Notes under the pieces: generated by a model
What the model saw: the letters and a program-made list of their open reading frames with translations, nothing else
The model's database searches: none
What the model was told of the DNA's origin: nothing
Made by a program: the position numbers and the translations under genes
Shown here: in pieces, positions 1-64,000 of the stretch
How the letters are laid out: every line of letters starts with the position of its first letter
Position numbering within the stretch: the stretch's first letter is position 1
Assembly: GCF_041296385.1 (NCBI RefSeq)
Contig: NW_027184063.1
Coordinates: 1,116,001 to 1,180,000, forward strand
Length of the DNA: 64,000 nucleotides
Source: Aphelocoma coerulescens
Lineage: Eukaryota > Chordata > Aves > Passeriformes > Corvidae
Reading direction: 5' to 3'

Positions 1-159
1 ATCCTCCCCCCACAATAGGGATCATCTGGAACAGGGGTCACCAGGTCTCTGCCCAACGGGGGTCACTCTGCATCACCCGACATGGATCCTCTGCTGCGAG
101 ATGAAGTTGGAGCAGTGCACAAAGCTCTTCCTGCACTCGGGGCACTCACAGGGCTTCCC

Positions 160-1391
160 TTACTGGTGGCTCCGTTGGTGTCTGGTCAAGTGAGAGCTCC
201 TGGAGAAGCACTTCCCACACTCGGGACACTCGTAGGGCCTCTCCCCGCTGTGGATCCTCTGGTGGCGGAGGAGACTGGAGTTGTTGCTGAAGCTCTTCCC
301 ACACTCAGAACACTCGTAGGGCCTCTCCCCAGTGTGGATCTGCTGGTGGCAGCTAAGACTATAGCTATGGCTGAAGCTCTTCCCACACTCGGGACACTCG
401 TAGGGCCTCTCCGCAATGTGGATCCTCTGGTGGCAGCTAAGACTATGTCTCTGCCTGAAGCTCTTCCCACACTCAGGACACTCGTAGGGCCTCTCGCCGG
501 TGTGGATGCGTTTGTGCCTGATGAGGTGGGAGTTGCGCTTGAAGCCCTTCCCGCAGTCGGGGCAGCGGAAGGGCCTCTCATCTGTGTGAATCTGCTGGTG
601 CAGGAGGAGACTGGAGCTGGTCTTAAATGTCTTCCCACATTCGCCACACTCGTAGGGCCTCTCGCCAGTGTGGATCTTCTGGTGGTGAATCAGGCTGGAG
701 CTCTGTCTGAAGCTCTTCCCACATTCCCCACACACATAGGGACGTTCCCCAGTATGAATCAACCGGTGTTGGATCAGGTTGGAGCTCTGTCTGAAGCTCT
801 GCCCACATTCCCCACACACATAGGGCCGTTCCCCAGTATGGATCAACTGGTGGTGGATCAGGTCGGTGCTCTGGCTGAAGCTTTTCGCACATTCTAAGCA
901 CTTGTAGCGTTTCTCCCTAGCGTGACGCTGCTCATGGACCACCAAGTCTGAATGCCGGCCACCTTCCCGGCACAGGGTGGGTCTTTCCTCCTCACAACTC
1001 CCTGGGCTGCGTTTGCAGCCCCTCCTCCTGCGGGATCTCCGGTGGTTTTCCTCCCTGTTGGATTCCTGCACTGTGGAGCTGCTCAAAATGGCCTCTTCCA
1101 CCAGGTGTTGCCGTGGGGATTTGTCCTCCCTGGGCTCCATCCTCAGCTCCTCATCTGGGGGAGGAAGGACAAGGAGAGGATGGGATTTGACTCCGTGCCA
1201 CAGGGAAGGGGAAGGAGATCCCCCCAGTCCGTCCCCGGCAGGACGGCGTCGGCAGCGGGGTTGTCCTGCAGCCGGGGGCGATGCTGGGCTGGGAGATGGA
1301 GCAGGAGAGAGGGAAAAGGGGCAGGGACTTCCTCCTCACCTGCCTGGGTGTCCCGGGGCATCTTCCTCTTTCTCACAGCCTCCGCCTCCAT
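160..1391 (-). CDS. C2H2 zinc-finger protein, 9 fingers, intact (U1 copy)
   Basis: Two coding exons on the minus strand: 1391-1340 (starts [17 protein letters not shown]) and 1154-160. The donor reads CAG|GTGAGG and the acceptor follows a pyrimidine run ending CCCCCAG; the join keeps frame and gives about 348 residues. The N-terminus is acidic and charged ([11 protein letters not shown]) with no KRAB, SCAN or BTB domain visible. Nine consecutive C2H2 fingers follow, with standard HTGERPY-type linkers and a few variants (HTDERPF, HIAERPY, HSGERPY). The family binds DNA and usually acts as a nuclear transcription regulator; the target is unknown. Start and intron were chosen because all four copies keep the same 52-nt first coding exon and splice sites. 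It is the longest array of the copies here. No orthologue is claimed. Confidence 0.88.
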
Positions 1392-1839
1392 CTGGCCAAG
1401 GTTTGGGAGTGGGAAATCCTGGTTTGGAGGGAAAAACAAGATGTGAGAGTGTTGGCTTAGGGGTTGCTCCTGCCCATGTCCTTCTCTAGAAGTCACCGGG
1501 CGTATCATGACTGTAAAATCCTCTCAAACACTGTGCTGGATTGAACTGGCATGAGAAATGAACCCCACTGATCTGCCCCAAGAGAGATGAAGGTGGGAGT
1601 TACAATTCACCAAAGAGATGACAAGAAATACCATGATACAGCTGTAACCCACAAAGGCTGAGTATAACCAGGCACCCTGGGACAAGAGCAGAACGGTGGT
1701 GGTTAGTTCCTGTGCTGAGCACCACCTGGTCCCGCTGCATGCAAAGCAAAAGGAAAGAAAACAAAACCTGTTGGTCGCAGTGGTAGACACACTGTCCTGT
1801 CCAAGTGATGGGTGCAGTCTTGTCAACAGCGGTGGTCAC

Positions 1840-1990
1840 AGTCCTGTTGGAGTTCTGCTCCTGCCCTGGATCTGCTGAGTGTTGCCAGAAGGCCTCAAAC
1901 CCAGATTTTATATGCTCAGGTTCAGGTGGGAATGCTCAGCCCCTCCTGCAGGGTGGGCAGTTTCACAATGGAATGATGTCATCCTGGGAG
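1840..1990 (-). promoter_or_regulatory. Putative TATA promoter of the U1 zinc-finger gene
   Basis: Read on the minus strand, TATAAAA lies at 1912-1906 and a CRE-like TGACATCA sits about 60-70 bases further upstream. Downstream are a likely untranslated first exon ending near 1,768 (CAACAG|GTTTTG) and an acceptor (CCAAACCAG) just before the coding start. The same layout occurs in the other three zinc-finger copies. Promoter use is inferred from motif order only. Confidence 0.5.
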
Positions 1991-4900
1991 TCATGGGATA
2001 TTTTGGGAGCCTTGATGGTCTCAGTCCTTGCAGCTGCCCATTGTGCTGGGGCCATTCAGTCCATGATGGCCCATCAGCAGAGGTGAGCCCTCAGGCTGGG
2101 TGGGACTGTGCTGCTGCTGCTACCCCGGAGGGAGTTATCCCAGCTGAGTCATTGGTGTGCAGAAAAAGAAACACTGCCCTGCCTCCCAGGGTTTGCCTCT
2201 CCTTCCTTATCTCATTTAACAGCCAGCTCCTCATAGCCTGAGGGGTTGGGGGTGCACTGGGCAGCTCCTGCAAAGGACCCATCATGAACAGCTCATCAGA
2301 AATGAGATAAGGGGAGTGGAATGCACAGTTTGGTCTCACCCACAGAGGGCTAAAGTGGCACCCTGCTCCTGTCAGCAGCACAGGCTGGCAGGGAGATGGC
2401 ATTGTAAGGTCTTGCTCCACTTGGCTTTCAGCCCACTAACCCATGGGCATGGTCCCTTCCCACCCCAATCCTTCTGGGCTTCTGGCAGGGACTCGCTTGC
2501 CTTTCCTTCCTCCCTCTGCTTCCAGCTGGGAATGTGCTGGGAAATGTCCAGCAAAGCAGCCTTTGCTGTCTGCTCTGGGAGCCCACCCAGCTGCTGCACC
2601 TTGTCCCCTGGCCCTGCACAGCTCCCGTGGGAGGCACGGCAGGACCAGCACCCTGCGAGCCTCGGGAATGCCCCTCTGGCATCCACGGCACACCCTCCAG
2701 GCATCTGGAATTCCAGTTCCCAGCAAGGAGAAGATGTTCCTGCCCTTGAAGGCAAAGCTCTCAGGAAGGAGCCAAAAGCCAAGTGCAGCAAGATCTTCCA
2801 GTGACATTTCGCTGCCAGCCTTCATCACCTCATCCATGGTTGTTTTAGCTGGTGGATTGGGAACAAAATCAGGGGAGGGCCTTTGGTGGGAGCTGCCCTG
2901 GCTGCAGAGAGACACTGAGAGACAAACAGAGCAGGCAAAGAAAGGCAGAAGAGGAAGGAGAACACAAATACAATCAGATGAGAAGGTGGCACTCTGGAAA
3001 CCAGACCAGAACTGACTGAAAATGAATGTGACAGAAAGAAATAATTTGGAATTGTGATTTCCTATCAAAATACAATTTCCTGCCTTTCTCACAAACCTCC
3101 TCCTGCTGTCATTCAGCAGGGCGTTCACAAAGTGCTCTGCTCGGAGTGGATGTTCCAGGCTGCAGACACAAGGAAACCTGGAATGGGCTTCTTCCTGCTC
3201 CTGGGGAGTTTGACATCCTCAGCCGAGGAGATGAGGAGGCAGCAGAAGAAAAGGGCAGCTGGGGTTCACCCTTCCACAGGAATAAGAGGGGGAAAGTGTC
3301 TCGTCCTCTCTGTCTCTGCTCCCCCAGGGATATTAAGGCTGATCCCAGACCCCCAAGGGTCACATTCAGGGCTGCCTTCCTGGAATGCTCGTGTGGAATG
3401 GAGGGGCAGCGTGGCAGCACCCGGATCTTGGACCACCCAGCTGCCCCCCAAGTTTAGTTTCTCTGTCCCTCTCCTACCTGGGGAGTCCCGGGGGGGTCTC
3501 CAAGCCTCTCTTGTCTGGGAATGATTCGGGGCAGTGGGGATGGTCTCTGTCCCTCTCACCCCACTCAGTGCCTGGTGAGGGTCTCTGTCCTTCTCCCCTT
3601 GGGATTTTTGGGAGGTGCTTGTGTGGGTTTGGGGGTGTCTGTGTTGCTCTCACCACGATGGTGCTTGGGCTGGGTCACCCCAGGGGTGAGAAGGACAGAG
3701 ACTCCCCCGGCCTCCCCGGGTATGAGAAGGTTGGAGAGCCCCTGAGCACACTCAGCAGTGTGAGGGACACAGAGCCCTTGGTCCCCAGTCCCGCACAAGC
3801 ATTCCCTGGGGCGAGAGGGATGGAGATGCCTGAGCATCCCCAACGGTGAAAGGGACAGGGACACTGCCTTGGGAATGCCCTGGAGTGAGAGGGACAGGGA
3901 CAACCCCACCAAGCCCCTCCCCAGCATCCCCCAGGGAGAGAGGCACAGAGACCCCTTGAGCATCCCCTGGGCACCGGACAAAATAAACTTGGCAGAAATC
4001 AAACTTAACTCTACCTAAAATGCTTGGAGGAATGTTTGCTCTTCCCACAAGTCACTTGTGATGAAAACGCAAACAAACCCCAACCATGAATGAACCGACA
4101 GCACAAGCAGTTATGGTGGCAATTCAAAGGTCCAGCGGTTCCCGCACAGTTCCAGCTCAGCTGCTGGCAGGTTCCTGTCAAAGAAAAGTGAAAGTTCGGC
4201 CCAATACAGATGATTTAAAGGAAGGATAAACTCTGTGTAGCTGTCGCAGAGGTGACAGGGATGAAGAGAAAAATGATTCTCTCATTTGGCAAAGGCCCCC
4301 AGCCTGTGAAAGAGAAGAGGGGGAAGAGCAAGGGAGTGACAGGGACAGAGACCTCCCCTGGGGAGGGGCGAGTGTGACACTGTCCCCTGTGTGTGTGGCC
4401 TTCCCGGGGTGGGGGTTTCACACCTGAGCCAGTCTGGGTAAGGGGGGTGGTGTTCACTCCCCCTGGGCAGGGGTTACCCCACACCCCCAAACTCTCCTCC
4501 TGCCCCCTTGGTTGGGGGATGGGGGTGCAAACCTGGCCTCAGCAAATGGGTCTGGGGGCTGGGGCCTCCCCCAGCCAGGGCTGATTTTCAGGACAGCTCT
4601 GACCTTGGCTTTCTGGTGGATTCATTCTCCTCCCTCAGCCTTGTTTCCTTCTCCCTAGACCTGAGATCCCTGGCTAAGAGTCCCCCTTTCCCTGATCTCA
4701 AGGTTCCTTAGCTCAACTTGCAGCTCAAAGTTCCCCTCAGGAGGCACATTCAGGGACAGGGGGGCTTGGGTGGTGGCAGCTCCTTTATACAGTTCTGCCA
4801 TAATGGGCAAAAAGCCCTTCCTGACAAAGTTTCATGGCTAGCTGGGTTGGGCGTGGAGGAGACCACAGTCCACAGAGGGCTTACACAGGTTTACACAGAC

Positions 4901-5050
4901 TCCCCTGCCACTGAGGGGGACAAGGAGGTTTCAGGTCTGTGGTGCTACCTCTGGCCAGAGGCACTGAACACCCATCCTCCCTTACACAAACTGGCCCAGC
5001 TGGGAAACCTCCAACACTGGAAAGGCCATATCCACGGGATATTCACATGA
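1990..5050. other. Duplicated stretch without a recognisable gene (U1)
   Basis: No domain, splice pattern or RNA gene is convincing here. The minus strand keeps a reading frame of about 230 codons (2,436-3,128) that recurs in the other units at 24,857-25,552, 34,874-35,707 and 47,132-47,710. The copies are too young for that to show selection, and the translation matches no family I know. At 3,460-3,980 there are loosely repeated purine-rich stretches (GAGAGGGACAGGGAC-like). Confidence 0.5.
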
Positions 5051-5229
5051 GAGGCAGCTGAGGGGGTGTCATAATCCATCAAAGACCTCCCAAAGTGCTC
5101 CCAAAACTTATTCCTGAGGCCTTTCTCCACAGGACTGCACATGATGCAAAGTGATGCAGCAGACCCAGAGTCTGCTGCAAGAGACAGTGTCCAAGTGCCC
5201 TCCCCCAGGGGAGGTACCTGGGCATTCCC

Positions 5230-5529
5230 ACCTGCCCTGAGCATATATTAATCCATTGGACTCTGAGCTTTTAGGGGGACTCTAACCACCAAAAAGACCA
5301 GCTGGAGAGGATCACTGGGATCCAAGTGGGATCCGTGGAGTGGTGTATTTTCTTTCATCTGTCTCTCTCACTCTCTGCCCCCCAACCTCTTTTCTATCTC
5401 TTTCTCTTCTCTCTCTCTCTCATATTTGCTATTAAATAAAGCCCATACTATTGACTTTGGTCTTGGTCTTGTTTGCACCTTAATTTGGGCAGAGGCATTT
5501 CTAATTCCTTTCAAGATTGGACTGTGACA
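5230..5529 (+). mobile_element. LTR 3' portion with CT-rich tract (U1)
   Basis: A CT-rich microsatellite (5,350-5,425) is followed by AATAAA at 5,435-5,440 and an end at CTGTGACA (5,529), the layout of an LTR R/U5 end. The inverted copy is at 32,636-32,920. In U4 this part is missing, apparently lost with most of the neighbouring minisatellite. The left boundary could not be fixed. Confidence 0.5.
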
Positions 5530-6680
5530 TCCTGCTGTGCTGAGAGTTTACACTTAGTTCCATGAGATATCTCTGTGTGACAATGTTCTCCTGGGTTCCA
5601 AGAGGCCCCACTGTGTCACAATAGAGCCTTGGTTCCATGAGATTCCATTGCCCCCAATGGTTTCCTGGGTTCCAAGAGGCCCCACTGTGTCACAGCGGCC
5701 CCTTGCTTCCACAAGCCATGCCACGGTCCCAGTTGCACCTGGCTTCCATGAGGCGCTGCTGTGTTCACAATTGACACTTGGTTCCATGAGATTTCACTGC
5801 ATCACAATGTTCTCCTTAGTTTCAGGAGAGGCTGATGTGTTGACAATTGACCCTTGGTTCCTTGAGATTCCATTGCATCACAGAAGTCTCCTTGGTTCCA
5901 TGAGGCCCTCCTCTGCCACTAGGGAGCCGTAGTTCCATGTTTTTCCATTGTGTGTCAATGGCTTCCAGTGCTCTGTGAGGCCACAACATCAAACAGTGGA
6001 CATTTGCTTCCATCGGTTTCCACGATGTTCCAACGGTCTCCTGGTTTCCATGCAGCCCCTCTTTGGAATAACTGAGACTTGCTTCCCGGAGGTTCTATTG
6101 CGTCACAATGGTCTCCTGGCTTCATTGAGGCCCCACTGTCTTTACAATGGACACTTGGTTCCCCAAGATTCCATGACGTCACTGTGCTCTCCTTTGATTC
6201 ATCAGGCTGTGCTGTGTCACCATGGACACTTGCTTCCTCAAAGGCTGGAGATATCCCAGTGGCACTGGCTGGCCCTCAGGCCCTGCTTTGTCCCAATGGC
6301 GCCTTGGTTGCATGAGAATCCATTGCCCCACACTGGTCTCCTGGGTGCCACGGGGCCTTTCTGTGTCACAGTGGACCCTTGATTGCACCAGCCTTGGCAA
6401 TGTCCCAGTGGAATCTGGGTTCCATGAGACCCTGCCATGTCACAATTGACCACTGGTTCCATGAGACTCCATTGTGACCCTGTGCTCTCCTAGGTCCCAT
6501 GATGCCTTGCTGTGCCACAATGGCTCCTTCATACTACTAGGCCTGGCAATGTTTCTGTGGCCATTGTGTTCCATGAGGCCTCACTCTATAACAACTGGCC
6601 CTTGATTCCATGAGATTCCATTGCATCACAAAGATGTTCTGGGTTCCATGAAGCCCCACTGTGTCACAATGGACACTGGG
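5530..6680. repeat. Degenerate minisatellite, TTCCATGAGRCYCCA-type (U1)
   Basis: About 1.1 kb of imperfect tandem units of roughly 60 bases, each built on 'TTCCATGAG', 'CACTGTGTCACAATGG' and 'CTTGGTT'. Units differ by many substitutions, so the array is old. The reverse complement occurs at 31,480-32,635. Short stretches recur at 27,540-27,780, 59,030-59,220, 63,000-63,110 and 63,740-64,000. Many apparent ORFs here are by-products of the repeat. Confidence 0.8.
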
Positions 6681-7119
6681 TTCCCTGAGTGGTGGCACTG
6701 TTTCCACACCACCTCTGTCTGAAGAGGCCCCACTTTGTCACAATTGACTCTGGGTTCCATGGGCTGGGAAGAGCAGAGGTGGGAAGAGGCTGGGCCATTG
6801 TCCCTGGCTGGGCTGCTGTGCTGGGAGTCTCTTCCCTCCAGCTGTGCCCACAGGCACTGCCCCTGCAGAGCCAGAGAAGGGCTGAAGAACAAACCTTGGA
6901 CACACAAGTCAGGGCAGACACTCCTTTTGATTCAAATGCACAGGGAAGAAGCCTCCTGAAAGTCTTTGTGTTTCCAAAGAAAGGCAGACGTTCATGTAGA
7001 AATGCTAAGAGCAGTACTACAGGATTTTATAAAAAACAGCATAACACTAGAAAAAGAAGAAAAAAAGGCACCAATGAAAAAATGGACAAATAGGAAAAAA
7101 ACCCTGAGATCATAAAGAG

Positions 7120-8082
7120 TCACATTCTGAAGGTTCTGGAGCAGAAGAGAGAGAGTTTATTGACAGATACAGTCATCATTTTCCTCAGGGCATCCTTGAG
7201 CTCCTGGTTCCTCAGGCTGTAGATGAGGGGGTTCAGGGCTGGAGGCACCACCGAGTTCAGAACTGACACCACCACATCCAGGGATGGGGACGAGATGGAG
7301 GGGGGCTTCAGGTGAGCAAATGTGCCAGTGCTGATAAACAGAGAGACCATGGCCAGGTGAGGGAGGCACGTGCAAAAGGCTTTGTGGCAGCCCTGCTCAG
7401 AGGGGATCCTCAGCATGGCCCTGAAGATCTGCACATAGGAGAAAAGGATGAACACAAAACAACCCAAAAAAGGAGAAGTACTAAAAGCAAGAAGCCCAAA
7501 TTCCCTCAGGTATGTGTCTGAGCAGGAGAGCCTGAGGATGTGTGGGATTTCACAGAAGAACTGGCCCAGGGCATTGTCCTGGCACAGGGGCAGAGGAAAT
7601 GTATTGGCCGTGTGCAGCAGAGCAGTGAGAAAGCCACTGGCCCAGGCAGCTGCTGCCATGTGGGCACAAGCTCTGCTGCCCAGGAGGGTCCCGTAGTGCA
7701 GGGCTTTGCAGATGGACACGTAGCGGTCATAGCACATGACGGTGAGGAGGAAATCCTGTGTTCCAAGAAAGAAGACAATCAGAAACACCTGAGCAGCACA
7801 TCCTGTGTAGGAGATGTGCCTGGTGCCCCAGAGGGAATTGTGCATGGCTTTGGGGACAGTGGTGCAGATGGAGCCCAGGTCGGTGAGGGCCAGGCTGAGC
7901 AGGAAGAAGAACATGGGGCTGTGCAGGTGCTGGCCGCAGGCTCCGGCGCTGATGATGAGGCCGTTGGCCAGGAGGGCAGCCAGGGAGATGCCCAGGAAGA
8001 GGCAGAAGTGCAGGAGCTGCAGCTGCCACGTGTCTGCCAAAGGCAGCAGGAGGAAGTGGCTGATGGAGCTGCTGTTGGACAT
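7120..8082 (-). CDS. Olfactory receptor, avian gamma-c (OR14-like) clade, intact
   Basis: An intronless seven-transmembrane receptor of 320 residues. The chosen start is the Met of MSNSSSISHFLLLP, which has the usual N-terminal glycosylation site (NSS); an in-frame Met ten codons upstream is less likely. Family marks are PMFFFL after TM1, MCYDRYVSIC at the end of TM3 (the usual MAYDRYVAIC with two changes), HKAFCTCLPHL at TM6 and PPALNPLIYSLRN at TM7. Paired extracellular cysteines are kept. Such receptors sit in olfactory neuron membranes and signal through a G protein; the ligand is unknown. It is the only OR copy here with no frame break. Confidence 0.92.
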   Translation of the reverse strand: MSNSSSISHFLLLPLADTWQLQLLHFCLFLGISLAALLANGLIISAGACGQHLHSPMFFFLLSLALTDLGSICTTVPKAMHNSLWGTRHISYTGCAAQVFLIVFFLGTQDFLLTVMCYDRYVSICKALHYGTLLGSRACAHMAAAAWASGFLTALLHTANTFPLPLCQDNALGQFFCEIPHILRLSCSDTYLREFGLLAFSTSPFLGCFVFILFSYVQIFRAMLRIPSEQGCHKAFCTCLPHLAMVSLFISTGTFAHLKPPSISSPSLDVVVSVLNSVVPPALNPLIYSLRNQELKDALRKMMTVSVNKLSLFCSRTFRM

Positions 8083-8112
8083 TGCTGTGTCTGGCCATGG
8101 GCACCTGTTCAT

Positions 8113-10560
8113 GGAGAAAGGACAGTGACAAGTCAGGACAGGCTGCTTGGAGCCAAACCTGTGCCATTCCCTGCAGACTGTCCCGCTGGGACTGCCCCAC
8201 CCTTGTTCCTGCTCTGGGAAAACCTTCCCCCAGTTGCCTGCCTGAGCTCCACTTGTGCTGTCTGAGTGTGCCAGGAGCAGCCAGGCCTGTGCGTGGGGGC
8301 TGTCGAGGAGCCATCCCTGCCCCGCTGCCCTGGGTTTGTGGCCGTGTGGCAGAGGGACAAGGCTGGAGAGTCAGGATTTGTCAGTGCACTCCCTCCTAGA
8401 AAGGCTTGGTAGCAGTTTTACTCTCAGTTCCACAGGACAGGGATGGCAGGAGTGAGTTTTAGGAAAGGTTTTCCTACCCACACATCATTCCTGCTTCTCT
8501 GAGGTCAGAAATCCCCAGCATTTCTGCTGCACTCCACCTTTGCCACTGAGAGAGGTGAGAGGCAAAGGATTCCCTGTGGCTCAGGGCAAGCTGAGGGGCT
8601 GCATGGGCTTGTTCCCAACTGCCCTGGGCTTGCCCCTTTGGCTGCAGTCAGAGCACAATCACACTCCTGGCTCACCCTGGCATAAACCAGACCCTGCCCA
8701 GAGCACAGGGATCCCTGAATGTCTCACCCTCTCTAAAGGTCTCTGAGCAAGGTCTCAGCACCCCCTTCTGCCAGGGACACTCACGCTGCCCTTGGCAAAC
8801 CCAGCAGCATTTCCTCAGCTGTGGCATCTCTGCACTTCCCCGGGGGACATTCAGGGCACTCCGAGAGGCTCTGGCACAGATTTGCACCCAGGAGGGCAGC
8901 TCAGAGCTTGGAAGGACACAGTGAGGGGAGCTCTGGGTGTACCCATGATGGTATCTCCGGGAGGGAGGCTCAGCTCATTCCCCTTTCCCATGGACTGCTT
9001 TGCCCACAGCCCCACAGGGCACAGGGAAGTTTGGACATCCCATTCCCATGGACAGCCTTGTCTGGCAGGAATCCCAAGTGCAGAGCCTGACAGCTGCTGC
9101 AGATCCCAGCGCCCCCCTGGGAGCACCAGATCGCAGTGACAATGTCAGAGGAGTAATAATAATAACTATAACAAGGACAATAGCAGAGACTCAGAATGTT
9201 CTGTCATTCTGGGATTCCAACTCCTGTTCTGCTTCTCTCATCCCGCAACCTTCCCATCCTGCTCCAAGCAGGAAATCCAAACAGGCTCAGGAACGCTCCT
9301 GATCTTGACAGCAATCCCTGGCTTACCTTCTTTTGGGAAGTGTCTCCAGAGCTGTGCCCAGGCTGGTCTGGAGCTGGGAGCAGCCCTGCCCCAGCCAGCA
9401 GCTCTCAGCAGCAGCACCTGCCCTGCTCAGGGTCACTCCTTCCCCCCACAGCTCCTACCCCAGCACTGGCAGCAGCTCCCCGGGCCGGCTGAGAGCTGCC
9501 CCTGGCAGGCAGCAGAGTCCCTGTCCCAGCACAGCGCCCTGGGCTGCAGGAACCTGCTCTGCAGGACAGCCCTGGGCACCCCTGGCTGCAGCCCCGGCTG
9601 CTCAGCCCTGCAGCAGAGCCTGGCAACAGGAGCTGCCTTGTGCTGGGCCTCGGGGGCTGCAGCACGGAAACCCAGCCCTGCCCTAGGGCCACATCCCCCA
9701 GACTGCAGCAACTCTGGGAGTGCTCTGCAAAGCTCTGAAAAGCTGTGGGATGGGCCAGCTTCAGGAGATGCCTCCAGGTGCTGCAGCTTCTCTTCCCACA
9801 GCCAGACGATGACTGTTTCAAACTCTCTGAGGATTTCTGCTCTGGTGAGCCCTCAGTGAGCTCTGCTCTGTGCTCCCAGCCCCGGCTGAGTTGAAGCCCT
9901 ATGTGCCTCTGTGCTGTGCCCGGGCTGGCTACAGGCAGTGCCCCAGCCCAGGAGCTGCTCCTGGCCAGAGCTGTCTCTCTGCAGCGCTGCCGCTTGCCAA
10001 GTGCTGCCTGTGTGCCAGGAGCCCGGCCCAGCTCAGCAGCACAGATACAGCACAAGGACTGTAATGACCCTCTCAGGGCTTGGTGCTGAGGCCCTGAACA
10101 TCAGTCCCTGACAGGGACTGGCAGAAACCTCTCAAGAATTCTGAGTCAGATTCAAACTCCAAAGTTCTTGACACTGTTAATGGGTCTCAGTGAGGGACAC
10201 GAGTGAGAAAGTGTCCCCAGGCTGCAGTTAGAGCAGAGAACTGGAGGCAGGGAGGACAGGTGGGGACAAAGAGAAGCCAAGTCTTGGTACCCTGGGGCAC
10301 AGCAGCATCTGGGCCACCAAGGGCTGTGAGGAGACACCTTGTCCTGAGGCACCGGGGCCTCCTGGGCACAGCCCCAGCAAGGCTGGGCACTGTCAGCCCC
10401 TTGTCCTGCCCTCAGCATCCCCCCCACATCCCAGTGGCCTCAGGGATCTGCTGGAAGGAGTCCCTGGGGAGCCTTGGTCAGGAATGGCCCTGGGGGGCTC
10501 CTGAATGCTCCCAGGGATTGCAGGTTTTCCAAAGGACTTTGGCTTTGGCTTTTGCCTTGG
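8113..10560. other. OR upstream region, no coding gene recognised
   Basis: GC-rich sequence upstream of the OR gene. Several open frames of 100-220 codons exist on both strands, but none shows a domain, and the overlapping alternatives look like composition effects. An acceptor-like site just before the OR start (TCTCCATGAACAG on the gene strand) suggests a spliced 5' untranslated region. Similarity to the other units ends near 9,600; from there to 10,560 the sequence is unique in this window and nothing is recognised. Confidence 0.45.
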
Positions 10561-10567
10561 AATGTCT

Positions 10568-11400
10568 GAGAGCTTTGTGCAATCAAGGCCCCCAATTATC
10601 TGCTTTAATTAGTCCCTGGAGAGCCTTTGTCAGTAACAACACTCAGTGGGGCTCATTATTGCTTCAGGTTATTGGAGAATGGTTAGAGGAGCACGGACAT
10701 GGCTCATTGATAGAATGATTGGATCAATAATCCAACTGTACAAGTAAAAAGGCCTGTGTGAGAAAAATTCTACATGAGACAAATCCCTGTGTGAGAAACC
10801 AACCTGGGAACCAGAAGGGAGTTTTTGAGAGGTGCAGCTGTGCTGATAAGATGGACTATCCCTAAGAAGGGAGGAAGATCTTTGATCTCTCAAGACAAAA
10901 CATAAACAATAAGAAGCTTGCCAAATGTAGTCTTTTTATCTAACCCAATTATGTAGAGGTCAGAATGTGCTTTTATAAGTTTCAACTAATTAAAGAACTG
11001 ATAAGCTTGTATTCAATACTCTATATAAGTGCCTTTGTATTGCTAATAAATGGAGCTTGCATATATCAATCGTATCGGTTGCCTGCAATGTCTCTCCTCA
11101 CCTAAGTCGTCGATTCATTTTGCAACATCAGGGTGCTTCTGTTTGGTAAGTACTTGGTGCTTCCCTATTGATACCAACTCTAGGAGAGGTTTGTGCAATC
11201 AAGGCCCCCAATTATCTGCTTTAATTAGTCCTTGGAGAGCCTTTGTCAGTACCAACACTCAGTGGGGCTCATTGATGCTTCAGGGTGCTTCTGTTTTGTA
11301 AGTACTTGGTGCTTCCCTTTTGATACCAACACTATGAGAGGTTTGTGCAATCTCCTCTCAGGCCCTGAGGTTCCAGGGCTCAGCATCAAATGCACCACGG
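10568..11400. repeat. 152-bp tandem repeat, about 3 copies, split by an LTR
   Basis: A unit starting GAGAG(C/G)TTTGTGCAATC begins at 10,568, 11,184 and 11,336. The full unit at 11,184-11,335 is 152 bases. The first unit is also 152 bases once the LTR at 10,669-11,127 and one target-site duplication are removed. The third unit is partial. Confidence 0.75.
10669..11127 (+). mobile_element. Solo LTR, 459 bp, 5-bp TSD TCAGG
   Basis: The insertion is flanked by TCAGG at 10,664-10,668 and 11,128-11,132. It ends in GCAACA and has an AATAAA at about 11,045 followed by a GT-rich stretch, as in an LTR R/U5 region. The uninterrupted repeat unit downstream gives the empty-site sequence and confirms the boundaries. 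No internal retroviral sequence is present. Confidence 0.75.
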
Positions 11401-11839
11401 GGCTCATTAGGATCAAGCAAGTCCTGACAAACCGCGGCTCGGCCTTGATTTCCCTCTGCTCGAGTGCAGTTCATTAGGAAAGTTTCCTTCTGCAGTTGTG
11501 GAGAAATATTTCAAAGAGCTTCCAATAAATACGTATTCTTGTTTTAAGGGGTGTATTTCATTGCTGTTCTCTTTAGAGAAGAGGTGATTGCAGCATTCTG
11601 TGATTGCTATTGGTGCAGGGTCTCTCCTCAGGAGGTCTGGCCTGGTCACAGAAGCTGTGCCTTGAGGTCTGACCCAGTATGGACAGCGCTGCTCCACATC
11701 CCCAAGCCCATGCTGTCTCTCCTCACTCACCTGGGACCTGCTTTGCTTGGAGAACTGGCTGCACTCAGCCAAGGAGGGGTTTTCTTCTTTTTTTTTAAAG
11801 AATCTGAAATTCCTAAGTTTCCCCACTGAAAACAGGCAC

Positions 11840-12480
11840 CCTCCTCAAAGTGTGCCAAGCCCAAGGTGCCACCAGGACCACTCCAGGCATGGCCTGGGTC
11901 AGCTGTGAGGGTGGATTATCATCCCAACCTGCACTGGGCCATTGCAAGGGACTGTGGTCATGGACACTGACCAATGCTGTGGCCATGGACACTGACCCCC
12001 ACTGCAGGGGTTGGATGCCATGGCAACCCTCAGCAGTTCCAATTCCCTTGGAAACCCTGCCAGGACCCATTTCTGCACTCAGGGTCCGTGGCCACTTGCC
12101 CGCAGACCTGTGGCTGCCCTCGGCTGCCATGGCAGCCCTCAGGACAGAGCGGTGCCGGGGCTGGTGCCAGCTACAATTGCACTGACACTCGCTGATGCCC
12201 TCAGGTGCCACAGCAGCGGCCACAGGGACCCGTTCCTCACTTTGGTGCCACGGACACCAACGCTTGGCCCCGCTGCCATGGGGATTGGCACGGTCACCTG
12301 CACTCAGGGCCCGTGGCCGGGCACTGCTGCCATGGACACGGGCACGGAGCCCTGGGCCACAGTCGGCTGCCGTGGCCACCAGCCCAAGGTCCTGTGGCCA
12401 GGGCCCGGGGCATGGAAAGGAGCCCGTGGATCCGTGGTGATGGTGGATGGCCACATGGTGCTGCTGTGGGCTGAGGCAGA
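11840..12480. repeat. Degenerate GC-rich repeat with CCATGG motifs
   Basis: Imperfect repeats of phrases such as 'CTGCCATGG', 'ATGGACAC' and 'GCACTCAGGGYCCGTGGCC' recur every 40-60 bases, with long overlapping open frames on both strands. The pattern fits an old minisatellite, not a protein gene. It appears once in the window. Confidence 0.5.
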
Positions 12481-12549
12481 GAGAATTTCCTTGCCAGGCC
12501 TTTCTGTGGGGCTGTGTTTGGCTCTGTGCTGAGCACAGCGTTGCTCACA

Positions 12550-13605
12550 CGGAGATGGTTTTGTTCTTGCTGAGCCTGCACAGAGCCAAGGCCTTTCCTG
12601 CCCCTCGTCCGGCCGTGCTGGGGAGGGGCTGGGGGTGTGGGGGAGCTTGGGAGGGGTCACAGCCAGGACCGGTGACCCCAAGTGACCTCAGGGATATCCC
12701 AGACCACAGGACATCATGGCCAACGTATAAGTGGGGGGAACAAGGAGGAAGGGGGGACATTTGGAGTGAGGGTTTGTGTTTTCCCAGGTAACTCTTAGGC
12801 AGGATGGGGTCCTGTTTTGCCAGTGGGCAGGGTCAGCACCAAAGACACAGACACCAACTAATGGAATTGTGTAATTTATATAATGCAAAACTGCAATGAA
12901 TTACAAAAAGGGAAGCTTAGCAAAGCACACAATCATTAACAAAGAATTACAAAAGGTTAAGCTCAGCAATGCCCCCAATCATCACTGCCAAAGATTGCCT
13001 GCAGTGATTAACCAAGCTCCATCCCCTGTAACCCTCAGACTTTACCATCAGCCAGACCCACCCATCAGCTGGGGGAAGCTGTCCCAGCCAAGGACTGCAG
13101 AGCCACTCCTGCACACTGGGAATTCCTGCAGTGCCTCCACCTTTGCAGGCAACGAGGCTCCACCCTCGCTGTGAGAGGGCCCAGCTTTTACACTGTCAAA
13201 CAAACAAGCTGACATCACTTCCAGTGTGGGAACATCTGGTTTCAGTCTTCTCTTTGGCTTCTCCCAAAGCCTGGCCAGGGCTCAAGGAGGAGCAAGGGAG
13301 TTGACTTTGATCCTTCACCCCCAAACAAGGCCAGATGGGGTCTTGTCTGGTTTTCAAACACAGAAAGGTAAATCCACCTTTCACCAATGAACACATAGAG
13401 AGATCATATTGCTCATAATGCTTCATGAATGAGCAGATACAAAGATAACTTTTGGTTGGAAGGTTCATCTAGAGGTCAACTTTGACTCAGGGCCTGTTGT
13501 TCAGGCCTTGCTGCTTTAATCAGTGCTTGGACCTACAGATGAATTACAACCTGCATACCAATTCTTTCGATAATAGAACCTTCGATTTAAGTATTAGGCA
13601 TAAAG
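12550..13605. other. No gene recognised
   Basis: Mixed sequence with a short direct repeat (AATTACAAAAAGGGAAGCTTAG and AATTACAAAAGGTTAAGCTCAG near 12,897 and 12,945). No domain, splice structure or RNA gene is visible. Confidence 0.5.
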
Positions 13606-13610
13606 GCATC

Positions 13611-14161
13611 TGTCCTGGGTTGCAGTGTGTTCTATTACCATCCTCATGAACTGTTGAAATCAGGTGGGGCAGTGTTTCCTTGCCTCCTCCCCCCAGACTA
13701 TCTTGCTGTTAATGGCCCATCATTGTCCTGCCCCATGACTCAGAAATAACTCCCTCCAGACTATCATCTGTTAATGAGCCTAATCAACACTTGGCCTCAT
13801 GACTCATTATCCCATTGTGAGATGCTCCACCCAGAGGGAGGAACCAAGCATTCCATCCTGGATATAATCTGAGATTCTGAACACCAGAAACTACCCTTCC
13901 ACTGGATTTCCAGAGGACAGGAGCTACTCAGCCACCACTGGACCTGAGGAAGAGCAGACCCTTTTTTCTACAGCATCACCACCTCAGAGGACTGCAGCCA
14001 CCATTCTACCAGACTGCTACCACCACCCTGATTAACAGGGACTCAGGTTGTATCTTGACTCTGTCAGTCTGAACCAGTGTTTTCTGCCTTTATTTTTGTT
14101 TTCCTATTAAATTGTTATTCTGACTTGGTGTCTCCCACTAGTTTGTTTTCCAACTAGTACA
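13611..14161 (+). mobile_element. Solo LTR, 551 bp, 5-bp TSD GCATC
   Basis: It starts TGTCCTGGGTTG and ends CTAGTACA, with GCATC directly repeated at 13,606-13,610 and 14,162-14,166. A TATA-like GATATAA at about 13,861 and an ATTAAA-type signal near 14,107 fit an LTR. Five-base duplications fit the ERV-L or related class. No internal sequence remains. Confidence 0.85.
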
Positions 14162-14166
14162 GCATC

Positions 14167-14600
14167 GCCTCTTGTTCTTCAATTAAGTTCTCTTCAAGTT
14201 CTTTACCCAGAGCTATAATTCACATTCTTTTTAAAACATGCCTAATTAGTCGCTATTCTCTGTTACTTATCAAATCCACCTTTTTTCTTGAGACTGTGTC
14301 TCTTTTTAGACAAGTCTCAGTGCTCCATTTCCCAGCACAAAGTGTCACAAGAGCTCTCACATGGAATCATAACACACCAAGTGCTCACACTGCAGTGATT
14401 ACAGTGACTGCCACAAATGCATTGCTCAGCAGCCTCCAATTTGGCAGCCATGAAGCCAATGACACCAAGAAGAATTTTCTTCTTCCTGTTGCTCTTCTAC
14501 TGCTCTTTCTATCGAGGTGATTCCTGATTGTTGGACTTCAAACCCATCACTGGTAGAAGTGAACATTCCTGTCCTAGAAAGGCACAGGTTCCTCCTTGAC
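14167..14600. other. No gene recognised
   Basis: AT-richer sequence between two LTR insertions. Nothing beyond short chance open frames is seen. Confidence 0.5.
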
Positions 14601-14601
14601 C

Positions 14602-15639
14602 AGTCTCAGTTTTTTGAGACAAAATTTTAGGAGGAAGTGATGCCTTAGGTTTTAACTTCTCTATTTTTCAAATTCTGTACTGCTTAGTATGTAACTCAGA
14701 AGTTTCTTGTAGCCTGTTCATTTCTGCTCTCTCGTGCTAGGTAGACATAACAAAGTCTCTCTGGGCCTGCTCTTCAAGGACACCCAGACCATCCTAGGCC
14801 CAAAAAGTATCACCCAAAGAGCCTCTAAGAGGAGGAAGCAGAGGGAAAATGACGTCATTAAACTGAAGCTTTAATTGGAGAATTAACCCTGCTATGTAAA
14901 TGAACCAAACCTATAAAAATGTGAAGAACTCGTGAGCTGTCATCCATCTTGGGGTCCATCTTGGCAATAGCCTCTGGCTCCCCAGGGGGTACCTTTGAAG
15001 GCCTTTCAAATAAATACCTACTTTTATTCCCTTACTCCTGTCTAGTCTCTGTTTCTAGGAGGCCTCTTAAGGCATCAGAAGTGCTCCAGAATGAGTGTCT
15101 CCTCCAAAGGCAAAAAGGGCCTCCCCTTTTCCTCTACCAATGAGACCAATTGTTCACAGCAAGTGACAGTGGGAAAAAACCCAAACAGTTTATTAACACA
15201 AAAGAAAACAGGGTAGAACAGGCAAAACAAACCTCAAAATACAGCAAATTCCCAGAGAAGGAACAGACACACAGTCTCGGACCAGCCGGGGCCATCCTGC
15301 GAGCCCGCTGGGGCCACCCCGCAGGCTCCCCGGACCAGAGGGAAGGGAAGGGAGGCAGTGAGGCAAGGGGGAGGGAAGGGAAAAAGAACAAAAAAACTCC
15401 AACTGAACCTTTTTCCAGCTAGCCAGAACAAAACCCCAAAGAGCCGCACAGCGCTCCCAGCGCACTCCCCACCAGGCCCCGCCGAGACCCCCAGGCCCCT
15501 GAGCCATTGGGCCCCCACCATTCAACCGACCCCCACTCGGCCCCATGGTTCTGGCCGTGCCCCCGGGGTCCATCTTAAAGATGCAGCTTCCTTGGGCATT
15601 GAGCAGACGGTTAAGGAATAAAGCGGCTTCATAACATCA
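14602..15639 (-). mobile_element. ERV-L-like 3' LTR, interrupted by another LTR
   Basis: Reading on the minus strand, the LTR runs from TGATGTTATGAAGCC at 15,639 to a decayed terminus near 14,602. It is the same family as the LTRs at 20,891-21,466, 39,093-39,686 and 43,236-43,830. It lies just downstream, in minus sense, of the pol remnant at 15,788-19,670, so it is that element's 3' LTR. A second LTR (14,638-15,077) interrupts it. Confidence 0.8.
14638..15077 (+). mobile_element. Solo LTR, 440 bp, 4-bp TSD GAAG, nested
   Basis: Terminal inverted repeat TGATGCC...GGCATCA, flanked by GAAG at 14,634-14,637 and 15,078-15,081. AATAAA is at about 15,009. Other members of the host LTR read straight across the site, confirming the insertion. 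The 4-bp duplication fits a gammaretrovirus-like (class I) element. Confidence 0.8.
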
Positions 15640-16368
15640 TCCCAGGACATTCCACCCCTTATTCCATACTGTCTGCTCAATGCCCAAATTAATACATTTC
15701 AACTCAAAACACACACATTTATCCATATTTATACAGCTATATACAAACAGTGGCAGTGACACTCAACAAACATGTACAGGCATTCAGACATTACAAGCGG
15801 TTCTCACCCACCATCAAATCTCCGTGCGGTACGCAATGTGTTTCTCCATTCTTCTGCATTATCCCCCATGTGCAACCTGGCCCCTGAGCAAAGACAACCC
15901 CACGGATGGGTTTTTCTGTACTCGATGCAGAAGTAATCCAAACAGTTTTTCCCAAGAGTCCCCTGACATGCACTGCTGGGACCGTGTCCCTACTATATGC
16001 AGGGGTTTGGATTGGGCAGGCCCTGCTCAGTTGGTGGAGCCTCAGGTGTTCACCAACCATGAGGCCTTAGCTAAATGCACCTCCCAGTTTTTGAAAGTTC
16101 CCCCACTCAGTGCCTTCAAGGTGGTTTTGAGCAGGCCATTGCACTGTTCCATTTCCCCAGCTGCTGGTGCACGGTAAGGGATGTGGTACACCCACTCAAT
16201 GCCATGTTCTCTAGCCCAGGTGTTGATAAGGCTGTTCTTGAAATGAGTCCCATTGTCAGACTCAATTCTCTCAGGGGTACCATGCCTCCAAAGGACTTGC
16301 TTTTCCAGGCCCGGGATGGTGTTCCGGGCAGTAGCGTGAGGCGCAGGGTAGGTCTCCAACCATCCAGT

Positions 16369-16661
16369 TGTTACAGCGGGGATTACTGTAACACGCATAT
16401 ATCAAACCAGGAGTCCCGTGGAAAAAAATATATATGGACAGATTCGTTGTAGATGTTTCAGAGATGTTTATTTCCCCAACGGTATGGCCGGGGCTCAGCT
16501 GAGGAAGTCCTCCAGTCATGGGACCCGAGGGTTCTTGGCCACACAGGGAAGCACAAAACAACCAATGGGGAATGAGGATGACCAGGGGCAGGGAAAACCC
16601 CGTGTCTCCCCCCAGGACCCCTCTCCCAGGGCTCCATGGCAGGGGGGGAGGGACCCCAACA
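16369..16661 (-). mobile_element. Solo LTR, 293 bp, 6-bp TSD TCCAGT, in the integrase
   Basis: It is flanked by TCCAGT at 16,363-16,368 and 16,662-16,667 and splits the integrase codons between ATTG and the following LETYP. In minus sense it starts TGTTGGGGTCCC and ends CTGTAACA. It is the same family as the LTRs of the cold-shock element at 39,840-42,052, sharing the stretches around GGAAATAAACATCTCTGAAA and TTTCCACGGGACTCCTGG. Confidence 0.88.
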
Positions 16662-18289
16662 TCCAGTGGTGGCTTCCACCATTGTGAGCACATAGCACTT
16701 GCCTTGGTGGGTTTCAGGCCGTGTGATGTAATCAACCTGCCAGGCCTCTCCATACTTGTATTTGGACCATTGCCCGCCATGCCACAGAGGCTTCACCCAC
16801 TTGGCCTTCTTGATTGCAGCTCATGTCTCACAGCCATGGATAACCTGGGAGATACTGTCCATGCTTAGATCCACCCCTCAGCCTTGTGCCCACTTACAGG
16901 TGGCATCTCTGCCTTGATCACCTGAGGCATCATGGGCACATCAAACTAGGAACAACTCTCCCTTGTGCTGACAACCCAAATCTATCTTGGACACCTCTAT
17001 TTTCACAGCCTGATCTACCTGTTCATTGTTTCCGTGTTCCTCATCAGCCCCACTCTTGGGGACATGGGCATCTACATGGCGGATTCTCAAGTGGCAATGC
17101 CTTTCCACTCATCAGCAGCGCAGATTGATTTTCCCTTGAGCTGCCAGTGTGCCTTTTTCCACCTTTCCAGCCACCACCACAGAGCATTGGCTACCATCCA
17201 TGAATCAGTGTAGAGGTAGAGCTTTGGCCACTTCTCTCTTTCAGCAATGTCCAGAGCCAACTGGATGGCTTTGAGTTCGGCAAGTTGGCTCGATCCACCT
17301 TCTCCCTCAGTGGCTTCTGCAAGCTGTTGTGTGGGACTCCATAGGGCTGCTTTCCACTTTCGTTTCATCCCTACAATGTGACAAGAACTGTCGGTGAAAA
17401 GAGCGTAGCGTGTTTGTTCTGCTGGCAGTTGGTTGTACGGTGGAGCGTCCTTAGCGCATGTCACTTGTTCCTGTTCTTCTTCGTCACTGAGACCAAAGCT
17501 TTCACATTTGGGCCAATTTGTGATTATTTCTAAGGTCCCAGGGCAATTTGGGTTTCCAAGGCGCGTTGTGTGATGAGAGCAATCCACTTGTTCCATGTAG
17601 CATCAGTGGTGTGGTGGGTAGAGGGAACCTTTGCTTTGAACATCCGCCCCAGCACCGGTAGTCGGGGTGCCCGGAGGAGTTGTGCTTCAGTGCCAATGAC
17701 CTCCTCAGCGGCTTGGATTCCTTCACAGGCTGCCAGGATTTCCCTCTCTGTTGGAGTGCAGTGGGATTCTGAGCCTCTGTAGCTTTGGCTCCAGAATCCC
17801 AGTGGTCGACCCCAAGTCTCACCAGGCAGCTTCTGCCACAGGCTCCAGGACAGACCATTGTTCCCGGCTGCAGAGTAGAGCAAGTTCTTCACCTCTGCTC
17901 CTGTCCTTACCGGGCCCAGGGCTACCGCCTGAGCGATTTCCTGCTTGATCTGGGCAAAGGCTTGCTGCTGTTCAGGGCCCCAGTAGAAATCATTCTTCTT
18001 ACGGGTGACCAGCTAGAGAGGGCTCACGATCTGGCTGCACTCGGGAAGGTGCATCCTCCAAAAGCCTATGACACCTAGGAAAGCTTGTGTTTCCTTCTTG
18101 TTGGTTGGTGGAGACATCACTGTGATCTTCTTGATGACCTCAGTGGGAATCTGATGCCGTCCATCTTGCCACTTCAGCCCCAGGAACTGGATCTCTTAAG
18201 CAGGTCCCTTGACTTTGCTTGTCTTGATGGCAAAGCCGACTTCCAGGATGTTCCAGTTTGGCCAAATTTAGAAATCTATCCTCTGAGAG

Positions 18290-18840
18290 AAGGCACAACC
18301 ACCCCTTCCCCCCCAGGGTCGGCAAAAAATAAATTTTCCTCAAAAGAAAGTGAAGGAGACAAAACTATTTATTTACCAAAGACACGGGAAAAGGAAAATA
18401 AGGCTAAATAATAAAATGTTTCGCTGTGGAGGAAAAACCTGGGAAAGTGTTAGGAGTCCTCCCTTTGGTCTCCTCGGAGCTGGGGCTTGGGCCAGGGCCA
18501 GTCCCTCTGTGCCCGGTGGAAAGTCCTCCCGATGTGCTCTGAGGTTGAAAGCAGTCCAGTAGAAAAGGGAGAAAACCCAGAATTCCAGAGAAGGAAAAGC
18601 AAAGTCCAACTCTCAGTCTCTCTCTCTCTGGAGAACAAGAAACTGAAACAACTGGCCAAAAGCTGACTGGAAAACAGCAAGCTGGGTGCTTGCTCGCTCC
18701 CCTGCCACACCTGGGAAAAAAAAAACCCTGCTATCTCTGTCTGACCTGGAACAAGCTGCAAACTGCCCTGAAAAAGTTTTGCTCAGTTTTTTCCTTCCCC
18801 CTCTCAGGCTCAGTTTAGAGGCATAGAAAGACACAGAAAT
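18290..18840 (-). mobile_element. LTR-like insertion inside the ERV-L-like pol
   Basis: About 550 bases unrelated to pol separate RT fragments on either side. Read on the minus strand it begins TGTCTTTCTATGCC near 18,836, has A-rich and CT-rich blocks and ends in an A/T-rich signal-like region. AGAAAT occurs on both sides and could be a duplication, but the TG...CA ends could not be placed confidently. Confidence 0.45.
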
Positions 18841-19670
18841 TAATTTCTGGGCATAGGCGGCGATATGGGATACACATCATAAGGTGACCCCAAGACACAG
18901 GAGAATCTGGATGATTTTCTCTCCTTTCCCCAATACCTCCGTTGCCATGTTCCCACACACATCATCACACATCGATGTCGTCGATGTACTGCAGATGTTC
19001 TGGAGCCTCGCCCTTTCCCAGTGCAGTCTGGATCAGTCCACGGCAGATGGTGGGACTGTGCTTCCACCCCTGGGGCAGTCGGTTCCAGGTGTACTGCACA
19101 CCCCTCCAGGTGAAAGCAAATTGAGGCCTGCACTCCATTGCCAGTGGAATGGAGAAAAATGCATTAGCAATGCCAATAGTGGTGTACTACTTCACTGCTT
19201 TGGACTCCAGCTCGTACTGGAGCTCCAACATGTCCGGTACGGCAGCGCTCAATGGTGGAGTCACTTCATTCAAGGCACGATAGTCCACAGTCAATCTCCA
19301 TTCCCCGTCAGACTTGCGCACAGACCAAATGGGGCTGTTGAAGGGTGAGTGGGTCTTGTTGAGAACCCCTTGGCTCTCCAGCTCACGGATCGTCATGTGG
19401 CTGGGAATTATGGCATCTCTATTTGTTCGGTACTGCCGGTGATGCACTGTTGAGGTGGCCATTGGCACTCAATGCACTTCTACTTTCAGGAGCCCAACTG
19501 CAGAAGGATTCTTGGTTAGCCCAGTTGTCGTAGGTTAGCAAGCTGGGTCTCGGAAGTGATGTTCTTCTTACAGCTTCCTCTATGACTGCACAGGACCTAT
19601 GAGATGGCCAGTTTGAATATGGACAATTCTTTAAGCCACTTAAAATTGTGACTGCCTCTGTGATCCACAC

Positions 19671-20025
19671 TTAAGAATAGACAAACTCCCCCGCAAGCTC
19701 TCTCTCATTTCCAGTGCTGGGACAGGTGGTTGCAGGGCCTGAGTGGGGGGCCAGTGGGCCACGCCCAGGCCTGCTCAGGCCAGGCCGGGCCATGGCTCCA
19801 GGATGAACCTCGCCCCCCTGCCCCCAGCAGGGCTGTGGGCAGCCAGAGCGGCTTGGCTCCCCCCTCCCCCACCCCATCCTCCACTGCGGCCAAGATTTCA
19901 GCAAAAGCGGCACCGCTGTCCGGCAGAGGTCAGGTGACCAATAGCGAGAAGCCACATTCCAGCTGCAAGGGGATTAACCCTTTTATTGCTGTGAAGAGCT
20001 GAAAACCTGAGGGAAGCTGAAAGTC
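19671..20025. other. No gene recognised
   Basis: A GC-rich block (19,720-19,940) with overlapping open frames on both strands but no domain. It may be part of a retroelement leader. Confidence 0.4.
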
Positions 20026-20834
20026 TGTTGTGAAGCTATGATATATCAGAGTATCCCGTTGTAATTTCATGAAGATATGGGGGGTGGAGTGTTCAACTCC
20101 TGAGCAAAAGCAGCTGCGCTGAGATAGGCAGATGCCGAAGCAGCTGTAATTTCAAGAGAAGTTTGAATAGGGAGAGATGGAAGCGATGAGGACTTTTGCT
20201 CCAAATGGAAAAGGAGAAGACCTCAGTTCCTAGAGATGCTCCCAGAGATAGTCCTAGAGATGAAGATGAGGAAGACCCTTTGCTCCCAGGGAAGGAGAAG
20301 GGCCTCTGTTCTTAGAGATGAAATGCTCCCAGAGATGGGTGAAGAGAACTTTTGTTTCTGGACGGCTCCACCTTAAAATTATACCCCAAAAACTTCAAGA
20401 TTGGACCCTCAAAGGCAGTTGCGGGAAAAGCTGCAAGACGGGGGAAGGGACTCACATGCGAGTTGAGAGACCTTTTTCTAAATGGACTGAACAATATTTG
20501 GAAGTGGGCGGCTGTCTCGTTGTGATAATGTTTTCTTAGCACGAGCAAGAAGAGACTTCTCTTTCAAATGGACTGAACAAGGTTATTATGGGAGTGGTAA
20601 ACAGACTGAACATCTTAAGGGTTGTCTTTTTACATTTGTCAGTGGGAGAAGGGAGGAAGGTGGGGAGGGGAGGAGAGTTCTGAAGGTATGGTATAATTTT
20701 TTTTTTTTCCCTCTTTTAGGTCAGTTAATAAACTTCTTTATATTCTCTCAAGTTTGGTGCCTGCTTTGCATTTCTCCTAATTCTTATCTCACAGAAGATA
20801 AACAGTAATGAGTATTTTGGACCAAGCCACTACA
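20026..20834 (+). mobile_element. Probable LTR with primer-binding-like sequence after it
   Basis: TGTTGTGAAGC at the left, AATAAA at about 20,726 after a T-run, and an end at CACTACA (20,834), followed after a few bases by TGGTGTTTGTGCCCGGGGGC, which resembles a degraded primer-binding site. No target-site duplication was found, so boundaries and identity are tentative. Confidence 0.4.
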
Positions 20835-20890
20835 CTAAATTGGTGTTTGTGCCCGGGGGCAAACCGAACCCGCTACAGGCGCTAAATTTA

Positions 20891-21466
20891 TGTCTCGGTT
20901 TTGGAGACAAGACTTCAGGAGGAAACACTCTGGAATGAGTGTCTCCTCCAAAGGGAAGAGGACCTCCCCATTTCCTCCACCAGTAAGACAAGTGGGTCAC
21001 AGGAACTGAAAGTGAGCAAAAAAACCCAAACTGTTTATTAACACCAAACAAAGCACGGTAGAACAGGGGAAGAAACCCCGAAATACAACAAATTCCTGGA
21101 GAGGGAACAGACACACAGGCTCAGACCAGCCGGAGCCACAGCGTGGGCCCACCGGGGCCAACCAGCAGGCTCCCTGGACTGGAGGGAAGGGAATCAGTGA
21201 GGCAAGGGGGAGGGAAGGGAAAAAGAACAAGAAAACCCAACAGAACCTTTTTCCAGCTAGGCAGAACACCAAAAACCCAAGGAGGCGCACAACACTCCCA
21301 GCTCACTCCCTCCAAGGCCCTGCCGAGACCTCAGAGCCCCAGAGCCATTGAACCAACCCTCACCCACGTCCCGTGGCTCTGGCTCCACCCCCAGGTCCAT
21401 CCTAAAGACACAGCGTCCTTGGGCATTGAGCGGAGGGTTAAGGAATAAAGCAGCCTCATAACATCA
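20891..21466 (-). mobile_element. ERV-L-like LTR inserted in MHC exon 2 (U2)
   Basis: TGTCTCGG...ACATCA as read on the plus strand, with the polyadenylation-like and CT-rich blocks shared with the U3 and U4 copies. The MHC class II beta exon stops at its right edge at the same codon as in U3 and U4, so insertion came before the duplications. Confidence 0.85.
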
Positions 21467-22242
21467 CCCCAGGACAGTGTTCCAGTAGCGGGCCTGTTTC
21501 TCCCCATACAGCGTGTCCCCCACGCAGTGCCCCACATTGCTGTCCAAGTGCAGGAGCTGCTCCAGGCTGGAGCTGAACCTCACCATGAACCTCACCTGTT
21601 TGGTACCATTAATGACGTGACACTCAGACTTTACCATGTGCTGGAAGAGCCCTGTCTATGCAGGATACAGGTGAGGGGGTGCCCCCCAGCAGCCCCCAGC
21701 ACCCCAAAGCAAGCCAAGAGCTCAGGGAGCCACCCTGGATCCCCACTCCACAACCCCTTGCTCCACGGCTGCCATGGGACCTTCCTTCCCGCAGTCCCAC
21801 CCTCATTTCCACCCTTTTTCTGTTTTCTCCCCTCCTTTCCCATCAATCCCCAGCTGCCAGCCCCTGCCCCCATCAGTTTGGGGGTCCCAGTCCCCCCTTT
21901 CAACCCTTTCCCCCCTGTTTTCACACAACACTCCCAATCCCCGTCCCCCTCCTGCCCAGTTTTGGGATCCCACCCTTCCATTCCCCAATTTCTAAGCTTT
22001 CCCGTGCCTGTCCCATCGTCCTCCAGTCCTCAGCCCCCTTCCCATTCTGTCTTTAGGGGGTCCCACTCCCCCTCCAACTCATTTTATGGGTCCCACACAC
22101 CCATTTTCCCTCCTCTCCCCACCTTTCCCACCATACCTGGACTCCTCTTCCCACCCCCCCGGCTCACCTGACAGCTCCATGCCTGTGGCCAGGGGGGCTC
22201 CCAGCACCACCAGTGCCACCAGTATGGCCCCAGCTGCCCCAT
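21467..22242 (-). pseudogene. MHC class II beta chain fragment, exons 1-2 (U2)
   Basis: On the minus strand, exon 1 (22,242-22,168) encodes a signal peptide containing GAILVALVVLGAPLATG and ends at the donor CAG|GTGAGC. Exon 2 starts at 21,651 after a CAG acceptor and reads FQHMVKSECHVINGTKQVRF through to GEKQARYWNT, the first half of a beta-1 domain, which would form part of the peptide groove. The remaining exons are absent because an LTR cuts exon 2. The only ATG of exon 1 is one base out of phase with the signal-peptide frame. Of the three copies this one keeps the most typical beta-1 residues. Confidence 0.82.
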
Positions 22243-22735
22243 CCCCAGCTCTGGGCAGGTGATGAAACCTCCCCTCTCCCTTAATTCTGCTCCCGGGGGG
22301 CACTGGAGGTGAGGGGGGCCCAGGTGGGGAGGTCTGGGTGCAGCAGATCTGCCTGGCACCTGGGCAGTCATCAGCGAGAAAAGCTCAGAGTGGCTAAAAA
22401 TTGTTTAGTGACTTCTTTGGTTGGCTGAGGAAAGGCCCAGGAGCTGAGATAAGGACCAGGAGAGCTCCCGCCCCGACCACCAGCACGGAAAAAAAGACCC
22501 AGTCTGGGGACAGGGATTGCATTTCTTAGCAATGAAATCAGAGCACGAGAATGAGAAGGGAAATAAATCTCTCAAACTTCCCCTTCAACAATGGGGATCA
22601 TCTGGAACAGGGGTCACCAGGTCTCTGCCCAACGGGGGTCACTCTGGATCACCCGACATGGATCCTCTGCTGCGAGATGAAGTTGGAGCAGTGCACAAAG
22701 CTCTTCCTGCACTCGGGACACTCACAGGGCTTCCC

Positions 22736-23796
22736 TTACTGGTGGCACCGTTGGTGTCTGGTCAAGTGAGAGCTCTGGATAAAGTTCTTCCCACACTCAG
22801 GACACTCGTAGGGCCTCTCCCCAGTGTGGATCCTCTGGTGGTAGATAAGGTGACATCTCTGCCTGAAGCTCTTCCCACACTCGGGACACTCGTAGGGCCT
22901 CTCCCCAGTGCGGATTCGTTTGTGCCTGGTGAGGCTGCAGCTGTACCTGAAGCACTCCCCACACTCGGGGCAGCGGAAGGGTCTCTCATCTGTGTGAATC
23001 CGCTGGTGCAGGAGAACTCTGGAGCTGGTCTGAAACCTCTTCCCACATTCGCCACACTCGTAGGGCCTCTCGCCAGTGTGGATCTTCTGGTGGCGAATCA
23101 GGCTGGAGCTCTGTCTGAAGCTCTTCCCACATTCCCCACACACATAGAGCCGTTCCCCAGTATGAATCAACCGGTGTTGGATCAGGTGGGAGCTCTGTCT
23201 GAAGCTCTGCCCACATTCCCCACACACATAGGGCCGTTCCCCAGTATGGATCAACTGGTGGTGGATCAGGTCAGTGCTCTGGCTGAAGCTCTTCGCACAT
23301 TCCAAGCACTTGTAGCGTTTCTCCCTCGCGTGACGCTGCTCATGGACCACCACATTTGAACGCTGGCTGGATCTCCGGCCGCCTTCCTGGCACAGGGTGG
23401 GTCTTTCCTCCTCATAACTCCCTGGGCTGCGTTTGCAGCCCCTCCTCCTGTGGGATCTCTGGGGCTTTTCCTGCACTGTGGAGCTGCTCAAAACAGCCTC
23501 TTCCACCAGGTTCTGCTGCAGGGATTTGTCCTCCCTGGGCTCCATCCTCAGCTCCTTGTCTGGGGGAGGAAGGACAAGGAGAGGATGGGATTTGCCTCCA
23601 TGCCACAGGGAAGGGGAAGGAGATCCCCCTGTCCATCCCCGGCAGGACGGCATCGGCAGCGGGGTTGTCCTGCAGCCGGGGGTGATGCTGGGCTGGGAGA
23701 TGGAGCAGGAGAGAGGGGGAAAGGGGCAGCGACTTCCTCCTCACCTGCCTGGGTGTCATGGGGCATCTTCCTCTTTCTCACAGCCTTCGCCTCCAT
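22736..23796 (-). CDS. C2H2 zinc-finger protein, 7 fingers, intact (U2 copy)
   Basis: Coding exons 23,796-23,745 ([17 protein letters not shown]) and 23,559-22,736, with the same splice sites as the U1 copy, giving about 291 residues. The charged N-terminus ([13 protein letters not shown]) has no KRAB or SCAN domain. Seven fingers follow. The first four match U1 fingers 1-4 closely, while the C-terminal fingers differ ([39 protein letters not shown]), so the DNA-contact residues have changed. It is probably a nuclear DNA-binding regulator with unknown target. No stop or frameshift is seen. Confidence 0.88.
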
Positions 23797-24254
23797 CTGG
23801 CCAAGGTTTGGGAGTGGGAAATCCTGGTTTGGAGGGAAAAAAAGGCGTGAGTGTGTTGGCTTAGGGGTTGGCTTAGTCCTTCTTAGGGGTTGGCTTAGTC
23901 CTTCTCTAGAAGTCACCGGGCATATCATGACTGTAAAATCCTCTCAAAGACCGTGCTGGATTGAACTGGCACGAGAAATGAACCCCACTGATCTGCCCCA
24001 AGAGAGATGAAGGTGAAAGTTACAATTCACCAAAGAGATGACAAGAAATACCATGATACAGCTGTAACCCACAAAGGCTGAGTATAACCAGGCACCCTGG
24101 GACAAGAGCAGAACGGTGGTGCTTAGTTCCTGTGCTGAGCACCACCTGGTCCCGCTGCATGCAAAGCAAAAGGAAAGAAAACAAAACCTGTTGGTCGCAG
24201 TGGTAGACACACTGTCCTGTCCAAGTGATGGTTGCAGTCTTGTCAACAGCGGTG

Positions 24255-24410
24255 GTCACAGTCCTGTTGGAGTTCTGCTCCTGCCCTGGATCTCTTGAGT
24301 GTAGCCAGAAGGCCTCAAACCCAGATTTTATATGCTCAGGTCCAGGTGGGAAATGCTCAGCCCCTCCCCCAGGGCGGGCAGTTTCACAATGGAATGATGT
24401 CATCCTGGGA
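24255..24410 (-). promoter_or_regulatory. Putative TATA promoter of the U2 zinc-finger gene
   Basis: TATAAAA on the minus strand at 24,332-24,326, with the CRE-like TGACATCA upstream, as in U1, U3 and U4. Activity is inferred from conserved layout. Confidence 0.5.
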
Positions 24411-27258
24411 GTCATGGGATATTTTGGGAGCCTTGATGGTCTCAGTCCTTGCAGCTGCCCATTGTGCTGGGGCCATTCAGTCCATGATGGCCCATCAGCA
24501 GAGGTGAGCCCTCAGGCTGGGTGGGACTGTGCTGCTGCTGCTACCCCGGAGGGAGTTATCCCAGCTGAGTCATTGGTGTGCAGAAAAAGAAACACTGCCC
24601 TGCCTCCCAGGGTTTGCCTCTCCTTCCTTATCTCATTTAACAGCCAGCTCCTCATAGCCTGAGGGGTTGGGGGTGCACTGGGCAGCTCCTGCAAAGGACC
24701 CATCATGAACAGCTCATCAGAAATGAGATAAGGGGAGTGGAATGCACAGTTTGGTCTCACCCACAGAGGGCTAAAGTGGCACCCTGCTCCTGTCAGCAGC
24801 ACAGGCTGGCAGGGAGATGGCATTGTAAGGTCTTGCTCCACTTGGCTTTCAGCCCACTAACCCACGGGCAGGGTCCCTTCCCACCCCAATCCTTCCGGGC
24901 TTCTGGCAGGGACTCGCTTGCCTTTCCTTCCTCCCTCTGCTTCCAGCTGGGAATGTGCTGGGAAATGTCCAGCAAAGCAGCCTTTGCTGTCTGCTCTGGG
25001 AGCCCACCCAGCTGCTGCACCTTGTCCCCTGGCCCTGCACAGCTCCCGTGGGAGGCACGGAAGGACCAGCACCCTGCGAGCCTCGGGAATGCCCCTCTGG
25101 CATCCACGGCACACCCTCCAGGCATCTGGAATTCCAGTTCCCAGCAAGGAGAAGATGTTCCGGCCTTTGAAGGCAAAGCTCTCAGGAAGGAGCCAAAAGC
25201 CAAGTGCAGCAAGATCTTCCAGTGACATTTCACTGCCAGCCTTCATCACCTCATCCATGGTTGTTTTAGCTGGTGGATTGGGAACAAAATCAGGGGAGGG
25301 CCTTTGGTGGGAGCTGCCCTGGCTGCAGAGAGACACTGAGAGACAAACAGAGCAGGCAAAGAAAGGCAGAAGAGGAAGGAGAACACAAATACAATCAGCT
25401 GAGAAGGTGGCACTCTGGAAACCAGACCAGAACTGACTGAAAATGAATGTGACAGAAAGAAATAATTTGGAACTGTGATTTCCTATCAAAATACAATTTC
25501 CTGCCTTTCTCACAAACCTCCTCCTGCTGTCATTCAGCAGGGCTTTCACCAAGTGCTCTGCTCGGAGTTGATGTTCCAGACTGCAGACACAAGGAGACCT
25601 GGAATGGGCTTCTTCCTGCTCCTGGGGAGTTTGACATCCTCAGCCGAGGAGATGAGGAGGCAGCAGAAGAAAAGGGCAGCTGGGGTTCACCCTTCCACAG
25701 GAATAAGAGGGGGAAAGTCTCTCGTCCTCTCTGTCTCTGCTCCCCCAGGGATATTAAGGCTGATCCCAGACCCCCAAGGGTCACATTCAGGGCTGCCTTC
25801 CTGGAATGCTCGTGTGGAATGTAGGGGCAGCGTGGCAGCACCCGGATCTTGGACCACCCAGCTGCCCCCCAAGTTTAGTTTCTCTGTCCCTCTCCTACCT
25901 GGGGAGTCCCGAGGGGGGTCTCCAAGCCTCTCTTGTCTGGGAATGATTCGGGGCAGTGGGGATGGTCTCTGTCCCTCTCACCCCACTCAGTGCCTGGTGA
26001 GGGTCTCTGTCCTTCTCCTCTTGGGATCCTCGGGAGGTGCTTGTGTGGGTTTGGGGGTGTCTGTGTTGCTCTCACCACGATAGTGCTTGGGCTGGGTCAC
26101 CCCAGGGGTGAGAGGGACAGAGACTCCCCCAGCCTCCCCAGGTATGAGAAGGTTGGAGAGCCCCTGAGCACACTCAGCAGTGTGTAGGGACACAGAGCCC
26201 TTGGTCCCCAGTCCCGCACAAGCATTCCCTGGGGCAAGAGGGATGGAGATGCCCGAGCATCCCCAAGGGTGAAAGGGACAGGGACACTGCCTTGGGAATG
26301 CCCTGGTGTGAGAGGGACAGGGACAACCCCACCAAGCCCCTCCCCAGCATCCCCCAGGGAGAGAGGCACAGAGACCCCTTGAGCATCCCCTGGGCACCGG
26401 ACAAAATAAACTTGGCAGAAATCAAACTTAACTCTACCGAAAATGCTTGGAGGAATGTTTGCTCTTCCCACAAGTCACTTGTGATGAAAACGCAAACAAA
26501 CCCCAACCATGAATGAACCGACAGCACAAGCAGTTATGGTGGCAATTCAAAGGTCCAGCGGTTCCCGCACAGCTCCAGCTCAGCTGCTGGCAGGTTCCTG
26601 TCAAAGAAAAGTGAAAGTTCGGCCCAATACAGATGATTTAAAGGAAGGATAAACTCTGTGTAGCTGTCACAGAGGTGACAGGGATGAAGAGAAAAATGAT
26701 TCTCTCATTTGGCAAAGGCCCCCAGCCTGTGAAAGAGAAGAGGGGGGAGAGCAAGGGAGTGACAGGGACAGAGACCTCCCCTGGGGAGGGGCGAGTGTGA
26801 CACTGTCCCCTGTGTGTGTGGCCTTCCCGGGGTGGGGGTTTCACACCTGAGCCAGTCTGGGTAAGGGGGGTGGTGTTCACTCCCCCTGGGCAGGTTGTAC
26901 CCCACACCCCAAACTTTCCTCCTGCCCCCTTGGTTGGGGGATGGGGGTGCAAACCTGGCCTCAGCAAATGGGTCTGGGGGCTGGGGCCTCCCCCAGCCAG
27001 GGCTGATTTTCAGGACAGCTCTGGCCTTGGCTTTCTGGTGGATTCATTCTCCTCCCTCAGCCTTGTTTCCTTCTCCCTAGACCTGAGATCCCTGGCTAAG
27101 AGTCCCCCTTTCCCTGATCTCAAGGTTCCTTAGCTCAACTTGCAGGCCAAAGTTCCCCTCAGGAGGCACATTCAGGGACAGGGGGTGCTTGGGTGGTGGC
27201 AGCTCCTTTATACAGTTCTGCCATAATGGGCAAAAAGCCCTTCCTGACAAAGTTTCAG
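24411..27258. other. Duplicated stretch without a recognised gene (U2)
   Basis: This matches 1,990-4,830 in the same orientation and 33,333-36,160 inverted. It includes the 231-codon minus frame at 24,857-25,552, which matches nothing I know. The match to U1 and U3 stops sharply at 27,258. Confidence 0.5.
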
Positions 27259-30079
27259 CTGTGAACCACAACCTTTCAATCTCTCAGCAGCTCCCAGAGC
27301 ATCCCTCGTGTTGCCAGATGGAAAATCCTCTGTGCCAGGTGGGCTCCCATAAGGCTCATTTCTCAAACCTGTCTTGGGGCTGAGTCAGGGATGCAGTATC
27401 CCATGATGGTTTGTGCTTAGAGAGTGGGAAACTTCTGTTCCCGTGGTGTTGTTTGTTCTGTTGTGCTCTCTCTGTATTTTATAGTAAAGAGCTGTTCCTC
27501 CTTTTCCTGCATTTTTGCTTGGGAGCCCTGTAATTTTGGAATTGGATCCAAGGGGATCATCGGGGCACTGCTGGGCCCCATGGAAGCAAGGGGCCAGTGT
27601 GATTCTGAGAGGCCCCGTGGATCCAAGGAGACCATTGTGCTCCTGCAGGTCCTCATGGAATCACAGAGTCCATTGTGACACTGCTGGGCCCCGTGGAGCC
27701 AAGGACACCTTTGTGACACTGAGGGGCTCCGTGGAACCAAGGGAACCTGGAACAGCTCTGGCTGGCTTGGCCTCCTGGTGGTCACCTGACAGCTCCAGCT
27801 GATCTTGGAATGTTGAGAGTCGCTTCTCATCTGCTCCTGGAGCTCTGGGGCTCTGTGCTTTCCTTCCTATGGAACAGATCCGTCCTTCTCCTCCAGGGGC
27901 CCATGGCAAAAAGTGAGATTCCTCTTCCAAATTTCTGTGTATCCAAGGACTGTTCCCTGATGAAATCTGCCAGGACAATCAGATCTGCCAGGCTTGGCCT
28001 CCCAGGGACTCCCTCTCCTCTGCCTTTGTGACAATGAAGTCTGTTTGGCATCAGGCTGTTCCGCAGGCAATCCCGCTTCCTTCAGGGCTGCTGTTGCCCC
28101 TGTGCCCACTGCCCCCTGAAAGAACAGGCTGCCCTGTGGGGGAACAAATGCTGCTTCTCCTGGGGAAAGCCTCAGCGAGGGCTCAGTTTGACATTGGTCA
28201 TTGCGGTGACTGCAGGAAAGGGGCACCCCACCATGGGGTATTTCTTGGTCAGCTCCAGACATAAAGAGTGGGAAACTGTCTGAGACTCGGGTTGTGGCCT
28301 CGAAGGCACTACTGTGGTTTGCAGGGATCTGCAGGGCAGCACAGCCCTGGCAGTGCCCGGGAGTGGTCCCTTTGGAGGTGGTGTTGGATCTGATGGGGAC
28401 AAGGAGGACTCTGTGGGGCTGGGGGTGGCCTTGAGAGTCTCCATGGCACTGAGGAGGAGCTCCATAGATGTGGGTTGGTGTCTGGGGCTGAGGGGCCATA
28501 GGGGGTTGGGAGAGCTGTACCTGGCCAGGGGAATGTGTGTGAGGACAGCAGTGACCTCTCGGCTGGGGCTGCAGCCAGGGGTGCCCAGGGCTGTCCTGCA
28601 GAGCAGGGTCCTGCAGCCCAGGGCGCTGTGCTGGGACAGGGACTCTGCTGCCTGCCAGGGGCAGCTCTCAGCCGGCCCGGGGAGCTGCTGCCAGCGCTGG
28701 GGGAGGAGCGGTGTGGGGAAGGAGTGACCCTGAGCAGGGCAGGTGCTGCTGCTGAGAGCTGCTGGCTGGGGCAGGGCTGCTCCCAGCTCCAGACCAGCCT
28801 GGGCACAGCTCTGGAGACACTTCCCAAAAGAAGGTAAGCCAGGGATTGCTGTCAAGATCAGGAGCGTTCCTGAGCCTGTTTGGATTTCCTGCTTGGAGCA
28901 GGATGGGAAGGTTGCGGGATGAGAGAAGAAGAACAGGAGTTGGAATCCCAGAATGACAGAACATTCTGAGTCTCTGCTATTGTCCTTGTTATAGTTATTA
29001 TTATTACTCCTCTGACATTGTCACTGCTATCTGGTGCTCTCAGGGGGGCTCTGGGATCTTCAGCAGCTGAGTCAGGCTCTGCCTTCGGGATTCCTGCCAG
29101 ACAAGGCTGTCCATGGAAATGGGATGTCCAAGCTTCCCAGTGCCCTGTGGGGCTGTGGGCAAAGCAGTCCATGGGAAAGGGGAATGAGCTGAGCCTCCCT
29201 CCCTGAGATACCATCGTGGGTACACCCAGAGCTCTCCTCACTGTGTCCTTCCAAGCTCTGAGCTGCCCTCCTGGGTGCAAATCTGTGCCAGAGCCTCTCG
29301 GAGTGCCCTGAATGTCCCCCGGGGAAGTGCAGAGATGCCACAGCTGAGGAAATGCTGCTGGGTTTGCCAAGGGCAGCATGAGTGTCCCTGGCAGAAGGGG
29401 ATGCTGAGACCTTGCTCAGAGACCTTTAGAGAGGGTGAGACATTCAGGGATCCCTGTGCTCTGGGCAGGGTCTGGTTTATGCCAGGGTGAGCCAGGAGTG
29501 TGATTGTGCTCGGACAGCAGCCAAAGGGGCAAGCCCAGGGCAGTTGGGAACAAGCCCATGCAGCCCCTCAGCTTGCCCTGAGCCACAGGGAATCCTTTGC
29601 CTCTCACCTCTCTCAGTGGCAAAGGTGGAGTGCAGCAGAAATGCTGGGGATTTCTGACCTCAGAGAAGCAGGAATGATGTGTGGGTAGGAAAACCTTTCC
29701 TAAAACTCACTCCTGCCATCCCTGTCCTGTGGAACTGAGAGTAAAACTGCTACCAAGCCTTTCTAGGAGGGAGTGCACTGACAAATCCTGACTCTCCAGC
29801 CTTGTCCCTCTGCCACACGGCCACAAACCCAGGGCAGCGGGGCAGCGATGGCTCCTCGACAGCCCCCAGGCACAGGCCTGGCTGCTCCTGGCACACTCAG
29901 ACAGCACAAGTGGAGCTCAGGCAGGCAACTGGGGGAAGGTTTTCCCAGAGCAGGAACAAGGGTGGGGCAGTCCCAGCGGGACAGTCTGCAGGGAATGGCA
30001 CAGGTTTGGCTCCAAGCAGCCTGTCCTGACTTGTCACTGTCCTTTCTCCATGAACAGGTGCCCATGGCCAGACACAGCA

Positions 30080-31042
30080 ATGTCCAACAGCAGCTCCATC
30101 AGCCACTTCCTCCTGCTGCCTTTGGCAGACACGTGGCAGCTGCAGCTCCTGCACTTCTGCCTCTTCCTGGGCATCTCCCTGGCTGCCCTCCTGGCCAACG
30201 GCCTCATCATCAGCGCCGGAGCCTGCGGCCAGCACCTGCACAGCCCCATGTTCTTCTTCCTGCTCAGCCTGGCCCTCACCGACCTGGGCTCCATCTGCAC
30301 CACTGTCCCCAAAGCCATGCACAATTCCCTCTGGGGCACCAGGCACATCTCCTACACAGGATGTGCTGCTCAGGTGTTTCTGATTGTCTTCTTTCTTGGA
30401 ACACAGGATTTCCTCCTCACCGTCATGTGCTATGACCGCTACGTGTCCATCTGCAAAGCCCTGCACTACGGGACCCTCCTGGGCCGCAGAGCTTGTGCCC
30501 ACATGGCAGCAGCTGCCTGGGCCAGTGGCTTTCTCACTGCTCTGCTGCACACGGCCAATACATTTCCTCTGCCCCTGTGCCAGGACAATGCCCTGGGCCA
30601 GTTCTTCTGTGAAATCCCACACATCCTCAGGCTCTCCTGCTCAGACACATACCTGAGGGAATTTGGGCTTCTTGCTTTTAGTACTTCTCCTTTTTTGGGT
30701 TGTTTTGTGTTCATGCTTTTCTCCTATGTGCAGATCTTCAGGGCCATGCTGAGGATCCCCTCTGAGCAGGGCTGCCACAAAGCCTTTTGCACGTGCCTCC
30801 CTCACCTGGCCGTGGTCTCTCTGTTTATCAGCACTGGCACCTTTGCTCACCTGAAGTCCCCCCTCCATCTCGTCCCCATCTCTGGATGTGGTGGTGTCAG
30901 TTCTGAACTCGGTGGTGCCTCCAGCCCTGAACCCCCTCATCTACAGCCTGAGGAACCAGGAGCTCAAGGATGCCCTGAGGAAAATGATGACTGTATCTGT
31001 CAATAAACTCTCTCTCTTCTGCTCCAGAACCTTCAGAATGTA
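30080..31042 (+). pseudogene. Olfactory receptor pseudogene, one frameshift (U3 side)
   Basis: Nearly identical to the intact OR at 7,120-8,082. It starts MSNSSSISHFLLLP and keeps PMFFFL, MCYDRYVSIC and HKAFCTCLPHL. Near 30,857 one extra base in a C-run (GAAGTCCCCCC against GAAGCCCCCC) shifts the frame before TM7, so translation continues about 50 out-of-frame residues to a stop at 31,006. The original frame would otherwise reach 31,042. Loss of TM7 and the NPLIYSLRN motif should abolish function. A short homopolymer indel could be an assembly error, so check raw reads. Confidence 0.85.
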
Positions 31043-31479
31043 ACTCTTTACAATCTCAGCTTTTTTTTTCCTATTTGTCCATTTTTTCATTGGTGCCTTT
31101 TTTTCTTCTTTTTCTAGTGTTATGCTGTTTTTTATAAAATCCTGTAGTACTGCTCTTAGCATTTCTACATGAACGTCTGCCTTTCTTTGGAAACACAAAG
31201 ACTTTCAGGAGGCTTCTTCCCTGTGCATTTGAATCAAAAGGAGTGTCTGCCCTGACTTGTGTGTCCAAGGTTTGTTCCTCAGCCCTTCTCTGGCTCTGCA
31301 GGGGCAGTGCCTGTGGGCACAGCTGGAGGGAAGAGACTCCCAGCACAGCAGCACAGCCAGGGACAATGGCCGGGCCTCTTCCCACCTCTGCTCTTCCCAG
31401 CCCATGGAGCCCAGAGTGAATTGTGACAAAGTGGGGCCTCTTCAGACAAAGGTGGTGTGGAAACAGTGCCACCACTCCT

Positions 31480-32635
31480 GGAACCCAGTGTCCATTGTGA
31501 CACAGTGGGGTTTCATGGAACCCAGAACATCTTTGTGATGCAATGGAATCTCATGGAATCAAGGGCCAGTTGTTATAGAGAGGGGCCTCATGGAACACAA
31601 TGGCCACAGAAACATTGCCAGGCCTAATAGAAAGAAGGCGCCATTGTGGCACAGCAAGGCATCATGGGACCTAGGAGAGCACAGGGTCACAATGGAATCT
31701 CATGGAACCAGTGGTCAATTGTGACATGGCAGGGTCTCATGGAACCCAGATTCCACTGGGACATTGCCAAGGCTGGTGCAATCAAGGGTCCACTGTGACA
31801 CAGAAAGGCCCCATGGCACCCAGGAGACCAGTGTGGGGCAATGGATTCTCATGCAACCAAGGCGCCATTGGAACAAGCGCGGCCTGAGGGCCAGCCAGTG
31901 CCACTGGGATATCTCCAGCCTTTGAGGAAGCAAGTGTCCATGGTGACACAGCACAGCCTGATGAATCACAGGAGAGCACAGTGATGCCATGGAATCTTGG
32001 GGAACCAAGTGTCCATTGTAAAGACAGTGGGGCCTCAATGAAGCCAGGAGACCATTGTGACGCAATAGAACCTCCGGGAAGCAAGTCTCAGTTGTTCCAA
32101 AGAGGGGCTGCATGGAAACCAGGAGACCATTGGAACACCGTGGAAACCGATGGGAGCAAATGTCCACTGTTTGATGTTGTGGCCTCACAGAGCACTGGAA
32201 GCCATTGACACACAATGGAAAAACATGGAACTAAGGCTCCCTAGTGGCAGAGGAGGGCCTCATAGAACCAAGGAGACTTCTGTGATGCAATGGAATCTCA
32301 AGGAACCAAGGGTCAATTGTCAACACATCAGCCTCTCCTGAAACTAAGGAGAACATTGTGATGCAGTGAAATCTCATGGAACCAAGTGTCAATTGTGAAC
32401 ACAGCAGCGCCTCATGGAAGCCAGGTGCAACTGGGACCGTGGCATGGCTCATGGATGGAAGGGGCCATTGTGACACAGTGGGGCCTCTTGGAACCCAGGA
32501 AACCATTGGGGGCAATGGAATCTCATGGAACCAAGGCTCTATTGTGACACAGTGGGGCCTCTTGGAACCCAGGAGAACATTGTCACACAGAGATATCTCA
32601 TGGAACTAAGTGTAAACTCTCAGCACAGCAGGATG
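31480..32635. repeat. Degenerate minisatellite (inverted copy of 5,530-6,680)
   Basis: Reverse complement of the U1 array with the same unit order (CATGGAACC, TTGTGACACAGTGGGGCC). The preserved order shows that the array was copied within the amplicon rather than expanded independently. Confidence 0.8.
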
Positions 32636-32920
32636 TCACAGTCCAATCTTGAAAGGAATTAGAAATGCCTCTGCCCAAATTAAGGTGCAAACAAGACCAA
32701 GACCAAAGTCAATAGTATGGGCTTTATTTAATAGCAAATATGAGAGAGAGAGAGAGAAGAGAAAGAGATAGAAAAGAGGTTGGGGGGGCAGAGAGTGAGA
32801 GAGACAGATGAAAGAAAATACACCACTCCACGCATCCCGCTGGGATCCCAATGATGCTCTCCAGCTGGTCTTTTTGGTGGTAAGAGTCCCCCTAAAAGAG
32901 CAGAATCCAATGGATTAATA
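32636..32920 (-). mobile_element. LTR 3' portion with GA-rich tract
   Basis: Inverted copy of 5,230-5,529: TGTCACAG at the left edge, TTTATT (AATAAA on the minus strand) near 32,723 and a GA microsatellite after it. Confidence 0.5.
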
Positions 32921-33339
32921 TATGCTCAGGGCAGGTGGGAATGCCCAGGTACCTCCCCTGGGGGAGGGCACTTGGACACTGTCTCTTGCAGCAGACTCTG
33001 GGTCTGCTGCATCACTTTGCATCATGTGCAGTCCTGTGGAGCAAGGCCTCAGGAATAAGTTTTGGGAGCACTTTGGGAGGTCTTTGATGGATTATGACAC
33101 CCCCTCAGCTGCCTCTCATGTGAATATCCCGTGGATATGGCCTTTCCAGTGTTGGAGGTTTCCCAGCTGGGCCAGTTTGTGTAAGGGAGGATGGGTGTTC
33201 AGTGCCTCTGGCCAGAGGTAGCACCACAGACCTGAAACCTCCTTGTCCCCCTCAGTGGCAGGGGAGTCTGTGTAAACCTGTGTAAGCCCTCTGTGGACTG
33301 TGGTCTCCTCCACCCCAAACCCAGCCAGCCATGAAACTT

Positions 33340-36150
33340 TGTCAGGAAGGGCTTTTTGCCCATTATGGCAGAACTGTATAAAGGAGCTGCCACCACCCAA
33401 GCACCCCCTGTCCCTGAATGTGCCTCCTGAGGGGAACTTTGGCCTGCAAGTTGAGCTAAGGAACCTTGAGATCAGGGAAAGGGGGACTCTTAGCCAGGGA
33501 TCTCAGGTCTAGGGAGAAGGAAACAAGGCTGAGGGAGGAGAATGAATCCACCAGAAAGCCAAGGCCAGAGCTGTCCTGAAAATCAGCCCTGGCTGGGGGA
33601 GGCCCCAGCCCCCAGACCCATTTGCTGAGGCCAGGTTTGCACCCCCATCCCCCAACCAAGGGGGCAGGAGGAAAGTTTGGGGTGTGGGGTACAACCTGCC
33701 CAGGGGGAGTGAACACCACCCCCCTTACCCAGACTGGCTCAGGTGTGAAACCCCCACCCCGGGAAGGCCACACACACAGGGGACAGTGTCACACTCGCCC
33801 CTCCCCAGGGGAGGTCTCTGTCTCTGTCACTCCCTTGCTCTCCCCCCCTCTTCTCTTTCACAGGCTGGGGACGTTTGCCAAATATGAGAATCATTTTTCT
33901 CTTCATCCCTGTCACCTCTGTGACAGCTACACAGAGTTTATCCTTCCTTTAAATCATCTGTATTGGGCCGAACTTTCACTTTTCTTTGACAGGAACCTGC
34001 CAGCAGCTGAGCTGGAGCTGTGCGGGAACTGCTGGACCTTTGAATTGCCACCATAACTGCTTCGGCTGTCGGTTCATTCATGGTTGGGGTTTGTTTGCGT
34101 TTTCATCACAAGTGACTTGTGGGAAGAGCAAACATTCCTCCAAGCATTTTCGGTAGAGTTAAGTTTGATTTCTGCCAAGTTTATTTTGTCCGGTGCCCAG
34201 GGGATGCTCAAGGGGTCTCTGTACCTCTCTCCCTCGGGGATGCTGGGGAGGGGCTTGGTGGGGTTGTCCCTGTCCCTCTCACTCCAGGGCATTCCCGAGG
34301 CAGTGTCCCTGTCCCTTTCACCCTTGGGGATGCTTGGGCATCTCCATCCCTCTTGCCCCAGGGAATGCTTGTGCGGGACTGGGGACCAAGGGCTCTGTGT
34401 CCCTCACACTGCTGAGTGTGCTCAGGGGCTCTCCAACCTTCTAATACCTGGGGAGGCTGGGGGAGTCTCTGTCCCTCTCACCCCTGGGGTGACCCTGCGA
34501 CACAGACACCCCCAAACCCACACAAGCACCTCCCGAGGATCCCAAGAGGAGAAGGACAGAGACCCTCACCAGGCACTGAGTGGGGTGAGAGGGACAGAGA
34601 CCATCCCCACCCCCAAATCATTCCCAGACAAGAGAGGCTTGGAGACCCCCCCCGGGACACCCCAGGTAGGAGAGGGACAGAGGAACTAAACTTGGGGGGC
34701 AGCTGGGTGGTCCAAGATCCGGGTGCTGCCACGCTGCCCCTCCATTCCACACGAGCATTCCAGGAAGGCAGCCCTGAATGTGACCCTTGGGGGTCTGGGG
34801 TCAGCCTTCACATCCCTGTGGGAGCAGCCACAGAGAGGACGAGAGACTTTCCCCCTCTTAGTCCTGTGGAAGGGTGAACCCCAGCTGCCCTTTTCTTCTG
34901 CTGCCTCCTCATCTCCTCGGCGGAGGATGTCAAACTCCCCAGGAGCAGGAAGAAGCCCATTCCAGGTTTCCTTGTGTCTGCAGCCTGGAACATCCACTCC
35001 CACCAGAGCACTTTGTGAAAGCCCTGCTGAATGACAGCAGGAGGAGGTTTGTGAGAAAGGCAGGAAATTGTATTTTGATAGGAAATCACAATTCCAAATT
35101 ATTTCTTTCTGTCACATTCATTTTCAGTCAGTTCTGGTCTGGTTTCCAGAGTGCCACCTTCTCAGCTGATTGTATTTGTGTTCTCCTTCCTCTTCTGCCT
35201 TTCTTTGCCTGCTCTGTTTGTCTCTCAGTGTCTCTCTGCAGCCAGGGCAGCTCCCACCAAAGGCCCTCCCCTGATTTTGTTCCCAATCCACCAGCTAAAA
35301 CAACCATGGATGAGGTGATGAAGGCTGGCAGTGAAATGTCACTGGAAGATCTTGCAGCACTTGGCTTTTGGCTCCTTCCTGAGAGCTTTGCCTTCAAGGG
35401 CAGGAACATCTTCTCCTTGCTGGGAACTGGAATTCCAGATGCCTGGAGGGTGTGCCATGGATGCCAGAGGGGCATTCCCGAGGCTCGCAGGGTGCTGGTC
35501 CTGCCATGCCTCCCACGGGAGCTGTGCAGGGCCAGGGGACAAGGTCCAGCAGCTGGGTGGGCTCCCAGAGCAGACAGCAAAGGCTGCTTTGCTGGACATT
35601 TCCCAGCACATTCCCAGCTGGAAGCAGAGGGAGGAAGGAAAGGCAAGCGAGTCCCTGCCAGAAGCCCGGAAGGATTGGGGTGGGAAGGGACCCTGCCCGT
35701 GGGTTAGTGGGCTGAAAGCCAAGTGGAGCAAGACCTTACAATGCCATCTCCCTGCCAGCCTGTGCTGCTGACAGGAGCAGGGTGCCACTTTAGCCCTCTG
35801 TGGGTGAGACCAAACTGTGCATTCCACTCCCCTTATCTCATTTCTGATGAGCTGTTCATGATGGGTCCTTTGCAGGAGCTGCCCAGTGCACCCCCAACCC
35901 CTCAGGCTATGAGGAGCTGGCTGTTAAATGAGATAAGGAAGGAGAGGCAAACCCTGGGAGGCAGGGCAGTGTTTCTTTTTCTGCACACCAATGACTCAGC
36001 TGGGATAACTCCCTCCGGGGTAGCAGCAGCAGCACAGTCCCACCCAGCCTGAGGGCTCACCTCTGCTGATGGGCCATCATGGACTGAATGGCCCCAGCAC
36101 AATGGGCAGCTGCAAGGACTGAGACCATCAAGGCTCCCAAAATATCCCAT
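33340..36150. other. Duplicated stretch without a recognised gene (U3)
   Basis: Inverse of 1,990-4,830 and 24,411-27,258. The plus frame at 34,874-35,707 (277 codons) is the longest form of the shared unidentified ORF, with a hydrophobic segment (LFLSVTFIFSQFW and after) but no known domain or splice context. Confidence 0.45.
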
Positions 36151-36154
36151 GACT

Positions 36155-36380
36155 CCCAGGATGACATCATTCCATTGTGAAACTGCCCGCCCTGGGGGAG
36201 GGGCTGAGCATTTCCCACCTGGACCTGAGCATATAAAATCTGGGTTTGAGGCCTTCTGGCTACACTCAAGAGATCCAGGGCAGGAGCAGAACTCCAACAG
36301 GACTGTGACCACCGCTGTTGACAAGACTGCAACCATCACTTGGACAGGACAGTGTGTCTACCACTGCGACCAACAGGTTT
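36155..36380 (+). promoter_or_regulatory. Putative TATA/CRE promoter and first exon of the U3 ZNF
   Basis: CRE-like TGACATCA at 36,162-36,169 and TATAAAA at 36,232-36,238, then about 140 bases to a donor-like CAACAG|GTTTTG near 36,376. The matching acceptor, CCAAACCAG, ends at 36,740, just upstream of the ATG at 36,768. This predicts an untranslated first exon at roughly 36,262-36,376. Confidence 0.5.
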
Positions 36381-36767
36381 TGTTTTCTTTCCTTTTGCTT
36401 TGCATGCAGCGGGACCAGGTGGTGCTCAGCACAGGAACTAAGCACCACCGTTCTGCTCTTGTCCCAGGGTGCCTGGTTATACTCAGCCTTTGTGGGTTAC
36501 AGCTGTATCATGGTATTTCTTGTCATCTCTTTGGTGAATTGTAACTTTCACCTTCATCTCTCTTGGGGCAGATCAGTGGGGTTCATTTCTCGTGCCAGTT
36601 CAATCCAGCACGGTCTTTGAGAGGATTTTACAGTCATGATATGCCCGGTGACTTCTAGAGAAGGACTAAGCCAACCCCTAAGAAGGACTAAGCCAACCCC
36701 TAAGCCAACACACTCACGCCTTTTTTTCCCTCCAAACCAGGATTTTCCACTCCCAAACCTTGGCCAG

Positions 36768-37829
36768 ATGGAGGCGAAGGCTGTGAGAAAGAGGAAGATG
36801 CCCCGGGACACCCAGGCAGGTGAGGAGGAAGTCCCTGCCCCTTTCCCCCTCTCTCCTGCTCCATCTCCCAGCCCAGCATCACCCCCGGCTGCAGGACAAC
36901 CCCGCTGCCGAGGCCGTCCTGCCGGGGACGGACTGGGGGGATCTCCTTCCCCTTCCCTGTGGCACAGAGGCAAATCCCATCCTCTCCTTGTCCTTCCTCC
37001 CCCAGACAAGGAGCTGAGGATGGAGCCCAGGGAGGACAAATCCCTGCAGCAGAACCTGGTGGAAGAGGCTGTTTTGAGCAGCTCCACAGTGCAGGAAAAG
37101 CCCCAGAGATCCCACAGGAGGAGGGGCTGCAAACGCAGCCCAGGGAGTTATGAGGAGGAAAGACCCACCCTGTGCCAGGAAGGCGGCCAGAGATCCAGCC
37201 AGCGTTCAAATGTGGTGGTCCATGAGCAGCGTCACGCGAGGGAGAAACGCTACAAGTGCTTGGAATGTGCGAAGAGCTTCAGCCAGAGCACTGACCTGAT
37301 CCACCACCAGTTGATCCATACTGGGGAACGGCCCTACGTGTGTGGGGAATGTGGGCAGAGCTTCAGACAGAGCTCCCACCTGATCCAACACCGGTTGATT
37401 CATACTGGGGAACGGCTCTATGTGTGTGGGGAATGTGGGAAGAGCTTCAGACAGAGCTCCAGCCTGATTCGCCACCAGAAGATCCACACTGGCGAGAGGC
37501 CCTACGAGTGTGGCGAATGTGGGAAGAGGTTTCAGACCAGCTCCAGAGTTCTCCTGCACCAGCGGATTCACACAGATGAGAGACCCTTCCGCTGCCCCGA
37601 GTGTGGGGAGTGCTTCAGGTACAGCTGCAGCCTCACCAGGCACAAACGAATCCACACAGATGAGAGGCCCTTCCGCTGCCCTGACTGCGGGGAGTGCTTC
37701 AGGTACAGCTGCAGCCTCACCAGTCACAAACGAATCCACACTGGGGAGAGGCCCTACGAGTGTCCCGAGTGTGGGAAGAGCTTCAGGCAGAGATCTCACT
37801 TGACCGGACACCAACGGTGCCACCAGTAA
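36768..37829 (+). CDS. C2H2 zinc-finger protein, 7 fingers, intact (U3 copy)
   Basis: Coding exons 36,768-36,819 and 37,006-37,829, about 291 residues. The intron happens to be open in frame, so a single uninterrupted ORF also exists, but the GT-AG sites match the other copies. Fingers 1-4 are like U2. Fingers 5 and 6 are near-identical to each other (both CFRYSCSLT), a tandem finger duplication not seen in U2, and a U2-type finger has been lost, so the finger count is unchanged. The last finger is [16 protein letters not shown]. It is probably a nuclear DNA-binding regulator with unknown target. Confidence 0.88.
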
Positions 37830-38322
37830 GGGAAGCCCTATGAGTGTCCCGAGTGCAGGAAGAGCTTTGTGCACTGCTCCAACTTCATCTCGCAGCAGAG
37901 GATCCATGTCAGGTGATCCACAGTGATCCCCGTTGGGCAGAGACCTGGTGACCCCTGTTCCAGATGATCCCCATTTCTGGGGGTATGTTTGAGAGATTTA
38001 TTTCCCTTCTCATTCTCGTGTTTTGATTTCATTGCTAAGAAATTCAATCCCTGTCCCCAGACTGGGTCTGGTTTTCCGTGCTGGTGATCGGGGCAGGAGC
38101 TCTCCTGGTCCTTATCTCAGCTCCTGGGCCTTTCCTCAGCCAACCAAAGAAGTCACTAAACAATTTTGAGCCACTCTGAGCTTTTCTCGCTGATGACTGC
38201 TCAGGTGCCAGGCAGGTCTGCCCCACCAAGACCTCCCCACCTGGGCCCCCCTCACCCCCAGTGCCCCCCGAGAGCCAAATTAAGGGAGAGAGGGGAGGTT
38301 TCAGCACCTGCCCAGAGCTGGG

Positions 38323-39092
38323 GTTGGGGCAGCTGGGGCCATACTGGTGGCACTGGTGGTGCTGGGAGCCCCCTGGCCACAGGCATGGAGTTCTCACGTG
38401 AGCCGAGAGCGTGGGAAGAGGAATCCAGGTATGGTGGGAAAGGTGGGGATGGGTGGGAAAATGGGTGTGTGGGACCCATAAAATGAGTTGGAGGGGGAGT
38501 GGGACCCCCTAAAGACAGAACAGGAAGGGGGCTGAGGACTGGGGGATGATGGGAGAGGCATGGGAAAGCTTAGAAATTGGGGAATGGAAGGGTGGGATCC
38601 CAAAAGGAGGGGGCCGGGGATTGGGAGGATTGTGTGAAAAGGTTTGGGAAAGGGTTAAAAGGGGGGACTGGGACCCCCAAACTGATGGGGGCAGGGGCTG
38701 GCAGCTGGGGATTGATGGGAAAGGAGGGGAGAAAACAGAAAAAGGGTGGAAATGAGAGTGGGACTGTGGGAAGGAAGGTCCCATGGCAGCCGTGGAGCAA
38801 GGGGTTGTGGAGTGGGGATCTGGGGTGGGCCCCTGAGCTCTTGACTTGCTGTGGGGTGCTGGGGGCTGCTGGGGGGGCACCCCCTGACCTGTGTCCTGCA
38901 TACACAGAGCTCTTCCAGCACATGGTAAAGTCCAACTGTTGTTTCATTAATGGTACCGACCAGGTGGGGTTTGTGGTGAGGTTCAGCTCCAGCCTGGAGC
39001 AGCTCCTGCACTTGGGCAGCAATGTGGGGCAAATCATGGGGGACACGCTGTATGGGGAGAAACAGGCCCGCTACTGGAACACTGTCCTAGGG
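38323..39092 (+). pseudogene. MHC class II beta fragment, exons 1-2 (U3)
   Basis: Exon 1 (about 38,323-38,397) carries the decayed signal peptide. Its start ATG is TTG and the donor base is changed (CAC|GTGAGC). Exon 2 (38,908-39,092) reads LFQHMVKSNCCFINGTDQVG through to GEKQARYWNT and is then cut by the LTR at 39,093. No beta-2, transmembrane or cytoplasmic exon is present. Confidence 0.8.
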
Positions 39093-39686
39093 TGATGTTA
39101 TGAGGCTGCTTTATTCCTTAACCCTCTGCTCAATGCCCAAGGACGCTGTGTCTTTAGGATGGATCTGGGGGTGGTGCCGGAGCCACGGGACGCGAGTGAG
39201 AGTCGGATCAACGGCTAGAGCCCAACGGCTCAGGGGCTCCGGGGTCTCGACAGGGCCTGGGAGGGAGTGTGCTAGGAGCGCTGTGCGGCTCCTTGGGTTT
39301 TTGGTGTTCTGGCTAGCTGGAAGAAGGTTCTGTTGGGTTTTCTTGTTCTTTTTCCCTTCCTTCCCCCTTGCCTCACTGCCTCCCTCCCCTTCATTCCAGT
39401 CCAGGGAGCCTGTGAGTTGGCCCCGGTGGGCCCGCGGTGTGGCCCCGGCTGGTCCGAGCCCGTGTGTCTGTTCCCTCTCCAGGAATTTGTTGTATTTCGG
39501 GGTTTGTTTCCCCTGTTCTACCCTGCTTTGTTTGGTGTTAATAAACAGTTTTGGTTTTTTCCCACTTTACGTTCTTGTGACCCATTTGTCTTACTGGTGG
39601 AGGAAATGGGGAGGTCCTTTTCCCTTTGGAGGAGACACTCATTCCAGAGTGTTTCCTCCTGAAGTCTTGTCTCCAAAACGAAGACA
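39093..39686 (+). mobile_element. ERV-L-like 5' LTR in MHC exon 2 (U3), with PBS
   Basis: TGATGTTATGAGG at the left end and GAAGACA at the right end. Six bases further on is TGGCGCCCAAC (39,693-39,703), the 5' part of a primer-binding site matching tRNA-Lys. The leader continues to 39,784, where the match to the U4 arm ends, and a gag remnant lies at 42,174, so this looks like the 5' LTR of a provirus. Confidence 0.82.
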
Positions 39687-39839
39687 TAAATTTGGCGCCC
39701 AACTTAAGGGGCACATGGAATTGTGGAGAAAAAATCAAAACCATTTTGGTTTGAATCACTTTTGTATTGAGGTACAGCAGTAAGACCATGCTGTTTGATT
39801 TAATAATTTTTCTGTGGAAGCTAGCCATAAGTACATGTC

Positions 39840-40115
39840 TGTCGGGGTCTCCTCCCCCCGTCATGTAGCCCTGAGGGGAGACACGGGGTTTCCCTGCCCC
39901 TGGTCAGCCTCGTTCCCCATTGGTTGATTTGTGTTTCCTGCGTGGGCAAGGACCCTCGGTTCCTCGTGACTGTAACAGTTCCTGGGCAGAGCCCGGCCAT
40001 GTGGCTGGGGAAATAAACATCTCTGAAACATCTATCAAGAATCCGTCTATATGTATTTCTTTTCCACGGGACTCCTGGTTTGATATAGGCGTGTTACAGT
40101 ATCGCCACTGCAACA
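39840..40115 (+). repeat. 5' LTR of the cold-shock element
   Basis: TGTCGGGGTC...CTGCAACA. It contains AATAAA in GGGGAAATAAACATC near 40,011. Same family as the solo LTR at 16,369-16,661. Confidence 0.9.
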
Positions 40116-40236
40116 AAATGGTGGGGAATTGTGAGCAGAACGATCCCCGATCCCTAAGCGGCCGATTTGTGTGAGTAAACCCTAGAAACTTTGGATTCCT
40201 CTTCTTGGTTTTGTTTTGCTATTCCATATCTAAACT

Positions 40237-40623
40237 ATGGAGGAACCGTGGGAAGACTCTTGGCTTTCAGAGCCGCATATGGACATTTATCTTAAACTTA
40301 AAATGATTCTTGAACAACGATTTGTAAATTTTAGCTTGATTCAAGCTCAAAAAGAACTGAAATACTTCCTGGCATGGTTGTTTAAGAACTTTTTCTATGT
40401 TTCTTGGGATTTAATTCTTACCAAGGGCTTTTGGAAGACCGTTTGGACACAGTTAATATTTGAGTCAAAATATATGCCGGTGGAAGAATATTTTCGTGAC
40501 TATTATTTAATTACCAAGACTGTTGAGCAATGTCAGCTGTGTCCTGGTGAAGGGAAGCCTGGCTCAGGGACCGTGCGACCCAGGCCACGTGCACCGAGCG
40601 CTCTGCGAGCAGCAGCGAGGTAG
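40237..40623 (+). CDS. gag: Gag matrix-like ORF (truncated betaretrovirus-like)
   Basis: 129 residues from an ATG at 40,237. Residues 1-102 resemble the N-terminal matrix region of betaretrovirus-like Gag: a helical stretch (MDIYLKLKMILEQRF) followed by the conserved pattern LKYFLAWLFKNFFYVSWD and a KYMPVEEYFRDYYL segment. From about residue 103 the frame runs into CpG-rich sequence with no viral similarity and stops at 40,621-40,623. Matrix domains direct Gag to membranes and assembly. The retained fragment may keep packaging or translation signals rather than make a working protein. There is no Met-Gly myristoylation start (MEEP instead). Confidence 0.65.
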   Translation: MEEPWEDSWLSEPHMDIYLKLKMILEQRFVNFSLIQAQKELKYFLAWLFKNFFYVSWDLILTKGFWKTVWTQLIFESKYMPVEEYFRDYYLITKTVEQCQLCPGEGKPGSGTVRPRPRAPSALRAAAR

Positions 40624-41005
40624 CTCCCACTGCGGGCGAGCCGCAGTGTCTGTGGCGGAGCGGGGAGCGGCGGGAGCGGCGCAGCCCAGCGGTGCCCGCA
40701 TGGCCCCGCGCAGCGCGTGGTGGAGCGAGCCCAGTGAACGCCCGAACGAGAGGGGTGGCGCGCGGGCGGCGGCTGGTGGCAGAGCGGAGCTGCGCCCAGC
40801 CGAAACGCGCGCTGGAGCAGGGCACGGGGGGGGCATCGCTTGGGGGCGCAGAGACGTGGGTGCAGCCCCAGGCAGCGGCAGCAAAGCTGCGACCAGAGGA
40901 GGCGATGCACGGCAAACAGAGCGGCGCGGCCCGGCCTGGCCCGCGCAGCCCCGAATGTGACCCCGGGAAAAGCGCGCAGGAACCAGCAGCGCAGACAATT
41001 CCAAC
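40560..41005 (+). other. CpG-rich leader between gag fragment and cold-shock ORF
   Basis: About 450 bases, very rich in CG dinucleotides and unlike the AT-rich retroviral sequence on both sides. Open frames exist in all three phases but none continues into the cold-shock ORF (the same-phase frame stops at 40,958-40,960). It looks like the 5' untranslated or CpG-island part of a captured host transcript (inference). Confidence 0.5.
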
Positions 41006-41563
41006 ATGGGAGCGACCGAAAGAGAGAGCAAAGACACAGCGAGACAGAAAACAGCAGCCACTCGGAAAAAGGAAAAGACCATAGTTGCTAAGAACTTAGG
41101 GATAGGGAAATGGTATAATGTTAAACAAAATTATGGTTTTATAACAAGATGTGATAGCCAGCAAGACATATTGGTGCATAGAACTGCTATTAAAAAGAAT
41201 AACCCAGAAAAATGCATCCCAAGCTTGGGAGATGGAGAGGTGGTGGAATTCAAAATCATACAAGGTAGAAAAGGGTTACAAGCATCGCAGGTCACTGGGC
41301 CTGATGGTGTTCCTGTGAAAGGCAGTATATATGCTAAAAATCGTAGTCATGTTAGACAATATCTCCTTGGTAGGCCCCCCTACAGTCTCCCTTTCCTAAT
41401 CCCACCTTTCCCTTTTACCCTATGTCCTATTACCCCCAGTGTATTCCCAATCCGTTTTTCCATCCATGGTTTCCCTCACAAAACCATACCTTTGCCAATT
41501 GTTTCCCCAAAAATCCCTTTCCAATGCCGAGTGGGAGATGAAAAGGGGGAGGGAAGAAATTAA
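41006..41563 (+). CDS. Y-box-type cold-shock domain protein in an LTR element
   Basis: 185 residues, uninterrupted. A basic N-terminus (residues 1-30) precedes a cold-shock domain at about residues 31-110: GKWYNVKQNYGFI (the RNP1-like strand, with the usual NGYGF altered to QNYGF), DILVHRTAIKKNNP (RNP2-like), GDGEVVEF and VTGPDGVPVKGS. The KKNNP and TGPxGVPVxGS patterns mark the vertebrate Y-box (YBX) family, nuclear and cytoplasmic proteins that bind single-stranded RNA or DNA. The C-terminus is proline- and hydrophobic-rich, lacking the basic/acidic islands of Y-box proteins. The ORF has no intron, as expected for a reverse-transcribed capture. It differs at many positions from host Y-box proteins, so capture was old or evolution fast. 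Confidence 0.82.
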   Translation: MGATERESKDTARQKTAATRKKEKTIVAKNLGIGKWYNVKQNYGFITRCDSQQDILVHRTAIKKNNPEKCIPSLGDGEVVEFKIIQGRKGLQASQVTGPDGVPVKGSIYAKNRSHVRQYLLGRPPYSLPFLIPPFPFTLCPITPSVFPIRFSIHGFPHKTIPLPIVSPKIPFQCRVGDEKGEGRN

Positions 41564-41745
41564 ACCCTCTCCTGCCTCAGTTTCCCTACAAAGCATGCTC
41601 AGAGAGTTCTGTCTCCCTTCTGTCAGCCCTAAGATGTTCCACAGAATCTGTTTGGACATTTAAAGACTCAGGAGGGTGGCTTGTTTTGTTTTGAAACTGT
41701 TCTTGTTATGTTTATCCAGTTGTCTCCATTCTCCTTTTATTAAAA

Positions 41746-41759
41746 TAAAACGGGGGAAA
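41746..41759 (+). other. Polypurine tract
   Basis: A-rich then G-rich purines ending GGGGGAAA directly against the 3' LTR: the expected plus-strand priming site. Confidence 0.8.
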
Positions 41760-42052
41760 TGTCGGGGTCTCCTCCCCCTGCCATGTAGCCCTGGGAGAGG
41801 GGCCCTGAGGGCACAGAAACACGGGGTTTCCCTGCCCCGGTCAGCCTCATTCCCCATGGGTTGGTTTGTGTTTCCTGCGCGGGCAAGGACCCTCGGTTCC
41901 CCGTGACTGTAACAGTTCCTCAGCAGAGCCCGGCCATGCGGCTGGGGAAATAAACATCTCTGAAATATCTATCAAGAATCCGTCTATATATATTTCTTTT
42001 CCACGGGACTCCTGGTTTGATATAGGCGTGTTACAGTATCCCCACTGCAACA
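41760..42052 (+). repeat. 3' LTR of the cold-shock element
   Basis: TGTCGGGGTC...CTGCAACA, 293 bp. It has about 17 bases near its start that are missing from the 5' LTR. Confidence 0.9.
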
Positions 42053-42173
42053 CATGTCCACAGCTATGGGCAGTCGGGTCCCTGGCTTACACTTTTAGAA
42101 GTCAGGAATAAGAATCAGCACTGCCATTTTTATATGCCTGGTGGCAGTGATTCATCGAAGTTTGGCTGAAGTA

Positions 42174-43134
42174 ATGGAAGCCATGGAGAAGGCGTTTGTC
42201 ATGTTGTTTTCCCATTCTGGCCTTGGTAGCTTCCTTTTGGAATGTATTAGCAATTACACCCAGTTTGTTAGGGGAAAAGCAGGGGATGATAATTCCCAGC
42301 CCTTCATCTCCTTCTTCCCCTTCAGATCTGGCACGTCACATTTTGAAAGTGTCCCGTTTCCTCTGGATGTCAAAGATGCCACCTTCTTGTTATGTTATCT
42401 AGCAGGGTTTCTCTATGTGGTCTCCAGCTTGTCTAAAATAAGGGCTGAGATTTCCAGAGGGGTTGCCCAGACACCTGCCCCAGTTGCAGAAAATCCTAAG
42501 TGCTGTGGGGTATGGGAGGACATAGGCCTGACCCTGAAGCACTTTTCTGACCCAGGAGCCTGGAACCTCCCCCCTGAACAATTTCAGAATCCAGCTGATG
42601 TGGGGAAGTATCTGAAGGAAAACTGCAATAACAACACTGATGAAAAGGAAAAGCTCATTGCCATGTGCTGGGTCCTGGCTAATGCTAACCGCACGCTGCT
42701 GGATTCTGTAGGGCAGAAGATACAGCCAGAGGGGCAGGAGAATAAGGCAGCAGACACCCCAATCACTCCAGCTGCAGCTAAAGCAGATGGGGAGCCTAAA
42801 CCAACAACAATTGCCCCTGTTCAGAGAAAGAAACACAAAGCCAAATCCATTTGCCCGCTGGATGGTGATGGGCAGCCAGGACCTTCACAGCCAGCAGAGC
42901 AAGTGGAACCTGAAATCATTACCGAGTCCCTGTCCATAGAGAGCCTTCGTACCCTGAGGAAGGATTGCACCCAACGGCCTGATGAAACTATATTAAGATG
43001 GATGGTCCGAATCTGGGACACTGCAAGCGATGGTATATTCTGGATGGCACTGAAGAGAGGCATTTGGGGTCCCTGTCACGTGATCTAAGTATCGACCAAG
43101 GGATGACAAGGGGCCCTGAAGCTCTCAGTCTCTG
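42174..43134 (+). pseudogene. gag: ERV-L-like gag remnant
   Basis: From the ATG at 42,174 an open frame of about 305 codons runs to 43,088. It is Gag-like by position (downstream of the LTR and primer site at 39,093-39,703), by its alanine- and charge-rich linker, and by a C-terminal capsid-like segment (SLSIESLRTLRKDCTQRPDE, then WMVRIWDTASDG). A frame break near 43,030 shifts the continuation (DGTEERHLGSLSRD), and the sequence ends at the U4 arm boundary. The structural protein would have formed particles; this copy is broken. Confidence 0.65.
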
Positions 43135-43235
43135 GAAAGTCTTACTGCTGTACCTCAATACAAAAGTGATCCAAACCAAAATGGTTTTGATTTTTTTTCA
43201 CTTCCATGTTCCCCTTAAGTCGGGCACCAAATTTA

Positions 43236-43830
43236 TGTCTCGGTTATGGAGACAAGAATTCAGGAGGAAACACTCTGGAATGAGTGTCTCCTCCAAAGGG
43301 AAAAGGACCTCTCCTTTTCCTCTACCAGTAAGACAAGTGGGTCACAAGAACGTAAAGTGGGAAAAAACCCAAACTGTTTATTAACACCAAACAAAGCAGG
43401 GTAGAACAGGGGAAACAAACCCCGAAATACAACAAATTCCTGGAGAGGTAACAGACACATGGGCTCGGACCAGCCGGGGCCACACCGCGGGCCCACCGGG
43501 GCCAACTCACAGGCTCCCTGGACTGGAGGGAAGGGATGGGATAGGAGCGAGGCAAAGGGGAGGGAAGGGAAAAAGAGCAAGAAAACCCAACAGAACCTTC
43601 TTCCAGCTAGCCAGAACACCAAAAACCCAAGGAGCTGCACAACGCTCCCAGTGCACTCCCTCCAAGGCCCTGCCGAGACCCCGGAGCCCCTGAGCCGTTG
43701 GGCTCTAGCCGTTGAACTGACCCTCACTCGCGTCCCGTGGCTCTGGCCCCACCCCCAGGTCCATCCTAAAGACACAGCGCCCTTGGGCATTGAGCGGAGG
43801 GTTAAGGAATAAAGCAGCCTCATAACATCA
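43236..43830 (-). mobile_element. ERV-L-like LTR in MHC exon 2 (U4)
   Basis: Inverse of 39,093-39,686, with a related primer-site-like sequence beside it (GGCACCAAATTTA at 43,222-43,235 on the plus strand). It cuts the MHC exon at the same codon. Confidence 0.85.
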
Positions 43831-44607
43831 CCCCAGGACAGTGTTCCAGTAGCGGGCCTGTTTCTCCCCATACAGCGTGTCCCCCACGCAGTGCCCCACA
43901 TTGCTGTCCAAGTGCAGGAGCTGCTCCAGGCTGGAGCTGAACCTCACCACAAACCCCACCTGGTCAGTACCATTAATGAAACAACAGTTGGACTTTACCA
44001 TGTCCTGGAAGACCCCTGTCTATGCAGGACACAGGTCAGGGGGTGCCCCCCCAGCAGCCCCCAGCACCCCACAGAAAGCCAAGAGCTCAGGGGGCCACCC
44101 CAGATCCCCACTCCACAACCCCTTGCTCCACGGCCGCCATGGGACCTTCCTTCCTGCAGTCCCACTCTCATTTGCACCCTTTTTCTCTTTTCTCCCTTCC
44201 TTTCCCATCAATCCCCAGCTGCCAGCCCCTGCCCCCATTTGTTTGGGGGTCCCAGTCCCCCCTTTTGCCCCTTTGCCAACCCTTTTCACACAATCCTCCC
44301 AATCCCCACCCCCCTCCTGCCCAGTTTTGAGATCCCACCCTTCCATTCCCCAATTTCTAAGCCTTCCCATGCCTCTCCCATCATCCCCCAGTCCTCAGCC
44401 CCCTTTCCATTCTGTCTTTAGGAGGTCCCACTCCCCCTCCAACTCATTTTATGGGTCCCACACACCCATTTTCCCTCCTCTCCCCACCTTTCCCACCATA
44501 CCTGGACTCCTCTTCCCACCCCCGTCGGCTCACCTGAGAGCTTCATGCCTTTGGCCAGGGGGCTCCCAGCACTACCAGTGCCACCAGTATGGCCCCAGCT
44601 GCCCCAT
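43831..44607 (-). pseudogene. MHC class II beta fragment, exons 1-2 (U4)
   Basis: Exon 1 44,607-44,534 and exon 2 44,015-43,831, inverse of the U3 copy. Exon 1 again has its ATG out of phase with the signal-peptide frame. Exon 2 contains the INGTDQVGFVVRF segment and is truncated by the LTR. Confidence 0.8.
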
Positions 44608-45117
44608 CCCCAGCTCTGGGCAGGTGCTGAAACCTCCCCTCTCTCCCTTAATCTTGCTCCCGGTGGGCACTGGAGGTGAGGGGGCCCAGGTGGGGAGGTC
44701 TGGGTGCGGCAGATCTGCCTGGCACCTGGGCAGTCATCAGTGAGAAAAGCTCAGAGTGGCTAAAAATTGTTTAGTGACTTCTTTGGTTGGCTGAGGAAAG
44801 GCCCAGGAGCTGAGATAAGGACCAGGAGAGCTCCTGCCCCGAGCACCAGCACGGAAAACCAGACCCAGTCTGGGGACAGGGATTGAATTTCTTAGCAATG
44901 AAATCAGAGCACGAGAATGAGAAGGGAAATAAATCTCTCAAACATCCTCCCCCCACAATGGGGATCATCTGGAACAGGGGTCACCAGGTCTCTGCCCAAC
45001 GGGGGTCATTGTGGATCACCCGACATGGATCCTCTGCTGCGAGATGAAGTTGGAGCAGTGCACAAAGCTCTTCCTGCACTCGGGACACCCGCAGGGCTTC
45101 CCTTACTGGTGGCACTG

Positions 45118-46087
45118 TTAGTGTCTGGTCAAGTGAGAGCTCCTGGAGAAGCTCTTCCCACACTCAGGACACTCGTAGGGCCTCTCCCCGGTGTGGCTCT
45201 TCTGGTGGCGGATAAAGTTGCAGCTGGAAATGAAGCTCTTCCCAAACTTGGGACACTCGTAGGGCCTCTCCCCAGTGTGGATTCGTTTGTGCCTGGTGAG
45301 GTTGGAGTTGGTACCTGAAGCCCTTCCCACAGTCAGGGCAGCGGAAGGGCCTCTAATCTTTGTGAATCTGCTGGTGCAGGAGGAGACTTGAGCTGGTCTG
45401 AAACCTCTTCCCACATTCGCCACACTTGAAGGGCCTTTTCCTAGTGTGGATCATCTGGTGGCGAATCAGGTAGGAGCTTGTGCTGAAGCTTTTCCCACAT
45501 TCCCCACACACATAGGGCCTTTCTGCGATGTGGATCATCTGGCGGTGGATCAGGTTGGTGCTCCGGCTGAAGCTCTTCACACATTCCAAGCACTTGTAGC
45601 GTTTCTCCCTAGCGTGACACTGCCCATGGACGACCAGGTTTGAGCTCTGACTGGATCTCTGGCCGCCTTCCTGGCACAGGGTGGGTCTTTCCGCCTCAGA
45701 GCTCCCTGGGCTGCCCCTCCTCCTGTGGGATCTCTGGGGCTTTTCCTCCCCGTTGGATTCCGGCGCTGTGGAGCTGCTCAAAATGGCCTCTTCCACCAGG
45801 TTCTGCCACGGGGATTTGTCCTCCCTGGGCTCCATCCTCAGCTCCTCATCTGGGGGAGGAAGGACAAGGAGATGATGGGATTTGCCTCTGTGCCACAGGG
45901 AAGGGGAAGGAGATCCCCCCAGTCCGTCCCCGGCAGGACGGCCTCGGCAGCGGGGTTGTCCTGCAGCTGGGGGTGATGCTGGGCTGGGAGATGGAGCAGG
46001 AGAGAGGGGGAAAGGGGCAGGGACTTCCTCCTCACCTGCCTGGGTGTCCCGGGGCATCTTCCTCTTTCTCACAGCCTCCGCCTCCAT
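45118..46087 (-). pseudogene. C2H2 zinc-finger pseudogene (U4 copy)
   Basis: Same two-exon plan (46,087-46,036; second exon from 45,849). The frame opens with the family N-terminus and about four fingers, then hits an in-frame TAG at 45,355-45,353 where other copies read HTDERPF (here HKD, stop). A one-base shift near 45,310 displaces the next fingers, one zinc-binding cysteine is lost (CPKFGKSF) and a TAA ends the last finger early. At least three independent lesions, so loss of function is certain for the full array. A product with the first fingers could still be made. Confidence 0.85.
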
Positions 46088-46529
46088 CTGGCCAAGGTTT
46101 GGGAGTGGGAAATCCTGGTTTGGAGGGAAAAACAAGGCGTGAGTGTGTTGGCTTAGGGGTCGCTCCTGCCCAAGTCCTTCTCTAGAAGTCACCGGGCATA
46201 TCATGACTGTAAAATCCTCTCAAACACCGTGCTGGTTTTAACTGGCATGAGAAATGAACCCCACTGATCTGCCCCAAGAGAGATGAAGGTGGGAGTTACA
46301 ATTCACCAAAGAGATGACAAGAAATACCATGATACAGCTGTAACCCACAAAGGCTGAGTATAACCAGGCACCCTGGGACAAGAGCAGAACGGTGGTGGTT
46401 AGTTCCTGTGCTGAGCACCACCTGGTCCCGCTGCATGCAAAGCAAAAGGAAAGAAAACAAAACCTGTTGGTCACAGTGGTAGACACACTGTCCTGTCCAA
46501 GTGATGGGTGCAGTCTTGTCGACAGCAGT

Positions 46530-46690
46530 GACCATAGTCCTGTTGGAGTTCTGCTCCTGCCCTGGATCTCTTGAGTGTTGCCAGAAGGCCTCAAACCCAG
46601 ATTTTATATGCTCAGGTTCAGGTGGGGAATGCTCAGCTCCTCCCCAGGGTGGGCAGTTTCACAATGGAATGATGTCATCCTGGGAGTCAT
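46530..46690 (-). promoter_or_regulatory. Putative TATA promoter of the U4 zinc-finger pseudogene
   Basis: TATAAAA on the minus strand at 46,608-46,602, with the CRE-like element still present upstream. It is intact although the gene is broken. Confidence 0.45.
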
Positions 46691-47685
46691 GGGATATTTT
46701 GGGAGCCTTGATGGTCTCAGTCCTTGCAGCTGCCCATTGTGCTGGGGCCATTCAGTCCATGATGGCCCATCAGCAGAGGTGAGCCCTCAGGCTGGGTGGG
46801 ACTGTGCTGCTGCTGCTACCCCGGAGGGAGTTATCCCAGCTGAGTCATTGGTGTGCAGAAAAAGAAACACTGCCCTGCCTCCCAGGGTTTGCCTCTCCTT
46901 CCTTATCTCATTTAACAGCCAGCTCCTCATAGCCTGAGGGGTTGGGGGTGCACTGGGCAGCTCCTGCAAAGGACCCATCATGAACAGCTCATCAGAAATG
47001 AGATAAGGGGAGTGGAATGCACAGTTTGGTCTCACCCACAGAGGGCTAAAGTGGCACCCTGCTCCTGTCAGCAGCACAGGCTGGCAGGGAGATGGCATTG
47101 TAAGGTCTTGCTCCACTTGGCTTTCAGCCCACTAACCCACGGGCAGGGTCCCTTCCCACCCCAATCCTTCCGGGCTTCTGGCAGGGACTCGCTTGCCTTT
47201 CCTTCCTCCCTCTGCTTCCAGCTGGGAATGTGCTGGGAAATGTCCAGCAAAGCAGCCTTTGCTGTCTGCTCTGGGAGCCCACCCAGCTGCTGGACCTTGT
47301 CCCCTGGCCCTGCACAGCTCCCGTGGGAGGCACGGCAGGACCAGCACCCTGCGAGCCTCGGGAATGCCCCTCTGGCATCCACGGCACACCCTCCAGGCAT
47401 CTGGAATTCCAGTTCCCAGCAAGGAGAAGATGTTCCTGCCCTTGAAGGCAAAGGTCTCAGGAAGGAGCCAAAAGCCAAGTGCTGCAAGATCTTCCAGTGA
47501 CATTTCACTGCCAGCCTTCATCACCTCATCCATGGTTGTTTTAGCTGGTGGATTGGGAACAAAATCAGGGGAGGGCCTTTGGTGGGAGCTGCCCTGGCTG
47601 CAGAGAGACACTGAGAGACAAACAGAGCAGGCAAAGAAAGGCAGAAGGGAAAGGAGAACACAAATACAATCAGCTGAGAAGGTGG
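46691..47685. other. Duplicated stretch without a recognised gene (U4, left part)
   Basis: Matches 1,990-2,985. The provirus insertion at 47,686 interrupts it, and the remainder continues at 56,888-58,735. Confidence 0.5.
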
Positions 47686-48147
47686 TGTTGCCCACCGACC
47701 ACAAACACAAACCAACAGAGAGTCAGTTTATGTGGTGCTTTATTCAGGGCCCGGGGACCTGGGGACTGGTGTCCCAAATCAGGCTTGCCAAAGACCTATC
47801 GTTTCACTCAGCTCTTTATACAGTTTCAAACATTGGCACACATACAAAACATTAACAATTGATAATCATACCCCAAGCCGTATATCTTCATGGTTGTCTA
47901 GTCTTAGATAATGCTCAACGAACTCCCACCACTGAAATCCCCCTTGCATGCCACATATATCGACCCAGAACTATTTACTTTTAGACATGTTCTCCATGCC
48001 CAGCTAATTCACTACTCCTAACTTCCCCACCCAGCACATTCCATTCCTGTTTCCCAAGAGAACTATTTCTACACCTGAGGCCTTACAGCCTAGCAGAGCC
48101 TTAGCCTTACTACTTCTAAAATCCAATATCCTATCCTTTTTGTAACA
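47686..48147 (-). repeat. 3' LTR of the provirus
   Basis: TGTTACAAAAAGG...GGGCAACA in minus sense. A TTTATA box-like sequence and TTTATT signals are present. Confidence 0.93.
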
Positions 48148-48162
48148 AGTCCCCCCTTTTGA
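48148..48162 (-). other. Polypurine tract of the provirus
   Basis: CAAAAGGGGGGACT in minus sense, directly against the 3' LTR. Confidence 0.8.
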
Positions 48163-48206
48163 GCATCCTTCGAGCTTCTTCTGGGTTCGCAAGGATGCTC
48201 AACAAT

Positions 48207-50789
48207 TCATGTTGCCGTTTCGCGATAAGCAGGAGGTGGAGTGGCTGGTTCTGCCAGAACTTCTCTTCGCATTATCGCCTTCATTATTCGCCGAGAGTGT
48301 TGACCTTCCTTGACAATCATTCCTAAAAGACACTTATATACTATTAAGGCAACTAAAATGATTATAACAATCATGATTCCATACTGTACAATTGAGGATA
48401 TCCATCCGGACATCCGAATTCCCAGGGAGCTGAACAGTTCTCCAACCCAATTATGTTCTGCCTCTTTCTGAATATTATTCACCTTTCCTTCAATCTGTTC
48501 TAATTGACTTATATCCTTTTCTACTTCCTGTGTAACATTCGGGATGTGAATGCAGCAATGATCATCTCTACCATGCAGATAGCCACATATGCCATGCTCC
48601 TTCAACAATATCATATCTAAAGCCATCCGATTTTGAATTGTCATCCTAGACGTAGCTTGTAACTGCAGATTTAAGTCCTTGAATCCCTTCTTGGTCACAG
48701 CCGCCAACCTTTCTGTTTGCCCCAACAATTTGTACAACATTTCCCTGCTTCGATATGATGATATTGGTGCAAAGAGAGATTCTAATACCCACCCAAATTT
48801 AACTCCTGAAGAAGGTCCATGCCAATCTTCCCCTTCTTCTAACCCTATGTCTCCAATTTCCTGACTTATATCTCGCTTATGTCTCATTTGTATTTCTGAG
48901 GCCGTCAATTTTGTCGATTTCCAAAAAGGACATAGAGTTGGAACTCCTAAAGTAATTTGTGTAGTTGGACCATCTACCGGCATATGAGTGGTCCAGTGTC
49001 CGTGACCCATTACCCAAACTAAATTTCCTGGAGCTCGGATTGATGTAGTTTTACAGTTTAACTCTCCTTCTGTATTTTTGTCTTTTATCGTGTGGTTATA
49101 TCCCCTACATTCACAGCCAAATCTCAAAAGTACCTTTACAGGCAGTAGACTCACAGACTCACTTGGGCTGTCACAAGTGAAGACCTTAGTGCAATTCCAA
49201 TCGGTCATTCCAGGTGCATCTTTTCTCCAACTACCCTGTCCTTGATAGGTCTTTGAGTAAGTTTGATTTTTCCGTCCCTTCCAATAAATACACCATTGAA
49301 CTGTTCCTATGTAACTATAGGTTTCTAACAAACTAGGTCCCCAGATTGTCTGCCATTGCTCCATGGTAGTTGTGTTTGTAACATTCTGGCATATTATTTC
49401 AAAATATTGTTCAGTTGCCGGGACTTGTAGCGTTTGCCTCTCATCGTATTCACACCATCCTACTCCATGGAATCTTCCGATTTTGGTAAATACAGCATTC
49501 GGAAGCTTGTAACAATCTGCTCGGTTCCCCGGGGTTTTCCAGTGTTTCCTTATCACATTTGTCCGATTAACCAATTTAGTTCGGATCCTAGTCTCCTGGG
49601 TACAACTTAAGGTAACTGTTCAATTAGATGCAGGCATGTCTGGAGCTGGTATAATTCCCCATGGTATAGGATCTCCTGCCACATGGGGCAAAGGCAGACA
49701 TGCAGTGATTGCTGATACATTTTGTGTTTGCCCAAAATCCCTAATTAACCCCACAATCAGATTCTCTGGTTTGGTTCGGATTTCATCCTCTGGTACCTGC
49801 CGAGTCACCCTTGTTCTTTCAACATAAACACTAATCATCCCGGTTGCCCACCAATCATCTTGAGCAACCCAACACCAGTATTGTCCATTATCTTGCTGTT
49901 CCAGGACCTCTTTAATTACTAACACTATTTCTTGGGGTTTTCTTCTAATTTGATATTTCCCTTGAGCCACCAAGTTCTGTCCTCCAAACCACCATTCATA
50001 CTCAGTGTAGCTTTCAGTTGGTATCCTACATCTTAAAACCAAATCCTGCCCTTCCTTTGCGTTATATATTTTCTGTTCAGGCTTGATTCCTCGATCCTGT
50101 TGTAATACCACTTCTACCTTCCTGACCCCATAACCTCCCCTATTACCACAAACAAGAACACAAAGGTATTTACCCTCCGATCTACCAATCTCTGAGTTCG
50201 TTATATTCAACCATCCTCTGCTTTCATTTCCCTGCGTCCACCAACTTGTCCCTTGTACCTGTGGATTCCACATTTCCTGTGTTGTGTTCCATTTCCACCA
50301 TTTCATTCCAATCTGTTTCTGACACCCTGTTTCAAATTTATGAGTACATTTTATTCTGAGGGGAGGTCCGTCCCACATATCTACTTTCCCATTTGGGAGA
50401 GTCACCTGGACCTTATTTTCCGGTTCTGTTTGGGAGATATTTAAAATGTCAAGATTTACGAATCCATAATCATAACTCCCTTTTATCCAAACTATACAAG
50501 CATATTTCCCTGTTCTGGCCTTTGTTACATTGGATATCTGCAGGGTAGTCCTACCTTTTTGCTGCTTCTCATCCCAGACCGTTTCTACTCCTTTATCTTG
50601 AATTTGATCTTTGGTGATCCATTTCCATCGTGCCCTGACTCTGTCCCATCCAGCTCCCTGGTCATCGACAAACAAACATGTGAGATTTACATTTGAATTC
50701 TCCGGTACCCACACCCTCGATTCAGGTATTGTGATTTTAACAAAGGTTTCAACAATTATTATTTTACTCAAGAGTAACAACAACAGCAT
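48207..50789 (-). pseudogene. env: env with three Ig-like domains, SU and TM; one in-frame TGA
   Basis: The ATG at 50,789 overlaps the pol stop as TAATG. A signal peptide (MLLLLLLLSKIIIVETF) is followed by three Ig-like domains: about 50,740-50,450 (NLTC...KWI...ARTGKYAC), 50,400-50,100 (LRIKC...KWW...SEGKYLC) and 50,085-49,820 (LVLRC...WWF...QDNGQYWC). A TGA at 49,622-49,620 interrupts the frame, which continues in the same phase through a cysteine-rich surface region, a furin-type RHKR (48,884-48,873), a fusion-subunit heptad region, an immunosuppressive-domain-like helix (IQNRMALDMILLKEHG) with CX9CC, a membrane anchor (about 48,390-48,335) and a tail with PPPAY. Env normally mediates receptor binding and fusion. 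With the TGA only the Ig part would be made, as a secreted product. Confidence 0.88.
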
Positions 50790-53700
50790 TAATTTTTGGC
50801 TTTGAACACCATTCTTGTGGGAGATAGGGGTTCCACCGACCATCGGGAGGGGACCTTTTTGACCCGTGTGTAATGGATCCAGCTGTTGATCCCGTCGACC
50901 TTGACGGCGGTGTAAGTTGTCATTATCACTTGATGGGGGCCGTCCCATGTTTCCTTCAGAGGCTCCACCGACCAGTTCTTCACATAAACTTGGTCTCCTG
51001 GGTGAATATCGTGAGCAGGAGTGTCCAGAGGTAACGGTCGATTCCACTCCAGCGTGGATCTCAGTGCTGCAAGGGTCTTATTTAAAGACAAAACATAATT
51101 TACAATCATCTGATCCCCAATTACATGTGGGTCCCCTTGATAGGTTACAGCATGATATGGTTTGCTGTACAAAATTTCATACGGACTTACCCCTATCCTT
51201 TCTCATGGTTTAATCCTAATCCTCAGAAGGGCTAGAGGCAATGCTTGGGGCCACTGTATTTTAGCTTCTTGACAAATCTTTTTAATTTGATTTTTCAGAG
51301 TTTGATTCATTCGTTCCACCTGACCACTAGATTGAGGTCTCCAGGGGGTGTGTAAGTGCCACTGAATTCCCAGAATAGTAGAAACTTCCTGCACGATTCC
51401 TGCAGTAAAATGTGGTCCTCTATCTGATGATATTCCTAAAGGAACCCCAAACCTCGGAATAATTTCCTTGAGAAGGGTTTTCACTACCTCCTTGGCCTGG
51501 TTCGTCCTGCAAGGGAAAGCTTCGGGCCATCCTGAAAAGGTGCACACATAAACTAGTAAGTACTTGTATGCCTGAGATTTTGGTAACTCGGAAAAATCTA
51601 TTTGCCAGTAATCCCCTGGTTGTGGCCCTACACGTATTTTCCCCATTTGGACTTGTCTTCTAACCAACGGGTTATTTTTAATGCAAATCGGGCAGGTGGC
51701 ATTTATTCTTCTGGCCATTGTTATCATCGAATTAGAGAGTACTATTTTCTTTAGATGTTCTACCAATGCTTCTGCACCACAGTGGAGTTTGTTATGTTCA
51801 GTTTTCATGACTACTTTCATTAATTCCACTGGCAGTATAACTTGTCCGACCGGTGTTACATACCATCCTACAACATTCCTTCTTGCTCCAGTGAATTGTG
51901 CCAACCGTTCATCCTCCGGAGAGTAGCACGGTTTCTCTTCCAAATAAGGTGCAGCGGGATTTTCTCTTGTCGGTATCAGAGCCATTTGAGTCCAGACCAA
52001 TCTGGCTGCCTTTTTCGCAGCTTCATCTGCCATCCGATTCCCCTGAAATTCCTTCCCGGAGTCTGCTTGATGACCTCGGACATGCATGATCGCTACTGCT
52101 TTAGGTAAGTGTACAGCTTCCAACAACTGAATTATTACTTCCTTATGTTTGATCTGTGAGCCTTGAGAGATCAAAAGTCCTCTTTCTTTCCACAGAGCCC
52201 CATGGATGTGAACTACACCAAATGCATACTTTGAATCAGTCCAAATGTTCACTTTCCTGTCTCTACTAAGGACCAATGCCCTTACCAACGCCCATACTTC
52301 TGCTTTTTGCGCTGAAGTTTCCGGAGGCAGTGCTTTAGCTTCCACTATTTCCTGGAGTGTCACCACAGCATACCCTGCATACCTGGTTCCATGCTCCATA
52401 AAACTGGATCCGTCCGTAAACAGCTCCACATCGGGATCTGCCATCGGGACATCTTTCAGATCTTCACGGCTGGCATACACTTGTTCGATCACCTCCACGC
52501 AGTCATGCTCCAGTTCTCCTTCCTCTTGGGTGGACCTAAGGAATTCTGCTGGATTGAGATAGTTGGTTATTTTCAATTCAACATCATCTTGTTCCCGCAA
52601 CTGAGCCTGGTACTGCATCATTCTGCTGGAGGAGAGCCAATGCCCCCCTTTTTGTTCCAAGACGGCTATGACCATGTGAGGTACATATACCGTGATGTGT
52701 TTTCCCAGTGTCAGTTTCCGTGCCTCCTGAATTAGGATTACCGTAGCAGCCACTGCTCGCAAACACCCTGGCCACCCTCTGCTCACCATGTCCAGCTGTT
52801 TCGAGAAGTACCCCACGGGCCTCTTCCATGACCCCAATCACTGTGTGAGTACTCCTAAAGCTAATCTCTGCCTTTCATGCACATACAATTGAAAGTCTTT
52901 TGTCAGGTCAGGCAGACCCAGAGCGGGGGCCTCTTTGAGTGCTTGCTTCAATTCCTGAAAGGCCTTGTGCTGTGTCTTACCCCACTTGAATTCGGGTTCC
53001 TTGATTGTTTCGTACAGTGGTTTGGCCATAAGTCCGAAATTCGGAATCCACAGGCGACACCAGCCAACCATTCCTAGGAAAGATCTTAGTTCCTGATTAT
53101 TTCGTGGTACAGGGATTGCACAGATGGCTTGAATGCGGTTTACCCCTATTCTCCTGACTCCTTGTGATATTTCACATCCCAGATAAATCACCTTCTGTTG
53201 CACCAGCTGCGCTTTTTCCTTGGATACTCGGTATCCTGCCTGACCCAACATGTTTAATAGTTTAATTGTTAACTTTGAGCACAGTCCCCGCTCCTCTGTT
53301 CCCAGGAGTATGTCATCCACATATTGTAAAACAACATAAGAAAAAGGAGAATCTTTTACCTTGGTAGTTTTCCATTCCTCTAACTCCTTTGCTAGCTGGT
53401 TTCCAAAAATGGTGGGTGAACACTTAAATCCTTGTGGCAACCTGGTCCATGTTAACTGTCGCTTGCGGCGAGTGTCTGGGCTTTCCCATTCAAAGGCGAA
53501 AATGTGTCGACTCTCGGGGGCCAGTGGGATGCAGAAGAAGGCGTCTTTTAGATCAATCACTGTGAACCACTGAAAATTCTCAGAAATCGATGTTAACAAT
53601 GTATATGGATTGGCCACCACCGGGTGTATATCTTTGGCAATTGCATTTACTGCTCTCAGGTCCTGCACCAACCTGTATTTCCCATTTGGTTTCCTTACCG

Positions 53701-54310
53701 GAAAGACTGGAGTATTAAATTCCGATTCGCATTCTTGTAAAATCCCTAATGCTATAAATTGCGTGATCATTGGGGCAATTCCTTTCCTGGCTTCCAAACT
53801 GATAGGGTACTGTCGAACTCTTACCGGGTGTGCCCCTTCCTTTAATTCAATTTTCACAGGAACGGCTACCCTGGATCTGCCCGGGGTCCCTGTTTCCCAT
53901 ACCCACGGGACTACTGCCTGCTCTATTTCCTGGGGTATCTCCTCTGTCTTTGTCTCTTTAATCACAAAAAGTTTTGCCAGATTCCCCTCCGGGATTTCTA
54001 GTTTAGCACGCCCTTTCTCAAATATGATTTTTGCATCCAGTGCCGATAATAAATCTCTCCCCAACAAGCATTCCGGGCTGCTTGGCATATATAAAAACTG
54101 GTGATCCAATTCTTTGTTTCCAAATTTGATTTCCAGTGGCCGCAAGAATGACCTCTCCACCACCTCCCCCGACACCCCTACTACTTTCACAACTGAATCA
54201 CTTAACGGTCCTATTTGTTCATTGATTGCAGAGAAAGTGGCTCCTGTATCTACCCTAAATTCCCTGGGCCCCCCGTCAACTTCCAGGACCACTTTTAGAT
54301 CTTTATCTAG
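50789..54310 (-). pseudogene. pol: pol: protease, RT, RNase H, integrase; two in-frame TGAs
   Basis: In the same phase as the 3' part of gag, after a UGA. Protease active site VDTGA near 54,250; RT with IDLKDAFF, LPQGFKCSPTIFG and YVDD (53,323-53,312); RNase H with FTDGSS and WTDSKYAFG; integrase with an HHCC-like region (CPICIKN), catalytic region WQIDF / SSDRGPHF / GQVERMNQ and a C-terminal GDQVYVKNW...GIxxWIHYTRVK domain typical of gammaretroviruses. TGA codons at 52,840-52,838 (after RT, before RNase H) and 51,205-51,203 (late integrase) interrupt an otherwise open frame. The enzymes mature the particle, copy its RNA and integrate the DNA; full-length pol is not encoded here without readthrough. 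Confidence 0.92.
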
Positions 54311-54316
54311 TCAGCT
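54308..54316 (-). promoter_or_regulatory. Probable gag-pol stop-codon readthrough site (UGA CUA G)
   Basis: The gag stop reads AGC TGA CTA GAT, and pol continues in the same frame. UGA followed by CUA is a known efficient readthrough context, and gammaretroviruses make Gag-Pol by readthrough. A downstream pseudoknot was not tested. Confidence 0.7.
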
Positions 54317-56018
54317 CTGATTTTGATAGCTCCCCATCATAAAGGCTTGAGCGACACCTTGTGGTCCTGGCGCGAAAGGGTTTAACCCATCATTCGCATT
54401 CATTCCCTGATTCATGGGATTCCCTCCTGGAAAGTTACTCATCGGTGTCCCCATCCCCAAATTGAGGGGGCACTCATTCTTCCAATGACCTTCGGCGAAG
54501 CATCGGGCGCACTGACTGGGCCCCAATTTACCTCTACCCCTACCCATCATCTGGTTCCCTACATTCTGATTCACAAAACCTCCGAAACCACCTCTTCCCA
54601 TGCCCCCGTTTCCTCTGCCTCGTCCCCTCCCCCAGCCTCTCACATTCATCTGACTTGCCTGTTGTAACACTGCCAACATGCTTGCTTGTTGCTTCTTCAC
54701 TGCCTCTTTCTCTCTATTATTGTACACTTTCCACACTACTTCAAGCATTTTCTCCAAGTCCCGAGTATCATTCCCTTCTAGCTTTTGTAGCTTCCTCCTA
54801 ATATCCTCCTGTGACTGTCCCATAAATATCAAGGCCATTTGCAGTTTTCCTGCCTCCGATTCCACGTCTAAGTCTGTATACCTCCGCGCTATTTCTTTCA
54901 GCCTCTCCAAGAACGCAGATGGTGACTACCTTATCCTGTCTTACCGCATACAACTTAGACCAATTTAAAGTCTTTGGAATTCCCCTCTGAATTCCTTCCA
55001 CCAACAGCTCCTGATAAACCTGCAACCTATGATACTCTTCTGCCAAATTAGGGTTCCATTCTGGATCTTCCCTTGGTACTATTTCATTCACATTCCCTAT
55101 TCCTTGTAGTGCTGGTGCTCGCAACTGAATCATATCCCTTGCCCGATTAGACATAGCTTTAAATACCATCTCCTTTTCCGTAGAATCCATTATCGAGTCT
55201 AGCAACACCTGTAGGTCATTCCAGTCCGGATTCTGTGTCTTTATTACCATTTTCACCACCCGAGCCACTTTTTCAGGATTTTCTCTATAAGCTCCTGCAG
55301 ATTGCTTCCAAATTATTAAATCATTGGGGGAAAACGGAACTTTCACTCTGACCCGATCCCCTGTTGGTCCAACTGCTTCTCGCAATGGGGCCATTAGATG
55401 TGCTCGAGAAGCGCTTTTTCCCCTGTCCAGACGCCCTCTGCGAGTACGCTGGGAGAGCGGAGTTCGGGATTGTTCCCTCCCTCTCTCCCTGGGCTCGGGA
55501 GTTCGGGATCGTTCCCTCTCTCCTTCCTCGGAGTCAGATTCCTCTTCCGAAGAATCTGAGTCCGGGAGGGGGAGGTTGACTGGGTCGGATGGTGATACCA
55601 ACAAAGACACATCCTCCTCAGGCTCAGAAAACCGTAGCCTTCGCTCTTTACAACCCGCGCATTCCTCTGGTTCCGTTTCTAACACCATCATTCCACATTT
55701 CCTCTGCCAGTCCTTTTTTCCTATTAGCTGATAAAACAAATCCAAATAGGGTATCTCATCCCACTTCTCATTTTCCCGTAAATACCGCATCATGGGGGTT
55801 ATAATTTCAGAATTAATAGTGCCATTCCACTGCCACTGCATCCCCCCAGTTTCATATTCAGGCCATACCTTATTACAATAATCAATCAATTCTCTTTTCC
55901 GCAGCTCCCGTCCCAATTTACCCTCCTTCCAATGACTTAGCAAACACCCGAGGGGAGAATCCTCCGGAATATCCTTATCTGAACTTGACAAAGCCCGAAA
56001 CACCTGCAACGGCATCAT
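54311..56018 (-). pseudogene. gag: gag: matrix, capsid, nucleocapsid; one frameshift
   Basis: The first ATG in the matrix frame is at about 56,018 (MMPLQ). Matrix-like sequence (SPLGCLLSHWKEGKLG), an acidic then RS/RTP-repeat linker, a gammaretrovirus-type capsid (PFSPNDLIIWKQ near 55,340) and nucleocapsid with one zinc knuckle CARCFAEGHWKNEC near 54,500. A one-base shift at about 54,932-54,921 separates capsid from the rest. There is no Met-Gly start, so the matrix start may be altered. I see no PPxY, P(T/S)AP or YPxL late motif. The nucleocapsid frame ends in UGA CUA. Confidence 0.88.
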
Positions 56019-56401
56019 TCCAGAGGTATGCAACCACACAATAACGCACACAACTAATAACACACAGACTAATACCAATACCAATTACCACAATATCCAA
56101 TTCCCTCCTTGCTTATCTCGTCGCCGCGAGAAGCAAGGGCTGGCTCTGGAAAGCTTTCGCTCTGTCTGACGGCCAGCGCCTAGGCTTTATAATCCCAAAC
56201 CAATGCCCCAACCCTGCGAGTAGAGACTCGTCTTACCGGGCAGGCTACCACCACCGGTTTAAAAGGAATAAAGCACCTTGTGGGCTTACCTCACGGTTGT
56301 CCGTCGGACGCGGGGTCAGGCACGGGCTGATGTCTCCCCAGAAATCACCTGGTGCCGGCACGGAGCAGATCACCCCGCGAACCGCCCCTATGACCCCCGG
56401 A

Positions 56402-56419
56402 GTCCCACCTGGGTCGCCA
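56402..56419 (-). other. Primer-binding-site-like sequence
   Basis: TGGCGACCCAGGTGGGAC in minus sense, six bases inside the 5' LTR. The 3' half resembles tRNA-Arg type T-arm sequence, but the match is from memory and the gap to the LTR is longer than usual. Confidence 0.5.
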
Positions 56420-56425
56420 GAAAAC

Positions 56426-56887
56426 TGTTGCCCACCGACCACAAACACAAACCAACAGAGAGTCAGTTTATGCGGTGCTTTATTCAGGGCCCGGGGACCT
56501 GGGGACTGGTGTCCCAAATCAGGCTTGCCAAAGACCTATCGTTTCACTCAGCTCTTTATACAGTTTCAAACATTGGCACACATACAAAACATTAACAATT
56601 GATAATCATACCCCAAGCCGTATATCTTCATGGTTGTCTAGTCTTAGATAATGCTCAACGAACTCCCACCACTGAAATCCCCCTTGCATGCCACATATAT
56701 CGACCCAGAACTATTTACTTTTAGACATGTTCTCCATGCCCAGCTAATTCACTACTCCTAACTTCCCCACCCAGCACATTCCATTCCTGTTTCCCAAGAG
56801 AACTATTTCTACACCTGAGGCCTTACAGCCTAGCAGAGCCTTAGCCTTACTACTTCTAAAATCCAATATCTTATCCTTTTTGTAACA
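56426..56887 (-). repeat. 5' LTR of the provirus
   Basis: 462 bp, identical to the 3' LTR except for C/T differences near 56,473 and 56,871. Confidence 0.93.
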
Positions 56888-58735
56888 GTGGCACTCTGGA
56901 AACCAGACCAGAACTGACTGAAAATGAATGTGACAGAAAGAAATAATTTGGAATTGTGATTTCCTATCAAAATACAATTTCCTGCCTTTCTCACAAACCT
57001 CCTCCTGCTGTCATTCAGCAGGGCTTTCACCAAGTGCTCTGCTGGGAGTGGATGTTCCAGGCTGCAGACACAAGGAAACCCGGAATGGGCTTCTTCCTGC
57101 TCCTGGGGAGTTTGACATCCTCTGCCGAGGAGATGAGGAGGCAGCAGAAGAAAAGGGCAGCTGGGGTTCACCCTTCCACAGGAATAAGAGGGGGAAAGTC
57201 TCTCGTCCTCTCTGTCTCTGCTCCCCCAGGGATGTGAAGGCTGATCCCAGACCCCCAAGGGTCACATTCAGGGCTGCCTTCCTGGAATGCTCGTGTGGAA
57301 TGGAGGGGCAGCGTGGCAGCACCTGGATCTTGGACCACCCAGCTGCCCCCCAAGTTTAGTTTCTCTGTCCCTCTCCTACCTGGGGAGTCCCAGGGCAGTC
57401 TCCAAGCCTCTCTTGTCTGGGAATGATTTGGGGCTGGGGATGGTCTCTGTCCCTCTCACCCCACTCAGTGCCTGGTGAGGGTCTCTGTCCTTCTCCCCTT
57501 GGGATTTTTGGGAGGTGCTTGTGTGGGTTTGGGGGTGTCTGTGTTGCTCTCACCCCGATGGTGCTTGGGCAGGGTCACCCAAGGAGTGACAAGGACAGAG
57601 ACTCCCCCGGCATCCCCAGGTATGAGAAGGTTGGAGAGCCCCTGAGCACACTCAGCAGTGTGAGGGACACAGAGCCCTTGGTCCCCAATCCCGCACAAGC
57701 ATTCCCTGGGGCAAGAGGGATGGAGATGCCCGAGCATCCCCAAGGCTGAAAGGGACAGGGACACTGCCTTGGGAATGCCCTGGAGTGAGAGGGACAGGGA
57801 CAACCCCACCAAGCCCCTCCCCAGCATCCCCCAGGGAGAGAGGCACAGAGACCCCTTGAGCATCCCCTGGGCACCGGACAAAATAAACTTGGCAGAAATC
57901 AAACTTAACTCTACCGAAAATGCTTGGAGGAATGTTTGCTCTTCCCACAAGTCACTTGTGATGAAAACGCAAACAAACCCCAACCATGAATGAACCGACA
58001 GCCGAAGCAGTTATGGTGGCAATTCAAAGGTCCAGCAGTCCCCGCACAGCTCCAGCTCAGCTGCTGGCATGTTCCTGTAAAAGAAAAGTGAAAGTTCGGC
58101 CCAATACAGATGATTTAAAGGAAGGATAAACTCTGTGTAGCTGTCACAGAGGTGACAGGGATAAAGAGAAAAATGATTCTCACATTTGGCAAACGGCCCC
58201 AGCCTGTGAAAGAGAAGAGGGGGGAGAGCAAGGGAGTGACAGAGACAGAGACCTCCCCTGGGGAGGGGCGAGTGTGACAGTGTCCCCTGTGTGTGTGGCC
58301 TTCCCGGGGTGGGGGTTTCACACCTGAGCCAGTCTGGGTAAGGGGGGTGGTGTTCACTCCCCCTGGGCAGGGGTTACCCCACACCCCCAAACTCTCCTCC
58401 TGCCCCCTTGGTTGGGGGATGGGGGTACAAACCTGGCCTCAGCAAATGGGTCTGGGGGCTGGGGTCTCCCCCAGCCAGGGCTGATTTTCAGGACAGCTCT
58501 GGCCTTGGCTTTCTGGTGGATTCATTCTCCTCCCTCAGCCTTGTTTCCTCCTCCCTAGACCTGAGATCCCTGGCTAAGAGTCCCCCTTTCCCTGATCTCA
58601 AGGTTCCTTAGCTCAACTTGCAGGCCAAAGTTCCCCTCAGGAGGCACATTCAGGGACAGGGGGTGCTTGGGTGGTGGCAGCTCCTTTATACAGTTCTGCC
58701 ATAATGGGCAAAAAGCTCTTCCTGACAAAGTTTCA
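56888..58735. other. Duplicated stretch without a recognised gene (U4, right part)
   Basis: Continues from 47,685 after removal of the provirus; inverse of 33,333-35,160. No gene recognised. Confidence 0.5.
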
Positions 58736-61555
58736 GCTGTGAACCACAACATTTCAGTCTCTCAGCAGCCCCCAGAGCATCCCCCATGTTGCCAGATGGA
58801 AAATCCTCTGTGCCAGGTGGGCTCCCACAAAGCTCATTCCTCAAACCTGTCTTGGGGCTGAGTCAGGGATGCAGTATCCCATGATGGTTTGTGCTTAGCG
58901 AGTGGGAACCTTCTGTTCCCGTGGTGTTGTTTGTTCTGTTGTGCTCTCTCTGTATTTTATAGTAAAGAGCTGTTCCTCCTGTTCCTGCATTTTTGCTCAG
59001 GAGCCCTATAATTTTGGAATTGGATCCAAGGGGATCATTGGGGCACTGCTGGGCCCCATGGAAGCAAGGGGCCAGTGTGATTCTGAGAGGCCCCGTGGAT
59101 CCAAGGAGACCATTGTGCTCCTGCAGGTCCTCATGGAATCACAGAGTCCATTGTGACACTGCTGGGCCCCGTGGAGCCAAGGACACCTTTGTGACACTGA
59201 GGGGCCCATGGAAGCAAGGGAACCTGGAACAGCTCTGGCTGGCTTGGCCTCCTGGTGGTCACCTGACAGCTCCAGCTGATCTTGGAATGTTGAGAGTCGC
59301 TTCTCATCTGCCCCTGGAGCTCTGGGGCTCTGTGTTTTCCTTCCTATGGAACAGATCCGTCCTTCTCCTCCAGCGGCCCATGGCCAAAACTGAGATTCCT
59401 CTTCCAAATTGCTGTGTATCCAAGGACTGTTGCCAGATGAAACCTGCCAGGACAATCAGCTCTACCGGGCTTGGCCTCCCAGGGACACCCTCTCCTCTGC
59501 CTTCATGACACTGAAGTCTGTTTGGCGTCAGGCTGTTCCGCAGGCTATCCCGCTTCCTTCAGGACTGCTGTTGCCCCTGTGCCCACTGCCCCCCATAAGA
59601 ACAGGCTGCTCTGTGGGGGAACAAATGCAGCTTCTCCTGGGGAAAGCCTCAGCGAGGGCTCAGTTTGACGTTGGTCATTGCGGTGACTGCAGGAAAGGGG
59701 CACCCCACCATGGGGTATTTCTTGGTCAGCTCCAGACATAAAGAGTGGGAAACTGTCTGAGACTCGGGTTGTGGCCTCGAAGGCACTACTGTGGTTTGCA
59801 GGGATCTGCAGGGCAGCACAGCCCTGGCAGTGCCCGGGAGTGGTCCCTTTGGAGGTGGTGTTGGATCTGATGGGGACAAGGAGGACTCTGTGGGGCTGGG
59901 GGTGGCCTTGAGAGTCTCCATGGTACTGAGGAGGAGCTCCATAGATGTGAGTTGGTGTCTGGGGCTGAGGGGCCATAGGGGGTTGGAAGAGCTGTACCTG
60001 GCCAGGGGAATGTGTGTGAGGACAGCAGTGACCTCTTGGCCGGGGCTGCAGCCAGGGGTGGCCAGGGCTGTCCTGCAGAGCAGGGTCCTGCAGCCCAGGG
60101 CGCTGTGCTGGGGCAGGGACTCTGCTGCCTGCCAGGGGCAGCTCTCAGCCGGCCCGGGGAGCTGCTGCCAGCGCTGGGGGAGGAGCTGCGGGGGGGAAGG
60201 AGTGACCCTGAGCAGGGCAGGTGCTGCTGCTGAGAGCTGCTGGCTGGGGCAGGGCTGCTCCCAGCTCCAGACCAGCCTGGGCACAGCTCCGGAGGCGCTT
60301 CCCAAAAGAAGGTAAGCCAGGGATTGCTGTCAAGATCAGGAGCGCTCCTGAGCCTGTTTGGATTTCCTGCTTGGAGCAGGCTGGGAAGGTTGCGGGATGA
60401 GAGAAGCAGAACAGGAGTTGGAATCCCAGAATGACAGAACATTCTGAGTCTCTGCTATTGTCCTTGTTATTGTTATTATTATTACTCCTCTGACATTGTC
60501 ACTGCTATCTGGTGCTCTCAGGGGGGCTCTGGGATCTTCAGCAGCTGAGTCAGGCTCTGCCCTTGGGATTCCTGCCAGACAGGGCTGTCCATGGGAATGG
60601 GGTGTCCAAGCTTCCCAGTGCCCTGTGGGGCTGTGGGCAAAGCAGTCCATGGGAAAGGGGAATGAGCTGAGCCTCCCTCCCTGAGATACCATCGTGGGTA
60701 CACCCAGGGCTCTCCTCACTGTGTCCTTCCAAGCTCTGAGCTGCCCTCCTGGGTGCAAATCTGTGCCAGAGCCTCTCGGCGTGCCCTGAATGTCCCCCGG
60801 GGAAGTGCAGAGATGCCACAGCTGAGGAAATGCTGCTGGGTTTGCCAAGGGCAGCGTGAGTGTCCCTGGTAGAAGGGCGTGCTGAGACCTTGCTCAGAGA
60901 CCTTTAGAGAGGGTGAGACATTCAGGGATCCCTGTGCTCTGGGCAGGGTCTGGTTTATGCCAGGGTGAGCCGGGAGTGTGATTGTGCTCTGACTGCAGCC
61001 AAAGGGGCAAGCCCAGGGCAGTTGGGAACAAGCCCATGCAGCCCCTCAGCTTGCCCTGAGCCACAGGGAATCCTTTGCCTCTCACCTCTCAGTGGCAAAG
61101 GTGGAGTGCAGCAGAAATGCTGGGGATTTCTGACCTCAGAGAAGCAGGAATGATGTGTGGGTAGGAAAACCTTTCCTAAAACTCACTCCTGCCATCCCTG
61201 TCCTGTGGAACTGAGAGTAAAACTGCTACCAAGCCTTTCTAGGAGGGATTGCACTGACAAATCCTGACTCTCCAGCCTTGTCCCTCTGCCACACGGCCAC
61301 AAACCCAGGGCAGCGGGGCAGGGATGGCTCCTCGACAGCCCCCACGCACAGGCCTGGCTGCTCCTGGCACACTCAGACAGCACAAGTGGAGCTCAGGCAG
61401 GCAACTGGGTGAAGGTTTTCCCAGAGCAGGAACAAGGGTGGGGCAGTCCCAGCGGGACAGTCTGCAGGGAATGGCACGGGTTTGGCTCCAAGCAGCCTGT
61501 CCTGACTTGTCACTGTCCTTTCTCCATGAACAGGTGCCCATGGCCAGACACAGCA

Positions 61556-62489
61556 ATGTCCAACAGCAGCTCCATCAGCCACTTCCTCCTGCTGCCTTTG
61601 GCAGACACGTGGCAGATGCAGCTCCTGCACTTCTGCCTCTTCCTGGGCATCTCCCTGGCTGCCCTCCTGGCCAACGGCCTCCATCATCAGCACCGGAGCC
61701 TGCGGCCAGCACCTGCACAGCCCCATGTTCTTCTTCCTGCTCAGCCTGGCCCTCACCGACCTGGGCTCCATCTGCACCACTGTCCCCAAAGCCATGCACA
61801 ATTCCCTCTGGGGCACCAGGCACATCTCCTACACAGGATGTGCAGCTCAGGTGTTTCTGATTGTCTTCTTCCTTGGAACACAGGATTTCCTCCTCACCCT
61901 CATGTGCTACGACCGCTACGTGTCCATCTGCAAAGCCCTGCACTACGGGACCCTCCTGGGCAGCAGAGCTTGTGCCCACATGGCAGCAGCTGCCTGGGCC
62001 AGTGGCTTTCTCACTGCTCTGCTGCACACGGCCAATACATTTCCTCTGCCCCTGTGCCAGGACAATGCCCTGGGCCAGTTCTTCTGTGAAATCCCACACA
62101 TCCTCAGGCTCTCCTGCTCAGACACATACCTGTGGGAATTTGGGCTTCTTGCTTTTAGTACTTTTCCTTTTTTGGGTTGTTTTGTGTTCATGCTTTTCTC
62201 CTATGTGCAGTTCTTCAGGGCCATGCTGAGGATCCCCTCTGAGCAGGGCTGCCATAAAGCCTTTTGCACGTGCCTCCCTCACCTGGCCGTGGTCTCTCTG
62301 TTTATCAGCCCTGGCACATTTGCTCACCTGAAGCCCCCCTCCATCTCATCCCCATCCCTGGATGTGGTGGTGTCAGTTCTGTACTAGGTGGTGCCTCCAG
62401 CCCTGAACCCCCTCATCTACAGCCTGAGGAACCAGGAGCTCAAGGATGCCCTGAGGAAAATGATGACTGTATCTTTTCAGAAGCAATAA
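61556..62489 (+). pseudogene. Olfactory receptor pseudogene (U4 side), frameshift and stop
   Basis: Starts MSNSSSISHF like the intact copy. An extra base near 61,681 (GGCCTCCATCATC against GGCCTCATCATC) shifts the frame after TM1. The original frame resumes at PMFFFL (61,725) and runs through MCYDRYVSIC and HKAFCTCLPHL to an in-frame TAG at 62,385-62,387 just before TM7. The tail also differs (VSFQKQ then stop at 62,489). Two independent lesions make it non-functional. Confidence 0.88.
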
Positions 62490-62999
62490 ACTCTCCTTTT
62501 CTGCTCCAGAACCTTCAGAATGTGACTCTTTATGATCTCAGCTTTTTTTTCCTATTTGTCCATTTTTTCATTGGTGCCTTCTTTTCTTCTTTTTGTAGTG
62601 TTATGCTGTTTTTTATAAAATCCTGTAGTACTGCTCTTAGCATTTCTACATGAATGTCTGGCTTTCTTTGGAAACACAAAGACTTTCAGGAGGCTTCTTC
62701 CCTGTGCATTTGAATCAAAAGGAGTGTCTGCCCTGACTTGTGTGTCCAAGGTTTGTTCCTCAGCCCTTCTCTGGCTCTGCAGGGGCAGTGCCTGTGGGCA
62801 CAGCTGGAGGGAAGATACTCCCAGCAGCAGCACAGCCAGGGACAATGGCCCAGCCTCTTCCCACCTCTGCTCTTCCCAGCCCATGGAACCCAGAGTCAAT
62901 TGTGACAAAGTGGGGCCTCTTCAGACAGAGGTTGGTGTGGAAACAGTGCCACCACTCAGGGAACCCAGTGTCCATTGTGACACAGTGGGACCTCATGGA

Positions 63000-63110
63000 A
63001 GCTAGAACATCTTTGTGATGCAATGGAATCTCATGGAATCAAGGGCAGTTGTTATAGAGAGGGGCCTCATGGAACACAATGGCCACAAAAACATTGCCAG
63101 GCCCAGTAGA
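63000..63110. repeat. Remnant of the TTCCATGAG minisatellite (U4 side)
   Basis: A few units remain, then the sequence jumps at about 63,117 into the block that follows the LTR in U3, marking a deletion of roughly 1.3 kb relative to the sister spacer. Confidence 0.6.
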
Positions 63111-63494
63111 AAGAAGGCGCCTGGGGAGGGCACTTGGACACTGTCTCTTGCAGCAGACTCTGGGTCTGCTGCATCACTTTGCATCACGTGCAGTCCTGTG
63201 GAGCAAGGCCTCAGGAATAAATTTTGGGAGCACTTTGGGAGGTCTTTGATGGATTATGACACCCCCTCAGCTGCCTCTTGTGAATATCCCGTGGATATGG
63301 CCTTTCCAGTGTTGGAGGTTTCCCAGCTGGGCCAGTTTGTGTAAGGGAGGATGGGTGTTCAGTGCCTCTGACCAGAGGTGGCACCACAGACCTGAAACCT
63401 CCTTGTTCCCCCTCAGTGGCAGGGGAGTCTGTGTAAACCTGTGTAGGCCCTCTGTGGACTGTGGTCTCCTCCACCCCAAACCCAGCCAGCCATG

Positions 63495-64000
63495 ATTTTG
63501 TGCTCTTTGGTTTTCTTGTGGATGTGTTCTTTTCCCTCAGCCTTGATTACTTCTGCCTAGAACCTGAGATGATTGCACAGTAGTGTCCCCTTTCTCTTAG
63601 CTCTGTGACTGAACTCCCAGTCCAAAGTGCCAGTCAGGCATCTTCAAGGAGGGCTGGGCTTCTGTGGCTGTAGCTTCTTGATACAGTTTTTGCTAGAATG
63701 GGCAAAACTCCTTCATAACAATGTTTAAGGTATGAACCATTTCAGTCCCTGACAGCTTTATGCCATGGCTCCATGAGGTTCCATAACCTCACTATGGACT
63801 CAGTCTCAAGCTGCATTAGGCCCTGCTCTGTCCCACTGGATGCTTAATTCCATGAGGTTCCATTTGGTGGCTGTGGTCTCCTGGTTCCATGAGGCTCCAC
63901 TGTGACATGTTGGAGCCTTGTTCCAGGAGATTCCATAGAGTCACAATGGACTCCTGTGTTCACATAGGCCCCACGGTGTCACATCAGAGCCTTGGTTCCA
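63495..64000. repeat. Non-amplicon sequence grading into minisatellite
   Basis: 63,495-63,740 has no gene but loosely resembles the sequence at 27,060-27,260 (AGCTCCTTTATACAG-like phrases), suggesting an older, diverged copy. From 63,740 the TTCCATGAGG / CACTGTGACA units return in the U1 orientation and run off the window. Confidence 0.5.

What the first reader, a model, noticed from the sequence alone, without database searches (positions are those of the whole stretch)
48207..50789. Retroviral env that begins with three immunoglobulin-like domains
Between the pol stop (TAATG overlap) and the surface/transmembrane part of env, in the same reading frame, lie a signal peptide and three consecutive segments, each with the Ig signature: a cysteine in a B-strand-like LxC, a core tryptophan, and (D/S/A)xGxYxC about 50-60 residues later. 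Typical gammaretroviral surface subunits are not built this way. The simplest inference is capture of a host Ig-superfamily ectodomain by env, or an Ig-like surface subunit of unrecognised origin. It could act as a receptor decoy, an immune-receptor mimic or a new receptor-binding head. I know of no described gammaretroviral env of this form, but I could not search.
Basis: partly seen in the sequence, partly recalled or inferred. Interest (0 to 1): 0.93.

Follow-up and report, generated by a model that had tools for sequence, protein, structure and literature searches.

The report
Retroviral envelope led by immunoglobulin domains
A family of bird retroviruses carries up to three immunoglobulin domains, the first most like immune-checkpoint ligands, in front of its fusion protein, and a bird poxvirus carries a similar three-domain piece on its own, which suggests an immune-targeting part shared between viruses.

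Summary
A young provirus (LTRs 460 of 462 bases identical, CCAC target duplication) has an env that starts with a signal peptide and three Ig domains. AlphaFold2 folds all three (pLDDT about 94, 85, 90).

It is no one-off. Related Envs, mostly from birds, carry 0-3 Ig domains in the order Ig1-Ig2-Ig3; dN/dS in the scrub-jay is below 1. Ig1 most resembles B7/butyrophilin V domains (CD276, PD-L1/2), by a small margin; Ig2 looks like a copy of Ig1; Ig3 is I-set. An RxxR site usually follows (22 of 26). The best viral structural match is a 332-residue Shearwaterpox protein, 42% identical over 326 columns.

Best reading: a captured, B7-like, probably protease-releasable immune-receptor-binding module on a gamma-type-like Env. 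Ligand, cleavage and transfer direction are unproven.

The parts
50745..50789 (-). env start (ATG overlapping the pol stop as TAATG) and hydrophobic signal peptide, residues 1-15 (boundary by eye); several relatives' gene models start further upstream (same frame here from about 50948)
50436..50744 (-). Ig1, V-type, B7/butyrophilin-like (residues 16-118)
   Evidence: Pfam Ig/V-set; profile vs PDB: CD276, PD-L2, PD-L1 among the top; pLDDT 89-96 over residues 21-110
50094..50435 (-). Ig2 (residues 119-232), probable duplicate of Ig1 with an extra cysteine pair
   Evidence: profile-profile with Ig1: probability 95.6, E 1.3e-8; pLDDT 80-90 over residues 141-230, 62-73 before that; cysteines counted on another copy
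49812..50093 (-). Ig3, I-set type (residues 233-326)
   Evidence: Pfam I-set in 5 of 5 members; PDB profile hits titin, CEA, contactin; pLDDT 85-94 over residues 241-320
49800..49811 (-). RVTR, minimal furin-type site just before a low-confidence linker (residues 329-342)
49623..49766 (-). start of the conserved surface subunit (ENLIVGLIRDFG...)
   Evidence: alignment A1; Ig-less relatives begin here after a short leader
49620..49622 (-). in-frame TGA that interrupts env in this copy; two other copies identical over the Ig piece also stop there
48873..49619 (-). rest of surface subunit, ending in RHKR; no CXXC motif
48207..48872 (-). transmembrane subunit with the conserved QNRMALDMILLKEHG stretch, CX9CC at about 48587-48552, membrane anchor, stop
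   Evidence: Pfam TLV_coat 3.2e-4 and GP41 1.2e-3, both below curated cut-offs; PDB filovirus GP2, ERV-S71, syncytin-2, MLV p15
50789..54292 (-). pro-pol frame (assigned by eye), interrupted by stops at 52838 and 51203
54311..56084 (-). gag (assigned by eye), in two overlapping frames, 56084-54798 and 54910-54311; the second is in frame with pro-pol, with a stop between
56426..56887 (-). 5' LTR, 462 bp, TG...CA, CCAC outside
47686..48147 (-). 3' LTR, 462 bp, 2 mismatches to the 5' LTR; purine tract just upstream; CCAC outside

Best explanation
This is the env of a recently active bird retrovirus family in which an array of one to three Ig domains, led by a B7/butyrophilin-like V domain, sits between signal peptide and surface subunit. 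Shown by computation: the domains (predicted folds), their fixed order in the sequences found, an RxxR site and a low-confidence, probably flexible linker behind them, dN/dS below 1 among intact copies, and a similar three-domain protein in an avipoxvirus. Inferred: the array was captured from a host-type B7-like gene, is made with Env, is cut off or loosely tethered by a furin-type protease, and binds a host lymphocyte or myeloid receptor as a decoy or inhibitory ligand, while the surface and transmembrane subunits behind it do attachment and fusion.
For: Three Ig folds. At least 105 copies; 86 of 104 near-full-length matches carry no stop in the Ig piece; 24 of 39 usable env pieces run 855 codons or more. 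dN/dS between the two subfamilies: Ig array 0.44, SU 0.29, TM 0.21; within the larger group 0.26, 0.47, 0.14; within the smaller 0.29, 0.46, 0.62. Ig number varies 0-3 in relatives with the SU start conserved, so the array is modular. RxxR in the 35 residues before SU in 22 of 26 sequences, 37% in shuffles; the linker has pLDDT under 50 in both models. B7/BTN resemblance: family and Ig1 profiles vs PDB, kakapo Ig1 alone, and a genome-wide search with a PD-L2 V domain, whose 104 rows were 3 at two neighbouring host PD-L-like loci (best), 100 at Ig1 of this ERV, and 1 elsewhere. A Shearwaterpox virus protein of 332 residues matches the array at 42% identity over 326 columns, a length that leaves no room for SU and TM.
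Confidence: 0.47

Rival explanations
1. The Ig array is a new receptor-binding head: it stays on the surface subunit and attaches the virus to a host Ig-superfamily partner, with changes of Ig number changing receptor use.
For: Position before SU; Ig2 is fast-evolving between subfamilies (dN/dS 0.78); Ig number varies between lineages, as expected of receptor switching; B7-type and JAM-type V domains both bind partner Ig domains (recalled).
Against: Ig-less relatives keep the SU start (P0019, P0035, P0043) and, in P0035, the TM, so entry can probably do without the array; RxxR between array and SU in 22 of 26; a poxvirus has a protein of array length without SU/TM, where it cannot serve retroviral entry.
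Confidence: 0.3
2. The array was first an avipoxvirus immune-modulator gene (the SWPV1-183 / CNPV081 family), itself captured from a host, and the retrovirus took it from the poxvirus.
For: Avipoxviruses carry several Ig-like domain proteins; SWPV1-183 is listed as 54% identical to canarypox CNPV081, 333 residues (passages of PMC5390406). The match to the window array is 42% over 326 columns, in the range of the three-Ig relatives P0002, P0003 and P0005 (45, 39, 40% in alignment A1).
Against: The ERV arrays are found in kakapo, mousebird and many passerines with 0-3 domain variants, which suits an old retroviral origin with the pox gene as the derived copy. No tree was made: I did not have the pox sequence.
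Confidence: 0.2
3. The array mainly works as a shield or spacer: a glycosylated, flexible cap that hides the conserved SU from antibodies, with no specific ligand.
For: Low-confidence linker; 5 N-glycosylation sequons in Ig1-Ig2 and 0 in Ig3 of an uninterrupted copy.
Against: A shield needs little conserved Ig sequence, yet dN/dS of Ig1 and Ig3 is 0.36 and 0.22 between subfamilies, and the poxvirus protein has no SU to shield.
Confidence: 0.1
4. Chance host exon or assembly accident at this one locus.
For: None found.
Against: At least 105 copies here and the same arrangement in other bird species.
Confidence: 0.01

Closest known systems
Gamma-type retroviral Env (MLV, syncytins; filovirus GP2 as relative; review PMC9967133, passages seen)
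   Same: SU and TM with basic cleavage site; TM matches ERV-S71, syncytin-2, MLV p15 and filovirus GP2
   Different: Up to three Ig domains before SU; CX9CC instead of CX6CC in 24 of 25 family sequences that reach the motif; no CXXC in the bird-family sequences scanned, fragments included
CrocERV31 with captured nectin-3 (PMC4299795, passages seen)
   Same: A retrovirus carrying three host-type Ig domains
   Different: There the nectin-3 ORF replaces env and is about 76% identical to a named host gene; here the array is in frame with a retained SU-TM and no close host gene was found
Avipoxvirus Ig-like domain proteins: SWPV1-183 and, by that paper's table, canarypox CNPV081 and SWPV2-076 (PMC5390406, passages seen)
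   Same: 42% identical over 326 columns to the window array (SWPV1-183)
   Different: 332-residue protein, too short for SU and TM; only SWPV1-183 and SWPV1-144 were matched here, CNPV081 and SWPV2-076 by the paper's table alone
B7/butyrophilin family (CD276, PD-L1, PD-L2, BTN2A1)
   Same: Ig1 profile matches the V domains of CD276, PD-L2 and PD-L1 end to end; kakapo Ig1 matches BTN2A1 and PD-L1
   Different: Low identity (20-23%); Ig2 is Ig1-like and Ig3 I-set rather than the V-C pair of B7 proteins (recalled)
TgERV-F, songbird alpharetrovirus with a gamma-type env (from PMC10536682, passages seen; original paper not held)
   Same: Bird retroviral env of recombinant origin
   Different: No Ig domain mentioned in the passages seen; not compared by sequence

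Membership tests
Immunoglobulin superfamily domains | two-cysteine beta sandwich with core Trp and YxC | tested here: met
   Ig2 weakly by Pfam but met by model and by profile match to Ig1
Gamma-type Env | TM homologous to gamma-type/filovirus fusion subunits | tested here: met
   below Pfam cut-offs; best E 4e-5
Gamma-type Env | CX6CC in TM (review: CXnCC, typically n=6) | tested here: not met
   CX9CC in 24 of 25 family sequences that reach the motif, P0039 lacks the first Cys; the remote fish hit P0044 has CX6CC
Gamma-type Env | CXXC in SU (absent in alpharetroviruses, per the review) | tested here: not met
   no CXXC in the bird-family sequences scanned, many of them fragments
Gamma-type Env | labile SU-TM disulfide | not testable with these tools
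   needs protein work
Gammaretrovirus-like provirus | 4-bp target duplication and TG..CA LTRs (rule recalled) | tested here: met
Gammaretrovirus-like provirus | gag and pro-pol in one frame separated by a stop (rule recalled) | tested here: inconclusive
   the second gag ORF is in frame with pro-pol, the first is not, in this broken copy
Gammaretrovirus-like provirus | RT phylogeny | not tested
   no RT tree built
B7/butyrophilin V domain | best sequence match among IgSF of the PDB | tested here: inconclusive
   for; against: DIP-alpha above PD-L1, JAM close
B7/butyrophilin V domain | clade membership in a tree with all host V domains | not tested
   the genome-wide V-set search did not complete
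B7/butyrophilin V domain | closest fold by structural alignment | tested here: inconclusive
Host-gene capture by retrovirus | identified close host donor | tested here: inconclusive
   no host gene recognised among hits; only class-level resemblance
Avipoxvirus SWPV1-183 family | homology over the whole array | tested here: met
   E 2.3e-39, 42% over 326 columns; by Foldseek, not by a sequence tree

The most novel reading that the evidence does not exclude
A bird-wide retroviral lineage built a releasable, B7/PD-1-ligand-like checkpoint module into the front of its Env, and the same three-domain module has moved between retroviruses and avipoxviruses, so two unrelated virus groups use one inherited immune-receptor ligand.
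Probability: 0.33. Interest if true: 0.95.

Novelty: new variant of a known kind. Interest (0 to 1): 0.86.

Why it matters
Env proteins diversify their outer domain, but I found no paper, in ten searches of an open-licence library, that describes tandem host-type Ig domains in frame with a retained SU-TM. It gives a testable case of immune-receptor-type domains fused to a viral fusogen, with natural 0-, 1-, 2- and 3-domain variants as built-in controls, and ties an avipoxvirus Ig-like gene to a retroviral relative.

Tried and rejected
Rejected: single-copy accident; non-Ig fold. An MLV-type RBD in place of Ig was set aside because of the canonical Cys-Trp-YxC pattern and the Ig-domain proteins at the top. 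Led nowhere: viral-contig scans (no relative; alignment not conserved enough); third protein search for a host donor (6 hits, no host gene recognised); paper searches for a described Ig-Env (none that I recognised from the titles, abstract starts and passages shown; lists were capped and only open-licence papers are held, so this does not prove absence). Search with Melospiza Env P0030 in the own genome gave 65 rows, at the window family's loci as far as I compared places (59 of 3206 candidates scored). The full-length Manacus Env model is poor outside Ig1 and parts of SU/TM (pLDDT 61.1, pTM 0.31) and was not searched. The kakapo Ig1 does not score above JAM with a profile of the other Ig1 (28 against 29 bits).

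Full report
What is there. On the minus strand, 56887-47686, lies a provirus with two 462-base LTRs that differ at 2 positions, TG..CA ends and CCAC on both sides. At a recalled neutral rate of about 2e-9 per site and year this is roughly a million years old. gag and pro-pol were assigned by eye: gag is split over two frames, pro-pol has in-frame stops at 52838 and 51203, and env has one at 49620. The env start overlaps the pol stop as TAATG.

The Ig domains. The 389-residue piece matches Pfam Ig_3 (2.2e-15), ig, I-set and V-set. Three Cys-Trp-GxYxC units were found, against none with three in 20,000 shuffles. AlphaFold2 with 22 aligned sequences gives three beta-sandwich domains, at pLDDT 89-96 (residues 21-110), 80-90 (141-230, after 62-73 at 121-140) and 85-94 (241-320), then a stretch under 50 at 329-342. 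The 50 solved structures that Foldseek lists first are by title nearly all Ig-domain proteins (best 7.8e-19, titin). Ig2 is weak by Pfam (1 of 6 members, E 0.034) but matches Ig1 at probability 95.6, E 1.3e-8, and not Ig3 (probability 4.7), so it is probably a duplicate of Ig1. Ig3 is I-set.

Not a one-off. The genome held for the window has 1.33 Gb. Its contigs C4 and C5 have the lengths recorded for two Aphelocoma coerulescens proteins, and the Florida scrub-jay assembly is 1.33 Gb (PMC11631490, passages). A search gave 106 rows: 104 near-full-length matches to the Ig piece and one copy split in two; 18 of the 104 have a stop inside. These counts are lower bounds. Of 40 env pieces that I chose from the list, 39 were usable and 24 run 855 codons or more with RVTR, RHKR and CX9CC. 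71 of the 104 lie on contigs C34-C38. These sum to 41.46 Mb (lengths), close to the 41.5 Mb that the assembly paper assigns to W on one large and five further scaffolds; I have four further contigs, so that they are W is my inference.

Selection. Among the 24 uninterrupted copies, dN/dS between the two subfamilies is 0.44 for the array (Ig1 0.36, Ig2 0.78, Ig3 0.22), 0.29 for SU, 0.21 for TM; within the smaller group 0.29, 0.46, 0.62; within the larger group 0.26, 0.47, 0.14. These are point estimates without a test, on copies chosen to be intact. They are below 1 for the array in all three comparisons.

Relatives. Protein searches found 20 and 30 hits, mostly named bird proteins or unnamed contigs: among others barn swallow, mousebird, mynah, wheatear, tyrant flycatcher, wagtail, manakin, thrush, chickadee, sparrows, kakapo, falcon, kiwi; one fish hit is remote (E 4.7e-4). 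By profiles, Ig content runs from 3 (scrub-jay; Hirundo P0002/P0003 and Colius P0005 with Ig1 cut) through Ig1+Ig2 (P0007, Oenanthe P0008, Melospiza P0030, Motacilla P0010) and Ig1+Ig3 (P0017) to Ig1 alone (P0011, P0012, P0014, P0028, Catharus P0027, kakapo P0032) and none (P0019, Ammospiza P0035, P0043), in this order wherever more than one is present. Some named entries are gene models that may have spliced Ig domains out (P0006, P0009, P0023), so those counts are unsure. A tree of SU-TM separates a kakapo/falcon/kiwi/Ammospiza group from the passerine-Colius group; the Ig-less Ammospiza type lies in the group that also holds the one-Ig kakapo type, which fits loss, but the root is not inferred. 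Against a single origin of Ig1: with a profile that leaves kakapo and P0017 out, the kakapo Ig1 scores 28 bits, no more than JAM's 29. Its place before SU is the better argument for shared descent.

Where Ig1 comes from. A profile of the family hits CD276 (8e-21) and PD-L2 (2e-12) first among 177,635 PDB sequences, then DIP-alpha (6e-10) and PD-L1 (5e-9). Ig1 alone gives CD276 (102 bits from two repeats of about 41-44 each), DIP-alpha, CEA, PD-L2 (50 bits), MDGA1, CEACAM1, PD-L1 and VEGFR1 (44 bits each) near the top. The kakapo Ig1 alone hits CD276, butyrophilins, PD-L1 and TIM-3 (E 3e-5 to 2e-3). A PD-L2 V domain searched against the whole scrub-jay genome gives 104 rows: three at two neighbouring host loci (which I read as PD-L1-like and PD-L2-like from their sequence and 19-kb spacing), 100 at loci of this ERV (E 0.003-0.38; compared by eye), and one other. 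Against: identity is 20-23%, the ERV rows are copies of one another, and other IgSF members score close. So B7/butyrophilin-like is the best class, not a proven donor. A genome-wide V-domain ranking could not be run.

The poxvirus link. Against predicted structures of viral proteins, rank 1 is SWPV1-183 of Shearwaterpox virus: 332 residues, 42% identity over 326 columns, E 2.3e-39, TM 0.63/0.72. Rank 2 has 15% identity; SWPV1-144 (rank 17) matches 127 columns at 33%. The genome paper's table lists SWPV1-183 as 54% identical to canarypox CNPV081 'Ig-like domain protein' (333 residues), with a 97% counterpart SWPV2-076 (PMC5390406, passages). The identity is like that between the window array and the three-Ig relatives P0002, P0003, P0005 (45, 39, 40%). 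So an array-length protein exists on its own in an avipoxvirus. Direction is open.

Mechanism. An outer module that folds as separate domains, sits before a low-confidence linker behind an RxxR (22 of 26; strict form 9 of 26), is absent in some relatives that keep SU, resembles checkpoint ligands and has a stand-alone poxvirus counterpart is best read as an immune-receptor ligand or decoy, shed or displayed. The main rival is a receptor-binding head. Each step past sequence and predicted structure is inference.

Known or new. Gamma-type Env hallmarks were taken from passages of PMC9967133. The family has a matching TM but CX9CC and no CXXC, so it looks like a gamma-type Env and is at most a divergent member. 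The nearest published capture that I saw, nectin-3 in CrocERV31 (PMC4299795, passages), replaced env rather than joining it. Ten paper searches showed no Ig-Env that I recognised, within capped lists of open-licence papers.

Noticed in passing
window 48552-48587; family members with TM: TM motif is CX9CC in 24 of 25 family sequences that reach it and no CXXC was seen, unlike the usual CX6CC/CXXC pair.
   Followed up: partly
G000 C565:7928-9094, C643:1165623-1166789 (window), C643:1362125-1363291: Three copies identical over the Ig piece share the same env stop; two lie about 196 kb apart in opposite orientation, as if duplicated with flanks.
   Followed up: no
G000 contigs C34-C38: 71 of 104 copies lie on contigs whose summed length is close to the reported W length: a likely W-chromosome excess.
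   Followed up: partly
window about 50948-50789: Several relatives' gene models start upstream of the env ATG (MGR..., e.g. P0001, P0006, P0008, P0009, P0012, P0023, P0027) in a stretch that overlaps pol here: a longer Env leader is possible.
   Followed up: no
P0013 (Aphelocoma, contig of C5's length): An NCBI model named endomucin-like isoform X2 begins with this ERV leader and part of Ig1: an artefact or a chimeric host transcript.
   Followed up: no
window 38000-44930: Large inverted repeat: arms about 38000-39786 and 43139-44930, pieces 91-97% complementary.
   Followed up: no
window 56402-56419: Likely primer-binding site TGGCGACCCAGGTGGGAC six bases after the 5' LTR; tRNA not identified.
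   Followed up: no
window 45118-46204, minus: Two ORFs with C2H2 zinc-finger-like repeats by eye, likely a host zinc-finger gene or pseudogene.
   Followed up: no
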